The position numbers and the translations under genes were made by a program. Below, piece after piece: positions 1 through 64,000 of a stretch of DNA of 64,000 nucleotides (position 1 is its first letter; each line of letters begins with the position of its first letter). Source of the DNA: Alloalcanivorax gelatiniphagus (lineage in GTDB: Bacteria > Pseudomonadota > Gammaproteobacteria > Pseudomonadales > Alcanivoracaceae); contig NZ_VCQT01000046.1 in the NCBI RefSeq assembly GCF_005938655.1, positions 124,001-188,000 of the forward strand, given 5' to 3'. The notes under the pieces are model-generated. The model was given only the letters and a program-made list of their open reading frames with translations, had not been told where the DNA came from and did not search any database.

Positions 1-117
1 GCGGTCCGTGCAAAGGCGAAAACAAACCGCGATTTGCCCCCCATTTCCAATCTTCGTCCGTTCGCCAACGGCCTAGAATGGACCCATGATTGGTGAAACC
101 CCCGGAGGCCCACACCC

Positions 118-825
118 ATGTTCCGTTGCCTGGCGCGCCTGCTGACATTGATACTGTGCCTGTGCCTGTGGTGCGGCGCGGCGCCGGGCGCCGATGCGGC
201 CCCGGCGAATAGCGACGATCCGGTGGCGGAGGTGGCACGGGTTTTCCTCACGCAACGGGCCCAGGCGCTGGACGGCACCGTGACCGTGACGGTGGCGCCG
301 GCCACCGCCACCCTGCCGCCCTGCCCGGCGCCCCGGGCGTTCCTGCCCGGCCAGGGCCAGCCGCTGGCCGGCCGGGTGACGGTGGGCATACGTTGCCAGG
401 ACAGCGGCGCCACGGTGCGCTATCGGCGGGCACGGGTGTCGGTGAGCGGCGACTACTGGGTGACCGCCCGGGCGCTGGACGCCGGCACGGTGATCGGCGC
501 GGATATGCTGGAACAGCGGCACGGCGATCTGGCCGGGCTGCCGGACCAGGCATTGACGCGGCGGGACCAGTTGCTGGGGCTGGAGACGCGCCGGCCGCTG
601 GCCGCCGGCGTGGTGCCGCAAAGCCACCAGCTGCGCCGGCCCCCGCTGATCGAACGGCGCCAGCCGGTGACCCTGGTGGCCGGTGGCGAGGGGTTCCGGA
701 TCACCCGCGAGGGCCGGGCCCTGGACGAGGCCGGCCTGGGTGGCCAGGTGCGGGTGCGGCTGCCCGACCGTCAGGTGGTCACCGCCCGGGTCACCGGCCC
801 CGGCGAAGCACGGGTACAATATTGA
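118..825 (+). CDS. flgA: Flagellar basal body P-ring formation chaperone FlgA
   Basis: Periplasmic chaperone needed to assemble the flagellar P-ring from FlgI. The 235-residue product starts with a hydrophobic signal peptide (about residues 1-27, likely cut after ADA). The C-terminal half carries the SAF-like domain typical of FlgA (about residues 112-174, including GDYWVTARALDAG and AAGVVPQSH) and ends in the usual beta-rich tail. The ATG at 118 follows a GGAGG about 9 nt upstream. FlgMN lie directly downstream on the same strand, the usual flgA-flgM-flgN order, but a separate promoter sits in the gap. The other flagellar genes must lie outside this window. Confidence 0.93.
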   Translation: MFRCLARLLTLILCLCLWCGAAPGADAAPANSDDPVAEVARVFLTQRAQALDGTVTVTVAPATATLPPCPAPRAFLPGQGQPLAGRVTVGIRCQDSGATVRYRRARVSVSGDYWVTARALDAGTVIGADMLEQRHGDLAGLPDQALTRRDQLLGLETRRPLAAGVVPQSHQLRRPPLIERRQPVTLVAGGEGFRITREGRALDEAGLGGQVRVRLPDRQVVTARVTGPGEARVQY

Positions 826-890
826 GTGGCCGGGATTGAAGCCCCGGGCCTTTGAATATGCAAAATGTGACCTTGGTCACCCGCGACCGT

Positions 891-917
891 TAAAGTTGGA
901 GCGCGCCCGGCCGATAC
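891..917 (+). promoter_or_regulatory. FliA (sigma-28) promoter of flgMN
   Basis: TAAAGTTG at 891-898, an 11-nt spacer, then GCCGATAC at 910-917. This differs from the sigma-28 consensus (TAAAGTTT-N11-GCCGATAA) only at the last base of each box. It sits 30 nt upstream of the flgM start, so late-class expression of the anti-sigma factor flgM, and of flgN, is expected. Confidence 0.88.
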
Positions 918-947
918 TCGGAGGGAACGCGTGATGGAGGCTCTCCC

Positions 948-1235
948 TTGAAAATCGACAACATCTCTCCGCTGACCCAACCCGGTTCGGTAGTACCCGG
1001 CAAGGCCAGCGACAAGGTCACGGCGCAAGGCACCCCCGCGGAAAAGGGCGCCGGCGAAATCGCACACCTGCGGCCGCCCACCGGCGACGGCCAGGACATC
1101 GACACCGCCCGGGTGGAGGAACTGCGTCAGGCGATCGCCGACGGCACCCTGGAAATCCACGCCGACCGCATCGCCGATGGCCTTATCGACAGCGTACGGG
1201 ATATGCTTGGCGAAGCCGACGGTCAGGAAGGCTGA
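948..1235 (+). CDS. flgM: Anti-sigma-28 factor FlgM
   Basis: FlgM binds and inhibits FliA (sigma-28) and is exported when the hook is complete. The product is 95 residues, the usual family length. The conserved N-terminal MKIDNI stretch is present, and so is the C-terminal FliA-binding region (about 52-90, with VEELRQAIADGTLEIHADRIADGLI split over two helices). The start is TTG at 948 with GGAGG just upstream. This choice restores the family's typical MKI start and no ATG fits. Its own FliA promoter lies 30 nt upstream, giving the classic feedback loop. FlgN follows after one base. Confidence 0.92.
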   Translation: MKIDNISPLTQPGSVVPGKASDKVTAQGTPAEKGAGEIAHLRPPTGDGQDIDTARVEELRQAIADGTLEIHADRIADGLIDSVRDMLGEADGQEG

Positions 1236-1236
1236 T

Positions 1237-1686
1237 ATGGGCCTGGCGGCGCACCTGCGCGATCACCGCGCCCGCCTGGACGCCCTGGTCACCTTGCTTG
1301 ACCAGGAGCGCGCCCTGCTGGCCGACGGCCGCGTGGACGGCGAGCAGCTGGCCCGGGTGGCCGAGCACAAGAGTGCCGCCCTGGCCGAGCTGGAGCGGTT
1401 CGAACGGCACCGGCGCCAGGTGCAGCAGCGGCTCGGCTACAGCGACGACCGGCAGGGCGACCAGCGCGCCGCCGCGGACGCCGGGTGCGCCGAGCTGTGG
1501 CATGGTATTCTTGATGCCGCCCGTCACGCCGCGCGGTTGAACCGTGATAACGGCACCATGATCGGCGTGCGCATGGAGCACAACCAACGCCTGCTCAACG
1601 TGTTGCGGGATCAGGCGGAAGGCGGGCTGTACGGCCCGGACGGCCAGGCCCGGGGCAACGGCCGTCGGCTCGACCAGCGCGTCTGA
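1237..1686 (+). CDS. flgN: Flagellar export chaperone FlgN
   Basis: FlgN-type cytoplasmic chaperone for the hook-filament junction proteins FlgK and FlgL. The 149-residue product is almost entirely helical and charged, as expected for the family. It shows the usual pattern of a Leu-rich N-terminal helix (HLRDHRARLDALVTLLDQE) and a C-terminal QRLLNVLRDQ motif near the chaperone tail. The ATG at 1237 is chosen over an in-frame upstream ATG at 1177, because 1177 lies inside flgM while 1237 follows an AGGAAGG. It is co-transcribed with flgM from the FliA promoter. Sequence similarity within FlgN is generally low, so the context carries much of this call. Confidence 0.85.
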   Translation: MGLAAHLRDHRARLDALVTLLDQERALLADGRVDGEQLARVAEHKSAALAELERFERHRRQVQQRLGYSDDRQGDQRAAADAGCAELWHGILDAARHAARLNRDNGTMIGVRMEHNQRLLNVLRDQAEGGLYGPDGQARGNGRRLDQRV

Positions 1687-1711
1687 CTTCGAACATCAGG
1701 AATTCCGCTTC

Positions 1712-2959
1712 GTGAGTAAAACCCGCGTTCTCCTTGAGAAAGAACAGAAGCTCGAGGTACTGCTCGCCTGTCGCCCGATCTATACCCGGGGCCAGGACGT
1801 GGCGGCCCTGCAATTGCTGGTGCAGGGAGAAAACGGCAAGGAGGCCTCCCTGGCCGACCTGGAGCACAGTGGCCCGATCATCCTCGGCACCTACACCTCC
1901 CTGTTTCAGAAAGGACGCATCAAATCGGTGCCCAGCTTCCTGCGCGTCACCGAGGAAATGCTGATGTCGCCGTCGCTGCCCTCCCTGCCGCGCCGGCAAT
2001 ACATCCTGGAAATTCCCGGCGAACTGGTGCTGACCTCGGATCTGGTGGAGCGCCTGCGCGACCTGGCACGCCGGGGCTACCGGCTGGCCCTGGCCGACTA
2101 TGACCCGGACGACGACGAGCTGGACGTGCTGCTCGACATCATCCATATCGTCAAGGTCAACACCCGCGCCCTGGACCAGGCCGGCGTGGAGCGCGCCGCC
2201 GAGCGCCTGCGCCGCCACGGCGTGGAGCGGCTGGCCGACCACCTGGACGACCGGGAGGTGTTCCGCCGCTGCCTGGATCTGGGGTTCGACTATTACCAGG
2301 GTGATTTCCTCAGCACCCCGGAACCGGTCAAGGGCAAGAAGATCGCCGCCAGCAATCTGCTGCTGCTGCAGCTGCTCTCCGAACTGCACAATCCGGATGC
2401 CTCACCGGCCCGTCTGGAACAGATCGCCATGAAGGACGCGCAGCTTACCTGGCGCATCCTCAAAAGCGTCAATTCCGCCGCCATGGGGCTGCGCCGGGAA
2501 GTGAACACCCTGTCCCACGCCATCGCCCTGCTGGGGATGGACGAACTGCGCCGCTGGGCCAATCTGTTCCTGGTGGAGGGCGCGCCGGACAAGCCGGAAG
2601 CCCTGGCCCGGGAGATGCTGATACGCGGGCGCATGTGCGAGACCCTGTCGGAACTGTGCGACCGGCCGGACCCGGTGGACCACTTTATCGTCGGCCTGCT
2701 GTCCCAGCTCGACACCCTGCTGGACATCGGCATGGAAGAGCTGATGGACCAGGTGCCGCTGAACCAGTCGATCAAGCTGGCGCTGCTTACCCGCGCCGGC
2801 GGCCTGGGGGAAATTCTCACCGAGGTGGAGGCCTACCAGGCCGGCCGTTTCGACGAGCTGCACCTGCTCAAGGAGCGCGCCTACTACGAGGTGGCGTACC
2901 GGCACAGCGTGGCCTGGGCTCGCCAGGTGCAGCAGGTGATGCGCCTGCCCCGTCGTTAA
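1712..2959 (+). CDS. Degenerate EAL plus HDOD domain signalling protein
   Basis: A 415-residue cytoplasmic protein of the YuxH-like EAL-HDOD class. Residues about 15-200 resemble an EAL domain, but the catalytic EAL signature is absent (LEIPGEL at that place) and metal-binding positions are altered (ADYDPDDDEL, KVNT). Cyclic-di-GMP hydrolysis is therefore unlikely. Residues about 205-400 form an HDOD domain (SNLLLLQLLSELHNPDAS, then LKSVNSA and LSHAIALLGMDELRRW). HDOD proteins are usually non-enzymatic signalling adaptors. The start is GTG at 1712 with a weak AGGAA. It follows flgMN by 25 nt, so a role in motility control is plausible but inferred only from position. Confidence 0.82.
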   Translation: MSKTRVLLEKEQKLEVLLACRPIYTRGQDVAALQLLVQGENGKEASLADLEHSGPIILGTYTSLFQKGRIKSVPSFLRVTEEMLMSPSLPSLPRRQYILEIPGELVLTSDLVERLRDLARRGYRLALADYDPDDDELDVLLDIIHIVKVNTRALDQAGVERAAERLRRHGVERLADHLDDREVFRRCLDLGFDYYQGDFLSTPEPVKGKKIAASNLLLLQLLSELHNPDASPARLEQIAMKDAQLTWRILKSVNSAAMGLRREVNTLSHAIALLGMDELRRWANLFLVEGAPDKPEALAREMLIRGRMCETLSELCDRPDPVDHFIVGLLSQLDTLLDIGMEELMDQVPLNQSIKLALLTRAGGLGEILTEVEAYQAGRFDELHLLKERAYYEVAYRHSVAWARQVQQVMRLPRR

Positions 2960-2960
2960 G

Positions 2961-2984
2961 GCCGCTGTCCGCGCAGTCAGCGGC
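2961..2984 (+). terminator. Possible hairpin after the EAL-HDOD gene
   Basis: GCCGCTG (2961-2967) pairs with CAGCGGC (2978-2984) directly after the stop codon. No T-tract follows, so factor-independent termination is doubtful. Confidence 0.25.
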
Positions 2985-3084
2985 GGCCGGGCCGGCGGGC
3001 CATGTCCGGCCGCCGTGTCCATGCTACAGTGGCGCGCCACGCCCGTATCGACGGATGCCACAACAGCAATAACAAGGATGCCCC

Positions 3085-3510
3085 ATGCGCGCGCTCTCCC
3101 TGGCCGGTCTGCTGGCCCTGATGACCCTGCTGGCCGCCTGTAGCCAAAGCCCCGACGGCGACGTTGTCCGCGATGCCCTGAACCGGGAATTGCAGGACGC
3201 CCACCTCAATGAACTGCTGGAAGTCACCGAGGTGGAAGTGGTCAAGACCTACCCCCAGGAAGACGAAAACCAGTACACCCTGGACGTGCTCTATACCCTG
3301 GAAGCCCGCCAGGGCCTGTCGGAATATACCCGCACCATCAAGCAGGACGAGGAACGCAACGCCATGGACCGGTTCGCCATGATCATGGCGCTGGCGGCGG
3401 TGCGGGTGGAATTCGGCAACTTCGAGGCCGGCGATACCTTCCGCCAGGAGCGGCGGCTGGACCTTCAGCGCGGCGAGGACGGCTGGCGCATTCCCCGCCC
3501 CGGCAAGTGA
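3085..3510 (+). CDS. Small lipoprotein of unknown function
   Basis: A 141-residue protein with a short hydrophobic leader and a clear lipobox, LLAAC, giving a predicted lipidated Cys19. The mature part is acidic and mixed alpha/beta, with EVTEVEVVKTYPQEDENQYTLDV followed by two helices. I do not recognise the family. The ATG at 3085 has an AAGGA 9 nt upstream. The gene stands alone between the motility genes and the convergent rimI, whose stop lies 11 nt beyond this one. A periplasmic, membrane-anchored location is likely. The function is unknown. Confidence 0.75.
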   Translation: MRALSLAGLLALMTLLAACSQSPDGDVVRDALNRELQDAHLNELLEVTEVEVVKTYPQEDENQYTLDVLYTLEARQGLSEYTRTIKQDEERNAMDRFAMIMALAAVRVEFGNFEAGDTFRQERRLDLQRGEDGWRIPRPGK

Positions 3511-3521
3511 TCGCCCCGGCG

Positions 3522-3998
3522 TTATTTATGAGCGCCGGTGATCTCCACCATCATCAGTACCGCGTCCTCGCGCTCCTCGCCACGGGTGCGGTAGTAGGCC
3601 TTGCGCCGCCCGGTCTCCTGAAACCCCAGTTCCCGATATAGCCGCCGCGCCGGCTGATTGCCGTCGCGCACCTCCAGAAACATCAGCGACAGGCCGGCGT
3701 CGTCGGCCTCGGCCAGGGCCTGGCGCAGCATCCAGCGGGCCAGGCCCCGGCGCTGCCAGGCCGGCGCCACGGCGATGTTCAGCAGATGGCTTTCGTCGAG
3801 CACGCAGGAAAGAATCATGAAGGCCACCGGCTCGCCGTCCACCGTCGCCACCCGGCAGCGGTAGCCACTGTGCAGACAGTCGCGGAAATTGCCGGCGGTC
3901 CAGGGGGTCGGCTGGCTGGCCTCCTCGATGGTCAGCACGGCGTCCAGATCGGTGCTGGTCAGGGTGCGCAGCCGCGCCCCACCGGGGCCCTCGATCAT
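3522..3998 (-). CDS. rimI: Ribosomal protein S18 alanine N-acetyltransferase RimI
   Basis: GNAT-fold enzyme that acetylates the N-terminal alanine of ribosomal protein S18, or a close RimI-family relative. The 158-residue protein has the acetyl-CoA binding motif (LNIAVAPAWQRRGLARWML) and the C-terminal RimI signature RRLYRELGFQETGRRKAYY. It also has the LxVRDGNQPA strand seen in RimI. The ATG overlaps the stop of the upstream gene (ATGA), so translation is coupled. The holD-rimI arrangement is also found in E. coli. Confidence 0.9.
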   Translation of the reverse strand: MIEGPGGARLRTLTSTDLDAVLTIEEASQPTPWTAGNFRDCLHSGYRCRVATVDGEPVAFMILSCVLDESHLLNIAVAPAWQRRGLARWMLRQALAEADDAGLSLMFLEVRDGNQPARRLYRELGFQETGRRKAYYRTRGEEREDAVLMMVEITGAHK

Positions 3999-4804
3999 AC
4001 CCGGGCCCCGCCGAAGCCCTCGCTGCGCATGGCCCGCCAGCTGGCGCTCTTGTGCCGCACCGGGTCAGCCAGCATTTCCTGCAGGGAACTGACCGCCAGG
4101 GCCGGCCGGTCGCCGAGGCGAAACCCTTCATAGCGGCCGGCGTCGAACAGCGCCCGGCTCAGTGCCTCGCCCACGCAAAACAGCACCCGCTGGCCGCCGT
4201 AGCGGCCGGCCAGGCCGTCGAGAAAGGCGCGCAGGGCCTGGCCGGCCTCCGCCGCCGTGGTGGGCTGACCGGCCAGCGGACAATAGAAGCGCCGGGGCCG
4301 CTCCGGGGTAGCGCCGTACACCGCCAGCAGCGACGCCGCCAGAACCCCGGTGTGGCGGCCCAACTCCGGGGCCTGGGCGTCTTCCTGCTCAAACGCCACC
4401 CAGGTATCGCCGGCCAGATGCACTTCCAGGGTGAACACCAGCGCCTGGTTCTGGCCGGTGGATTGCGAGCGGGCCGGCGCCGGCGGCGCGTCCGTCCGGG
4501 CCGGAGTTTCCACTGGAGCGGAGGGCTCTTTTGTCCGAGCTGAGGGCTCTTCTATACCGGCTGAGGGCTCTTCTGTCCGCGCTGAGGGCTGTTCTATCGA
4601 CGCTGAAGGCTCCTCCCGCCGATTATCCGCCGGTCGCGGCACCGAGGTGGCGGGCACCGCGTCGGCCATGGGCGTGGGCCGGTGGTCGGTTTCCGCCTCC
4701 CAATCCAGGGCCTCACTGGGCGCGGCGCCGGGCAGCGGCACCCGCGCCACCCAGGGGGTCAGCCCCAGGGCTCGCAGATAGCTTTGGCGTTGCGCTTCGT
4801 TCAT
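3995..4804 (-). CDS. holD: Probable DNA polymerase III psi subunit (HolD-like)
   Basis: I read this as the psi subunit of the clamp loader, which bridges the loader to chi and SSB. Support: its stop overlaps rimI exactly as in E. coli holD-rimI. The N-terminus, YLRALGLTPWVARVPLPGA, matches the chi-binding peptide pattern of E. coli HolD (LGITQW followed by a Pro-rich stretch). The C-terminus (SSLQEMLADPVRHKSASWRAM) resembles the HolD terminal helix. The 269-residue protein is about twice the E. coli length, because residues about 60-130 are a low-complexity Pro/Glu/Ser linker with a seven-residue repeat. Longer psi proteins are known in Pseudomonas. The start is ATG 4804 rather than 4879, because the upstream extension is not HolD-like. 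No good ribosome site is visible. Confidence 0.65.
   Translation of the reverse strand: MNEAQRQSYLRALGLTPWVARVPLPGAAPSEALDWEAETDHRPTPMADAVPATSVPRPADNRREEPSASIEQPSARTEEPSAGIEEPSARTKEPSAPVETPARTDAPPAPARSQSTGQNQALVFTLEVHLAGDTWVAFEQEDAQAPELGRHTGVLAASLLAVYGATPERPRRFYCPLAGQPTTAAEAGQALRAFLDGLAGRYGGQRVLFCVGEALSRALFDAGRYEGFRLGDRPALAVSSLQEMLADPVRHKSASWRAMRSEGFGGARV
4521..4625 (-). repeat. 21-bp tandem repeat in the holD-like linker
   Basis: Five consecutive 21-bp units (starting at 4521, 4542, 4563, 4584 and 4605, the last one diverged) encode a seven-residue repeat of the type EPSARTE/EPSAGIE. The period is a multiple of three, so copy-number change would only lengthen or shorten the linker between the chi-binding peptide and the core. 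Confidence 0.85.
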
Positions 4805-4847
4805 GGGCGGCTCGGCGAAAAAACGGATGACGCGCAGCTTAGCAAAT

Positions 4848-5453
4848 TCATGCCGGCGGCTGTATCGCGGAACCCGCAAAGCGGGCGCGCAGGCCGATGG
4901 CCGCCGCCAGCAAGGCGCCGCTCAGGGCCCCGTAGAGGTGGGCGTTGACGTAGACCCGGCCGTGAATCCAGTGGCGCAGATAATCCAGGTCGTAGCCCGG
5001 CGTCTGCTCCCAGATCAGCCGGCCCACCACCAGCGCCAGCACCAGCGAGTGCAGCCCCGGGTGGCCGCGCCAGCCGAGCAGCAGGCACAGCACCAGCAAC
5101 CCCTGCAGCAGCCCGGACAGGCCCACATACCAGTCCAGCGCCGGGTCCAGCAGCAACATGGCCAGGCTGGTGAGCGGCGCGCACACCGCCAGCCACAGCC
5201 AAAACCGCCGGCGGTCCAGCAGATCGCGGAAAAACCACAGGATCAGCCCCAGCCCGGCCAGGTTCATCAGCGTGTGCCAATGATTCAGGTGCACCAGATG
5301 CGCGCTGAATAGCCGCCACAGCTGCCCGTCCAGCAGCGCCGCCCGTTCATAGCGCAGCAGCGGGTTGACCCACTGGTGGGCCAGGCCCAGCAGCAGCACC
5401 AGGGCGGCGAACAGGCCGGCATGGACAAGCAGTTTCGGATCGCGGGGAGTCAT
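4848..5453 (-). CDS. rrtA: Rhombosortase-like rhomboid-family intramembrane serine protease
   Basis: A 201-residue membrane protein with about six hydrophobic segments. It carries the rhomboid fold signatures: HLNHWHTLMN (the HxxxHxxxN loop), GLSGLLQGL (catalytic serine in GxSG) and a C-terminal NAHLYGALSG with the catalytic histidine. The short length and the form of the serine motif fit the rhombosortase group, which trims GlyGly-CTERM sorting signals from secreted proteins. No GlyGly-CTERM substrate is seen here, so general rhomboid activity remains possible. It lies 43 nt upstream of the holD-like gene on the same strand and probably shares its transcript. Confidence 0.8.
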   Translation of the reverse strand: MTPRDPKLLVHAGLFAALVLLLGLAHQWVNPLLRYERAALLDGQLWRLFSAHLVHLNHWHTLMNLAGLGLILWFFRDLLDRRRFWLWLAVCAPLTSLAMLLLDPALDWYVGLSGLLQGLLVLCLLLGWRGHPGLHSLVLALVVGRLIWEQTPGYDLDYLRHWIHGRVYVNAHLYGALSGALLAAAIGLRARFAGSAIQPPA

Positions 5454-5600
5454 CGGCGCAGGATACGCAGTTTTATCGCCGGACGGGAGCGTCGCCGGGC
5501 ATTTTCACGGCCCGCCCCCTGCACGCGAGCGCCCGGCTTGGGTAAAATCGCCTGCTCCGCCCGTACCCCTGGGCACCAACGACCGCAAAACGGGTTTTCC

Positions 5601-7043
5601 ATGTCTTCAAATGCTTCCCCCGCCACCGCCGGCAAGGCCGCCCGTATCGGGCTCTGGTTGGGCCCTCTTTGGTTGCTCATCACTCTGCTGGCCCCGGCGC
5701 CGGCGGGCCTCTCCGACCCGGCCTGGGCCTGTGTCGGCCTGGCCCTGCTGATGGCCACCTGGTGGGCCACCGAGGCGCTGCCGATCCCGGCCACCGCCCT
5801 GCTGCCCCTGGCCCTGGCGCCGCCCCTGGGCATCACTGAAATGGGCCGCACCGCCAGTGCCTACGCCAACCCGGTGGTGTTTCTGTTCTTCGGCGGCTTC
5901 CTGCTGGGCCTGGCCATGCAGCACTGGCACCTGCACCGGCGGCTGGCCCTGCAGGTGCTGCGTCTGGTCGGCGCCAAGCCACGCCGGCAGATCGGCGGCT
6001 TCATGATCGCCACCGGCTTTCTCAGCATGTGGGTGTCGAACACCGCCACCGCCATCATGATGCTGCCCATCGGCATGTCGGTGATCAGCCTGCTGGACGG
6101 CGGCGACGAGCGCGAGGTGAACCGCTACGCCACCGCCCTGCTGCTGGCCATCGCCTACGCCGCCAGCATCGGCGGCGTGGCCACCCTGATCGGCACGCCG
6201 CCCAATTCGCTGCTGGCCGGTTACCTGAGCGACAACCAGGGCATCGAGCTGGGCTTCGCGCAATGGATGATCGTGGGCGTGCCGATCAGCGTCACCATGA
6301 TGCTGTTCGCCTGGTGGTGGCTGACCCGGGGCGGCTTCAAGCTGGACAACGAGAACAGCGACACCATGATCCGCGACGAACTGGCCAAGATGGGTCCGAT
6401 CAGCCGCGCCGAAAAGCGGGTGGCGATCATCTTCGCCCTGGCGGCGCTCACCTGGATCGCCCGCCCGTTGCTGGTGCACCGCTACGGCCTGGATTGGCTC
6501 AGCGACACCGGCATCGCCATCGCCGCCGGCCTGCTTATGTTCCTGATCCCCAGCGGCGGCCGCCGCGGCGAACGCCTGCTCACCTGGGAAGCGGCCCGCG
6601 ACCTGCCCTGGGGGGTGCTGCTGCTGTTCGGTGGCGGCCTGTCCCTGGCCGCCGCCATCTCGGACTCCGGCCTGGCGCAATGGATCGCCGAACAACTGCA
6701 GGTGCTGGAAGGCTTCCCGATTCTGGTGCTGATCGGGCTGGTGGTGCTGGTGATCCTGTTCCTCACCGAGGTCACCTCCAACACCGCCACCGCCGCCGCC
6801 TTCCTGCCGCTGCTGGGCGCCCTGGCGGTGTCGCAGAACATCTCGCCGCTGCTGGCCACGGTGCCGGCGGCCCTGGCCGCCAGCTGCGCCTTCATGATGC
6901 CGGTGGCCACGCCACCCAACGCCATCGTGTTCGCCGCCGGCCACATGCGCATCCAGTCCATGATCCGCGCCGGCTTCGTGCTCAACCTGGTGGCGGCGGT
7001 GCTGATCACCCTGCTGGCCCTGCCGCTGATGAAGTTGATGTAG
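5601..7043 (+). CDS. SLC13/DASS family sodium:carboxylate symporter
   Basis: A 480-residue polytopic inner-membrane transporter of the divalent anion:sodium symporter family. These take up di- or tricarboxylates, or sulfate, with sodium. Both inverted-repeat halves show the hallmark substrate and sodium motifs: SNTATAIMMLP with TPPNSLL in the first half and SNTATAAAFLP with TPPNAIV in the second. The substrate cannot be fixed from sequence alone. The start is ATG 5601, because upstream in-frame codons encode a charged, non-membrane stretch lacking similarity. The Shine-Dalgarno is weak. It is divergent from rrtA and is followed by the left arm of the inverted repeat around the restriction island. 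Confidence 0.88.
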   Translation: MSSNASPATAGKAARIGLWLGPLWLLITLLAPAPAGLSDPAWACVGLALLMATWWATEALPIPATALLPLALAPPLGITEMGRTASAYANPVVFLFFGGFLLGLAMQHWHLHRRLALQVLRLVGAKPRRQIGGFMIATGFLSMWVSNTATAIMMLPIGMSVISLLDGGDEREVNRYATALLLAIAYAASIGGVATLIGTPPNSLLAGYLSDNQGIELGFAQWMIVGVPISVTMMLFAWWWLTRGGFKLDNENSDTMIRDELAKMGPISRAEKRVAIIFALAALTWIARPLLVHRYGLDWLSDTGIAIAAGLLMFLIPSGGRRGERLLTWEAARDLPWGVLLLFGGGLSLAAAISDSGLAQWIAEQLQVLEGFPILVLIGLVVLVILFLTEVTSNTATAAAFLPLLGALAVSQNISPLLATVPAALAASCAFMMPVATPPNAIVFAAGHMRIQSMIRAGFVLNLVAAVLITLLALPLMKLM

Positions 7044-7054
7044 GGAGGGCCGGG

Positions 7055-7230
7055 CCCTCCATCGGGGCCGCGTCGCGCGCGGCTCCGCCTTCCGGGAACG
7101 CCGTGAACCCGTCCATGGGGGCTCCCTTTCGAACGTCCTGTTCTCAAGGGTCCCGGACGAGACGCTACGAGGTAGCGCCAAGCGCGGCTCCGTAGGTTGT
7201 CGTTGTTGTAGGAGCGACTTCAGTCGCGAT
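7055..7230. repeat. Left arm of the inverted repeat flanking the hsd island
   Basis: About 175 bp that recurs inverted at 13367-13556. A 53-bp core (7094-7146) is identical to the reverse complement of 13464-13516. Similarity continues in both directions and includes the REP-like copy at 7208-7230 at the inner end. Confidence 0.9.
7208..7230 (+). repeat. REP-like palindrome, single copy (A/T flavour)
   Basis: A 23-bp unit beginning GTAGGAGCGACTT and ending TCGCGAT, with an internal palindrome GCGACTtcAGTCGC. It lies 24 bp beyond the hsdR stop and is mirrored by the copy at 13367-13389 on the far side of the island. Confidence 0.9.
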
Positions 7231-7254
7231 AAGGCCGCTTACGCCCTTGTTCGA

Positions 7255-10200
7255 TCAGTGCAGACCGGACGCGGCATACACACTCTGGCCACCGCCGTAA
7301 TAGCTGGTCATCAAGTGGTGGAACGCCGCTTCGCATTTTTCGTTATAAAGCGGCTCGTCGAAGCTTGAGGGCAGACCCAGGTCGAAAGCGACCTCAAGGG
7401 TGCGGCGAACATCGCCCTTGGCCTGGGCTTTCTTGCGCCAGTCCAGTACCAGCTTTTCCTTTTTGAGGGTCGCCAGCAGCTCACGACACATACCCTTCAC
7501 TCGCGCCACTTCCTTGTCGCTCATCTCCGGTGCGGGCTTGGTGATGATATCAAAAAGGGCCAACTCCTCTTCGGTCAGCCCCTCACGGATGGCCCGTTGG
7601 TCTTCCTGCTGCAGCTCTCCGGTGAACGTCATGAGTTGCTTAAAGAACGCCTCGATGTTCAGGCTTCCGGCGTTGTACTTCTCAATCAGCTCCTGCAACT
7701 TTTCCATGAAGTCGGAGCGGCTCGGATTCCTTGCCACCATGCTTTCCAGCTTCCGGTTCAGCAGCGCACGCAGTTTCTCGGCCTCGGTACGCTTCTTGCC
7801 CTTGTCGAATCTTTCCTTCAGCTTTTCGAAGTCGATCTTGCTAAGATCGAAAAGCTTCTCCTGGTCGGTTTCCTCAATGAAGTAGGGCACTGGGGCCACC
7901 GACTGGTCGAGCAGATCGTCAACCTCCTTCATCACCTTGGAGATATCCACCTCAGGGTCCAACGCCTTGATCTTCTGAGCCAGCACCGAGAGCAGCACCG
8001 CATCGGGGGCCAGCGCATTAGCCGACGGATCAGGGAGGATGGCCCTGAAAACCCGTGCATTGGCTCTGGCAAGGTTCAGGAAAGCCTTTTTGGTTTCCTC
8101 GTTCTCCAGCAGTTTCTCCACTGCATCATCGAGCAAGGCCACCTTGTTGAAGCCCGTGGCGGCCTTGATCGCCTCGGCGTCGATCTGCCTCTCTGTCAGG
8201 AAGGCGATCCCTTGGGCGAGCAAATGCTTGAGGTATTCCACCAGCTCGCTCTTCTGGTGGATCGGCGTGCCGCCGTCCGTGGGGGATGAACCATCGTAGC
8301 TGGCACCCGGGTCGGCAATTTCGGGGGAAGCACCACCGTAGATAGCCAATGCGTCCTGCAGCCTGCGAAAGACCCCGGCATAATCCACGATCAGCCCCGC
8401 TTCCTTGCCGGGGTACTTGCGGTTGGCCCTGGCGATGGTCTGCATCAGGGTGTGGTTCTTCATCGGTTTGTCGAGGTAAATGGTGGAACAGGAAGGCACA
8501 TCAAAACCGGTGATCCACATGGCGCAAACGAACACCAGCCGTAGCGGTCCGTCCGGGTCCTTGAACTGCTCATCCAGGTCTTCCTCCACCAGGCGCTTAC
8601 GGTGGGGCACGATATCCAGCCCCTTGTCCGCCAGCTGCTTCACCTCGTTTTGCCCCTGAGACACCACCACCGCAATGTCGGTGCTCTCCAACACCTTGAT
8701 CTTATGCTTGAGCGCCTCCTGCTGGTCCTGGGGCGCGGATGCCAAATCGTCCTGGAGGCGGGCCAAATAGCTATTCCAGTGGGCCTGTACCTTGTCGTAC
8801 ATCCTCACGGCGGTGGCCTTGTCAATGCAGACCATCATCGCCTTGCCCTGGTGGCCCCTACCGACAAAATGGCGCACCAGATCCTCGGCGATGGCTTCCA
8901 GGCGATCATCACGGGTGATCAGGTGATACTCACGGGCGAACACCCGTTCGACTTTCTTTTCCTGATCCTCGTCCAACTCAGCCTCTTCCAGCAGGCGGGT
9001 CAGGTCGTCGTTGAGGCTCTCGTTGATCAGTTGCAGCTCGGGAATGCGGTTCTCGTAATAGAGCGGCACCGTGGCCCCATCGGCGATGGACTGGCCAAAG
9101 TCGTAGACCGAGATGTAATCACCGAACACCTCCTTGGTCTTCTCTTCGCCGGCCATCAACGGCGTACCGGTGAAGCCCAGAAAGGCCGCCCGGGGCAGCG
9201 CGGCTCGCATGTTCATGGCCAGGGTGTCGTACTGCGACCGGTGCGCCTCGTCGGTGATGACAATGATGTCCTGGCGATCGGAAAGCTTGGGGTAGGTCTC
9301 CCCCTGCCGGGTGCCGAATTTCTGGATCAGCGTGAAAACGTAGCGGTGATCCTCGCCGAGCAGTTGCTTGAGGTGGGCCCCGCTCTCGGCATGAGCCTCC
9401 ACCTCATTGACCGCGCCGGTGGCGACGAAGGTCTTGTAGATCTGATCGTCCAGATCGTTGCGGTCGGTGACGATTACGAAGGTCCAATTGCCGGGAATGG
9501 TGCGGTGGATCTTCTGGGTGAAGAACACCATGGAAAGCGACTTGCCCGAACCCTGCGTATGCCAGAACACGCCCAGACGCCCCGCCTCACCGGCAGCACG
9601 ATCCTTGATCCGCAAAAGCTCGGCGATGGCCTTGTTCACCCCGAGGTATTGGTGGTTTTTAGCGATCTTCTTGATGGTGCCACCCCGGGCCTCCTCGAAC
9701 ACAGTGAAGTTCTCCACGATGTCCAATAGCCGCGCTGGCTCAGCGATACCCCGGATGGCGGTCTCCAAGGACACTACGCCCTTCTCGCCCTCATCGTTGA
9801 TACGCTTCCACTCGAACAGGTGCTCCCAGGGCGAGAAAGTGCCACCGACCAGTGTTTGGCTACCATTGGAGAGCATCACCAAGGCGTTGTAGGTGAACAA
9901 CTGGGGGATCAGCGAGCGGTAGTCTGTGAGATTGTTGTCGTAGGCGGCCTTGAGGGTCTTATGGCTGGCCTTCAGCTCCACGAACAAGAGCGGCAAGCCG
10001 TTAACGAAGCCAACCAGATCCGTGCGCCGGGTATGCAGCTCCCCGCGCACCCAGAACTGGGAGGCCAGCAGAAAGTCGTTCTGCTCGGGTTGATTCCAAT
10101 CGATCGCCCGCACCGTCTCGATGGAGGTGCCATCGTTGTCATCCGCCATTTCCACCTTCACACCATCCTTGAGCAGCCGGTAGACCTCCAGGTTGGCGTT

Positions 10201-10479
10201 AACCGCAAGCAGCGTGGCGCGGTCGCGGGTGAGCGCTTCGATGGCCTTTTCCATAGCCTCGCCAGGCAACCCGGGATTGAGTTTCTCCAGGGCCGCCCGC
10301 AGCCGAGGCACCAGCACCACCTCATGCTGAGTCTGCCTTCCCTCGCTAGACACCGTACCCGACCATTCCCCGTGCAGATTGGCGGTCTCCCAGCCCAGCT
10401 CAGCGAACAGCTTGATGGCGGGCTGCTCGACCAGAGCATCCTCGGAGTAGGCCTGCGCGGGGGATGGCGGGGGTGTCAT
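7255..10479 (-). CDS. hsdR: Type I restriction enzyme R subunit
   Basis: Restriction and translocation subunit of a type I restriction-modification complex (with HsdM and HsdS). The protein has 1074 residues. The N-terminal PD-(D/E)xK nuclease is visible as D154 followed by VELK at 167-170. The superfamily 2 helicase motor follows, with Walker A TQGSGKS (308-314), the segment VTDRNDLDDQI, the DEAH box ITDEAHRSQ (about 408-416) and GFTGTPL. The C-terminal part, about 750-1040, is helical and probably contacts the methylase core. The ATG overlaps the hsdS stop by four bases. No disruption is seen, so the enzyme looks intact. Base composition is less GC-rich than the flanking genes, consistent with horizontal gain. 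Confidence 0.96.
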   Translation of the reverse strand: MTPPPSPAQAYSEDALVEQPAIKLFAELGWETANLHGEWSGTVSSEGRQTQHEVVLVPRLRAALEKLNPGLPGEAMEKAIEALTRDRATLLAVNANLEVYRLLKDGVKVEMADDNDGTSIETVRAIDWNQPEQNDFLLASQFWVRGELHTRRTDLVGFVNGLPLLFVELKASHKTLKAAYDNNLTDYRSLIPQLFTYNALVMLSNGSQTLVGGTFSPWEHLFEWKRINDEGEKGVVSLETAIRGIAEPARLLDIVENFTVFEEARGGTIKKIAKNHQYLGVNKAIAELLRIKDRAAGEAGRLGVFWHTQGSGKSLSMVFFTQKIHRTIPGNWTFVIVTDRNDLDDQIYKTFVATGAVNEVEAHAESGAHLKQLLGEDHRYVFTLIQKFGTRQGETYPKLSDRQDIIVITDEAHRSQYDTLAMNMRAALPRAAFLGFTGTPLMAGEEKTKEVFGDYISVYDFGQSIADGATVPLYYENRIPELQLINESLNDDLTRLLEEAELDEDQEKKVERVFAREYHLITRDDRLEAIAEDLVRHFVGRGHQGKAMMVCIDKATAVRMYDKVQAHWNSYLARLQDDLASAPQDQQEALKHKIKVLESTDIAVVVSQGQNEVKQLADKGLDIVPHRKRLVEEDLDEQFKDPDGPLRLVFVCAMWITGFDVPSCSTIYLDKPMKNHTLMQTIARANRKYPGKEAGLIVDYAGVFRRLQDALAIYGGASPEIADPGASYDGSSPTDGGTPIHQKSELVEYLKHLLAQGIAFLTERQIDAEAIKAATGFNKVALLDDAVEKLLENEETKKAFLNLARANARVFRAILPDPSANALAPDAVLLSVLAQKIKALDPEVDISKVMKEVDDLLDQSVAPVPYFIEETDQEKLFDLSKIDFEKLKERFDKGKKRTEAEKLRALLNRKLESMVARNPSRSDFMEKLQELIEKYNAGSLNIEAFFKQLMTFTGELQQEDQRAIREGLTEEELALFDIITKPAPEMSDKEVARVKGMCRELLATLKKEKLVLDWRKKAQAKGDVRRTLEVAFDLGLPSSFDEPLYNEKCEAAFHHLMTSYYGGGQSVYAASGLH

Positions 10480-11666
10480 GCGGCTTCGACCTCCTTGTCG
10501 TCGGGCATGGGGATGTCGGATACGTCGATCTCGCCCGAGACCAGCTTGGGCAGGAGCAGGTCGCGTTGGGCATGGAGGTTGCTGTTCTTTAGTGCCAATG
10601 TGCGTGCTTGCTTGAAAAACGGCGACACGAAACGCTGGAAAGTTTCCAAGGTCGCGCTGTCAGGTTGAACCACCGGAAAATCCACCAAACTCTCGACCCG
10701 AACTCGCTGCCTTCCAGTAGCACCTGACATGCTTTTGATAGCGACATCACGGAACCGGTCACTTCTCGCGAGTAAGTAAACCATTTCTGGGCACAAACTG
10801 ATTGAACGCAAAACGATGAATTCGGTGGAACCACAAGCGGTTGGCTGGTCTTCAGGAAGGAAATCAACAAATCCGGTCTTTCCGTTCTCTAGACAAGGCG
10901 TAATCCGAGCAACCAGGGTATCGGCATTCTGAAATTTTGCACCACTGTTGCCGGGTTTCCTCTCCAAGTTGCCAACAATCATGCTCGATTCTGATAACGC
11001 GCGCATCGGCACAAACCACTTCTCTCCGACCTTGGGAACCTTTGTGCGTGGATTTAAAGCTACCGTATCCTCAAGTCGACGAACCTCCCACCCCTGAGGA
11101 ATCTCCCCAAGCTCACTCTCCTTGAAGCTCACCTCATCATGACCAGGGAAGCGGAAGTGGACGAACCACTCCTCGTACAACCGCCGAGCCATTTCCTCAA
11201 GAATCTCGATGCGGCGCATGTTGTTCTCGATGAGGTCGTCGTAGGCGACCAGGATGGAGGCGACTCTTTCCTGTGTCTCATAATCAGGCGCAGATACTTC
11301 TAGCTGATGAAGATGGTTCCTGTTTAGTCCCGGTACAGCTCCTGCTGCATTGCTACTTGCAAGGCCAAGAGAGCCTAAGAAATATGCAATAAACCTTGGA
11401 TGATTTCTCTTGAAGTCCCTCACATACAAGCTGGTGTTGAGCGGCCAGAAGTCTTCTTTGAGATAGAAAACCTGTCCCAATGTGCCATATCGGCCAGTCA
11501 CGACTCCGGGGGCTTTGACCTTGGCTTCTACATGCGTACCGGAAATTCCGCTGGACGAAACTATAGGATAGTCCCCAGGAATCCTGGAAGATGTTGGAAG
11601 ATCATATCCCCTTTTCAGCTCGACGAGATCACCAAGCAAACACTTTTTCCACTGGCCACTCATCAT
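10476..11666 (-). CDS. hsdS: Type I restriction-modification specificity subunit S
   Basis: DNA-recognition subunit that gives a type I system its bipartite target. The 396-residue protein shows two target-recognition domains (about 1-150 and 195-350). Each is followed by a conserved helical spacer: [30 protein letters not shown] in the middle, and [21 protein letters not shown] near the end. Both halves look complete. Starts overlap the hsdM stop (ATGATGA), so ATG 11666 or 11663 are both possible. This is the most AT-rich gene of the island, typical of rapidly exchanged specificity genes. The recognition sequence cannot be read from the protein by eye. Confidence 0.94.
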
Positions 11667-13219
11667 TGCACTCCGATCAGAGCAGATGTGTTCAGTGCAA
11701 TTCTCTCCTCTAGCTCTTTCGCCTCAGAGTTCAGCACCTCCAGCTCCTCAGCCAGTTCGTCCAGCCTCTCCGTGAAGTCCACATCCTCGGCTTCTCTTGC
11801 CGCTGCCCCGACATATCGACCTGGGTTCAGCGACCAGCCCTGCGCCTCGATTTCATCGCGAGTCGCTAACTTGCAGAGCCCAGGCACATCGGCATAGCCC
11901 TCGGCCAGCCCCTTCTCGGCCAGCAGCGGCTCATTGCCCTGACCCAGCTCGATGTCTTCGCCACGGTAGAGGCGGACAATATTGGCCAGGAACTCAATCT
12001 GCTCCGGCAGCCAGTCGCGGTGCGCCCGGTCGATCTGGTTGTAGATGTGGCGGGCGTCGACAAACAGCACCTTGTCGCCCCGCTCGGTCTCGCTCTTGGC
12101 GCGGTCGAAGAACCAGAGGGTGCAGGGTAACGTGACGGTGTAGAAGAAGTTCGTTCCCACCGAGACGATCACGTCCACGGCACCGGACTCGATCAGCTTC
12201 TGGCGGATTGCCTGTTCGCTGCCCCGGGCGTCTCCCGCCGAGTTGGCCATTACGAATCCGGCCCGCCCGGTAGGATTGAGCGAAGCATAGAAGAGTTGAA
12301 TCCAGAGGTAGTTGGCGTTGTCGGTCTTGGGCAAGCCAAAAGGGAACCTGGGGTCGCCCTCCAAGCGCTCCTTGTCCACCCCCGAGACATTAAACGGGGG
12401 GTTGGCCATCACGAAGTCGAAGAAACCGTCCCCGTTATGGTGGATGACGCCGAAGGGGTCCTCGTAGTAGGTGTTGGACACCCGCACATCGCCGGAGAGG
12501 CCATGCACCGCCAGGTTCATCTTGTTGAGGTTGACGGTGGTCTGATCCTTCTCGGTGCCGAAGATGGAGATTTCCTCCATGGCGGCCTTGTGGTGGCGCT
12601 GCACGAAGTCCGCCGAGTGCACGAACATGCCGCCGGAGCCACAGGCCGGGTCGAAAATCCGCCCGTGGTAGGGCTCGATGATCTCCACGATCAGTTTGAC
12701 GATGGACTCCGGGGTGTAGAAAACACCACCTTTCTGGCCTTCCTTGAGGGCGAAATTACCGAGAAAGTACTCGTAAACCTTGCCAAAGGCATCCCCGGAC
12801 AGGTCCACCGGGGCGAGCTGCTTAAGCAACTCCTGCAGCACCCAGTTTTCCAGGCCGGTATAGTTGCGCGGCAGAGCGCCCTTGAGATCGGGATTCTCCG
12901 CTTCGATGGCCTTCATGGCCTCGTTGACGGCCTTGCCGATGTTGTCGCCCTCGGTAAGCGACAGAAGATAGGAAAATCGGGCAGTCTCCGGCAGGAAGAT
13001 GACCCCTTCGGCCAGGTAGTCGTCCTTACTTACCTTGCGGCGGCGGCCGGAACCCACAGGCCCGATCCGCTCCTCGGCGGCGGTATAATTCCTGTCGGCG
13101 TACTTCAGGAAGATCAGCCCCAGCACCGGGGCCGAGAATTCGGCGGGCTTGAGGCCGGTGTTGGCCCATAGCTGGTCAGCCGCCGCCCATAGGCGCTTCC
13201 CCACGTCTCCGTTCACCAA
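11663..13219 (-). CDS. hsdM: Type I restriction-modification methyltransferase subunit M
   Basis: N6-adenine DNA methyltransferase subunit of the type I complex. The 518-residue protein has an HsdM N-terminal helical domain (about 6-135) and the SAM-binding motif DPACGSGGM (190-198). The catalytic motif NPPF (273-276) fits N6-adenine methylases. The C-terminal coiled segment ([22 protein letters not shown]) probably packs against HsdS. The start is TTG 13219, nine bases after a GGAG. A GTG three bases later is the alternative. It is the first gene of the hsdM-hsdS-hsdR operon, whose genes overlap. The upstream region holds a short palindrome that could be an operator. Confidence 0.95.
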
Positions 13220-13244
13220 GGTGTACTGCTCCTAATGCCTATTT

Positions 13245-13259
13245 ATCACAGGGTGTGAT
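13245..13259. promoter_or_regulatory. Perfect palindrome upstream of hsdM
   Basis: ATCACA-ggg-TGTGAT lies 26 bp before the hsdM start, where a regulator controlling the restriction operon could bind. No regulator gene is present in the island, so this is only a candidate operator. Confidence 0.35.
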
Positions 13260-13366
13260 AGTAGCGGTGCATGTCAGCCCTGCAAAGGCCGCCATACGGT
13301 TGCCTTGTATGAGGGCTGGTCGGGCGGCATTTCGCTTCGGCGACGATCTTGGGCCGTGCCGGCTTC

Positions 13367-13556
13367 ATCGCGACTGAAGTCGCTCCTACAGCAGCGTGCA
13401 GTGCCACAGCGGGACGCTTGCGCTACCTCGAAGCGTCTCGTCGTGGTCCCCCTTCCGGGACCCTGAGAACAGGACGTTCGAAAGGGAGCCCCCATGGACG
13501 GGTTCACGGCGTTCCCGGGAGGGGGACCACTACGAGACGCGGCCCGGATGGAGGGT
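13367..13556. repeat. Right arm of the inverted repeat flanking the hsd island
   Basis: Inverted counterpart of 7055-7230. It begins with a REP-like unit (13367-13389) and contains the 53-bp identical core at 13464-13516. Compared with the left arm it has a few small indels and substitutions outside the core. Confidence 0.9.
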
Positions 13557-13592
13557 TCGACCTCCGCTTACAGCTCACGGACAAGCAGGCAT

Positions 13593-13622
13593 AAAAAAAC
13601 CCCGCCGAAGCGGGGTTTTTTA
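13593..13622 (-). terminator. Rho-independent terminator of groESL
   Basis: On the minus strand, CCCCGC-TTCG-GCGGGG is followed by seven T residues, about 25 bp after the groEL stop. It is a textbook stem with a TTCG tetraloop. Confidence 0.92.
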
Positions 13623-13646
13623 TTGGGTCGGTGTGACCGGGGAGGC

Positions 13647-15296
<1,650 letters not shown>

Positions 15297-15378
15297 TTAC
15301 CTCTGCAAATTCGTTGTTACCGGCCAATGGTCACCGGCACGACCGGAGCGGGTCCGGCGGCCTTGCCTCGACGGTCGA

Positions 15379-15669
15379 TCAGCCTTCGATGACGGCCAGG
15401 ATCTCGGCTTCGCTCATGATCAGCAGCTCTTCGCCATCCACCTTCACGGTGTTGCCGGAGTACTGACCGAAGATCACCTTGTCACCCACCTTCACGTCCA
15501 GGGGGCGCACTTCGCCGCTGTCCTGGATCTTGCCGTTGCCGGCGGCGATCACTTCGCCACGGGACGGCTTCTCGGCGGCGGAACCGGGCAGCACGATACC
15601 GCCGGCGGTCTTGGTCTCTTCCTCCTCGCGGCGCACCAGCACGCGATCATGCAAAGGACGGATTTTCAT
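15379..15669 (-). CDS. groES: 10 kDa co-chaperonin GroES
   Basis: Heptameric lid of the GroEL folding chamber. The product is 96 residues if started at ATG 15669, giving the family-standard [14 protein letters not shown]. An in-frame ATG at 15678 would add three residues (MET) and also has a GGAG, so both starts are possible. The mobile loop ([20 protein letters not shown]) and the C-terminal [18 protein letters not shown] are intact. It is transcribed first, with groEL downstream, from a sigma-70-like promoter overlapped by a perfect CIRCE operator. Confidence 0.97.
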
Positions 15670-15757
15670 GGTCTCCATTCTCCAACGTCGTATTCAAAGG
15701 TCAGCGGGATTACCCGAAAACCGGAAAGGAGCTTGCGCGGCGTTGCCCGGAGGCTCC

Positions 15758-15784
15758 TTAGCACTCTCTCGGTTTGAGTGCTAA
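15758..15784 (-). promoter_or_regulatory. CIRCE operator (HrcA binding site) of groESL
   Basis: A perfect inverted repeat TTAGCACTC-N9-GAGTGCTAA occupies 15758-15766 and 15776-15784. This is the CIRCE element bound by the heat-shock repressor HrcA. It lies directly downstream of the -10 box, so bound HrcA would block initiation. Confidence 0.93.
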
Positions 15785-15811
15785 TCATAGTGACCGCGAC
15801 TTGCCAGTCAA
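15784..15811 (-). promoter_or_regulatory. Sigma-70-like promoter of groESL
   Basis: On the minus strand TTGACT (15811-15806), a 16-nt spacer and TATGAT (15789-15784). The last base of the -10 is the first base of CIRCE. The boxes look vegetative rather than sigma-32-like, which suits repression by HrcA. Confidence 0.78.
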
Positions 15812-15981
15812 TAGGGGGCGCACCGAAAGGTGTACGCCACCGTGTCCCGCGAGATGGGGGCGGGATGCGTGGTTTCAAGCGGCAAGCCTGCCCGCTCACT
15901 CCAGACCCTCCCCCTGAATCCTGTATCCTGCTTCCTGCACCGGGCGGCCCCGCCGCCCTTCCGTCCGACGAGGAGCAACCC
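15812..15981. other. Spacer before the SDR gene with 7-bp repeats
   Basis: No gene is seen. Near 15914-15937 there are about three degenerate 7-bp units of the TGTATCC type. A GC-rich stem and the SDR ribosome site (AGGAG) follow. Confidence 0.6.
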
Positions 15982-16743
15982 ATGGATCTGAACAACAAAG
16001 TGGTGGTGGTTACCGGCGCAGGGCGCGGGCTGGGCCGCGCCATCGCCGTGAATCTGGCGGGCCGGGGCGCGCGGCTGGCCTGCGTGGACCTGAACCAGGA
16101 CGACCTGGACGAGACCCTGGCCCAGTGCGAGCGCGCCGGCGGCGCGGCCCGGGCCTACCTGGCCAATGTGGCCCGGGAGGAAGAGGTGGTGGCCCTGTTC
16201 GAGCAGGTGGTGGCGGATTCCGGCGCCCTACACGGGGTGGTCAACAACGCCGGCATCACCCGCGACGGGCTGCTGGTGAAGTACAAGGACGGCGAGCTGC
16301 AATCCAGCATGAGCCTGCAACAGTGGCAGGCGGTGATCGACGTGAACCTGACCGGGGTGTTCCTGTGTGGCCGCGAAGCCGCCCGGCACATAATCGAGAC
16401 TGGCGCCGACGAAGGGGTGATCGTCAATATCTCCTCCATCGCTCGCCACGGCAGCTTCGGGCAGACCAACTACGCCGCCGCCAAGGCCGGGGTGGTGGCC
16501 ATGGCCGAGGTCTGGGCCCGGGAACTGGCCCGCTACAACATCCGCACCGGGGTGGTGGCGCCGGGCACCATCAACACCGACATGATCGCCGCCATGAAAC
16601 CGGAAGCCCGCGACCGCCTGGTGGCCGGGGTACCGCTCAAGCGCCTGGGTGAACCGGAGCACATCGCTCTGTCCGTGCGCTTCATCTTCGAGAACGATTA
16701 CTTTACCGGCCGGGTGATCGAGACCGATGGTGGATTGCGGTAG
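15982..16743 (+). CDS. Short-chain dehydrogenase/reductase, FabG-like
   Basis: NAD(P)-dependent oxidoreductase of the classical SDR family, 253 residues. Nucleotide-binding TGAGRGLG is at 11-18, NNAG at 88-91, and the catalytic serine lies in NISS (about 151). YxxxK is at Y164-K168. An extra loop (LLVKYKDGELQSSMSLQQW) follows NNAG. It resembles FabG-like 3-oxoacyl reductases, but the substrate is unknown. The start is ATG 15982, with AGGAG seven bases upstream. It is divergent from groES and is followed by a heptad-repeat element. Confidence 0.85.
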   Translation: MDLNNKVVVVTGAGRGLGRAIAVNLAGRGARLACVDLNQDDLDETLAQCERAGGAARAYLANVAREEEVVALFEQVVADSGALHGVVNNAGITRDGLLVKYKDGELQSSMSLQQWQAVIDVNLTGVFLCGREAARHIIETGADEGVIVNISSIARHGSFGQTNYAAAKAGVVAMAEVWARELARYNIRTGVVAPGTINTDMIAAMKPEARDRLVAGVPLKRLGEPEHIALSVRFIFENDYFTGRVIETDGGLR

Positions 16744-16748
16744 AAGAC

Positions 16749-16959
16749 ACAAGTTGCAAGTTACAAGTTGAAGAGAGGTTGGGTGCGGCGGAAGGATTCC
16801 TGGTCCGCGCCCCTTGCGTTTGATCCAAAATTCGCACTGCAAGTACGCAAGACCTTCCGCTCACGCCAAGCCCGACCCTTGTATCCTGCATCCTGTATCC
16901 TGCGTCGGGGCGGCTTAGCCGCCCCTGTCCCTTTTCACTTTCAACTTGTAACTTTCAAC
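16749..16959. repeat. Heptad-repeat element between SDR and atl
   Basis: Left end: degenerate 7-bp units CAAGTTG, CAAGTTA, CAAGTTG (16750-16772). Right end: inverted-sense units around TTTCAACTTGTAACTTTCAA (16938-16959). The middle contains TGTATCC-type heptads (16877-16905) and a GC-rich hairpin. The right end touches the atl start codon. Confidence 0.75.
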
Positions 16960-16962
16960 CCC

Positions 16963-17265
16963 ATGACCCCTGAATTCCGCGACGCCGTCTACCAGATCGT
17001 CGGTGCCATCCCCGCCGGCACCGTGGCCAGCTATGGCCAGGTGGCGGCGATGGCGGGCTGGCCCCGTCATGCGCGCTTCGTGGGACGGCTGATGAGCACC
17101 CTGCCCGAGGGCACCGCCCTGCCCTGGCACCGGGTGATCCGTGGCGACGGCGGCCTACCCCTGGCGGGCACGCCCAGCGGCGAGCTGCAGGTGCGCCGGC
17201 TGGCGGAAGAAGGCGTGGCGGTGGTGGGCAACCGGGTGCCTCGGCGGTGTTTCTGGGTGCCTTGA
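16963..17265 (+). CDS. atl: Alkyltransferase-like protein (ATL)
   Basis: A 100-residue homologue of the O6-alkylguanine-DNA alkyltransferase C-terminal domain. The alkyl-accepting cysteine is replaced: the active-site motif reads PWHR (54-57) instead of PCHR. That is diagnostic of ATL proteins, which bind O6-alkylguanine and flag it for nucleotide-excision repair without transferring the alkyl group. The helix-turn-helix region (AGTVASYGQVAAMAG) and the arginine finger segment (RFVG) are present. ATG 16963 lies four bases after a heptad-repeat element, so no recognisable Shine-Dalgarno exists. Confidence 0.9.
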   Translation: MTPEFRDAVYQIVGAIPAGTVASYGQVAAMAGWPRHARFVGRLMSTLPEGTALPWHRVIRGDGGLPLAGTPSGELQVRRLAEEGVAVVGNRVPRRCFWVP

Positions 17266-17271
17266 AAGCGG

Positions 17272-17335
17272 ATCGCGACTGAAGTCGCTCCTACAGGGAG
17301 GCGCTACCAAATGTAGGAGCGACTTCAGTCGCGAT
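17272..17335. repeat. Inverted pair of REP-like palindromes (REPIN-like)
   Basis: Units at 17272-17294 and 17313-17335 face each other across 18 bp, both of the GCGACTtcAGTCGC flavour. The pair sits between convergent atl and ampG, and the second unit supplies the ampG stop codon. Confidence 0.92.
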
Positions 17336-18689
17336 CCGCCTGCGCCGCCGGCGGGTAGCGCCGGCGTATCCACCACAGCGTCAGCAGGATCGCCGGCACC
17401 CCCAGCAACGCCGCGTAGTTGAAGAACACCGGGTAACCGGCGGCCTTGACCACCTCGCCGGAGAAGCCGCCGATAAACTTACCCGGCAGGGTCATCAGGG
17501 AGCTGAAGATAGCGAACTGGGTGGCGCTGAAGTTGCGGTTGGTCAGGCTCGACATAAAGGCGATCAGGGCCACGTTGGAGAAACCACCGAACAGGTTATC
17601 GGCGCTGATCACCGCCGCCAGCCAGGCCAGCGCGCCCCAGCGCACCTGTTCCGGGTCCAACGGCAGCCCCAGCACCGGCAGTATCGGCAGCGGGGTCACC
17701 GGCGAGTAGGCGGCCATCACCGCGAACAGCATATTGGTGGCGGCCACGCCCACGGCGCCCACCAGCATGGAACGCCCCAGCCCCCAGCGCAGCACCGCCA
17801 GGCCGCCCACGGCGGAGCCCAGAATGGTCATGAAGAAACCGAAGAACTTGGCCACCGTGGCGATTTCGTTCTTGGTGTAGCCGATGTCCAGATAGAAGGG
17901 GTTGGCCATCACGCCCATGGTGATATCACTGATCCGATAGATCGCCACCAGCGCCAGCAGCCCCAGGGCCAGAGCCCCGTAGCGGCTGAAAAAATCCCGG
18001 AACGGGGCGATCAGGGCGGTTTCCAGCCATTGCGCCGGCTGCCGGCCGAAGCTTTGCCGGGGCGGGGTGTCCGGTTCACGGATGATCAGGGTGGTGATGA
18101 CGCCCACGCCCATCAGCCAGGCCATGGCGTGGTAGGCCCCGTTCCAGGAGTCGTAACTGGCGATGTAGAAGGCGCCGGCGCCGGCCACCAGCATCGCCAC
18201 CCGGTAACCCAGGATATAGGTGGCGGCCATGGCGCCCTGGAAGGATTCGTCGGCGGAATCGATGCGGTAGGCGTCGATGCAGATGTCCTGGGTGGCGGAG
18301 CAGAACGCCACCAGCAGGGCCAGTTGCGCGAACCGTTCCAGATGGCCCACCGGCTCCACCAGGGCCATGGCCGCCAGCGACAGGCCGATGCCCACCTGGG
18401 CCAGCAACATCCAACTGCGCCGCTGGCCCAGCAGACGCCCCAGCAGCGGCAGCTTGAGCCGGTCCACCACCGGCGCCCAGAACACCTTGATGGAAAACAG
18501 AATGCCCACCCAGCTGAAATAACCGATGGCGGCCCGGTCCACGTCCGCGTCCGCCAGCCAGGCGGACAGGGTGGAAAACACCAGCAGGTAGGGCAACCCG
18601 GCGGAAAAACCGAGGAACAGCATCACCAGAACCCGCGGGTGGCGGTACAGGCGCCAGGCGGATCGGAGGGTATCACGCAATTCAGGCAT
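17325..18689 (-). CDS. ampG: AmpG-type muropeptide permease (MFS)
   Basis: Inner-membrane importer for anhydromuropeptides in peptidoglycan recycling. The 454-residue product has about 12-14 hydrophobic segments and AmpG signatures: LGFSAGLPYLLVFSTLSAWL, the FSWVGILFSIKVFWAPVVDR loop and the helix-7 region YRISDITMGVMANPFYLDIGYTKNEIA. AmpD and AmpE are encoded about 10 kb away, consistent with an active recycling pathway. The final residues DRD and the TGA stop are contributed by a REP-like palindrome at 17313-17335. Confidence 0.88.
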   Translation of the reverse strand: MPELRDTLRSAWRLYRHPRVLVMLFLGFSAGLPYLLVFSTLSAWLADADVDRAAIGYFSWVGILFSIKVFWAPVVDRLKLPLLGRLLGQRRSWMLLAQVGIGLSLAAMALVEPVGHLERFAQLALLVAFCSATQDICIDAYRIDSADESFQGAMAATYILGYRVAMLVAGAGAFYIASYDSWNGAYHAMAWLMGVGVITTLIIREPDTPPRQSFGRQPAQWLETALIAPFRDFFSRYGALALGLLALVAIYRISDITMGVMANPFYLDIGYTKNEIATVAKFFGFFMTILGSAVGGLAVLRWGLGRSMLVGAVGVAATNMLFAVMAAYSPVTPLPILPVLGLPLDPEQVRWGALAWLAAVISADNLFGGFSNVALIAFMSSLTNRNFSATQFAIFSSLMTLPGKFIGGFSGEVVKAAGYPVFFNYAALLGVPAILLTLWWIRRRYPPAAQADRD

Positions 18690-18806
18690 CGGGGCTCAGT
18701 TCCATCAAAGCGCTCATGGTCCCGGTTTCCCGGGCCGGGCACAACCGGCGACGTGCCCCTTCGCACCACCGTGGCGTCCGCCGCCGGCAACGCCTAGCAT
18801 AGCGCC

Positions 18807-19703
18807 ATGATCTGCTCCCCGGACGTTCCTTTCTGGTATCTGGCCGGTGCCGGCAACATGGGCACCCTGGCCGCCTGCTACCTGCGCGCCGCCGGTTTTC
18901 CGGTGGCGCTGCCCCGGCGGGACGGCGGCCCGCCGGCGCCGTTGCGCAAAACCCTGACCTTCGAGGATGGCCGCGCGCCGCTTGCCCTGGAACTGCCGGC
19001 GGCCCCGGCGGCGCCGATCCGGCACCTGGTGGTGGCCTGCAAGACGCCCTACTCCGATGCCGCCCTGGCGGACCTGCCGCTGGCGCCGGACGTCACCGTG
19101 CTGCGGCTGCAGAACGGCCTGGGCAGCCTGGACGGCCGGCTCCCGGAGGGTGCCGACCTGATCGAGGTGGTGACCACCTCGGCGGTGAAAGGGCGCCATC
19201 CCAGCCATCATCTGGTGGCGGAGAACCAGACCTGGATGGGCCGCGCCCGGGGCGGGCCGGCGCCGGCCTGGTTCCAAACCCTGGCGCGGCACTGGCCGGG
19301 CCTGGAGTGGGCAGAACCGATCCGCGACCGGCAATGGCGCAAGCTGGTGGCCAACGCGGTGATCAATCCGCTCACCGGCCTGTACGACGTGGCCAACGGG
19401 CGGTTGCTGGAAGACCCGGAACTGAGCGCCCGGGCCCGGCGGCTGGCGGACGAGGCGGACACCCTGCTGGGCGCCCTGGACCCGGCCTGGCCCGGCGGCT
19501 CCTGGGATCAGGTGGCGGCGGTGGCCGCCGCCACCGCCGGCAATACCTCCTCCATGCGCGCGGATATGCAACGGGGCGCGGGCACCGAGATCGACGCCAT
19601 CAACGGCTGGTTGTTGCGCGAGGCCCGGCGGCTGGGCCTGGAGCTGCCGGCCCATCGGGAGGTGGTCGCCGCCGTGCGGGGCCGCACCCTCTCCGCCCCC
19701 TAG
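18807..19703 (+). CDS. panE: 2-dehydropantoate 2-reductase (ketopantoate reductase)
   Basis: NADPH-dependent reductase making pantoate for coenzyme A synthesis. The 298-residue protein has the Rossmann motif GAGNMG near the N-terminus (about 14-19). The catalytic-domain signature WRKLVANAVINPLTGL has the conserved lysine, and the substrate-binding NTSSMRADMQRGAGTEIDAINGW follows. A VVACKTP segment matches the family. ATG 18807 begins a gene divergent from ampG with a 117-bp shared upstream region. CoaE, the last CoA-pathway enzyme, is encoded elsewhere in the window. Confidence 0.88.
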   Translation: MICSPDVPFWYLAGAGNMGTLAACYLRAAGFPVALPRRDGGPPAPLRKTLTFEDGRAPLALELPAAPAAPIRHLVVACKTPYSDAALADLPLAPDVTVLRLQNGLGSLDGRLPEGADLIEVVTTSAVKGRHPSHHLVAENQTWMGRARGGPAPAWFQTLARHWPGLEWAEPIRDRQWRKLVANAVINPLTGLYDVANGRLLEDPELSARARRLADEADTLLGALDPAWPGGSWDQVAAVAAATAGNTSSMRADMQRGAGTEIDAINGWLLREARRLGLELPAHREVVAAVRGRTLSAP

Positions 19704-19722
19704 GTGCGGTCGGGCGGCGTAC

Positions 19723-19786
19723 CGCTTCAGCGGCGATTAGAGCGGGTGGCGACGCCAGCGTTGATCGCGGCTGAAGCCGCTCCTAC
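19723..19786. repeat. REP-like pair, one copy degenerate
   Basis: A good unit at 19764-19786 (GCGGCTgaAGCCGC flavour) faces a decayed unit around 19723-19737. The pair sits between convergent panE and the cobalamin adenosyltransferase gene. Confidence 0.8.
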
Positions 19787-19807
19787 ACCCGGCGCGGCGG
19801 CCGGACC

Positions 19808-20377
19808 TTAGCGGTCCCGGCGCGGCAGCCACTGGGGTTCGGGTGTTTCAGTGCGCTGGTTGATCAGGCGCGCCATCACGAACAGCAGGTCGCCCAGGCG
19901 GTTGAGCACCGCCCGGCTCACCGGGTTGATGTCGTCCACGGCGGCCAGGGTCACCAGGTCCCGCTCGGCGCGGCGGGCCAGGGCGCGGCAGTGGTGGCAC
20001 CAGGCCGCGTCCGGATGGCCGCCGGGCAGCACGAATTCTTCCAGGGGTGGCAGCTCCGCATTCAGGGTGTCCGCCTGGGACTCCACTTCCACCAGGTCCC
20101 CGTCGGTGAGGGTGCTGGTGCCCGGCACCGCCAGCTCGCCGCCCAGATCGAACAGCAGCTGCTGCAGGTTTTCCAGCAGCCGGTCCAGGTCCGCGTCCAG
20201 CTCCCGGGCGCGCAGCACGCCCAGCTCGCTGTTCAACTCGTCCAGGGTGCCCAGCGCCTGGATACGCGGGTGATCCTTGGCCACCCGCGACCCGTCCGCC
20301 AGACCGGTCCGCCCATCGTCGCCGCTGCGCGTGATCACGCGGTTGATACGGGTTTTGGCCTTGCCGTCATCGCTCAT
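19808..20377 (-). CDS. Cob(I)alamin adenosyltransferase, PduO type
   Basis: ATP:cob(I)alamin adenosyltransferase that converts reduced corrinoid to adenosylcobalamin. The 189-residue protein shows the PduO-type N-terminal phosphate-binding signature (TRSGDDGRTGLADGSRVAKD), then LGTLDELNSELG, FVLPGG and the helix CRALARRAERDLV. The RLGDLLFVMARL segment lies near the end. The start at ATG 20377 gives the family-typical short N-terminus, and an ATG at 20410 would add 11 residues. Neither has a strong ribosome site. Its upstream spacer holds a heptad element with a 30-bp perfect inverted repeat. Confidence 0.88.
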   Translation of the reverse strand: MSDDGKAKTRINRVITRSGDDGRTGLADGSRVAKDHPRIQALGTLDELNSELGVLRARELDADLDRLLENLQQLLFDLGGELAVPGTSTLTDGDLVEVESQADTLNAELPPLEEFVLPGGHPDAAWCHHCRALARRAERDLVTLAAVDDINPVSRAVLNRLGDLLFVMARLINQRTETPEPQWLPRRDR

Positions 20378-20453
20378 AACATACCGTCCGGGTTGGCTGT
20401 CAGTGGGCATTTATTAGACCTGGATAGGGGGGAAGTTGGAAGGTCGGTATTCT

Positions 20454-20624
20454 CAGTTGAAAGTTTAAAGTTAAAAGTTGAAACGCGGGGCCGCACCGGG
20501 GGTACTGACAGCAGCGGTGCCCGCGCTCATAAGGAGAGCCAGCACCGATGGGCCGCCCGGCCGTAGGCCGCGGGAAGGCCAGGCGGCGGCGACCTTTCAA
20601 CTTTTAACTTTAAACTTTCAACTG
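20454..20624. repeat. Heptad-repeat element with exact 30-bp inverted ends
   Basis: The arms at 20454-20483 and 20595-20624 are perfect reverse complements built from GTTGAAA/GTTTAAA/GTTAAAA units. They flank a GC-rich 111-bp core with palindromic stretches. This accounts for most of the gene-free interval 20378-20734. Confidence 0.88.
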
Positions 20625-20734
20625 CCGCCCCCTCCCCTCCACCCCCAAGATATTGAAAGAATGTGCAAGACACTGGGGCCGGCGAAGCGCGCCGACTAAA
20701 CTGACCGCTCATTCCCGGCCAGGCCTCCGCCGTC

Positions 20735-22102
20735 ATGGGCATCCGCAAAAAACTCTTTGTGACTTTTCTGGCTACCTTTCTGGTGCTGATTCTGGCCGCC
20801 GGCGGGTTCTTCTTTTTTGCCTTCGAGAAGAGTCTGAGCAAGTACATCGACGAACGTCAGCAGGCCCAGGTGGAGCGGCTCGCCGAGCATCTCGGCGTGC
20901 TCTACACCCAGCGTGGCAGCTGGCATTTCCTGCTCGACGAGCCACGGCTGCTGACCCGGCTTTACTGGCTGGCCGGTGACCGGGAGGCGCGGCTGGAGCG
21001 CGACGGCGGCCCGCGCCGTGACCGGGACGCGCCGCGCCATCTGACCCTGCTGAGCCCGGACAAGCGCCCCCTGCTGGGTCCGCCACCGCCTTCCCGCCTT
21101 AGCGAGCAGGTGCCGATCCGGGTGGGCGACACCCTGGTGGGCTGGCTCGCCTACCCCGACCAGGAGGCGATCCGCGACAAGCTGGACCAGCGCTTCCAGG
21201 AGCGGCTACTGCGCTTTATGTCGACCATGGCGCTGGTGGGGCTGGCCCTGTCGCTGCTGGTGTCCTGGCTGCTGGCCCGGCACCTGGTGGCGCCGGTCAC
21301 CGCGCTGACCCGCCATACCCGGCGGCTGCGCGAAGGCGAGTACGAGGCGCGCCTTACCAGCGCCCGCCGCGACGAGATCGGCCAGCTGATCCATCACGTC
21401 AACGGTCTCGGCGAGCGCCTGGATCAGGGCCGGCGCGCCCGGCAGCGCTGGTTCTCGGACATCGCCCATGAACTGCGCACGCCCCTGTCGGTGTTGCAGG
21501 GTGAACTGGAAGCCATGGTGGACGGCGTGCGCCCGCTCAATCAGGACGGCATCGCCGCCCTGGAATCCCAGGTGCGCCAGCTCACCCATCTGGTCAATGA
21601 TCTGCACGATCTGGCCCTGGCCGATGCCGGCAACCTGCGCTATCACTTCCGCCAGGTGGACCTGGATACGCTCTGCGAGGATGCCCTGGACGCGCTGCGC
21701 CCGGCCCTGGGCCGGCGCCGGGTCACGGTGCACACCACCCTGGCGCCGGCGCGGCTGGGCGGCGATCCGGTGCGCCTGCGGCAACTGCTGGACAATCTGC
21801 TGCAGAACAGTCTCAAGTACACCGACGAGGGCGGCCAGCTACGCCTGGACTTGGCCGCCGATGGCGATCAATGGTGCCTGACCCTGGACGACAGTGCCCC
21901 GGGGGTGCCCGACGAGGCGCTGCCGAAACTGTTCGACCACCTGTACCGGGTGGAGAGCTCGCGCAACCGGGAGACCGGCGGCGCCGGCCTGGGCCTGGCC
22001 ATCGGCCAGCGCATCGTCGAGGCCCACGGCGGCACCATGAGCGCGGATCACAGCCCGCTGGGCGGCCTGCGCATCACCGTGCGCCTGCCGCGCGGTTCGT
22101 AG
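20735..22102 (+). CDS. Sensor histidine kinase (BaeS/CpxA-like)
   Basis: Two-component membrane sensor of 455 residues. TM1 is about 8-29, followed by a periplasmic sensor of about 130 residues rich in Arg/Pro, and TM2 is about 161-181. The HAMP domain (about 182-235) precedes the DHp box FSDIAHELRTPLS with phospho-acceptor H245. The ATPase core follows, with NLLQNSLKYT (N box) and GGAGLGLAI (G box). Its response regulator and a Spy-like protein lie downstream, so an envelope-stress role like BaeSR or CpxAR is likely. The TAG stop is the first TAG inside a REP-like palindrome. Confidence 0.92.
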   Translation: MGIRKKLFVTFLATFLVLILAAGGFFFFAFEKSLSKYIDERQQAQVERLAEHLGVLYTQRGSWHFLLDEPRLLTRLYWLAGDREARLERDGGPRRDRDAPRHLTLLSPDKRPLLGPPPPSRLSEQVPIRVGDTLVGWLAYPDQEAIRDKLDQRFQERLLRFMSTMALVGLALSLLVSWLLARHLVAPVTALTRHTRRLREGEYEARLTSARRDEIGQLIHHVNGLGERLDQGRRARQRWFSDIAHELRTPLSVLQGELEAMVDGVRPLNQDGIAALESQVRQLTHLVNDLHDLALADAGNLRYHFRQVDLDTLCEDALDALRPALGRRRVTVHTTLAPARLGGDPVRLRQLLDNLLQNSLKYTDEGGQLRLDLAADGDQWCLTLDDSAPGVPDEALPKLFDHLYRVESSRNRETGGAGLGLAIGQRIVEAHGGTMSADHSPLGGLRITVRLPRGS

Positions 22103-22165
22103 GAGCGGCTTCAGCCGCGATTGGCCGGGGCCGACCACATCAATCGCGGCTGAAGCCGCTCCTAC
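22099..22165. repeat. REPIN-like pair between kinase and regulator genes
   Basis: Units at 22099-22121 and 22143-22165 (GCGGCT flavour) face each other across 21 bp. They lie inside what should be a kinase-regulator operon and end 57 bp before the regulator start. Confidence 0.92.
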
Positions 22166-22222
22166 GGGGGGTGGTGCGGAGACCGTTTCCATGTCGGATC
22201 GGGTTCACTGAAGGAAAATAGC

Positions 22223-22906
22223 ATGGCGAACATTCTGATCGTGGAGGACGAGCCCCGGCTCGCCCAGCTGCTGGCCGATTACCTGCGCCACAGCCATTTC
22301 GAGCCGACCCACACCGCCAGTGCCCGGGAGGCGGAGCAGCGGGTGCGCGACGGCCACTTCGACGCGGTGTTGCTGGACCTGATGCTGCCGGACGGCGACG
22401 GCATGGAGGTGTGCAAGGCGATCCGCCGTTTCTCCGACGTGCCGGTGCTGATGATCACCGCCCGGGTGGAGGAAGTGGACCGCTTGCTGGGTCTGGAGAT
22501 CGGCGCCGACGACTACATCTGCAAGCCGTTCAGCCCCCGGGAAGTGGTGGCCCGGGTCAAGGCGGTGCTGCGCCGGGCCCGGGGCGAACAGCGCGACGAC
22601 CGCCCGGGGCTGGTGCTGGACCGGCACCGTTTCGAGGCGGTGCACGAAGGCGCCCGGGTACCGCTTACCGCCATCGAATTCGAACTGCTGGCCACCCTGG
22701 CCCGCCAACCCGGCCGCATCTGGAGCCGCGACCAGCTGATGGACGTGATCTATCCGGACCACCGGGTGGTGTCCGACCGCACCATCGACAGCCATATCCG
22801 CAAGCTGAGACGCAAGCTCAGCGAAGGCCTGACCGGCGAGCACGATTGGATCGGCAGCGTCTACGGGGTGGGGTACCGGCTGCAAACGCCGGACGACGAC
22901 GTTTAG
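22223..22906 (+). CDS. OmpR-family response regulator (BaeR/CpxR-like)
   Basis: DNA-binding response regulator of 227 residues. The receiver domain (1-120) has acidic pocket residues E8-D9, phospho-acceptor D52 in LLDLMLPDGDG and the KPF lysine near 102. The C-terminal winged helix (about 130-225) contains the OmpR signature SDRTIDSHIRKLRRKL followed by GVGYRL. It is separated from its kinase by a REP pair rather than by the usual overlap. The downstream Spy-like gene is a likely target. Confidence 0.93.
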   Translation: MANILIVEDEPRLAQLLADYLRHSHFEPTHTASAREAEQRVRDGHFDAVLLDLMLPDGDGMEVCKAIRRFSDVPVLMITARVEEVDRLLGLEIGADDYICKPFSPREVVARVKAVLRRARGEQRDDRPGLVLDRHRFEAVHEGARVPLTAIEFELLATLARQPGRIWSRDQLMDVIYPDHRVVSDRTIDSHIRKLRRKLSEGLTGEHDWIGSVYGVGYRLQTPDDDV

Positions 22907-22912
22907 CAACCC

Positions 22913-23048
22913 ATCGCGACTGAAGTCGCTCCTACAAACCCACCCCCTCTGTAGGAGCGACTTCAGTCGCGATACGCGGGGGGAGGTGTGGTGTACGAGC
23001 GATGTCAGTCGCGATCAGCGAGGGTGTAGGAGCGACTTCAGTCGCGAT
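22913..23048. repeat. Cluster of four REP-like units
   Basis: Units at 22913-22935 (reverse), 22951-22973 (forward), 22993-23015 (forward, degenerate) and 23026-23048 (forward), all of the GCGACT flavour. They fill the gap between the regulator and the spy-like gene. Confidence 0.9.
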
Positions 23049-23130
23049 GGGTTTTCACGTTTCCTGCATTCTGTCTGCACATTTCCCGGCGACACTGATG
23101 TTGAATCAAGTCGCTTCAAGGAGAAGCCCC

Positions 23131-23466
23131 ATGAAGAAAATCACTACCCTCGCCCTGGCCCTGGTCACAGGGGCCGCTCTCGCCGGTCCGGTAATGGCCG
23201 CCCCGAAACCCGGCCCGAATCCGGATCGTATGGTCGAACACATGGCCAAGGAGCTGGACCTGAACGCCGACCAGCAGGCGCGCATCAAGACCATCATGGA
23301 GGAGCAGGGAAAGAAGATGCGTGCGCTCCACGATGAAACCGAAAGCCGGGTCAAGGCGGTGCTGACGCCGGAACAGCAGGCGAAAGCCGAGGCAATGCGC
23401 GACAAGCGCCGGGAGAAATGGGAAGAACGGAAGGAAAAAATGCAGGAGCGTCGCGGTAAGGAATAA
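23131..23466 (+). CDS. Spy/CpxP-like periplasmic LTxxQ protein
   Basis: A 111-residue periplasmic protein. It has a signal peptide (about 1-23, ending VMA) and a Met/Lys/Glu-rich helical body with the LTxxQ-family pattern (LDLNADQQARIK and LTPEQQAKAEAMRDKR). Spy and CpxP are periplasmic chaperones or envelope-stress modulators induced by BaeR or CpxR. Here the gene directly follows a matching two-component system. ATG 23131 has an AAGGAG eight bases upstream. Upstream in-frame codons would only translate REP DNA, so that longer frame is rejected. Confidence 0.82.
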   Translation: MKKITTLALALVTGAALAGPVMAAPKPGPNPDRMVEHMAKELDLNADQQARIKTIMEEQGKKMRALHDETESRVKAVLTPEQQAKAEAMRDKRREKWEERKEKMQERRGKE

Positions 23467-23486
23467 ACCGGTCGCGTTGCAAAAAA

Positions 23487-23539
23487 ATCGCGGCTGAAGC
23501 CGCTCCTACACAGACCGTAGGAGCGGCTTCAGCCGCGAT
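23487..23539. repeat. REPIN-like pair between spy-like gene and aceF
   Basis: Units at 23487-23509 and 23517-23539 (GCGGCT flavour) face each other with only a 7-bp spacer, so the whole could fold into one long hairpin. It lies between convergent genes and might act as a terminator. Confidence 0.92.
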
Positions 23540-23557
23540 GGTTTTAACGACCCGGCG

Positions 23558-25303
23558 TTACAACAAAGCCCGCCGCATATCGCTCAGCAGCTGACTCAGA
23601 TAGCTGGTGAAGCGGGCCGCGTCGGCGCCGTCGATGACCCGGTGATCGTAGGACAACGACAACGGCAGGGTCAGGCGCGGCTGGAACGCCTTGCCGTCCC
23701 ACACCGGTTTGGTGTCGGAGCGGCTGACACCCAGGATCGCCACCTCGGGCCAGTTGACGATGGGGGTGAAGGCGGTGCCGCCAATGCCACCCAGCGACGA
23801 GATGCTGAAGGTGGCGCCCTTCATGTCCGCCGGTGACAGCTTGCGGTCCCGGGCCTTGCCGGCCAGCTCGCCCATTTCCAGGGCGATTTCCTTAAGCCCT
23901 TTCTTGTCGGCGTCGCGGATCACCGGCACCACCAGACCATTGGGCGTATCCACGGCGATGCCGATGTGCACGTAGTCCTTCATGATCAGGGCTTCGCCGC
24001 TCACTTCCAGGGAACTGTTGAAGCGCGGAAATTCCCTTAGCGCGTTGGCGCAGGCCTTGACCAGGAACGCCAGCATGGTGAGTTTGACGCCTTCTTTTTC
24101 CAGGGCCTTGTTCTGGCTCTTGCGGAAGGCTTCCAGCTCGGTGATGTCCGCTTCGTCGAACTGGGTCACATGGGGAATGGTGACCCAGCTGCGGTGCAGG
24201 TTCCTGGCCGCCACCTTGCGCAGCTTGTTGAGCTCCTGACGTTCCACCGGGCCGAACTCGCTGAAGTCGATCTCCGGCAGGTCCGGCGCCCCGCCACCGG
24301 CGGCGACGGGCGGATTTTCCAGCCGCTGCTTGATCAGGGCGTGCACGTCTTCCTTGAGAATGCGTTCCTTGGGCCCGCTGGGCGCCACGTCCGCCAGATC
24401 GATGCCGGTTTCCCGGGCCAGCTTGCGCACCGCCGGGCCGGCGTGCACCGAGGCGGACGGTTTGCCCTGGGAGCGCTCGGGGGTTTCCGGGGGAACGTTC
24501 TGACGGCCGGCTTCCGACGGTTTCTCGTCCAGATCGGACTTCCGGGAGCCGCTGGATTTGGCGGCGCCGTCTTGTTTGGAGGCCGCTTTTTCCGATGCCT
24601 CTTTCTTCGCGGCCGGTTTCTCCGACGCGCCTTTATCGGACGATTTCTCTTCGCCAGCCGACCCGTCGCTCTGGCCGCCGCCGGCGGTTTCCAGTTCCAG
24701 CAGGTCGGTGCCGGTGCCGATCTTGTCGCCCACCTTCACCAGCAGCTTCTTCACCGTACCCGCTTCCGGACAGGGCACTTCCAGGGACGCCTTGTCGGAC
24801 TCGATCACCAGAATGGTCTGCTCGGCCTCGACGCTGTCGCCCTCGGCCACGTTGATCTCGATGATCTCCGCTTCGTCGATATCGCCCAGGTCCGGTGCCG
24901 GCACCGTGCGGGTGCCGCCTTTGGGGGCCGGGGCTGCGTCGGCGCTGTCGTTGTCGGCGCTGTCGTTTTCGCGACTGAAGTCGCTCCTACCGGCCTGCTC
25001 ATCGGCCACGGACTCTTCTGTAGGAGCGGCTTCAGCCGCGATATCCGCCTCGCCGCCGTCCTCACCGGCCACGTCCAGCTCCAGGAGCGGGTCGCCCTCC
25101 TTCACCTGGTCACCGGCTTTCACTTTCAGTTCCAGGACCGTGCCCGCCTTGGGACAGGGTACTTCCAGCGACGCCTTGTCCGATTCCAGCACCACGATGG
25201 TGTCTTCGGCTTCGACGCTGTCGCCTTTCTTAACGGATACCTCGATAACGTCAACAGGATCACTGCTGCCGATATCGGGTACCCGGATGGTTTCCTTGCT
25301 CAC
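23558..25303 (-). CDS. aceF: Pyruvate dehydrogenase E2, dihydrolipoamide acetyltransferase
   Basis: Core acetyltransferase of the pyruvate dehydrogenase complex, 581 residues. Two lipoyl domains carry lipoylation lysines in ESDKASLEVP (K43 and K171). The E1/E3-binding domain is AVRKLARETGIDL...ILKEDVHALI. The catalytic domain ends with SYDHRVIDGADAARF. The linker between the lipoyl domains is odd: residues about 88-95 (IAAEAAPT) and 105-112 (GRSDFSRE) are translated from two REP-like palindromes lying in frame in the gene. It follows aceE by 20 nt. The lpd gene is not in the window. Confidence 0.96.
   Translation of the reverse strand: MSKETIRVPDIGSSDPVDVIEVSVKKGDSVEAEDTIVVLESDKASLEVPCPKAGTVLELKVKAGDQVKEGDPLLELDVAGEDGGEADIAAEAAPTEESVADEQAGRSDFSRENDSADNDSADAAPAPKGGTRTVPAPDLGDIDEAEIIEINVAEGDSVEAEQTILVIESDKASLEVPCPEAGTVKKLLVKVGDKIGTGTDLLELETAGGGQSDGSAGEEKSSDKGASEKPAAKKEASEKAASKQDGAAKSSGSRKSDLDEKPSEAGRQNVPPETPERSQGKPSASVHAGPAVRKLARETGIDLADVAPSGPKERILKEDVHALIKQRLENPPVAAGGGAPDLPEIDFSEFGPVERQELNKLRKVAARNLHRSWVTIPHVTQFDEADITELEAFRKSQNKALEKEGVKLTMLAFLVKACANALREFPRFNSSLEVSGEALIMKDYVHIGIAVDTPNGLVVPVIRDADKKGLKEIALEMGELAGKARDRKLSPADMKGATFSISSLGGIGGTAFTPIVNWPEVAILGVSRSDTKPVWDGKAFQPRLTLPLSLSYDHRVIDGADAARFTSYLSQLLSDMRRALL
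24968..25042. repeat. REP-like pair inside the aceF coding sequence
   Basis: Units at 24968-24990 (GCGACT flavour) and 25020-25042 (GCGGCT flavour) face each other across 29 bp, wholly within the lipoyl-domain linker. This is the only pair in the window with mixed flavours. Both are read without stop codons in the aceF frame. Confidence 0.92.
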
Positions 25304-25323
25304 AGGTCACTCCTTCTGAGAGT

Positions 25324-27996
25324 TCAGTGCGTCACCGGATAGGGTTTTTCCGGATCAATACCGTATTTCTTGATCGCCTCCTTGACGGTGGCGGCGTCCA
25401 GTTCGCCCTGGTCGCGCAGCGCGCTCAGTGCCGCCAGCACCACGAAGTGGCGGTCCACCTCGAAGAAGCTGCGCAGCTTGGCGCGGGAGTCGCTGCGGCC
25501 GTAACCGTCGGTGCCGAGCACGGTATAGGGTGCTTTCACCCAGGGACGGATCTGGTCGGCGTAGGCCTTGATGTAGTCGGTGGAGGCGATCACCGGTCCC
25601 TGGCGCTTGTCCAGGCACTGTTCCACCCAGGTGGGCGCCACTTTCAGGTCCGGCTTGAGCAGGCGGTCGCGGTCAGCGCGCAGCCCTTCCCGGCGCAGCT
25701 CGTTGAAGCTGGTCACGCTCCAGACATCGGCGGCCACGCCAAAGTCCTCGCGCAGCAGTTCGGCGGCCGCTTCCACTTCACGCAGAATGGTGCCGGAGCC
25801 CAGCAGTTGCACCCGCTTGGCTTTCTTGCCGCCCTTGCCCTTGCCTTCGCGCAGCAGATACATGCCCTTGCGGATGCCTTCCTCGGCCCCCTTGGGCATG
25901 GCGCCGTGCTGGTAGTTCTCGTTCATCAGGGTGAGGTAGTAGTACACATTCTCATGGTCCTGATACATGCGGCGCAGGCCATCGTGCAGGATCACCGCCA
26001 GCTCGTAGGCGTAGGTGGGATCGTAGCTGATGCAGTTGGGAATGGTGCTGGTGAGGATGTGGCTGTGGCCGTCCTGGTGCTGCAGGCCCTCGCCGTTGAG
26101 CGTGGTACGCCCGGCGGTGCCACCCAGCAGGAAGCCCCGGGCCTGGCTGTCGCCGGCGGCCCACCACAGGTCGCCGGTACGCTGCGGCCCGAACATGGAG
26201 TAGTAGATAAAGAACGGGATCAGCGTGAAGTCGTGCACGCTGTAGCTGGTGGCGGCGGCGATCCAGGCGCTCATGGCGCCGGCCTCGTTGATGCCTTCCT
26301 CCAGAATCTGGCCCTTCTTGTCTTCCCGGTAGAACATCATCTGGCCGGCGTCCTCGGGCTCGTATTGCTGGCCCTTGGAGGAGTAGATGCCCAGTTGCCG
26401 GAACATGCCCTCCATGCCGAAGGTGCGCGCCTCGTCGGGAACGATGGGCACCACCCGCTTGCCGATGTTCTTGTCCTTGATCAGGGCGCTGAGCATGCGC
26501 ACGAACGCCATGGTGGTGGACAGTTCCCGGTCGCCGCTGCCTTCCAGGAAGTTCTGGAACATATCCAGGCCCGGCATGGTCAGCGACTGGCTGGCCTCGC
26601 GCCGGCGCACCGGCATGTAACCGCCCAGCTTTTCGCGCTGCTCGTTCATGTAGCGCATTTCCGGGGAGTCGTCGCCGGGATGGTAGTAGGGGAAGTCCTT
26701 GAGCTGTTCGTCCTTGAGCGGAATGTCGAAGCGGTCGCGGAATTCCTTGAGGCTGTCCAGATCCATTTTCTTCATCTGGTGGGCCTTGTTGACCGCCTCG
26801 CCGGCGCCGGTGGCGTAGCCTTTCACGGTCTTCGCCAGGATCACCGTGGGCCGCCCTTCGGTGTTCACCGCCTCATGATAGGCCGCGTACACCTTGAACG
26901 GGTCGTGGCCGCCGCGGTTCAGGCGGTACACGTCCTCGTCGCTCATGTGCTCGACCATTTTCTTCAGCTCCGGGTATTTGCCGAAGAAATGCTCGCGGGT
27001 GTAGGCGCCGCCCTCTTTCTTATAGGCCTGGTATTCGCCATCCACCGCTTCTTCCATGCGGCGGCGCAGCAGACCTTCGCTGTCTTTCTCCAGCAGCGGG
27101 TCCCAGAGCCGGCCCCAGACCACCTTGATCACGTTCCAGCCGGCGCCACGGAACAGGCCTTCCAGTTCCTGGATGATCTTGCCGTTGCCGCGAACCGGGC
27201 CGTCCAGACGCTGCAGGTTACAGTTGACCACGAACACCAGATTGTCGAGCTGCTCGCGGCCGGCCATGGACAGCGCGCCCAGGGATTCCGGTTCGTCCAT
27301 TTCGCCGTCGCCGAGGAAGGCCCATACCTTGCGTTTGCGGTCGGGGATCAATTCCCGGTTCTGCAGGTACTTCATCACGTAGGCCTGGTAAATGGCCTGC
27401 ATCGGGCCGAGGCCCATGGACACCGTGGGGAACTGCCAGAAATCCGGCATCAGCCAGGGGTGCGGGTAGGAGGAAAGCCCCTTGCCGTCCACCTCGCGGC
27501 GGAAATTGTCCATCTGGTCTTCGCTGACGCGACCTTCCAGATAGGCCCGCGCGTAAATGCCCGGCGCGGAGTGCCCCTGGTAATAGACCAGGTCACCGGG
27601 ATTGTCGTCGTGGGGAGCGTGGAAGAAGTGGCTGAAGCCAATGTCGTAAAGGGTCGCCGAGGACGCGAAGCTGGCGATGTGGCCGCCCAGTTCGTCGTCG
27701 TTCATGTTGGCTTTGGCCACCATCGCCAGGGCGTTCCAGCGGATCAGGGAACGAATCCGGCGTTCCATGTAGATATCGCCGGGAATCGGCGCTTCGTCCT
27801 TGGGCGCGATGGTGTTCAGGTAGGGCGTATTGAGGTGGGCGCGGATGGCACCCTGCTCCTGGGCTTCATTGGTGAGGGTTTCCAGCAGCCAGACGGCGCG
27901 TTCCGGTCCCTCCCGCTCAAGCACCGATTCCAGCGCCTCAAGCCACTCCCGCGTTTCCGCCGGGTCCGAGTCATCGAAGAAACTTCTTTTTTGCAT
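25324..27996 (-). CDS. aceE: Pyruvate dehydrogenase E1, homodimeric type
   Basis: Thiamine-diphosphate-dependent decarboxylase of the pyruvate dehydrogenase complex. The 890-residue length is typical of the homodimeric enzyme. The ThDP/Mg site GDGEMDEPES...NLQRLDG is present, along with FFIYYSMFGPQRTGDLWWAAGDSQARGFLLG and the C-terminal transketolase-like domain ending DPEKPYPVTH. The start is ATG 27996, with AAGGA ten bases upstream. The longer in-frame extension back to 28125 lacks similarity. aceF follows directly. Confidence 0.96.
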   Translation of the reverse strand: MQKRSFFDDSDPAETREWLEALESVLEREGPERAVWLLETLTNEAQEQGAIRAHLNTPYLNTIAPKDEAPIPGDIYMERRIRSLIRWNALAMVAKANMNDDELGGHIASFASSATLYDIGFSHFFHAPHDDNPGDLVYYQGHSAPGIYARAYLEGRVSEDQMDNFRREVDGKGLSSYPHPWLMPDFWQFPTVSMGLGPMQAIYQAYVMKYLQNRELIPDRKRKVWAFLGDGEMDEPESLGALSMAGREQLDNLVFVVNCNLQRLDGPVRGNGKIIQELEGLFRGAGWNVIKVVWGRLWDPLLEKDSEGLLRRRMEEAVDGEYQAYKKEGGAYTREHFFGKYPELKKMVEHMSDEDVYRLNRGGHDPFKVYAAYHEAVNTEGRPTVILAKTVKGYATGAGEAVNKAHQMKKMDLDSLKEFRDRFDIPLKDEQLKDFPYYHPGDDSPEMRYMNEQREKLGGYMPVRRREASQSLTMPGLDMFQNFLEGSGDRELSTTMAFVRMLSALIKDKNIGKRVVPIVPDEARTFGMEGMFRQLGIYSSKGQQYEPEDAGQMMFYREDKKGQILEEGINEAGAMSAWIAAATSYSVHDFTLIPFFIYYSMFGPQRTGDLWWAAGDSQARGFLLGGTAGRTTLNGEGLQHQDGHSHILTSTIPNCISYDPTYAYELAVILHDGLRRMYQDHENVYYYLTLMNENYQHGAMPKGAEEGIRKGMYLLREGKGKGGKKAKRVQLLGSGTILREVEAAAELLREDFGVAADVWSVTSFNELRREGLRADRDRLLKPDLKVAPTWVEQCLDKRQGPVIASTDYIKAYADQIRPWVKAPYTVLGTDGYGRSDSRAKLRSFFEVDRHFVVLAALSALRDQGELDAATVKEAIKKYGIDPEKPYPVTH

Positions 27997-28171
27997 GGGC
28001 GTGCGTCCTTTATCGCGTTGCCAAGGCCGGCGCGGGATCACCACACCGGCAAGGATAAGGAAACGGCCTGGGTAAATAGACCGTCTCGGTATACTACCAG
28101 TTTGCGTGACTGCCCGGCCACGCACCGCCGGGCCGGAAATTGCAACAAGATCGCCGGCCCGATCCGCCGGC

Positions 28172-28996
28172 TCAGGTGGGCAGCAGCACCCACAGGGCGG
28201 CGAAGATCAGCCACACCGCCAGAGCCCGCAACAGCAGGCCCTGCAGGGCTTCCAGGCGGTCCACGCCATGCTGGAACGAGGGCTCCCGGGGTGCCGTTTC
28301 CCGGGCCAGGGCGGCGGCGGCCACCGCGCCGAGCAGCTCGTGGCCGTCATCGAGCCGCCACAGACGGCCGGCGGCGGCGCCGATCACGGCACCAAAGTGC
28401 CCCACCAGAGCCAGGGCCAGCACGGTCAGCCGCGCCGGTATCCAGCACAGCGCCGCGTCCAGGCTCCGCGCCCAGTCTCCGGCCTGGGGATCCCGGCGCA
28501 GCCAGGCCCGGTTGAGCACCAGCAGCACCACCGCGCCGAAGCCCAGCACCGACAGCCAGAACACCACCGCGAACAGCAGGGCCGCCTGCTCCAGCACCCG
28601 GGCACAAAGGCCGTCGAACCAATCCCCGTCGCAGGGGCCGGCGGGCTGGTCGAAGGACTCGGCGGCGCCCGTCGTGAGGCCCTCCTGATCCTGCATGCGG
28701 CCCTTGACCAGCAAGGTATCCAGGCGCCGGAATTCGCTGTGCACGCCCACCAGCCACAGCAACAGGGGCGTGCCCAACAGCAGCGTGGCCAGGCCACCAC
28801 CGACACCATGGAACCAGGCGAACAGCAGGGCCACCAGCAGCGCCGGCAGGGCCACCGCCAGCCACCAGCCGACCACGCCACCGGGGGCCAGGGCCGCCAG
28901 AAAACGGCGGTGACGATCATCACGGCTCAGCCAGGCGGGCCAGCCACCATCCCGGCGGCGCAGGGCCAGCGCCAGCAACAACACCAAGAGTTTCAT
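28172..28996 (-). CDS. ampE: AmpE-like inner-membrane protein
   Basis: A 274-residue integral membrane protein of the AmpE family, linked to beta-lactamase regulation and distantly related to CobD/CbiB. About four hydrophobic segments are seen (near 45-65, 65-85, 140-162 and 255-272). AmpE-like motifs are the conserved N-terminal KLLVLLLALALRR, the loop LDTLLVKGRMQDQEGL and the domain DWARSLDAALCWIPARLTVLALALVGHF. It lies downstream of ampD, separated by a REP pair. AmpE's molecular role remains poorly defined in general. Confidence 0.83.
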   Translation of the reverse strand: MKLLVLLLALALRRRDGGWPAWLSRDDRHRRFLAALAPGGVVGWWLAVALPALLVALLFAWFHGVGGGLATLLLGTPLLLWLVGVHSEFRRLDTLLVKGRMQDQEGLTTGAAESFDQPAGPCDGDWFDGLCARVLEQAALLFAVVFWLSVLGFGAVVLLVLNRAWLRRDPQAGDWARSLDAALCWIPARLTVLALALVGHFGAVIGAAAGRLWRLDDGHELLGAVAAAALARETAPREPSFQHGVDRLEALQGLLLRALAVWLIFAALWVLLPT

Positions 28997-29084
28997 TATC
29001 GCGGATCTCCGAACGGACCGTTTTCCGCATCATACGGCACCGGCCGGCGAGCCGCGATTGCCGCCACCGGGCGGCGGATGCAGT

Positions 29085-29147
29085 GTAGGAGCGGCTTCAG
29101 CCGCGATCCGGCGCCGCACGGTGTATCGCGGCTGAAGCCGCTCCTAC
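29085..29147. repeat. REPIN-like pair between ampD and ampE
   Basis: Units at 29085-29107 and 29125-29147 (GCGGCT flavour) face each other across 17 bp. The second provides the ampD TAG stop (29144-29146). Confidence 0.92.
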
Positions 29148-29683
29148 CTGGGCGACAGGCGGGTCCAGTCGAAGGCCGGGCCGGGGTCGGTTTTGCGGCC
29201 CGGGGCGATGTGTTCGTGGCCGGTGAGGGTATCCCGGGAGAGCCGGGGATAGTGGGCGATCAGGGTGCCCAGCAGCCCGTTCAGCCGGTGGTACTGGGCC
29301 TCTTCGTAGGGAATATGGTCGGCGCCCTCCAGCTCGATGCCCAGGGAGAAGTCGTTGCAGTTGTCCCGCCCGCGCCAGCGGGACACACCGGCGTGCCAGG
29401 CGCGCTGGTGGCAGGCCACGAACTGGACCAGCTCGCCGTCCCGGCGGATCAGAAAGTGGGACGACACCTTGAGGTCGCGGAGGGTCTGGAAATAGGGATC
29501 GGCGTCGCTATCCAGGCGGTTCTGGAAAAACGCCTCGATCCACGGCCCCCCGAACCGCTCCGGCGGCAGACTGATATTGTGGATCACCACCAGGGCGATA
29601 TCCTCCGGGTCCGGTCGCTCATTGAAATTCGGCGACGGCACCCGGCGCGCCTGGTCGATCCAGTGGTCGGTGAGGGTCAGCAT
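29144..29683 (-). CDS. ampD: 1,6-anhydro-N-acetylmuramyl-L-alanine amidase AmpD
   Basis: Cytoplasmic zinc amidase that removes the stem peptide from anhydro-muropeptides imported by AmpG. The 179-residue protein has amidase-2 motifs: the first zinc histidine in VIHNISLPP (H35), WHAGVSRWRGRDNCNDFSLGIELEG, and GHEHIAPGRKTDPGPAFDW with the second histidine and the zinc aspartate. The start is ATG 29683. The frame is open further upstream, but only because it translates a 7-bp tandem repeat. No Shine-Dalgarno is apparent. A 12-copy heptad array begins about 60 bp upstream, and the stop codon comes from a REP-like palindrome. Confidence 0.93.
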   Translation of the reverse strand: MLTLTDHWIDQARRVPSPNFNERPDPEDIALVVIHNISLPPERFGGPWIEAFFQNRLDSDADPYFQTLRDLKVSSHFLIRRDGELVQFVACHQRAWHAGVSRWRGRDNCNDFSLGIELEGADHIPYEEAQYHRLNGLLGTLIAHYPRLSRDTLTGHEHIAPGRKTDPGPAFDWTRLSPR

Positions 29684-29696
29684 GGGAGGTAGTTTC

Positions 29697-29946
29697 GGGT
29701 GGCAAGCGGCAAGCTGCAAGCGCCGGGCAGCCCCCGGCGCAGTTGAAAGTTGAAAGTTGAAAGTTGAAAGTTGAAAGTTGAAAGTTGAAAGTTGAAAGTT
29801 GAAAGTTGAAAGTTGAAAGTTGAAACGCGGCATGGGTTTGGTGGGGCGGCTAGGGTGTGCCCCGCGTTCACCGGGCTACAAGCTACAAGCAGACCTTCCG
29901 GGTCGGCTCTTTTAACTTTTAACTTTCAACTTTTTCAACTTTCAAC
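29697..29946. repeat. Heptad-repeat element between DUF1631 gene and ampD
   Basis: GGCAAGC-type heptads (about 29700-29720), a GC-rich stem, the perfect 12-copy array, a GC-rich core, CTACAAG heptads (29877-29890) and TTTCAAC/TTTTAAC units in opposite sense (29909-29946). The last unit supplies the stop codon of the DUF1631 gene. Confidence 0.85.
29742..29825 (+). repeat. Perfect (GTTGAAA)12 tandem array
   Basis: Twelve exact 7-bp units with no interruptions, about 60 bp upstream of the ampD start. A perfect array of this length implies recent expansion or ongoing slippage. Confidence 0.97.
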
Positions 29947-32236
29947 TATCGCCAACCGTTCCCTGATGCCGCCGCCGCAGGTCCCCGATCACCGCCTCCA
30001 GCGCCCGGTCGAACAAAGCGCCTTCCTCGATCAGGCGCACTTCGCCGCGTTCCAGGGCGGCGGCCAGGCCGGCGGCGGTGTATTCGCACAGTTTGATGCC
30101 ACGGCGGTTAATAAAGACCAGCTTGGCGCCGTCGCGGATATTGGCGGCCAGCTTGGCCCGGCGGGCTTCGTCGCCGTCACCCAGTTCCACCCACTGCCCG
30201 GGGCGCAGCGCCCGGGCCCGGACCACCTGTTCATGGTCGTCGGGCAGCTCCGGGGTTTCCGGAGGCGGCGTGCGCACCGTCTCCGGCACCGTGACCCGTT
30301 CGGTTTCCAGTCCTTCCAGCAGCGCATTGTGCACGCCGGCCAGGTCGTCCAGCAGGGCGCGGGCTTCCACCGGGTCGTACTCGATGCCGCGCAGGCCATG
30401 CTCCAGCGCCCGCCGCAGCTTCGGCGCCAGGTCGCCGAGCCGTTGCAGATCCGCCTGCCCCCGGTGGGGCAGCACGCTCCAGATCACCGCGTCCACCACC
30501 TTGGCCTGGCGGCGCCAGGCGTCGCTGTCCGGGCCCTCGCGCAACCAGGTCAGGTAAAGCACCTGCTGCCAGCCCTGGCGCAGCAACCGCACCACCACGT
30601 CGGGTACCGAGCGGCCGTCCAGCCGGCCGGCCAACAGGGTCTGCACCGCCGCGCCGGCCTGCTCGGCCAGCGCCTTGCCCTCTTCCGCCTCGCGGACCCG
30701 TTCGGCCACCCGCTCGGCGCGGTCGTGCTGGGCGCGGAAGTAAGCGTCGAACTGGTCGAGCAAATCGCGGAACAGGCCGGCGTCTTCGTCGTAATCGTCG
30801 ATGATGGCGTGCACTGACCGGTGGATGTGCTGATACAGCTCATCGTCGCGGCCCTGCTGGGGGTCCCACTGGCTGCCCGCCCGGGCCAGGGTGTTGAGCA
30901 GCAGCCGGGCTTCGTGTTCCTCGTTGCTGAAAAAGGTCTTGTCGGCGATGGCGACCTTGAGCAGCGGAATCTGCAGGCGGCCGATCAGGGCCTTGATCTC
31001 CGACGGCAGGCCGTCGTCGTCGAGAATGAAATCGAACAGCATGGACACCAGGTTGATGACATCGTCATCCGCCTGTTCCAGGGCGTGGATGGCCTCGCCG
31101 TGCTCGCCGTCCAGCAGCTCGCTGAGTTCACCCTTGAGGTCACGGTCAACCGGCGGCGCCCCTTCCAGCGCCTGCTCCAGCCGCTGCAGCCGGGTCAGCA
31201 GGCCAAACAGGTCCTGGCTGCTGACCGCTTCCACATGGGCGTCGCCGGCCAGCGGCGCGCCGTTGAAATACGCCACCCCATTCTGCAGCACGGCCATGCC
31301 GGAGGCCGGCGGCGGGCCCGCCGGGGCGCTGATACCGGCCGGCGCGCCGGGGACCGGCCCCAGACCGCGCAGGGTGGTGAGCAGCTCCTGCAGCAGGCCG
31401 AACATCTGGTCGTCACCGGCCGGCGCCCCGCCGGCGGCGGAGCCTGGCGCCGCCGTGGAGGTGTCGGCGCCGGGCTGGCCCTGGGCCGGGGTCCGTCCGC
31501 CGGCGCCGGAGGGCGCCGGACGGGTGCCGGTGGGCAGCGGCGCGCTCTTCATGGTCGGCAGCACCCCGGCGTCGGCCATCAGGCGATTGGACTCGGTCAC
31601 CAGGGCACAGGCCTCATCCATCACCACCCGCTCGAACAGCTTGATCACGATCAGGCGGGCGCGGATATCCAGGGACAGCCGCTCCAGACCGGCGGCGAAG
31701 CAGACCGCCAGGTTGCGCGGCTCCAGCGGGTTGTTCTTTTCGGTAATGCGGCGCTGCCCCTCGAACAGGTATTCCACCCGGTGGCGGAAAGCGCCCAGGG
31801 CGTCCTCGCAGCCGTTGCGGGCGCGGCGGCCCAGGTTGTCCAGGGCCACCGAGATTTCCAGCTCGTCGTGCTGGACCAGGGACAGGTTCTCCACGTCCAC
31901 CGGGTCGCTGACCCGGGGCCCGGATTCCGGGTTCTGCCCGGTGGCCTGAAACAGATCGATCAGGGCGCGGCGGAAACCGGCTTCAATGCCGGTGCGCTGA
32001 ATGCGCAGCTCTCGCATGGCATCGAAATAGCGATCCCGCTCACTGTCGGTTTCTTTCTCCGCCAGGCCGAAAAGGGTGTCATCGGCGCCATCCAGCATGT
32101 CCGACAACATCACGCCGCAGCGTTGAACCACATGGTCCCGCACCCCTTCCAGGGGACGGGGCAAATCGCGGACAGGGCGCGCCTGTTCGGCGCGCTTGCC
32201 GCCTTCCACCGGTTTTAATCGCGTTACCTTGGCCAT
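29942..32236 (-). CDS. DUF1631 family protein
   Basis: A 764-residue cytoplasmic protein of the DUF1631 family, function unknown. The N-terminal half is helical (RDHVVQRCGVMLSDMLDGADDTLFGLAEKETDSE). A Pro/Gly/Ala-rich linker spans about 225-300. The conserved C-terminal half includes DFILDDDGLPSEIKALIGRLQIPLLKVAIADKTFFSNEEHEARLLLNTLA and a late small domain that looks PilZ-like (RALRPGQWVELGDGDEARRAKLAANIRDGAKLVFINRRGIKLCEYT). That last reading is tentative. It is found near ampD and nadC in Pseudomonas as well. The TGA stop overlaps a heptad-repeat unit. Confidence 0.82.
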   Translation of the reverse strand: MAKVTRLKPVEGGKRAEQARPVRDLPRPLEGVRDHVVQRCGVMLSDMLDGADDTLFGLAEKETDSERDRYFDAMRELRIQRTGIEAGFRRALIDLFQATGQNPESGPRVSDPVDVENLSLVQHDELEISVALDNLGRRARNGCEDALGAFRHRVEYLFEGQRRITEKNNPLEPRNLAVCFAAGLERLSLDIRARLIVIKLFERVVMDEACALVTESNRLMADAGVLPTMKSAPLPTGTRPAPSGAGGRTPAQGQPGADTSTAAPGSAAGGAPAGDDQMFGLLQELLTTLRGLGPVPGAPAGISAPAGPPPASGMAVLQNGVAYFNGAPLAGDAHVEAVSSQDLFGLLTRLQRLEQALEGAPPVDRDLKGELSELLDGEHGEAIHALEQADDDVINLVSMLFDFILDDDGLPSEIKALIGRLQIPLLKVAIADKTFFSNEEHEARLLLNTLARAGSQWDPQQGRDDELYQHIHRSVHAIIDDYDEDAGLFRDLLDQFDAYFRAQHDRAERVAERVREAEEGKALAEQAGAAVQTLLAGRLDGRSVPDVVVRLLRQGWQQVLYLTWLREGPDSDAWRRQAKVVDAVIWSVLPHRGQADLQRLGDLAPKLRRALEHGLRGIEYDPVEARALLDDLAGVHNALLEGLETERVTVPETVRTPPPETPELPDDHEQVVRARALRPGQWVELGDGDEARRAKLAANIRDGAKLVFINRRGIKLCEYTAAGLAAALERGEVRLIEEGALFDRALEAVIGDLRRRHQGTVGDS

Positions 32237-32544
32237 GGGTCAGGTCTTCCTTCGCGCGTGGCGATGGTCGTGGCGGAGAGGGAGAAAGGATGGCACGGGG
32301 ACCCGGGGGTGCCCGTCGTCGTCGCTAACGTATCGCTCAAACCTTCCTCACACGGATAGCACGGTAGCACGCCGTCCGCATCGGTATATTGAACCAGTTT
32401 GCACCTTCACCCTTTTATCTGATGATTGCGGCGCCGCTTTCACCCGGCGGCGGATTTACCTACTCTTGGGTCCGTCGCCGCGCAGCCGATGGGCGCCGGC
32501 GCCATCCCATAATAATGCCCACCAGTATCGGGGAAGGTCCACCC
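32237..32544. other. Divergent intergenic region, DUF1631 gene / symporter
   Basis: About 308 bp between divergent genes. It must hold both promoters, but no convincing -35/-10 pair, REP unit or heptad array stands out. A short GGCGCC-rich palindrome lies near 32497-32510. Confidence 0.5.
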
Positions 32545-33879
32545 ATGAGCGAACTGATCACCACCCTGAAGGCCATCAGCGAAGTGCTATGGGGTTGGCC
32601 GGCGCTGATTCTGATCGCCGGCACCGGCATCTATCTGACCCTGCGCCTGGCGTTTCTGCCGCTGCGGCGGCTGGGCTTCGGCTTCCGGCAGATCTTCGCG
32701 CCATCCACCGGCGAGGGCACCATCGCCGCCGGCGCTGCCCTGGCCACTTCGCTGTCGGCCACCATCGGCACCGGCAACATTGTCGGCGTGGCCACCGCCA
32801 TCCACTCCGGCGGCCCCGGGGCACTGGTATGGATGTGGCTGATCGCCCTGGTGGGCATGGCCACCAAATACGCCGAAGCGGTACTGGCGGTGCACTACCG
32901 GGAGAAGGACAAACGTGGCCAGTATGTGGGCGGCCCGATGTACTACATCCGCAACGGCCTGGGCCAGAACTGGGCCTGGCTGGCGCTGATCTTCGCGTTT
33001 TTCGGCATGTTCGCCGGGTTCGGCATCGGCAATACGGTGCAGGCCAATTCCGTGGCCCACGGCCTGAGCAGCAGCTTCGGCGTGCCCACCTGGGTGACCG
33101 GCCTGGTTCTGGCGGTGCTGGTGGCCCTGGTGGTGCTGGGCGGGGTCAAGCGGATCGCCCGGGTGGCCACCTTTATCGTTCCGTTCATGGCCCTGGCCTA
33201 CCTGTTGGCCGGCCTGGTGGTGCTCGCCGACCACGCCGCCCAGCTGCCGGCGGCCCTGGCCCTGTGTTTCAACGACGCCTTCACCGGCACCGCCGCCGCC
33301 GGTGGCTTCGCCGGCGCCGCCGTCAAGGAGGCGATCCGGTTCGGCATGGCCCGTGGCATTTTCTCCAACGAGGCCGGCCTGGGCAGCGCGCCCATCGCCC
33401 ATGCCTCCGCCAATACCGACCACCCCGCCCGCCAGGGCAGCATCGCCATGCTGGGCACTTTTATCGATACCATCGTGGTATGCTCCGTCACCGGTCTGGC
33501 GATCATCGCCTCCGGCGCCTGGACCAGCGGTGAAAAGGGCGCGCCCCTGTCCACCCTGGCGTTCTCCAGCACCTTCGGCGATTTCGGTGACGTGGTGGTG
33601 GTCTGCGGCCTGGCGGTGTTCGCCTTCACCACCCTGCTGGGTTGGAGCCTGTACAGCGAACGCTGCACCCAGTATCTGTTTGGCGAGCGGGCGGTGACGC
33701 CGTTCCGCGTGATCTGGGTACTGATGGTGCCGGTGGGCGCCGTGGTCGGCCTGGACCTGGTGTGGGCACTGGCCGACATCATGAACGTTCTGATGGCCGT
33801 CCCCAACCTGATCGCCCTGTTATTGTTGGCACCCGTGGTGGTGCGCCTGAGCAAAGAGTTTTTTGAACGACATGAGTGA
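32545..33879 (+). CDS. Sodium:alanine/glycine symporter (AGCS family)
   Basis: Inner-membrane amino-acid carrier coupled to sodium, 444 residues with about 10-11 transmembrane segments. AGCS hallmarks are ATSLSATIGTGNIVGVATAI, VWMWLIALVGMATKYAEAVLAVHYRE, GGPMYYIRNGL and GMARGIFSNEAGLGSAPIAHA. The start is ATG 32545 with GGAAGG upstream, and the in-frame ORF extension to 32389 is not family-like. The last eight bases overlap nadC, so the two are translated as a unit. Confidence 0.93.
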   Translation: MSELITTLKAISEVLWGWPALILIAGTGIYLTLRLAFLPLRRLGFGFRQIFAPSTGEGTIAAGAALATSLSATIGTGNIVGVATAIHSGGPGALVWMWLIALVGMATKYAEAVLAVHYREKDKRGQYVGGPMYYIRNGLGQNWAWLALIFAFFGMFAGFGIGNTVQANSVAHGLSSSFGVPTWVTGLVLAVLVALVVLGGVKRIARVATFIVPFMALAYLLAGLVVLADHAAQLPAALALCFNDAFTGTAAAGGFAGAAVKEAIRFGMARGIFSNEAGLGSAPIAHASANTDHPARQGSIAMLGTFIDTIVVCSVTGLAIIASGAWTSGEKGAPLSTLAFSSTFGDFGDVVVVCGLAVFAFTTLLGWSLYSERCTQYLFGERAVTPFRVIWVLMVPVGAVVGLDLVWALADIMNVLMAVPNLIALLLLAPVVVRLSKEFFERHE

Positions 33880-34759
33880 TACCGCCCCCCAGCCCGAGAC
33901 AACGCGGACCGGCATTCCGCTGCCCGAGTACGCTCGGCGCCATCTGCAACGCACCGTGGCGTTCGCCATCGAGGAAGACCTGGGCGACGGTGACCTCACC
34001 GCCGGCCTGATCCCCGAACACGGCACCGCCACCGCCAGCATTCTCACCCGCGAACCGGCGGTGCTGTGCGGCAGCGCCTGGGCCGAGGAAGTGTTCCGCC
34101 AGCTCGGCGGCGTCACCCTGGAATGGCACGCCCACGACGGCGACCTGCTGGAGGCCGGCACCACCTTCTGCACCCTGCGCGGCAATACCCGGCGCATTCT
34201 CACCGGTGAACGCATCGCCCTGAACTTCCTGCAGACCCTGATGGCCATCGCCACCACCGCCCGCCGCTACGCGGACGCCGTGGCCGGCACTCGGGTGACC
34301 ATCCTGGACACCCGCAAGACCCTGCCGGGCCTGCGCGATGCGCAGAAATACGCGGTGCTGTGCGGCGGCTGCCAGAATCACCGCCTGGGCCTGTACGACG
34401 CCTTCCTGATCAAGGAAAACCACATCACCGCCTGCGGCTCTATCACCGCGGCGATCCGCGCCGCCCGCGAACAGGGCCCGGGCAAGAAGATCATCGTGGA
34501 AGTGGAAAATCTGGACGAGCTGCGCGAGGCCGCCGCCCTGGAACCGGACCAGATCATGCTCGATAACTTCAGCCCGGCGATGATCGCCGAGGCCATGGAT
34601 CTGGCCCCGCAAAGCGCCCTGGAGGTATCCGGTAACCGCACCCTGGAGGACGCCGTCGCCCTGCCCGGCCAGCGCGACCTTTACCTGTCCTCCGGCGCCC
34701 TGACCAAGAACGTGCAGGCGGTGGACCTGTCGCTGCGGCTGGTCGCCCCACCACTTTGA
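33872..34759 (+). CDS. nadC: Nicotinate-nucleotide pyrophosphorylase (quinolinate PRTase)
   Basis: Converts quinolinate and PRPP to nicotinate mononucleotide in de novo NAD synthesis. The 295-residue protein shows EDLGDGDLTAGLIP near the start, the active-site region ERIALNFLQTLMAIATTARRYADAV and DTRKTLPGLRDAQKYAVLCGGCQNHR. IKENHITACGSI and the VEVENLDEL-IMLDNF barrel strands are also present. ATG 33872 overlaps the symporter stop by eight bases. A TTG nine bases upstream is an unlikely alternative. Confidence 0.95.
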   Translation: MSDTAPQPETTRTGIPLPEYARRHLQRTVAFAIEEDLGDGDLTAGLIPEHGTATASILTREPAVLCGSAWAEEVFRQLGGVTLEWHAHDGDLLEAGTTFCTLRGNTRRILTGERIALNFLQTLMAIATTARRYADAVAGTRVTILDTRKTLPGLRDAQKYAVLCGGCQNHRLGLYDAFLIKENHITACGSITAAIRAAREQGPGKKIIVEVENLDELREAAALEPDQIMLDNFSPAMIAEAMDLAPQSALEVSGNRTLEDAVALPGQRDLYLSSGALTKNVQAVDLSLRLVAPPL

Positions 34760-34805
34760 CGGGCAAGCAACGACGGGTAGTATCAGAATCTCGACTTGCC
34801 TCCCG

Positions 34806-35219
34806 ATGGCGAACCTTATGGGCCATGATCTTGATGCGCTGGTAGACCTGCTCCGCGATACCGTCGCCGAGCTACGCGCCGTCTTCCTGTTCGGCAGCGC
34901 GGCGGACCACACCGACGGCAAGGACAGCGACCTGGATATCGCACTTTTAAGCAACCAGCCCCTTGATCCCCTGCTGCTATGGGAGCTGTCCTCAACGCTG
35001 GCTGATCTGGCCGGATGCCCGGTGGATCTGGTGGACCTGAGACAGGCCAGCACCGTCATGAAATATCAGGTGGTCAGTAAAGGACAGGTGTTGTGGCAGG
35101 CCGATCATGCCGGCGACCTTTTTGTCTCCGTCGCCCAGCGCGAATACTGGGACTGGGAAATTACCCGGCGCCCGATTATGGAACGGATCCGGGAAACGGG
35201 GTCCGTCTATGGTCGATGA
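34806..35219 (+). CDS. mntA: MntA-type nucleotidyltransferase antitoxin
   Basis: Minimal nucleotidyltransferase of 137 residues that pairs with the HEPN protein downstream. The polymerase-beta-fold signature GSX10DXD is exact: G30-S31, then D42 and D44 (GSAADHTDGKDSDLDIAL), with a third acidic residue likely in VDLVDLR. In studied MntA/HepT systems the enzyme neutralises HepT by adding AMP to a tyrosine near the HEPN active site. The gene ends inside hepT (11-bp overlap), as expected for a co-translated toxin-antitoxin pair. ATG 34806 is used, and ATG 34818 is possible. Confidence 0.85.
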   Translation: MANLMGHDLDALVDLLRDTVAELRAVFLFGSAADHTDGKDSDLDIALLSNQPLDPLLLWELSSTLADLAGCPVDLVDLRQASTVMKYQVVSKGQVLWQADHAGDLFVSVAQREYWDWEITRRPIMERIRETGSVYGR

Positions 35220-35622
35220 CGTTATTGTCAATAAAGCCGCCACCATTGAGCATTGCTGCAATCGGGCCCGGGAAGAGTATCGCAACGCCGGCCGGCATTT
35301 TCCGCAAGATTTCACCCGGCAGGACGCGGCGATTCTGAACATACAACGTGCCTGCGAAGCCGCCATTGATCTGGCCGCCTACCTGGTGAAACGGGATCGT
35401 CTGGGCGTGCCGCAAAGTTCCGGAGACCTGTTCAACCTGCTGGCCGACAGCGCTTATATCGAAGGCAGGCTGGGCGAAGTGCTCCGGAAGATGGTCGGCT
35501 TTCGAAATACCGCCGTGCACAATTATCAGAAGATGCAGCTGCCCATCGTGGTGGCCATCATCGAGCGCCACCTGGATGATCTGGTGGAATTCGCGCGTAT
35601 CGCACTGCAACAACCGGACTGA
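35209..35622 (+). CDS. hepT: HepT-type HEPN ribonuclease toxin
   Basis: HEPN-domain protein of 137 residues, helical throughout. It has the catalytic RX4HXY motif R99-NTAV-H104-N-Y106 and the flanking NIQRACEAAIDLAAYLV helix characteristic of the DUF86/HepT group. HEPN toxins cleave RNA, and the tyrosine is the known AMPylation target in homologous systems. The start is ATG 35209, which overlaps mntA by 11 bases. An upstream in-frame ATG at 35107 would lie deep inside mntA and add unrelated residues. Confidence 0.85.
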   Translation: MVDDVIVNKAATIEHCCNRAREEYRNAGRHFPQDFTRQDAAILNIQRACEAAIDLAAYLVKRDRLGVPQSSGDLFNLLADSAYIEGRLGEVLRKMVGFRNTAVHNYQKMQLPIVVAIIERHLDDLVEFARIALQQPD

Positions 35623-35739
35623 CCCCAGTCGACCGCTTAAAACCCTGTTAAACCGCGACACCGCCCGCTGGCTCACCGGCGGGCGAGCTTCTATGATAAA
35701 AGCCTGTGACAGGCTGGCCTTTCGCCAAGGAGCCCCACC

Positions 35740-36114
35740 ATGCGACCGCCTTTTCCCCGTACCCTCGCCACGCTGACCCTCGGCACCCTGCTGCTCAGCG
35801 CCTGCGCCTCCACCGACCGCGTTATCGTTGATAAGCAGAACGTGGACGAAGCCCGATACCAACAGGATCTGGCCGAGTGCCAGGCCACCGCCGACCAGGT
35901 TGGCACCGGCCGTGACGCCGCAGAAGGCGCCGTGGGCGGCGCCGTCATCGGCGGCCTGCTCGGCGCCATCTTCGGCAACTCCGGCACCGCCGCCACCATG
36001 GCCGGCGGCGGCGCGGTGGTCGGCGGCGCCAGCAAGGCCGGCGGCGCCCAACAGGAGAAGGAACAGGTGCTGAAGAACTGTATGCGTGGGCGGGGTTATC
36101 GGGTGTTGAACTGA
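35740..36114 (+). CDS. Glycine-zipper lipoprotein
   Basis: A 124-residue outer-membrane-type lipoprotein with lipobox LLSAC (lipidated Cys about residue 22). A polar segment is followed by a glycine-zipper membrane stretch (GAVGGAVIGGLLGAIFGN...MAGGGAVVGGASKAGG) and a short conserved C-terminus, CMRGRGYRVLN. Such proteins insert in or associate with the outer membrane, but their function is generally unclear. A diverged copy of its last 12 codons lies alone at 37146-37181, beyond the second nucleotidyltransferase/HEPN pair. Confidence 0.82.
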   Translation: MRPPFPRTLATLTLGTLLLSACASTDRVIVDKQNVDEARYQQDLAECQATADQVGTGRDAAEGAVGGAVIGGLLGAIFGNSGTAATMAGGGAVVGGASKAGGAQQEKEQVLKNCMRGRGYRVLN

Positions 36115-36222
36115 GGTGAAATCGCGCCATTGAGGCGCTGATTACCCGCCATACCCGCCCTGTTCGCGTGTTTCCACGATTCGGGTAACATGAGAACGAC
36201 ACTCGGTATAGCGAATCCGGCA

Positions 36223-36522
36223 ATGCGACTCAGCGACACCCAGGTCGAAACGATCAAAAGCGCCGTGGCGGAAATTTTCGGCACCCAGGCACGGGTGCGC
36301 CTGTTCGGGTCGCGACTGGACGATCAGGCCCGCGGCGGCGATATAGATCTGATCGTCACCCTTCCACACCCCTGCACCCAACGTGTGGAAAAAGAGTTGA
36401 GACTCGCCGCCCGGCTGCAACTTCGGCTAGGCGATCAGCCTTTCGACATTCTGGTGGTTGACCCGGATGTTGTACTCAACCCCGTTCACGACCACGCCCT
36501 GGCCACCGGACGACCTCTATGA
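36223..36522 (+). CDS. Second nucleotidyltransferase (MNT) antitoxin-like protein
   Basis: A 99-residue minimal nucleotidyltransferase, unlike the one at 34806. The signature is G29-S30 followed nine residues later by D40-I-D42 (LFGSRLDDQARGGDIDLIV), with a further acidic strand FDILVVD. Start ATG 36223 (MRLSDTQV) gives the common family N-terminus, and ATG 36190 would add 11 residues. Neither has a strong ribosome site. Its stop overlaps the next gene by ATGA, again the architecture of a paired antitoxin. Confidence 0.82.
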   Translation: MRLSDTQVETIKSAVAEIFGTQARVRLFGSRLDDQARGGDIDLIVTLPHPCTQRVEKELRLAARLQLRLGDQPFDILVVDPDVVLNPVHDHALATGRPL

Positions 36523-37046
36523 CGGACACCAAATCGTGGTCGCAGCTGCTTCCAGTGGATCGTCTGCTGTGGACCCTGGATCTGGTCCAACGGGAGGGTG
36601 CGCACCTTCTCTATAGCTGGCGAAGTCTATTCTCGGGCGATCTCGACCCTGACCTGAACTGGGTGAAGGCCCTTGAAGAGCACCCGGAGGAGGCCGTCCG
36701 ACTGGAAGCCTTCGTGTCCCGGTTTGGCCGAATGCAGGACACGATGGCCGATAAGCTGATTCCCCGATGGCTGGACGCGCTTGCCGAATCACCCGGTAGT
36801 CAGATCGAGAACTTGAACCGTGCTGAACGGCTTCAAGTTATTGAAAGCACCGAGGAGTGGCTGATGGCCCGCAAACTCCGCAACCGGCTGGTGCATGAAT
36901 ATATGCGTAACGCTCGGGATTTCGCTGAAGCACTCCAGCAAGCTCGGAGCCAGTCGTTGATGCTTATTGACAGTTACAACCGTCTCCGCGCGGACATTAT
37001 CAAGCGTCTTGCCATTAACGAAGATCGGCTTCCTAAGCCTCTCTGA
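36519..37046 (+). CDS. Second HEPN toxin-like protein
   Basis: A 175-residue helical protein with the HEPN signature RX4HXY at R121-NRLV-H126-E-Y128 (MARKLRNRLVHEYM). It is longer than the first HepT and shares no obvious sequence with it outside the motif, so it belongs to another HEPN subgroup. It is translationally coupled to the preceding nucleotidyltransferase (ATGA). The pair looks like a complete toxin-antitoxin module. Lower GC content than the core genes suggests acquisition. Confidence 0.78.
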   Translation: MTDTKSWSQLLPVDRLLWTLDLVQREGAHLLYSWRSLFSGDLDPDLNWVKALEEHPEEAVRLEAFVSRFGRMQDTMADKLIPRWLDALAESPGSQIENLNRAERLQVIESTEEWLMARKLRNRLVHEYMRNARDFAEALQQARSQSLMLIDSYNRLRADIIKRLAINEDRLPKPL

Positions 37047-37102
37047 GCCGCCCTTGGTAAGCAAAAACCACTATACAATCATCTCGTTACGGTGGTCCGA
37101 CC

Positions 37103-37143
37103 CTGAATTACTGCCCTGAATTACTCTGAATTACTGAATGACT
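37103..37143. repeat. Short direct repeats of CTGAATTACT
   Basis: Copies at 37103-37112, 37116-37125 and 37126-37135, plus a variant at 37134-37143. They sit immediately before the orphan lipoprotein 3' end, where a junction would be. Confidence 0.85.
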
Positions 37144-37145
37144 CC

Positions 37146-37181
37146 TGCATGCGCGGGCGCGGCTATCGGGTTCTTAGCTGA
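37146..37181 (+). pseudogene. Orphan 3' end of a glycine-zipper lipoprotein gene
   Basis: Twelve codons translate to CMRGRGYRVLS-stop, almost identical to the end of the intact lipoprotein (CMRGRGYRVLN-stop, 36079-36114). The DNA differs at about eight positions, mostly third codon positions, so it derives from a diverged homologue rather than a recent copy. No similarity exists upstream of the TGC codon. The opposite strand here forms the last codons of the O-antigen-ligase-like gene. Confidence 0.75.
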
Positions 37182-38479
37182 GCGCCGGCCGGCGATAACC
37201 AGGTTTCCGTGCCACCCTGTAACCAGAACCTGGGCTTTTGCAGTACCTGGCCATCAATCGCCTGCCAGTAGCTGATAACCATGAACAGGTAGCAGGCCGC
37301 CAGCGCCGCACCGGCCAAGGTGCCGGTGATCAACCGGGCGGGCGGCAGGGCGGGCGCGGCCATCGGCCAGGACGACGCCACGAACCCTACCGCGATCGTC
37401 ACCATCAACATGGTGGCCGGAATCATCGGCAATCCGCTGAATTGGCTGTGTACCGCGAACGCCACCAGAACGGCCAGCCCCGGCAGCCCCACCGGGTTGG
37501 CCATGATCCGCTCCCTGGCCCGCCAGAGAACGGCGCCCATGAACGCCAGAATACCCAGAATCAGCGCCGTGCAAACAAAGCCCACTTCGTACAGCGTGGT
37601 CAGAATAGTATTGTGGGCGTGCCCGAGAAGCTCCCCGGAGATCCCCGCATAACTTAGCGGGCCATGCCCCAGCCAAGGAGATTCCAGGGCCCCGTTCCAG
37701 GCCTTCAGGTAAAGCTCAATACGACCGCTGTCTTCGGTGAGCGGCCGCGCACTTGGAAAGGCATGGGCACTGGTCAGCAATAATGCGATACGCAACAGCC
37801 CGTAAAGCAGCAAGCCGCCTGCCACGGCGACCAACTGGCCCCGCAGGTAACCGCTCACCTGTTTTTGGTGCCGGTGCAGCAGACACAAACCCGCCACCAC
37901 CAGCCAGGCCAGAAAAGAACCTCGGGAACCGATCGCCAGCAAAAGAAACGCGATCCATACGGAGAGCAGGTTAATGATGTGGCGGACCGCCCGCCGCTCT
38001 GCTGGAAAGGGCGAGGCAAGGCCTGGCAGGATCAACAGGGTCGCCAGCAAAAAGCCGGCGGCATGATTGACGTTTGAAAAACCGAAGACCAGGTACACCT
38101 TGGAAAACACGCCGGAGAGCGCCAGCGCGGCCGCGCCGAGTACGGAATAAAGCAGATAAACGCCGAGCCCGAACAGTACCGTGGCCGAGAACGCCCTCTT
38201 GAGCGAAACACCACTCCCCGCCCAGGCGTGCCCGAACCCCACCATCAGGGAAATATACAGAACGGGCCGGAGAACCGCTGCCCACAGGAAGCTGACACCA
38301 TAGGCATGCCAGGCTGAGAGAAGCGCACCCAGCACCACCGCCAGGACCACGACGGAGAGCACGGGACGATCAGCCCATCGTGCCACCAGATAAGGAAAGG
38401 AAAGCGCCCCCGCAAACACCAGCCAGAACACCTCCACCCAGCGCTGGAAGTCGAATTCCTGGACCGACACCACCCTCAA
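37163..38479 (-). CDS. O-antigen ligase/polymerase family membrane protein, possible pilin glycosyltransferase
   Basis: A Wzy_C-family membrane protein, 438 residues as delimited, with about 10-12 transmembrane segments. The conserved periplasmic loop has GRIELYLKAWNGALESPWLGHGPLSYAG followed by HAHNTILTTLYEVG. SRGSFLAW is also typical. Family members transfer or polymerise lipid-linked glycans (WaaL, Wzy, PglL, TfpO). Its place just downstream of pilA and dsbC, plus the C-terminal serine of the pilin, suggests TfpO/PilO-like pilin glycosylation. Start uncertain: TTG 38479 lacks a ribosome site. The frame is open back into dsbC and encodes another hydrophobic helix, so the true start may be a rare codon near 38570. 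The last codons overlap an orphan lipoprotein remnant. Confidence 0.78.
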   Translation of the reverse strand: MRVVSVQEFDFQRWVEVFWLVFAGALSFPYLVARWADRPVLSVVVLAVVLGALLSAWHAYGVSFLWAAVLRPVLYISLMVGFGHAWAGSGVSLKRAFSATVLFGLGVYLLYSVLGAAALALSGVFSKVYLVFGFSNVNHAAGFLLATLLILPGLASPFPAERRAVRHIINLLSVWIAFLLLAIGSRGSFLAWLVVAGLCLLHRHQKQVSGYLRGQLVAVAGGLLLYGLLRIALLLTSAHAFPSARPLTEDSGRIELYLKAWNGALESPWLGHGPLSYAGISGELLGHAHNTILTTLYEVGFVCTALILGILAFMGAVLWRARERIMANPVGLPGLAVLVAFAVHSQFSGLPMIPATMLMVTIAVGFVASSWPMAAPALPPARLITGTLAGAALAACYLFMVISYWQAIDGQVLQKPRFWLQGGTETWLSPAGAQLRTR

Positions 38480-38571
38480 CCAGGGCTGAAGAATGACCAG
38501 CAGCCCGGCGGCGACAGTGAAAAGCAGGGCCGCGCCAGCCCACCGAAATGGCCGCGACGGGGACAGAGCGG

Positions 38572-39297
38572 TCAGCCCCCGTCCTTCAGTGACTCGACCA
38601 TTTTGCTGATTACCGACACCGGCTGGTAGCCACTGACCACGGAGCCGTCCTCGAAAATCAGGGTCGGGGTACCTTGCAGACCAATTTGCTGGCCCAGCAG
38701 GTACTGCTGTTTGACCGGATTATCGCAGGCCGGGGCCTTGATGCGATTATCATCCATAGCCCTGGAGAACTCTTTCCGGCGGTCCTTGGAGCACCAGACA
38801 GCCACCATGGTATCGAAGGCGTCCGACTTCAGGCCCTGCCTCGGGTAAGCCAGGTAGCGCACGGTGATACCCGCCTCATTGAGGTCTTCCATTTCTTCAT
38901 GCAGCTTGTGACAGAAAGGACAGGTGGTATCGGTGAAGACGGTAACCACCGCCTTCTCATCGTCAGCGGGGAACACGATCATATCGGACTCGTCCAGGCC
39001 GGCGATGCTACGGGCAATACCTTCCCGTTCCTGCTGGTCGGTCAGATTGATGGTTCCGCCGTCGGTGGCCTGATAGAGCCGGCCATGCAGGAAGAAACCA
39101 CCGTCCGCACTGGCGTACAGAACCCGGCCACCTTCCAGACCAACGGTGTAAAGCCCTGGCATTTTGCTGGGCTTGATAAACTCGATTTTGGCGCCCAGTT
39201 GGGAGCGCTCCATGGACTTCCGGATAATCTCGGCGTTGTCGTCGGCCAGTGCCAACCCGGCAAAGCCGCCTATGAACAACAGCAGAAAAATTCGCAT
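38572..39297 (-). CDS. dsbC: DsbC-like periplasmic disulfide isomerase
   Basis: Thioredoxin-fold thiol:disulfide isomerase of 241 residues. It has a signal peptide (about 1-18), an N-terminal dimerisation region and the active site C126-P-F-C129 in FTDTTCPFCHKLHEEM. The cis-proline loop is GTPTLIF, and a second structural cysteine pair (AVWC...PACDN) matches DsbC. It is preceded by GGAGAGG and lies 57 bp after pilA, beyond a terminator. Placement next to a six-cysteine pilin suggests the pilin as a client. That link is inferred. Confidence 0.92.
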   Translation of the reverse strand: MRIFLLLFIGGFAGLALADDNAEIIRKSMERSQLGAKIEFIKPSKMPGLYTVGLEGGRVLYASADGGFFLHGRLYQATDGGTINLTDQQEREGIARSIAGLDESDMIVFPADDEKAVVTVFTDTTCPFCHKLHEEMEDLNEAGITVRYLAYPRQGLKSDAFDTMVAVWCSKDRRKEFSRAMDDNRIKAPACDNPVKQQYLLGQQIGLQGTPTLIFEDGSVVSGYQPVSVISKMVESLKDGG

Positions 39298-39308
39298 ATC
39301 CTCTCCAA

Positions 39309-39341
39309 ATAAAAAGGCGCCTCAAGGGCGCCTTTTTATTT
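39309..39341 (-). terminator. Terminator between pilA and dsbC
   Basis: GGCGCC-N5-GGCGCC flanked by A5 and T5, so it can act on either strand. It lies just after the pilA stop and should set pilin mRNA above its neighbours. Confidence 0.9.
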
Positions 39342-39353
39342 AACACTCAGGGA

Positions 39354-39791
39354 TTAAGAACGGAAGTTAGCCGGCACATATTTCGGCTCACAATCGGAGC
39401 TGCCGGTCCAGCCGGTGATCGGGCTGCCGTTGGCATCCGCGCCGACCGGAGTCAGGACCAGATCACAGGCGGTACCCACGCCGGCGCCAGCTTTCACTTT
39501 CACGCGAATGTCGGTGCCGTCAACCACCGCGTCCTCGCAGTACTGGGAACCATTGCTAGCGGTCTGAGAGGTACATCCCGCAACGGAAGCGGAGGTCGGC
39601 ATGGAAGTCTGGGAAGAGTAGTACTCGGTAACCGCGGTCTTACAGGCGGAAATCATGCCCACACACTCGCTCACCTTGGCGCGGGTGGTGTAGTCCTGAT
39701 AAGCCGGCAGCGCCACGGCCGCCAGAATGCCGATGATCGCCACCACGATCATCAGTTCGATCAGCGTAAAACCCTTCTGCACTTGTTTCAT
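39354..39791 (-). CDS. pilA: Type IV major pilin PilA
   Basis: Prepilin of 145 residues with the type IVa leader MKQVQKG cut before Phe8 and the signature [22 protein letters not shown] including Glu5 of the mature protein. The globular part contains six cysteines (43, 50, 73, 85, 109, 134), more than the usual two. The last pair forms the D-loop. It ends in a C-terminal serine (ANFRS), like glycosylated group I pilins of P. aeruginosa. Processing and methylation would be by the nearby PilD. A sigma-54-type promoter lies about 70 bp upstream. Confidence 0.95.
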
Positions 39792-39861
39792 AACAGTCTC
39801 TCCGCACTGGAAACTTTTTTATACGTGCTCACCCCCGAGGCGAGCGCCTGCATCCACTTTA

Positions 39862-39877
39862 TGCAGCTATTGGGCCA
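39862..39877 (-). promoter_or_regulatory. Candidate sigma-54 promoter of pilA
   Basis: On the minus strand TGGCCCAATAGCTGCA has the invariant GG and GC separated by exactly 10 bases and a TGGC/TGCA match to the -24/-12 consensus. The predicted start site near 39851 gives a leader of about 60 nt. Confidence 0.72.
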
Positions 39878-39940
39878 ACTCCTTCACGCCCGGTTTGTCC
39901 GGCATCGCGGGGCGCATAGGGCCTGTCGGGGTGCCTTTTT

Positions 39941-39966
39941 TTGTCACCCGGTGACAGGGTTTGTCA
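39941..39966. promoter_or_regulatory. Repeated TGTCA boxes, possible PilR enhancer
   Basis: TTGTCA at 39941 and 39961, plus TGACA at 39952 forming the palindrome GTCACCCGGTGAC (39943-39955). They lie about 90-115 bp upstream of the predicted pilA start site, where PilR sites are known in Pseudomonas. The remaining 39792-40124 interval shows no gene. Confidence 0.45.
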
Positions 39967-40124
39967 GGTGCCTTGACCTTCAGCGTCAGCTTCAGGCGTC
40001 TTCGCAGCTGTGTTCGCCAAATGTCTGATTACACGCCCTTTACAGCTTCCGGCAAGGCTGCCAATCTCTTGCCCGGGGGTAAGACCTTTTTCCCATAACC
40101 AGACTATTGTTCCGACCATCGCCC

Positions 40125-41846
40125 ATGAATAGTTCCGTATCGTCCCTGAGCGGCCTCGCCCGCCGCCTGGTAAAGGAAGGACATCTGTCCATGGAGGCGG
40201 CGCAGACCGCCACGACGGAGGCCCGCGATGCCAGGACACCCCTGGTTCATCATCTGGTGGCCACCGGCAAGGTGCCGGCCATGGCCGTGGCGCGCTCGGC
40301 GGCGGAGGAGTTCGGCGACCCACTGCTCGACCTGAATGCCTTCTCCCGGGAAAACGTGATCAAGGACATCGTCGACCCCAGGCTGGTGACCAAGCACACC
40401 ATCCTGCCCTTGATGCGCCGTGGCAGCCGCCTGTTCGTGGCGGTGTCCGATCCCACCAACCTGCCCGCACTGGAAGAGATCCGCTTCAACACCGGCCTCA
40501 ATGTGGAAACGGTGATCGTCGAGGACGACAAGTTGCGGCGCTGGATCGACCAGGTGGAGTCGGAGCAGGAAGGCAAGGCGTTCGAGAACCTGGACGATGA
40601 TCTGGACAACCTGGAAACCGCCGATACGGCGCCGGCGCCCAGCGGTGGCGAGGACGCCGGGGCCGGCGCCGATGACGCGCCGATCGTGCGTTTCGTCAAC
40701 AAGCTGCTGCTGGATGCCATCAAGGGCGGCGCCTCGGACCTGCACTTCGAACCCTATGAAAAGAACTACCGGGTGCGGTTCCGCCAGGACGGCATCCTGC
40801 AGACCGTTTCCAAGCCGCCGGTGAACATCGCCAGCAAGCTGGCGGCCCGCCTCAAGGTGATGGCGCGCCTGGATATTTCCGAGCGGCGCGTGCCCCAGGA
40901 CGGGCGCATCAAGCTGAAGATTTCCAAGACCCGGGCCATCGATTTCCGGGTCAATACCTGCCCGACCCTGTTCGGCGAAAAGATCGTACTGCGTATTCTG
41001 GACCCGGAAAGCGCCAAGATGGGCATCGATGCCCTGGGCTATGAGCCGGAACAGAAACAGATGTACATGGACGCCCTGGAAAAACCCCAGGGCATGATTC
41101 TGGTCACCGGCCCCACCGGCTCGGGGAAAACCGTTTCTCTTTATACCGGCGTGAATATTCTGAACACGCCGGAGCGCAATATTTCCACCGCCGAGGATCC
41201 GGTGGAGATCAACCTGGAAGGGGTCAACCAGGTCAACGTCAATCCCAAACAGGGGCTGGATTTTTCCTCCGCCCTGCGGGCGTTCCTGCGTCAGGACCCG
41301 GACGTGGTGCTGGTGGGGGAGATCCGTGACCTGGAGACCGCGGAGATCGCGGTGAAAGCCGCCCAGACCGGTCACCTGGTATTGTCCACCCTGCACACCA
41401 ACAGCGCTCCGGAAACGCTGACCCGGCTGCGCAACATGGGCGTGCCGTCCTTTAATATCGCCACCTCGGTGATCCTGATCATCGCCCAGCGCCTGGCTCG
41501 CCGGCTCTGTGAGCACTGCAAGGAGAAGGTGGACGTGCCCGCTCAGTCCCTGCTTGAGATGGGTTTCACGGACGCCGACCTGCAAACCGGTTTTACTGTG
41601 TACGGCCCCCATGCCGAGGGTTGTGATAAATGCAGGGGGGGCTACAAGGGGCGAGTGGGGATCTACGAAGTCGTCCGCATTACAGACGGCATCAGCCGCA
41701 TCATCATGGAAGAAGGTAATTCCATCCAGATTGGCGATCAGTGCCGTCGGGAAGGCTTCAATGATCTTTACCGATCCGGCCTGATCAAGGTCATGCACGG
41801 TGTCACCAGCCTTGAGGAGGTGAGCCGCGTGACCAGCGGCCATTAA
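40125..41846 (+). CDS. pilB: Type IV pilus assembly ATPase PilB
   Basis: Hexameric ATPase that powers pilus extension. The 573-residue protein has the N-terminal GspE/PilB domain (about 1-160), an acidic Ala/Pro linker and RFVNKLLLDAIKGGASDLHFEPY. It also has Walker A GPTGSGKT, the Asp box, the Walker B region LRQDPDVVLVGEIRDLETAEIA and the His box LSTLHTNSAPETLTRL. Zinc cysteines CEHCKEK and CDKCRGG are present. The start is ATG 40125, giving MNSS as in Pseudomonas PilB. An upstream TTG at 40107 is less likely. It is divergent from pilA and first of pilBCD. Confidence 0.96.
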   Translation: MNSSVSSLSGLARRLVKEGHLSMEAAQTATTEARDARTPLVHHLVATGKVPAMAVARSAAEEFGDPLLDLNAFSRENVIKDIVDPRLVTKHTILPLMRRGSRLFVAVSDPTNLPALEEIRFNTGLNVETVIVEDDKLRRWIDQVESEQEGKAFENLDDDLDNLETADTAPAPSGGEDAGAGADDAPIVRFVNKLLLDAIKGGASDLHFEPYEKNYRVRFRQDGILQTVSKPPVNIASKLAARLKVMARLDISERRVPQDGRIKLKISKTRAIDFRVNTCPTLFGEKIVLRILDPESAKMGIDALGYEPEQKQMYMDALEKPQGMILVTGPTGSGKTVSLYTGVNILNTPERNISTAEDPVEINLEGVNQVNVNPKQGLDFSSALRAFLRQDPDVVLVGEIRDLETAEIAVKAAQTGHLVLSTLHTNSAPETLTRLRNMGVPSFNIATSVILIIAQRLARRLCEHCKEKVDVPAQSLLEMGFTDADLQTGFTVYGPHAEGCDKCRGGYKGRVGIYEVVRITDGISRIIMEEGNSIQIGDQCRREGFNDLYRSGLIKVMHGVTSLEEVSRVTSGH

Positions 41847-41866
41847 TCGGGGGCAAGGGTAAATAC

Positions 41867-43093
41867 ATGGCGAAAACCGCGGCACAGGAAAAGACGGCGA
41901 CCTTTGTCTATGAAGGTATCGACCGCAAGGGCGCCCGGGTAAAGGGCGAGGTCTCCGGCAAGGGCCCGGCGCTGGTGCGCGCGGAACTGCGCAAACAGGG
42001 TATCCAGGCCAAGAAGGTGGTCAAGAAGCGGGAGATGTCCCTGCTCGGTGGCAAGAAGAAAATCAAGCCCATCGACATTGCCCTGTTCACCCGCCAGATG
42101 GCCACCATGATGAAGGCCGGCGTGCCTCTGGTGCAGGCGTTCGAGATCGTCGCCGATGGCCTGGACAACCCTTCCATGCGCGACGTGGTGCTGAAGCTGA
42201 AGGTGGACGTGGAGGGCGGCAACAATTTCGCCGGCGCCCTGCGCCAGCACCCGCGCCTGTTCGACGATCTGTACTGCAGCCTGATCGAGTCCGGCGAGGC
42301 CTCCGGTTCCCTGGAGACCATGCTGGATCGGGTGGCCCTGTATAAAGAAAAAACCGAAGCCCTGAAGGCGAAGATCAAAAAGGCGGTGAAATACCCCATC
42401 GCCGTGATCGTGGTGGCGGTGATCGTCACCGGCATTCTGCTGGTTAAAGTGGTACCGACTTTTCAGGAATTGTTCGAGGGGTTTGGCGCCGAGCTGCCCG
42501 CCTTCACCCAGTTCGTGATCGGGCTGTCGGAAGGGCTGCAGGCCAATTTCCTGCTTATCCTGCTGATCACCGCCGGGCTGATCTTCGGCTTCGTGGAGGG
42601 ACGCAAGCGCTCCAGGGGCTTCCACGATGCGGTGGACCGCCTGCTGCTGCGACTGCCGATCATCGGCCCCATTACCCATAAGGCCACCGTGGCCCGCTTC
42701 GCCCGCACCCTGTCCACCACCTTCGCCGCCGGGGTGCCGCTGATCGAGGCCCTGGATGCCTGCGCCGGCGCCACCGGCAACGTGGTCTATCGCAAGGCGG
42801 TGCTGACGGTGAAGGACGACGTGGCCACCGGCCAGCAGTTGCAGTTCGCCATGCGTGCCACCGGCGTGTTCCCGGCCATGGCGCTGCAGATGACCGCCAT
42901 CGGCGAGGAGTCCGGTTCCCTGGACGCCATGCTCGCCAAGGTGGCCACCTATTACGAGGACGAGGTGGATAATATGGTGGACGGCCTGACCAGCATGCTG
43001 GAGCCGCTGATCATGGCGGTACTGGGGGTGCTGATCGGCGGGCTGATCATCGCCATGTACCTGCCCATCTTCCAGCTCGGCCAGGTGGTATAA
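41867..43093 (+). CDS. pilC: Type IV pilus inner-membrane platform PilC
   Basis: Polytopic platform protein linking the ATPases to pilin assembly. The 408-residue protein contains two GspF/T2SF domains (about 70-195 and 275-398), each with the pattern FTRQMATMMKAGVPLVQAFEIV or FARTLSTTFAAGVPLIEALDAC. Three membrane spans lie near 175-195, 220-245 and 380-402. Length and order between pilB and pilD are standard, with 20 nt after pilB and 3 nt before pilD. Confidence 0.96.
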   Translation: MAKTAAQEKTATFVYEGIDRKGARVKGEVSGKGPALVRAELRKQGIQAKKVVKKREMSLLGGKKKIKPIDIALFTRQMATMMKAGVPLVQAFEIVADGLDNPSMRDVVLKLKVDVEGGNNFAGALRQHPRLFDDLYCSLIESGEASGSLETMLDRVALYKEKTEALKAKIKKAVKYPIAVIVVAVIVTGILLVKVVPTFQELFEGFGAELPAFTQFVIGLSEGLQANFLLILLITAGLIFGFVEGRKRSRGFHDAVDRLLLRLPIIGPITHKATVARFARTLSTTFAAGVPLIEALDACAGATGNVVYRKAVLTVKDDVATGQQLQFAMRATGVFPAMALQMTAIGEESGSLDAMLAKVATYYEDEVDNMVDGLTSMLEPLIMAVLGVLIGGLIIAMYLPIFQLGQVV

Positions 43094-43096
43094 ACG

Positions 43097-43966
43097 GTGA
43101 CGCCTCTGCAGTATCTCGCCGCCAGCCCCACCGCGCTGATCATCGTTACCGCCCTGTTCGGTCTGCTGGTGGGCAGTTTTCTGAACGTGGTGATCCACCG
43201 GATACCGAAAATGATGGAGGCCGGCTGGCAAAGGGAGGCCCGGGAACTGCTCGGCCAGCCCGCCGAGGACCAGCCGGTGTTCAACCTGGTGGTGCCCCGC
43301 TCCCGTTGCCCCCATTGCGGCCATGGCATCCGCTGGCACGAGAACATTCCGGTGGTCAGCTGGCTGGCGCTCAAGGGCCGCTGCAGCCAGTGTGACGCGC
43401 CCATCGGCAAGCGCTATCCGGTGGTCGAGCTGCTCACCGCCCTGGTGGCGGCGCTGTGCGCCTGGCGATTCGGTTACGGCATCTGGCTGGTGTTTACCCT
43501 GTACGCCAGCTTTACCCTGCTGGCGCTGGCGGTGATCGATCTGGACACCACCCTGCTGCCGGACGACCTGACCTATCCGCTGCTGTGGGCCGGCCTGCTG
43601 GCGGCGCTGGTCGGGGTGTCCCCGGTGCCCCTGCCGGATGCGGTGATCGGCGCCATGGCCGGCTACCTGTCCCTGTGGAGCCTGTACTGGGTGTTCAAGC
43701 TGGTCACCGGCAAGGAAGGCATGGGCTACGGCGACTTCAAGCTGCTCGCCGCCCTGGGCGCCTGGCTGGGCTGGCAGTACCTGCCCCTGGTGATCCTGCT
43801 GTCGTCGCTGGTGGGGCTGGTGTTCGCCCTGTCGATGATGGCCACCGGCGCCGTCAAACGGGGCCAGGGCATTCCCTTCGGCCCCTACCTGGCCATCGCC
43901 GGCTGGATCGCGTTGCTGTGGGGCGAGGAAATCGTCAGCGGTTATCTGGGGCTGTTCGCACTGTAA
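43097..43966 (+). CDS. pilD: Prepilin peptidase/N-methyltransferase PilD
   Basis: Bifunctional membrane aspartic protease that cleaves prepilin leaders and N-methylates the new N-terminus. The 289-residue protein has zinc-binding cysteines C71-PH-C74 and C96-SQ-C99. The protease aspartates are D148/D150 in AVIDLDTTLLPDD and D213 in GYGDFK. About seven hydrophobic helices are seen. The start is GTG 43097, four bases after the pilC stop. It would also serve type II secretion pseudopilins, if present elsewhere. Confidence 0.96.
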   Translation: MTPLQYLAASPTALIIVTALFGLLVGSFLNVVIHRIPKMMEAGWQREARELLGQPAEDQPVFNLVVPRSRCPHCGHGIRWHENIPVVSWLALKGRCSQCDAPIGKRYPVVELLTALVAALCAWRFGYGIWLVFTLYASFTLLALAVIDLDTTLLPDDLTYPLLWAGLLAALVGVSPVPLPDAVIGAMAGYLSLWSLYWVFKLVTGKEGMGYGDFKLLAALGAWLGWQYLPLVILLSSLVGLVFALSMMATGAVKRGQGIPFGPYLAIAGWIALLWGEEIVSGYLGLFAL

Positions 43967-43971
43967 CGCCT

Positions 43972-44026
43972 ATCGCGGCTGAAGCCGCTCCTACCCCACC
44001 CGCGTAGGAGCGGCTTCAGCCGCGAT
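43972..44026. repeat. REPIN-like pair between pilD and coaE
   Basis: Units at 43972-43994 and 44004-44026 (GCGGCT flavour) face each other across 9 bp. Confidence 0.92.
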
Positions 44027-44031
44027 CCCCC

Positions 44032-44058
44032 TGTATCCTGTATCCTGCATCCTGTATC
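44032..44058. repeat. TGTATCC-type heptad repeats before coaE
   Basis: About four 7-bp units (TGTATCC, TGTATCC, TGCATCC, TGTATCG) directly after the REP pair and about 25 bp before the coaE start. Similar units occur near 15914 and 16877. Confidence 0.85.
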
Positions 44059-44084
44059 GTCTTCGCTTTTCCGAGGAGCCTTCC

Positions 44085-44690
44085 ATGTTCGTAGTGGGAC
44101 TGACCGGCGGCATCGGAAGCGGCAAGACCGCCGCCACCGATTATCTGGCCAGGCGCGGCATTGCCGTGGTGGACGCGGACCTGGCTTCGCGCCGGGTGGT
44201 GGAGCCGGGGCAACCGGCCCTGGACGCCATCGTCGACCGCTTCGGCGAGCCCGTGCTGCAAACCGACGGTACCTTGAACCGCCGTGCCCTGCGTGACATC
44301 GTGTTCAGCGACGAGGCCGCCCGCCGGGATCTGGAGGCCATCACCCATCCGGCCATCGGCGAGGAGCTGCGCCGCCAGATTCTGGCCAGCAGCACCCCTT
44401 ACACGGTGCTGGTGTCACCGCTGCTGCTGGAAGGCAGTCAGAAGGACATGGTGCACCGGATTCTGGTGATCGATGTGCCGCCGGACGTTCAGGTGGCCCG
44501 CACCGTGGCCCGTGACCAGGTGCCCGACACCCAGGTGGCGGCGATCATGAAAGCGCAGATGCAGCGCGACCAACGCCGCGCCCTGGCCCACGACGTGGTG
44601 GAAAACCACGGCCCGCTGGCGCTGCTCCACGAACGCCTGGAAGCGCTGCACCAAACCTATCTGAAACTCGCGGAACGACATGGCGGATAA
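44085..44690 (+). CDS. coaE: Dephospho-CoA kinase CoaE
   Basis: Last enzyme of coenzyme A synthesis, phosphorylating dephospho-CoA. The 201-residue protein has the P-loop [10 protein letters not shown] (about 6-15), the substrate-binding [13 protein letters not shown] and the segment [23 protein letters not shown]. The lid SPLLLEG and the RDQ motif late in the chain are also present. The neighbours pilD and yacG match the conserved gammaproteobacterial order. The stop overlaps yacG by 11 bases. Confidence 0.96.
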
Positions 44691-44871
44691 ACCCACTCGC
44701 ATCTACCCCTGCCCCCAATGCAAGAAACCCACCCGCTGGGACGACAATCCCTGGCGGCCGTTCTGCAGTGAACGCTGCAAGCTGATCGATCTGGGTGAAT
44801 GGGCTTCGGAACGTCACAGCATTCCCGGCGACCCGGACGCGCCCACGGACGATCTGGACGATTTGAGCTGA
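44680..44871 (+). CDS. yacG: DNA gyrase inhibitor YacG
   Basis: A 63-residue zinc-finger protein that binds GyrB and inhibits gyrase. The four zinc cysteines are C11-PQ-C14 and C29-SER-C33, with the conserved [18 protein letters not shown]. The acidic tail ends DDLDDLS. Translation is coupled to coaE by an 11-bp overlap. The last base of its TGA stop is the first base of a REP-like unit. Confidence 0.94.
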
Positions 44872-44932
44872 TCGCGGTTGAAGCCGCTCCTACGGTAAGG
44901 CGGCGACCTGTAGGAGCGGTTTCAACCGCGAT
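44871..44932. repeat. REPIN-like pair between yacG and the Nudix gene
   Basis: Units at 44871-44893 and 44910-44932. Both carry GCGGTT/AACCGC in the stem, a matched change in both copies compared with GCGGCT. They lie between convergent genes. Confidence 0.9.
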
Positions 44933-44944
44933 CCAAAACGCCCG

Positions 44945-45874
44945 TCAAACGCCGGGCCAGAGCCCGCGAATACCGGCCACGCCATAGGCGCCGTGTTCCC
45001 GGGCGGTGGCCAGGTCCTCGGGGCCGACACCGCCGAGCGCATAGAACACCAGCGGGTTACCCGCCACTAATTCCTGGAAGTCTTGCCACCCCAGCGGCGA
45101 GGCATCCGGATGGGTGGGGGTGGCGCGCACCGGCGACAGGGTGGCCATGTCAGCCCCCACCGCCATGGCCTGGGCGATTTGCGTGGCGTCGTGGCACGCC
45201 ACCGACAGAAGCCCGTCGAACGCCGGGCGTCCTTCTTCGGCCGCCCGGGCCAGAGCCGGGCCGTTAAGGTGCAACCCGAACGCCCCCTCCCGGGTGGCCA
45301 GAGCCGCGTCGTTACGCACCCAGAACCGCAAGCCCCGCTCACGGCAGGCGGCGGTCACGCCGGGGTGAGTGCTCCAGCCCCGCAGGTACACGCCCTGGCG
45401 GGCCGCATCCAGACGGCCCAGGCCGGCGATCACCGTCGCCTCGTCCAGGTCCTCAGGGGGAATCACCCACTCCGGCGGCAGTTGCAGCGCCACCGCCACC
45501 GGCCGGTTGGCCTCGGGAAAGGCGCGGGCGGAGAGTTCCGTGCGCGGCACCCATTCCACCGGCTGGCCCTCCCGGCCATGGGGCTCGCCGGTAAAGGCGG
45601 TGACTTCGCGGAAATGCAGGGTGACCCGCAGGTCCGGGTAGCGATGGCGCACGGTGAGAAACGGGCGGGAGCGCACCGCATCCAGGCCCAGCTCTTCGTG
45701 CAGCTCCCGGGCCAGGGCGTGGTCAAGCGCCTCGCCGGGCTCCACCTTGCCGCCGGGGAATTCCCAGAGGCCACCCTGGTGCTTGTGCTCCGGGCGCCGG
45801 CTCAGGCACAGGCGGTCATGGCCATCGGGAATGATCCCGGCGACAACGACGATTTCGGGGAGGGGGGAGGACAT
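44945..45874 (-). CDS. Nudix hydrolase fused to a ThiE-like domain
   Basis: A 309-residue two-domain protein. The N-terminal MutT-like domain has a complete Nudix box (G42-X5-E48-X7-REL-X-EE-X-GL to about 64). The C-terminal half (about 135-305) resembles thiamine-phosphate synthase or TenI, with AFGLHLNGPALARAAEEG, DMATLSPVRATPTHP and FYALGGVGPEDL. This fusion is common downstream of argJ in Pseudomonas. The MutT part probably cleans oxidised nucleotides, and whether the ThiE-like part is catalytic is unknown. A REP pair separates it from argJ. Confidence 0.88.
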   Translation of the reverse strand: MSSPLPEIVVVAGIIPDGHDRLCLSRRPEHKHQGGLWEFPGGKVEPGEALDHALARELHEELGLDAVRSRPFLTVRHRYPDLRVTLHFREVTAFTGEPHGREGQPVEWVPRTELSARAFPEANRPVAVALQLPPEWVIPPEDLDEATVIAGLGRLDAARQGVYLRGWSTHPGVTAACRERGLRFWVRNDAALATREGAFGLHLNGPALARAAEEGRPAFDGLLSVACHDATQIAQAMAVGADMATLSPVRATPTHPDASPLGWQDFQELVAGNPLVFYALGGVGPEDLATAREHGAYGVAGIRGLWPGV

Positions 45875-45925
45875 GGGGTGTGGGGCTCCGGGACGTTGGG
45901 CTTGGTCGCGGCTGCGCTGAAGCGG

Positions 45926-45987
45926 ATCGCGGCTGAAGCCGCTCCTACGGCGGGGTGGGTGGAGCCGTAGGCGGCTTCAGCCGCGAT
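45926..45987. repeat. REP-like pair between argJ and the Nudix gene
   Basis: A full unit at 45926-45948 faces a shortened unit at 45967-45987 that lacks two bases. GCGGCT flavour. Confidence 0.85.
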
Positions 45988-45994
45988 CCAGCGG

Positions 45995-47197
45995 TCAGGT
46001 GCGGTATTCGGCGTTGATCTTCACGTAGTCGTAGCTGAAGTCGCAGGTCCACACCTGGCCCTGGCCCTGGCCGGTGCCCAGGTCCACGCGGATGGTGATA
46101 TCCGGGCGGGCCATCACCCGGGCGCCCTGCTCTTCCGTGTAGCTGTCGGCCACGCCGCCTTCGGCGACGATCCGCACGTCGTCCAGCCACACCGACACCT
46201 TGCGCACATCCAGGCGCTCGATGGGGGCGCGGCCGACGGCGGCGAGAATCCGCCCCCAGTTGGGGTCGGAGGCGAACAGCGCGGTTTTCACCAGCGGCGA
46301 GTGGCCAATGGTTTCCGCCACGACCTGGGCATCCCGGTCGCTGTCGGCGCCGGACACCTGGATCGATACGAACTTGCTGGCCCCTTCCGCGTCCCGGATC
46401 AGGGCCTGGGCCAGTTCCACGAACACCGCTTCCAGCGCTTCGTAGAGCATGGCCGCCGACCGGGAATCACCATCCTCGATGGTCACTCCGCTGCGCCCCG
46501 AGGCGATCAGCACGCAGGCGTCGTTGGTGGAGGTGTCGCCGTCCACGGTGATGCGGTTGAAGGACACGTCGGCCAGGCTTTTCAGCCAGCGGTCCAGCAG
46601 CGGCTGGGCAACGCCGGCGTCGGTGGCGATAAAGCCCAGCATGGTGGCCATGTTCGGCTTGATCATGCCGGCGCCCTTGGCCATGCCGGTCAGGGTCACG
46701 GTTTCGCCGTCCAGCTCAATGCGACGGCTGGCCACCTTGGGCACCGTGTCGGTGGTCATGATGCCTTCCGCGGCCCGGCCCCAGCCGTGCTCATCCAGGC
46801 TTTCCAGAGCCCGCGGCAAGCCTTCCTCGAAGGGTTTCATGGGAAAGGCCTGGCCAATCACACCGGTGGAGAACGGCAGCACCTCCGAGGGCGCGCAATG
46901 GGCCAGCTCGGACAATAACAGGCAGGTTTCCTCGCAATAGGCGAAGCCCTTGTCGCCGGTGCCGGCGTTGGCGTAGCCGGTGTTGATCATCAGATAGCGC
47001 GGCGCGCTTTCCTTGAGATTGCGCCGCGCCACCTGCACCGGCGCCGCCTGAAAGCGGTTGGTGGTGAACACGCCGGCGGTACGGCTGCCTTCGGCCAGCT
47101 CAATCACCACCAAATCCTTGCGGTTGGCCTTCTTGATACCCGCTTCAATGGCGGCCAGTTTGACCCCGGCCACCGGGAACCATTGCGTCTGTGTCAT
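45995..47197 (-). CDS. argJ: Bifunctional ornithine acetyltransferase/N-acetylglutamate synthase ArgJ
   Basis: Recycles acetyl groups in arginine synthesis. The 400-residue precursor cleaves itself before the catalytic threonine in KGAGMIKPNMATMLGFI. Other family motifs are GVFTTNRFQAAPV, MINTGYANAGTG, VDGDTSTNDACVLIASG and the C-terminal GQGQVWTCDFSYDYVKINAEYRT. ATG 47197 lies two bases beyond the secA stop, with a GGAA inside the secA end as ribosome site, so it is probably co-expressed with secA. Confidence 0.96.
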   Translation of the reverse strand: MTQTQWFPVAGVKLAAIEAGIKKANRKDLVVIELAEGSRTAGVFTTNRFQAAPVQVARRNLKESAPRYLMINTGYANAGTGDKGFAYCEETCLLLSELAHCAPSEVLPFSTGVIGQAFPMKPFEEGLPRALESLDEHGWGRAAEGIMTTDTVPKVASRRIELDGETVTLTGMAKGAGMIKPNMATMLGFIATDAGVAQPLLDRWLKSLADVSFNRITVDGDTSTNDACVLIASGRSGVTIEDGDSRSAAMLYEALEAVFVELAQALIRDAEGASKFVSIQVSGADSDRDAQVVAETIGHSPLVKTALFASDPNWGRILAAVGRAPIERLDVRKVSVWLDDVRIVAEGGVADSYTEEQGARVMARPDITIRVDLGTGQGQGQVWTCDFSYDYVKINAEYRT

Positions 47198-47199
47198 GA

Positions 47200-49929
<2,730 letters not shown>

Positions 49930-50015
49930 GAAACGTCCGTTCTTATATCAATGGGTAGGGCGAAAAGAAGCCATTCTAAACACAATAGACCAGGGAGATA
50001 AGGTGTGAGGGCAGA

Positions 50016-50154
50016 GTTTCAAGTTGCAAGTGAAAAGTTGAAAGGGGCTCCTCTTGCACCCGCAACGCCGGGGGCGGCCAGCAGCGGGCATGCGCGGGCA
50101 AGGCTCGGCCCCTGGCATGGCCGGGCCCGCGTTTCAACTTGCAACTTGTAACTG
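50016..50154. repeat. Heptad-repeat element between M23 gene and secA
   Basis: Left end: CAAGTTG, CAAGTGA, AAAGTTG units (50020-50042). Right end: TTTCAAC, TTGCAAC, TTGTAAC units (50132-50153) in opposite sense. An 88-bp GC-rich core lies between. Same plan as the elements at 16749, 20454 and 29697. Confidence 0.82.
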
Positions 50155-50158
50155 CTTT

Positions 50159-51085
50159 TCAGCGGCGGGCGCGGTAAATATAGGGGTGCGGATTGACCTG
50201 ACGCCCGTCCTTGAGCACTTCGTAGTGGACATGGGGGCCGGTGGAGCGGCCGGAGGAGCCCATCAGGGCCACCACGTCGCCGGTGCGCACGATGTCACCC
50301 ACCTTCACCCGTACTTCCTTGGCGTGGCCGTAGCGGGTGCTGATGCCATTGCCGTGGTTGATTTCCACCAGCCGGCCGTAGCCGGTGCGCTCGCCGGCGT
50401 AGGTGACCACGCCGGCGGCGGTGGCCACCACCTCGGAGCCGTCCTTGCCGGCGAAATCCACGCCGCCGTGCCAGGCCAGCTTGCCGGAGAACGGGTCGGC
50501 GCGGCGGCCGAAGCGGCTGGACATCCAGCCGTGCACGATGGGGCGCCCGGCCAGGAAGGTTTCACTCTCCAGGTGCCGGTCGGCGAGCAGGTTCTCAAGG
50601 ATGTTGAGTTGTTGTTCGCGGCGTTCCAGGGTGTCGGTGAGGGCGTTCAGTTCCTGCAGGAAGGACGGCGGGGTAAAGGCACTGCCCTCCTCGGTTTCCG
50701 GGCCACCCACCGCCATGCCGCCACCGAAGTCGAATTCTTCGCTGTCGATGCCGGCCACGTCCACCAGCCGCTCGCCGAGGGCGTCCAGCCGGGTGAGCCG
50801 GGCCTGGGCATCCGCCAGCTTCAGGGTCAGAGCGCGGATCTGCTCCTCGCTGAGCCGCTTCAGCTCGGAGACTTCGTGGGCCTGGGTGTTCAGGTGATCC
50901 TGGAAGCGGGCGGCCACCGCGTCGGTGTAGGACGGCGGCGCCCAGCGATAGCTGACCCAATAGGCACCCACTCCCAACAGCACCGGAATCACCACCAGCA
51001 GCGCCAGCAGCATCAACGGCAGATGACGCGGCAGCGACAACGTTCGGGAGTGGCCCCGCTTGCTGTTCAACAATATGATGTTCAT
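50159..51085 (-). CDS. M23 family metallopeptidase (LytM-like)
   Basis: Membrane-anchored peptidoglycan endopeptidase or divisome regulator of 308 residues. It has an N-terminal transmembrane anchor (about 24-46) and a coiled coil about 65-110 and 150-178. The C-terminal LytM domain has intact zinc ligands: HGGVDFAG (HxxxD) and GPHVHYEV (HxH), and so is probably catalytic. The start is ATG 51085 (MNIILL), as in the Pseudomonas homologue, five codons inside the longest frame. Its place between lpxC and secA is conserved. Confidence 0.9.
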   Translation of the reverse strand: MNIILLNSKRGHSRTLSLPRHLPLMLLALLVVIPVLLGVGAYWVSYRWAPPSYTDAVAARFQDHLNTQAHEVSELKRLSEEQIRALTLKLADAQARLTRLDALGERLVDVAGIDSEEFDFGGGMAVGGPETEEGSAFTPPSFLQELNALTDTLERREQQLNILENLLADRHLESETFLAGRPIVHGWMSSRFGRRADPFSGKLAWHGGVDFAGKDGSEVVATAAGVVTYAGERTGYGRLVEINHGNGISTRYGHAKEVRVKVGDIVRTGDVVALMGSSGRSTGPHVHYEVLKDGRQVNPHPYIYRARR

Positions 51086-51282
51086 GGAATGGCGAACCAC
51101 CTCTTCACTCGCGGAACCTTTGCTCCGACCGATTCGGGGGAAAGGGGTTCAAAAACGGGCCATCACGGGCGCGCCCGCGGCTCGCCCGGGTAGATCCATG
51201 GCCGTGAAGCGCCCCCCGGAGGGTGAAACAAAAGGTGCCTTAAATGATTTTTTACAATCGCAGGGTAGCGTAAGGAAAAGGC

Positions 51283-51738
51283 ATGAGCAAGAAAACCCTG
51301 CCGGACGAACTCCAGGGGCTGATCCATGCCCATCCGGCCCTGGCGCGCCTGGCGCGGGCCGCCAACCGCCAGCAACAGGGCACCCACGGCGACCCGCGGG
51401 AGTGCCTGCCGCCGGCCCTGCGCGACCGGGTGCGATTGGTGGAGCAGGAACAGCGCTGGCTGGCTTTGGTGGAAACCAGCGCCACCGCCCATCTGCTGCG
51501 CTTCCACCTGCCGCGCCTGGAGCGCGCCCTGCCCTCCGGCCAGGCGGTGAAGATCGTGGTCACCGGGCGCCGCGAGCTGGGCGCCTCGGCGCCGGGGGCG
51601 GCGCCCGCCGCCGGCCCCACCCTGGACGCCGGCAGTGCCCGGCATCTGCGCCAGGCGGCGGATTATATTGATGATCCGGACCTGGCGGCGGCTCTACGTC
51701 GGTTGGCGGGTCGGGCGGGGTCGAGTGATCGCGGCTGA
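51283..51738 (+). CDS. dciA: DciA-like protein (DUF721)
   Basis: A 151-residue protein of the DUF721/DciA group, the helicase operator that helps load DnaB in bacteria lacking DnaC. The KH-like core is visible (LRDRVRLVEQEQRWLALVETSATAHLLRFHLPRLERAL followed by VKIVV). The tail is Ala/Gly-rich with a short helix-forming YIDDPDLAAALRRLA. ATG 51283 has AAGGAA upstream. The last residues (DRG) and the TGA stop come from a REP-like palindrome. It is divergent from the M23 gene and convergent with lpxC. Confidence 0.82.
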   Translation: MSKKTLPDELQGLIHAHPALARLARAANRQQQGTHGDPRECLPPALRDRVRLVEQEQRWLALVETSATAHLLRFHLPRLERALPSGQAVKIVVTGRRELGASAPGAAPAAGPTLDAGSARHLRQAADYIDDPDLAAALRRLAGRAGSSDRG

Positions 51739-51750
51739 AGCCGCTCCTGC
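51728..51750 (-). repeat. REP-like palindrome, single copy at the dciA end
   Basis: GCGGCT flavour with one change (CTCCTGC instead of CTCCTAC). It contains the dciA stop codon. Confidence 0.88.
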
Positions 51751-51768
51751 GGGCGGGGGCGGCGGCCC

Positions 51769-51808
51769 AAAATAAGAGCGCCCCGGTCGCGGGAGACGAC
51801 CGGGGCGC
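51769..51808 (-). terminator. Terminator of lpxC (end of the dcw transcript)
   Basis: A perfect 12-bp stem (GCGCCCCGGTCG / CGACCGGGGCGC) is followed on the minus strand by TCTTATTTT. It lies about 50 bp after the lpxC stop. Confidence 0.9.
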
Positions 51809-51859
51809 ACAGGGAAGCATCCACCGTGATCCGTCACGGCGTGCCTGGGGCGGAGCGGG

Positions 51860-52774
51860 TTACTCCGCGGCCATGATTGGCTTCACGTAGGAGATCGGCG
51901 CGGTGTCCGCGTCCTCGAACGTGACCAATTCCCAGGCGTCCTCCTGCTTGAGCAGCTCACGCAGCAGGGCGTTGTTCAGGGCATGGCCGGATTTGTGACC
52001 CACGAATTCGCCGATCAGGCTGTGGCCCAGCTGATACAGGTCGCCGATGGCGTCCAGCATCTTGTGCTTGACGAATTCATCGTCGTAACGCAGACCGTCC
52101 TCGTTGAGGATGCGAAACTCGTCCACCACGATGGCGTTGTCGACACTGCCACCGAGGGCCAGGTTCTGGCTGCGCAGGAATTCGATGTCACGCATGAACC
52201 CGAAGGTCCGGGCCCGCGCCACTTCCTTCACGAAGGACGTGGAGGAGAAGTCGATGCTGGCCAGCTGGCTGCGTTCCTCGAACACCGGGTGGTCGAAGTC
52301 GATGGAGAAGGTCACCTTGAAGCCATCGAACGGCACGAAGGTGGCCACTTTGTCCTGCTCGCGGACGGTGACTTCCTTCTTGATGCGGATGAACTTCTTG
52401 GCGGCTTCCTGCTCCTTGATGCCGGCGGACTGCAGCAGGAACACGAAGGGCCCGGCGCTGCCGTCCATGATCGGCACTTCCGGCGCCGACAACTCCACAT
52501 AGGCGTTGTCGATACCCAGGCCAGCCATGGCCGAGAGCAGATGTTCCACGGTACCGACCTTGACCCCATCCTTCACCAGGGTGGTGGACAGGGTGGTCTC
52601 GCCCACGTTCTCGGCGCCGGTGGAGATTTCCACCACCGGGTTCAGGTCCACCCGACGGAACACGATGCCCGTGTCGGCCGGTGCCGGCCGCACCGTCAAA
52701 TAGACCTTCTCACCGGTGTGCAAACCCACGCCGGTGGCGCGGATCACGTTTTTGAGGGTTCGTTGTCTGATCAT
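51860..52774 (-). CDS. lpxC: UDP-3-O-acyl-N-acetylglucosamine deacetylase LpxC
   Basis: Zinc deacetylase of the first committed step in lipid A synthesis. The 304-residue protein has the usual [24 protein letters not shown] start. Zinc ligands are in [16 protein letters not shown] (histidine) and [15 protein letters not shown] (histidine and aspartate), and [13 protein letters not shown] holds the catalytic histidine. It is last of the dcw block, 107 bp after ftsZ, a gap that can hold its own promoter. It ends at a strong terminator. Confidence 0.98.
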
Positions 52775-52881
52775 TGATCCGTCACAAAATTCCGGTATCC
52801 GTTAAGGATACAGCCATCCTCAACGCAAATAGGGGGCGATCATAACAAAAATCCCTTTTGCGCACCACGTATCCGCCGCCG

Positions 52882-54045
52882 TCAGTCAGCCTGACGGCGC
52901 AGGAACGTCGGAATATCAATGAAATCCAGGTCTTCCGCGGTGTTGACCGCCTGCCGGCCACCGCCAGCCGCCTGCTGCTGGGCGCGCTTGCGCTCCACCG
53001 CGGGGCGGTCCAGGTCGTTGTAGTCCACACGACCGTCGGCACCCAGGGGGGTTTGACGGCCACGCACCACCTTCAGTTCCTGCTGGGCGGCGCCCAGGCC
53101 GGTGGCGACCACGGTGACGGAGATATTGTCGCCCATATCCGGGTCGATGGCCGTGCCGATGATCACATTGGCGTCTTCGCTGGCCAGTTCGCTGACGATA
53201 TCACCCACTTCGGAGAACTCGTCCAGGGCGATGGACTCGTTGGCGGTGATGTTGATCAGGATGCCGCGGGCGCCGCGCAGGTCCACGTCTTCCAGCAGCG
53301 GGCTGGAAATCGCCGCCTGGGCCGCTTCCGCCGCCCGGTTGTCGCCGCTGGCGATGCCGGTGCCCATCATCGCGGTGCCCATTTCGCTCATCACGGTGCG
53401 CACGTCGGCGAAGTCCACGTTGATCATGCCCGGGCGCACGATCAGATCGGCGATGCCCTTGACCGCGCCCTGCAGCACCTCGTTGGCCGCCTTGAAGGCG
53501 TCCAGCAGGGTGGTGGAGCCGCCCAGCACGGACTGCAGCTTCTCGTTGGGGATGGTGATCAGCGAGTGCACGTGCTCCTTGAGCGCCTCGATGCCTTCCT
53601 GGGCGGAGCGCATGCGCTTCTTGCCCTCGAACGGGAACGGCTTGGTGACCACCGCCACGGTGAGGATGCCCAGTTCCTTGGCGATCTCGGCCACCACCGG
53701 CGCCGCGCCGGTACCGGTGCCGCCGCCCATGCCGGCGGTGACGAACACCATATCGGCGCCGTCCAGCAGCTCGGCGATGCGCTCACGATCTTCCAGCGCG
53801 GATTGCCGGCCGATGTCCGGGTTGGCGCCGGCGCCCAGGCCCTTGGTGACCTGGCTGCCCAGCTGAATCACGGTTTTCGCCGAGGAATTGCGCAGTGCCT
53901 GCGCGTCGGTGTTGGCGCAGATGAAATCCACGCCTTCCACGTTTGAGCGCACCATGTGGTCCACGGCGTTGCCGCCGCCACCACCAACGCCCACTACCTT
54001 GATGACCGCGCCATGGGGTACGGAATCTTCGAGTTTGAATTGCAT
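52882..54045 (-). CDS. ftsZ: Cell division GTPase FtsZ
   Basis: Tubulin homologue forming the division ring. The 387-residue protein has the GTP signature GGGTGTGAAP (about 107-116) and NVDFADVRTVMS (T7 loop) for polymerisation-linked hydrolysis. A disordered linker is rich in Gln/Arg/Ala. The C-terminal peptide DIPTFLRRQAD binds FtsA and ZipA. It lies 105 bp after ftsA and carries no anomalies. Confidence 0.98.
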   Translation of the reverse strand: MQFKLEDSVPHGAVIKVVGVGGGGGNAVDHMVRSNVEGVDFICANTDAQALRNSSAKTVIQLGSQVTKGLGAGANPDIGRQSALEDRERIAELLDGADMVFVTAGMGGGTGTGAAPVVAEIAKELGILTVAVVTKPFPFEGKKRMRSAQEGIEALKEHVHSLITIPNEKLQSVLGGSTTLLDAFKAANEVLQGAVKGIADLIVRPGMINVDFADVRTVMSEMGTAMMGTGIASGDNRAAEAAQAAISSPLLEDVDLRGARGILINITANESIALDEFSEVGDIVSELASEDANVIIGTAIDPDMGDNISVTVVATGLGAAQQELKVVRGRQTPLGADGRVDYNDLDRPAVERKRAQQQAAGGGRQAVNTAEDLDFIDIPTFLRRQAD

Positions 54046-54150
54046 GGTTGATCTCCCGTTGATGCTTCCCTGTTTACTGCTTCTTTCAATCCCGTCCGGA
54101 CCATCCGGGCGGGTTCGAAACCGTTTTGTTCGCGGTTTTCACCGCGATCC

Positions 54151-55386
54151 TCACAAATTGCCCTGGAACCACTTCTTGAAGCGTTCCAGCCAGTTCACTT
54201 CGCCACCGCCGGCCTGGGCCCGGGGGCTGCGTCCTTCTTTCTCCATGCGCTGGCCGTACAGCAGCAGGCCCACGGAGGTGGAATAAATCGGATTGCGCAC
54301 CACGTCGGTGAGGCCCGCCACGCCCTGGGGCGTGCCCAGCCGCACCGGCATGTGGAAAATCTCCTCCGCCAGCTCCACCGCGCCCTCGATCTTGGAGGAG
54401 CCACCGGTGAGTACGATGCCGCCGGGGATCATGTCCTCGAACCCGGAACGGCGGATTTCCGCCTGGATCAGGGTGAACAGCTCGTCGTAGCGCGGCTCCA
54501 CCACCTCGGCCAGGTTCTGGCGGCTGAGGGTGCGCGGCGGCCGGTCGCCAACGCTGGGCACCTTGATGGTCTCGTCGGCGCCGGCCAGCTGGGTCAGCGC
54601 GCAGGCGTACTTGATCTTGATCTCGTCGGCGTGCTGCTTGGGCGTGCGCAGCGCCATGGCGATGTCGTTGGTGACCTGGTCGCCGGCGATGGGGATATTG
54701 GCGGTGTGGCGGATCGCCCCTTCGGTGAAGATGGCGATGTCGGTGGTGCCGCCGCCGATATCAACGATGCACACGCCCAGCTCGCGCTCGTCCTCGGTGA
54801 GCACGGAATGGGCGCTGGCCAGCTGCTCGAGGATGATGTCCTCCACCTCCAGGCCGCAGCGGCGCACGCACTTCTCGATGTTCTGGGCGGCGTTCACCGC
54901 GCAGGTCACCAGATGCACCTTGGCTTCCAGGCGCACACCGCTCATGCCCACCGGCTCGCGCACGCCTTCCTGGTTGTCCACCACGTATTCCTGGGGCAGC
55001 ACGTGCAGGGTCTTCTGGTCCGCCGGAATCGCCACCGCCTGGGCCGCGTCGATGACCCGGTCGATGTCCGCCTGGGTCACTTCCCGGTCGCGGATGGCGA
55101 CGATGCCGTGGGAGTTGAGGCTGCGCACGTGGGACCCGGCGATGCCGGCGTACACGGAATGGATCTGGCAGCCGGCCATCAGCTCCGCCTCTTCCACCGC
55201 GCGCTGAATCGAGCGCACGGTGGCCTCGATGTCCACCACCACGCCCTTCTTCATCCCCCGCGACGGCTGGGAGCCGAGGCCCACCACTTCCACGGTGCCC
55301 TCCTCGGTGACCTGACCGACGATGGCCACCACCTTGGAGGTGCCGATGTCGAGGCCCACGATCATGTTGTCCACTGCGTTCGCCAT
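54151..55386 (-). CDS. ftsA: Cell division protein FtsA
   Basis: Actin-like ATPase that tethers FtsZ to the membrane. The 411-residue product has N-terminal IVGLDIGTSKVVAIVG (phosphate 1), the FtsA-specific 1C domain, CIVDIGGGTTDIAIF (phosphate 2), GGIVLTGGSSKIEG (adenosine motif) and a C-terminal amphipathic helix WLERFKKWFQGNL for membrane binding. It follows ftsQ by 22 bp and precedes ftsZ, as usual. Confidence 0.97.
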   Translation of the reverse strand: MANAVDNMIVGLDIGTSKVVAIVGQVTEEGTVEVVGLGSQPSRGMKKGVVVDIEATVRSIQRAVEEAELMAGCQIHSVYAGIAGSHVRSLNSHGIVAIRDREVTQADIDRVIDAAQAVAIPADQKTLHVLPQEYVVDNQEGVREPVGMSGVRLEAKVHLVTCAVNAAQNIEKCVRRCGLEVEDIILEQLASAHSVLTEDERELGVCIVDIGGGTTDIAIFTEGAIRHTANIPIAGDQVTNDIAMALRTPKQHADEIKIKYACALTQLAGADETIKVPSVGDRPPRTLSRQNLAEVVEPRYDELFTLIQAEIRRSGFEDMIPGGIVLTGGSSKIEGAVELAEEIFHMPVRLGTPQGVAGLTDVVRNPIYSTSVGLLLYGQRMEKEGRSPRAQAGGGEVNWLERFKKWFQGNL

Positions 55387-55408
55387 TAGAGGTGCGTCCC
55401 CTGTTTGC

Positions 55409-58702
<3,294 letters not shown>

Positions 58703-58713
<11 letters not shown>

Positions 58714-59773
58714 GGGCCACCTCCTCGCACAATCTCGCCACCCGGGCGGCGCTGTCCGGCACCGCCAGCTGGCGGGCCCGGCTCGCGATCTGCGCCAGGG
58801 CGTCCCGTTCGGTCATGCCGGCCAGGCTGCGCGCCAGGGCGCCGGCATTCATATCGTTCTGCGCCATCATCAGGGCGGCGCCCCGGTCCACCAGCCAGCG
58901 GGCGTTGAGGGTCTGGTGGTCGTCCACCGCGGTGGGCAGTGGCACGAACAGCGCGGCCACGCCGGCGGCGGCCACTTCCGCCACCGTCAGGGCACCGGCC
59001 CGGCACACCACCAGGTCCGCCCAGGCATAGGCCTCGGCCATGTCATCGATGAATTCGCTGACCCGGGCATTGAGGCCCAGGGCCTTGTACACCGGCAGCG
59101 CCTCGTCCTCGCGCCCGGCGCCGCACTGGTGGCGCACCTCCAGATGGTTGCCCAGCGCCGCCATCAGCAGCTCCGGCAGGTCCTGATTGAGCGCCAGGGC
59201 GCCCTGGCTGCCGCCCAGCACCAGCACCCGCAGGGCGCCCCGGCGGGCCTGGTAACGTTCCGCCGGCTCCATCAGGGTGGCGATCTCGGCGCGAACCGGG
59301 TTGCCCACCCAGACGCCGCCGGGCATGGCGCCCTCGAAGCCCTCCAGGGTTTCGTTGGCGAAGCGCGACAGCAGGCGGTTGGTCATCCCCGGCACCGCGT
59401 TCTGCTCGTGCACCACCAGCGGCACGCCGGCCATGCGCGCGGCCAGGCCGCCGGGGGCGCTGACGAAACCGCCAAAGCCCACCGCCAGCACCGGCTTGAC
59501 CCGGCGAATCAAACGCCGGGCCTGCCACAGGGCGCGCAGCAACTGCAGCGGCCCGAGCACCTTGCGCTTGAGGCCGCCGCCGCGCAGCCGGCCCACGCCC
59601 AGGGTGGCCACCTGGAAGCCGTGCTTGGGCACCAGCCGGGCCTCCATGCCGCCCTCGGCGCCCAGCCACAGAATCTGGTAGCCCGCGTCGGTGAGCTCCC
59701 GGGCCACCGCCAGCGCCGGGAACACGTGCCCGCCGGTGCCGCCGGCCATGATCAGAACCGTTCCCTTACTCAT
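58703..59773 (-). CDS. murG: UDP-GlcNAc:lipid I N-acetylglucosaminyltransferase MurG
   Basis: Peripheral membrane GT-B glycosyltransferase converting lipid I to lipid II. The 356-residue protein has the acceptor loop [52 protein letters not shown], the donor-site loop [11 protein letters not shown] and the C-terminal [35 protein letters not shown]. The start is ATG 59773 with a GGAGGG upstream, overlapping the ftsW stop (ATGA). The longer open frame continuing upstream is the shadow of ftsW. Confidence 0.97.
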
Positions 59774-60939
59774 TGCGCCCTCCCCCTGGCCTGCAGACGG
59801 GATTGCTCGGCGCCGGCGCGCAGCACCAGCGCCACCATGGCCGCCGAGATCAGCAGCGACGAGCCGCCATAGCTGACGAACGGCAGGGTCAGGCCCTTGG
59901 TGGGCAACACGCCCATGTTCACGCCCACGTTGATGAACGCCTGGGCGCAGAACACCAGCGCGCAGCCGTACACCAGATAGGCGTGATAGAGGAAACCGCG
60001 CTCTTCCAGGCGGTGGCCGATGCGGAACACCCGCCAGCCCAGCACGGTGAAGCCGGCCAGCATGGCGACCACGCCCAGCAGGCCCCACTCCTCGGCCAGC
60101 ACCGCGAATACGAAATCGGTGTGCGCCTCGGGCAGGTAGAACAGTTTTTGCACGCTGTTGCCCAGGCCCACGCCCAGGAAATGGCCCCGGCCAAAGGCGA
60201 TCAGGCTCTGGGTCAGCTGATAGCCGGCACCGTACTGGTCCGCCCAGGGGTCCGTGAAGCTCATCAGGCGGGCCACCCGGTAGGGTTCCGCCAGCGCCAC
60301 CACCGCCGCCAGCACCACCGCCACCAGACCGATCAGCAGGAAGCGCAGGGTCGGCACCCCGGCCAGGAACAACATGCCCATGGCGGTAATGCCGAGCACC
60401 ACCACGGCGCCGAAGTCCGGCTGCAGCAGCAGCAGGAAGGTGAGTGCGCCGAGCACGCCCAGCGGGATCAGAAACGCCTTCCAGCGGCTTTCCAGGGCGG
60501 CCTTGTGCTGGGCGATGTAGCCGGCCAGATACAGGATGAAGCACAGCTTCACCACCTCGGAGGCCTGAATGGTCAGGCCCGGCAGGGCGATCCAGCGGGT
60601 GGAGCCATTCACTTCCCGGCCCAGCCCCGGCACGAACACCAGCAGCAACACCACCACCGCCACCGGCAACACCGCGAAGCGCAGCCGTTCCAGCAGCCCC
60701 AGCGGCACGCAGCAATAAACGAACAGGCCCACGCCAACGCCGGCCAGCAGATACAGGCCGTGGCGCATGCCGTAGTAAAACGGGTTGCCAAGCCGGGTCT
60801 CGCCGATCTGCAGCGAGGCGGAGGTGACGATCACCAGCCCGGCCAGGCTCAACAGCGCCACCGCCCACAGCAGAGGCCGGTCCACGCCAGGCTGGCGCAG
60901 CGACATCAGCGGATTGGGGTGCAGGGACGCTTTAGCCAC
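59770..60939 (-). CDS. ftsW: Lipid II polymerase/division protein FtsW
   Basis: SEDS-family glycan polymerase of the divisome, 389 residues with ten predicted transmembrane helices. Signatures are PGLGREVNGSTRWI, LQPDFGAVVVLGITAMGMLFLAG, FGRGHFLGVGLGNSVQKLFYLPEAHTDFVFAVLAEEWG and PTKGLTLPFVSYGGSSLL. The start is GTG 60939, six bases after AAGGAGG and overlapping the murD stop. An ATG at 60906 would skip 11 residues and lacks this ribosome site. Confidence 0.96.
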   Translation of the reverse strand: MAKASLHPNPLMSLRQPGVDRPLLWAVALLSLAGLVIVTSASLQIGETRLGNPFYYGMRHGLYLLAGVGVGLFVYCCVPLGLLERLRFAVLPVAVVVLLLVFVPGLGREVNGSTRWIALPGLTIQASEVVKLCFILYLAGYIAQHKAALESRWKAFLIPLGVLGALTFLLLLQPDFGAVVVLGITAMGMLFLAGVPTLRFLLIGLVAVVLAAVVALAEPYRVARLMSFTDPWADQYGAGYQLTQSLIAFGRGHFLGVGLGNSVQKLFYLPEAHTDFVFAVLAEEWGLLGVVAMLAGFTVLGWRVFRIGHRLEERGFLYHAYLVYGCALVFCAQAFINVGVNMGVLPTKGLTLPFVSYGGSSLLISAAMVALVLRAGAEQSRLQARGRAQ

Positions 60940-62257
60940 CGGCCACCTCCTTGGCCCGGGCGGTGAAGTCATCGCCACGGGCGGTGTAACCGCTGTACAT
61001 GTCGAACGACGCGCAGGCCGGTGACAGCAGCACCGCGTCACCGGGCTGCGCCAGTTGCCGCGCCCGGTCCACCGCCGCGGCCATGTCGGTGACCCGCTCA
61101 TAGGGCACGCCGGCCAGGCCCTCGGCCACCTTGTCCGCGTCCTGACCCAGCAGCAGGGCGGCACGCAGGTATTGGCGGGCCGGCTCGCCCATGGGCGAGA
61201 AGTCCTGGCCCTTGCCCTGGCCGCCGGCGATCAGGATCACCTTGCCGGGGATCACTTCGCCGATGCCGGTCAGCGCCGCCAGGGTGGCCCCCACGTTGGT
61301 GGCCTTGGAATCGTTGATCCAGCGCACTTCGCCGGCTTCCGCCACCAACTGGCAGCGGTGCGGCAGGCCCTTGAAGGCCTTGATGGTGGCCAGGGCGGTG
61401 GCGCGGTCGAAGCCCAGCGCATCGCTCATGGCCAGCACCGCCAGCACATTCATGGCGTTGTGGTGGCCGGTGAGCGCCAGCTCATCCAGATGCAGCAGCA
61501 CCTGGCCCTGGTGGATCAGGGTGCGCCGCTCCGCGTCCAGCCGGTAATGGGCTTCCGGGTGGCTGCCGAAGGTGACCTCCCGGGGGGCCGGATTCTGGGG
61601 CCGGGTGGCCAGGTCGTCCCGGTTCCACACCGCCACCTGACAGCCGTCGTAAATGCGCTGCTTGGCGGCCACGTAATCGCTGAACGTGGTGTAACGGTCC
61701 AGGTGGTCCTGGGACACATTGAGGATGCTGGCCACCTGGGCGTTGAGGCTGTAGGTGGTCTCCAGCTGGAAGCTGGACAGTTCCAGCACGAACAGCTCCG
61801 CCTCGTCGCGCAGCAGGTCCAGGGCCGGCACGCCCAGGTTGCCGCCCACCCCGGGGCGGGCGTCGCAGGCCTGCGCCACTTCGCCCAACAGGGTGACCAC
61901 GGTGCTCTTGGCGTTGGAACCGGTGATCGCCACCAGCGGCCGGCTGGCGGCCCGGGCGAACAGCTCGATGTCGCCGATCACTTCCTTGCCCTCGGCGGCC
62001 TGCTCGGCGATGGCCGGGGTGGACACCGCCACCCCCGGGCTGACGATCAGCCGGCGGGCCCGTTTCATCCAGCCGCTCTTGAAGCCGCCGGTATGAATCT
62101 TGAGTTTCGGGTATTCGGCCCGCAGGTCGTCCAGTCCGGCCGGAGCTTCGCGGGTGTCCAGAGCGCGCGCGGCCATGCCCTGATCCGCCAGATAGCGGAT
62201 CACGGAGTGCCCGGTAACCCCGAGACCAATGACCAGATCGAACGCGTCTTTCGCCAT
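60932..62257 (-). CDS. murD: UDP-N-acetylmuramoyl-L-alanine--D-glutamate ligase MurD
   Basis: Adds D-glutamate to UDP-MurNAc-L-Ala. The 441-residue protein has an N-terminal Rossmann domain (LVIGLGVTGHSVIRYL), the ATP loop ITGSNAKSTVVTLLGE, NVSQDHLDRY, WINDSKATNVGATLAAL and the C-terminal LLSPACASFDMYSGYTARGDDF. The P-loop reads GSNAKST rather than the more common GSNGKST, a tolerated change. It precedes ftsW and follows mraY with a 19-bp gap. Confidence 0.96.
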   Translation of the reverse strand: MAKDAFDLVIGLGVTGHSVIRYLADQGMAARALDTREAPAGLDDLRAEYPKLKIHTGGFKSGWMKRARRLIVSPGVAVSTPAIAEQAAEGKEVIGDIELFARAASRPLVAITGSNAKSTVVTLLGEVAQACDARPGVGGNLGVPALDLLRDEAELFVLELSSFQLETTYSLNAQVASILNVSQDHLDRYTTFSDYVAAKQRIYDGCQVAVWNRDDLATRPQNPAPREVTFGSHPEAHYRLDAERRTLIHQGQVLLHLDELALTGHHNAMNVLAVLAMSDALGFDRATALATIKAFKGLPHRCQLVAEAGEVRWINDSKATNVGATLAALTGIGEVIPGKVILIAGGQGKGQDFSPMGEPARQYLRAALLLGQDADKVAEGLAGVPYERVTDMAAAVDRARQLAQPGDAVLLSPACASFDMYSGYTARGDDFTARAKEVAGG

Positions 62258-62276
62258 ATATTTCTTATTCCGCCCT

Positions 62277-63359
62277 TTAGCGAATTTTCAGGGTCGCGAG
62301 ACCCACCAGTACAAGAATCACGGTGATGATCCAGAACCGCACGATGATCTTCGGCTCCGGCCATCCTTTCAGTTCAAAGTGGTGATGGATCGGCGCCATG
62401 CGGAAAATGCGCCGGCCGGTGAGCTTGAACGAGGCCACCTGCAACATTACCGATACGGTCTCCATCACGAACACACCGCCCATGATGAACAGCACGATTT
62501 CCTGGCGAACGATCACCGCCATCACGCCCAGCACCGCGCCCAGGGACAGGGCGCCCACGTCGCCCATGAACACCTGTGCCGGGTAGGCGTTGAACCACAG
62601 AAAACCAAGCCCGGCGCCACACAGACCGGCGACGATCACCACCAGTTCGCCGGCCCCGGCGATATAGGGAATCTGCAGGTAAGTGGCGAACTCCGCGTGG
62701 CCGCTGGCGTAGGCGAAGATGCCCAGGGCCGCCGCCACCAGCACGGTGGGCATGATCGCCAGACCGTCCAGGCCGTCGGTGAGGTTGACTGCGTTGGAGG
62801 CGCCGGTGATCACGAAATAGGTGAGCACCACATAGAACAGGCCCATGTTGATCGCCACGGTTTTGAAAAACGGCACGATCAGTTGGGTTTCCGCCGGGCT
62901 CTGGGCGGTGAAATACAAGGCCAGGCCGGCGCCCAGGGCGCCCACGGACTGCCAGAAATACTTCCAGCGGGCCGGCAGGCCGCGCGGGTTTTTCTCCACC
63001 ACCTTGCGCCAGTCGTCCACCCAGCCCACCGCGCCAAACACGGTGAGCACCGCCAGGGTGATCCACACGAAACGGTTGCCCAGGTCCGCCCACAGCAGGG
63101 TGGCGATGGCGATGGACACCAGAATCAGGCCGCCGCCCATGGTCGGCGTGCCGGCCTTGCTCAGATGGCTTTTCGGGCCGTCGTCGCGGATCGCCTGGCC
63201 GACCTGTTTTTCCTGCAGTTTGCGAATCATCACCGGGCCGATCCAGAACGCCAGGAACAGCGCCGTCAGCACCGCCAGAATGGCGCGCAGGGTGATGTAC
63301 TGGAACACCGTGAAGCCGTTGTAGAGTCCGCTCAGTTGTTCCGCCAGCCAAAGCAGCAT
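62277..63359 (-). CDS. mraY: Phospho-N-acetylmuramoyl-pentapeptide transferase MraY
   Basis: Integral membrane enzyme making lipid I on undecaprenyl phosphate. The 360-residue length and ten hydrophobic helices are standard. Active-site features are [41 protein letters not shown] and the histidine-rich loop [27 protein letters not shown]. The ATG overlaps the murF stop by one base (TGATG). Confidence 0.98.
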
Positions 63360-64000
63360 CAGTGCTGTCCCCCGTCATTATTGGTGAGCCGTTGCACCAC
63401 TTGCTCCATGCGGGCGAAACGCGACCCCTTGACCAGTACCGTGCCGCCGGCGGCGAGAATCTCGCGCGCCAGGTCGGCGGCCTGGTCGTGGTTGTCCACC
63501 GGCCGGGCGCCGTCGCCGAAGCCGCGCGCGGCGGATTCGGCGCCGGGCACCGTGATCAGTGTGTCGAGACCGGCCTGTTTGGCGTCTTCGCCCAGTTCGC
63601 CGATCAGTTTTTCCGCGTCCGGGCCCAGCTCGCCAATCGGCCCCAGTACCAGGGCGCGCGGTGCCGGGCGGTCCGCCAGCCAGGCAATGGCGGCGCGCAC
63701 CGAGCCCGGGTTGGCGTTGTAGGCGTCGTCCACCAGGGTGCCGCCGCCATTGGCGATCACGTTCATGCGGCCGGACACCGGCTTGAGCGCGGCCAGCCGC
63801 GGCGCGGCGGCGGCCAGGTCGTCACCGAGGGCGGAGGCCGCCGCCAGTGCCAGCAGCGCGTTACCCACCTGATGGGCGCCCACCAGCGACAGGCGCACCG
63901 TCAGGCCCAGCGGCTGCACCACGAAGGAGGCGCCTTGCTCGTCCAGCCGCACCGACTCCGCGTACAGATCGCAGCCGTCGGTGTGGCGCACGCCCACCCG
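63359..64000 (-). CDS. murF: UDP-N-acetylmuramoyl-tripeptide--D-Ala-D-Ala ligase MurF (partial)
   Basis: The C-terminal part of MurF (about 214 residues), cut by the window edge, so the start lies beyond 64000. It adds D-Ala-D-Ala to the UDP-MurNAc tripeptide. Visible are the central-domain end [58 protein letters not shown] and the C-terminal domain [19 protein letters not shown]. It is the most upstream dcw gene in view and reads into mraY. Confidence 0.95.

Follow-up and report, generated by a model that had tools for sequence, protein, structure and literature searches.

The aceF gene of the genome studied (G000), which is that of an Alloalcanivorax, carries a head-to-head REP dimer in frame within the segment encoding the linker between two lipoyl domains. 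The dimer belongs to the high-copy REP family of the same genome. Most probably it was inserted into the linker with the frame left open, was tolerated, and has since been subject to drift and in-frame deletion. The features concerned are as follows; coordinates refer to the whole 64,000-nt stretch of DNA that was analysed (the window) unless a contig is given.

23558..25303, minus strand: aceF, dihydrolipoyllysine-residue acetyltransferase (E2p), 581 amino acids; identified by ORF, TIGR01348 and Pfam domains
24920..25066, minus strand: linker joining lipoyl domains 1 and 2 (residues 80-128), predicted to be disordered; the entire REP dimer falls within it; AlphaFold2 pLDDT
24968..25042, minus strand: REP dimer taken as whole codons 88-112 (25 codons), from the sequence; common to G012 (L002), absent from G011, G003, G002 and others
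25020..25041, plus strand: REP unit 1 (in aceF order), GC/GC flavour, GTAGGAGCGGCTTCAGCCGCGA; pattern scan, 0 mismatches
24969..24990, minus strand: REP unit 2 (in aceF order), AC/GT flavour, GTAGGAGCGACTTCAGTCGCGA; pattern scan, 0 mismatches
24991..25019, minus strand: 29-nt spacer between the units, encoding EESVADEQA; spacer comparison

In a profile search the aceF product matched TIGR01348 at 656.8 bits, against a cut-off of 552.1, and Pfam domains were found for two lipoyl domains, an E3-binding domain and a catalytic domain. The aceE gene lies directly upstream of this pyruvate dehydrogenase E2 subunit gene. Both REP units are 22 nt long, agree exactly with the family consensus and are arranged with their GTAG ends facing. 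In each, the GTAG tag is followed by a short palindrome (GTAG-GAGCGRCTTCAGYCGCGA), the stem of which is kept in both flavours. Unit 1 is read antisense by aceF, yielding residues 88-95 (IAAEAAPT), and unit 2 is read in sense, yielding residues 105-112 (GRSDFSRE); the peptide of the complete dimer is IAAEAAPT-EESVADEQA-GRSDFSRE (residues 88-112). Of the three sense frames of a REP unit one is closed by TAG, and of the three antisense frames one is closed by TGA. Both units in aceF are read in open frames, and the ORF translation passes through the dimer without a stop. Coding potential was positive on either side of the dimer, and a conserved lipoyl domain (the first, residues 5-76 by Pfam) lies upstream, indicating that the gene start is not misassigned. 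The first-pass annotation had placed a REP pair in frame within the lipoyl linker at this same interval, and it was correct on each of these points. The AlphaFold2 pLDDT was approximately 31-40 in residues 80-128, and near 32 over most of them, compared with 83-92 in the lipoyl domains. In a linker predicted to be disordered extra residues should be tolerated, and the dimer would encode about 25 ordinary linker residues.

To place the aceF units in their family, the REP pattern was run against G000, where it matched 1,066 times; the reversed-pattern control gave no matches. The resemblance of the aceF units to REPs is therefore not due to chance. When thirteen Alloalcanivorax genomes (G000-G012) were compared, only five proved to have the family, with 1,053 matches in G000, 332 in G012, 249 in G011, 206 in G002 and 41 in G003; the remaining eight have 0-1 matches. 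The following transposase gene was found in G000.

G000:C9, between REPs 1336-1392 and 1999-2061: REP-associated tyrosine transposase gene (L295), 158 amino acids; NF047646

The match to NF047646 scored 125 bits (cut-off 80). Dimers of the same REP family lie on both sides of the transposase gene in G000, G012 and G002, and a transposase with such flanking dimers is the usual REPIN/RAYT anatomy. Copies 75% identical to L295 are present in G012 and G002; no match to it was found in G011, despite the 249 REPs there. Bertels and Rainey (2011, PMC3116915) describe REPINs as inverted REP doublets that constitute a mobile unit, occur in hundreds of copies and are mostly extragenic, the RAYT gene being accompanied by REPs of its own. 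The Alloalcanivorax family shares with this system its inverted doublets, high copy number, mostly extragenic location and a transposase flanked by the same REPs. The aceF copy departs from typical REPINs in lying within an enzyme gene and in having a spacer longer than that of most dimers of the family.

The frequency of REPs inside genes was surveyed in 2.39 Mb of the 4.2 Mb genome (57%), using genes called by a simple Markov model. This DNA, about 83% of which is coding, contained 603 REPs in 271 clusters. Only three of the 271 were truly gene-internal, with coding signal on both sides, and all three are in frame: the aceF dimer and the two listed here.

G000:C32:136171-139818, REP at contig 138529-138550: urea carboxylase (L263) with a single in-frame REP unit encoding SRLKSLL
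G000:C20:243811-245388, REPs at contig 244639-244691: membrane protein without a Pfam match (L279), with an in-frame REP dimer, SRLKSLLQEHGRSDFSRD

Gene-internal sites are thus strongly depleted, and so low a number in DNA that is mostly coding fits survival at tolerated sites only. The earlier view that these repeats are normally intergenic is upheld by these counts, copies within genes being rare here, but in-gene copies are known in other bacteria (PMC3733652). When decayed in-gene copies were sought with as many as 4 mismatches allowed, the matches obtained were all of the kind expected by chance. The gene finder also placed 27 other REPs in ORFs. One of these belonged to the membrane-protein dimer; the others, situated no more than about 200 nt from the called start and with little or no upstream coding signal, were set aside collectively as presumed start miscalls.

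The REP in urea carboxylase lies in an interdomain linker, between PxpC-like and PxpB-like domains. It is common to G011 and G012, and absent from G002, G003 and the outgroups. G002, G011 and G012 also have the membrane-protein dimer, with additional in-frame bases inside unit 1 in the latter two; G003 and the remaining genus members lack it, and comparison of G003 with G002 reveals a near-clean empty site. The aceF case suggests interdomain linkers as places within genes where such mobile palindromes can persist.

The relatives of G000 were compared at the aceF linker, leaving out G009, for which only the end of aceF was found. The nearest relative by AceF, G012 (92% identical), carries the REP insert with nearly the same spacer; its unit 1 has a 9-bp in-frame deletion and its unit 2 one substitution. 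The dimer is absent from ten genus members (G011, G003, G002, G004, G010, G001 and G005-G008), and homologues from further afield lack it too. An alignment showing relatives' linkers that lack the insert residues had been proposed as support for insertion. The ten genus members provide this, but an exact empty site could not be drawn in aceF, the linker being too variable in length and sequence; the G011 linker, which has no dimer, equals that of G000 in total length. Conversely, the same peptide with unrelated codons in distant homologues had been named as evidence against insertion. GRSDFSRE was found in no AceF homologue, distant ones included, apart from that of G012. A few E2p proteins of more distant origin (for example L030, L081, L090, L094 and L107) do contain the short Ala-rich motif AEAAP, encoded by different codons, as chance would produce in Ala/Pro-rich linkers. 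When 106 aceF homologues were screened for GTAG palindromes, only one other was found, in Legionella (L111); it lies close to the 5′ end of the stop-to-stop frame and is probably upstream of the start codon.

The best three-gene tree groups G000 with G002 and G003, and G012 with G011. The presence of the insert in G000 and G012 conflicts with this tree, and requires either repeated loss of an old insertion or recombination. In the reading that we favour, a GTAG-type REP dimer (REPIN) of the genome's high-copy family entered the codons for the disordered stretch that links the lipoyl domains, probably mobilised by the REP-associated tyrosine transposase of the genome. Entry in frame with both units open would have given AceF about 25 flexible residues and left the enzyme functional; the insert would afterwards have drifted, being lost by in-frame deletion. 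We infer that one dimer was inserted instead of two single units, and that some lineages lost it, as opposed to having exchanged it by recombination. The insert, which is carried by two sequences only (G000 and G012), may well be neutral.

The number of insertion events was considered in the light of other dimers of the family. Isolated head-to-head dimers, the commonest dimer orientation, numbered 102 in the 2.39 Mb. The 95 with intact flavours comprised 58 GC/GC, 24 AC/GT and 13 mixed dimers (14%), so that mixed dimers are below the expectation for random mixing, yet not rare. No other dimer in the window combines the two main flavours in intact form as the aceF dimer does; at 44872/44910 the paired units differ from each other, but both are decayed variants. 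The first-pass annotation had contrasted the mixed aceF pair with all others, and had taken it to suggest two insertions or relaxed selection on pairing. For intact flavours the contrast is accurate within the window, but across the surveyed 2.39 Mb mixed dimers are a minority form that recurs, and a mixed pair alone therefore does not imply two insertions; nor is relaxed pairing supported. Two independent insertions of single REPs, with native linker left between them, would nevertheless account for the minority flavour combination and for the length of the 29-nt spacer, one of the 11 longest among the 102 head-to-head dimers. The spacer peptide EESVADEQA is also acidic, as is native linker, and a single REP is present in urea carboxylase. 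When the spacer was compared with other REP spacers and with other aceF linkers, similarity scores were within those of shuffled controls. Dimers of this family, however, are most often arranged head to head, and G000 and G012 share both units and nearly the same spacer, so that no one-unit intermediate is seen. We regard two insertions as the less likely course, and insertion of a single dimer as the more probable one.

That the peptide is simply a native Ala-rich E2p linker, resembling REPs by convergence, might be argued from the AEAAP motifs encoded by other codons in other E2p proteins. This is in effect refuted by the exact match of both 22-mers to a family of 1,000 copies, and by the distribution of the peptides, since GRSDFSRE occurs elsewhere only in G012 and the other close relatives have neither.

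REPs close to stop codons can cause ribosome stalling. An mRNA hairpin within aceF had been suggested to affect ribosome flow, and the two units are predicted to pair with each other as a long stem (for a 91-nt segment, -46.9 kcal/mol and z -5.6). In a 291-nt context, however, the z score is only -2.05. The in-frame deletion in G012, the sole other carrier, destroys the stem (-27.6 kcal/mol, approximately 1.2 sd from mononucleotide shuffles), and all remaining relatives do without it. A regulatory role of the hairpin is therefore unsupported, and its retention for slowing ribosomes or controlling expression appears very improbable. It is also very unlikely that the REP family serves as a reusable source of linker peptides, whose frames SRLKSLL and GRSDFSR[DE] would recur where several Alloalcanivorax proteins are disordered or variable and would be kept near consensus, while their flanks diverge, by peptide selection or by conversion from genomic copies. 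Tests for slower evolution of REP codons than of their flanks gave mixed results, with p values of 0.33 for aceF, 0.08 to 1.0 for urea carboxylase and 0.008 to 0.48 for the membrane protein; the comparisons are non-independent and uncorrected. No support was found for a benefit of the aceF insert to the cell.

The aceF case is a rare and clear instance of a phenomenon already described, as intragenic GTAG REPs have been known since 2013. Di Nocera et al. (2013, PMC3733652) reported GTAG REPs lying entirely within ORFs in several species, over half of them being dimers or groups that encode 20-30 residues, and proposed that an insertion into a flexible linker or loop of a modular protein may be neutral. 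The aceF insert is of the same kind: a GTAG dimer within an ORF, encoding about 25 residues of a linker. The main text of that paper names no Alcanivorax, pyruvate dehydrogenase or lipoyl domains, and the aceF case differs in displaying presence, absence and decay among sister species. Rickettsia palindromic elements, in the account given there, are likewise palindromic repeats in coding sequences of unrelated proteins, but belong to another sequence family and another host, and RPE-1 is described as longer (PMC3733652). In aceF a mobile palindrome has probably become protein sequence in a central metabolic enzyme, and sister species display the insert present, decaying and absent. Annotators are reminded that 'extragenic' repeats can be coding.

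GTAG REPs often provide TAG stop codons (PMC3733652). In the 2.39 Mb surveyed, 32 of the 603 REPs overlap the 3′ end of a predicted gene; in the window, for example, the REP at 22099-22120 lies at the end of the ORF 20735-22102. Of the 32, 31 have the stop codon that the REP itself would supply, which is TAG in the 10 where the unit is in sense and TGA in the 21 where it is antisense. The window also contains a second repeat family, comprising a perfect 30-nt inverted repeat (20454-20483 and 20595-20624) and a tandem array of AAGTTGA-like units (29733-29830).
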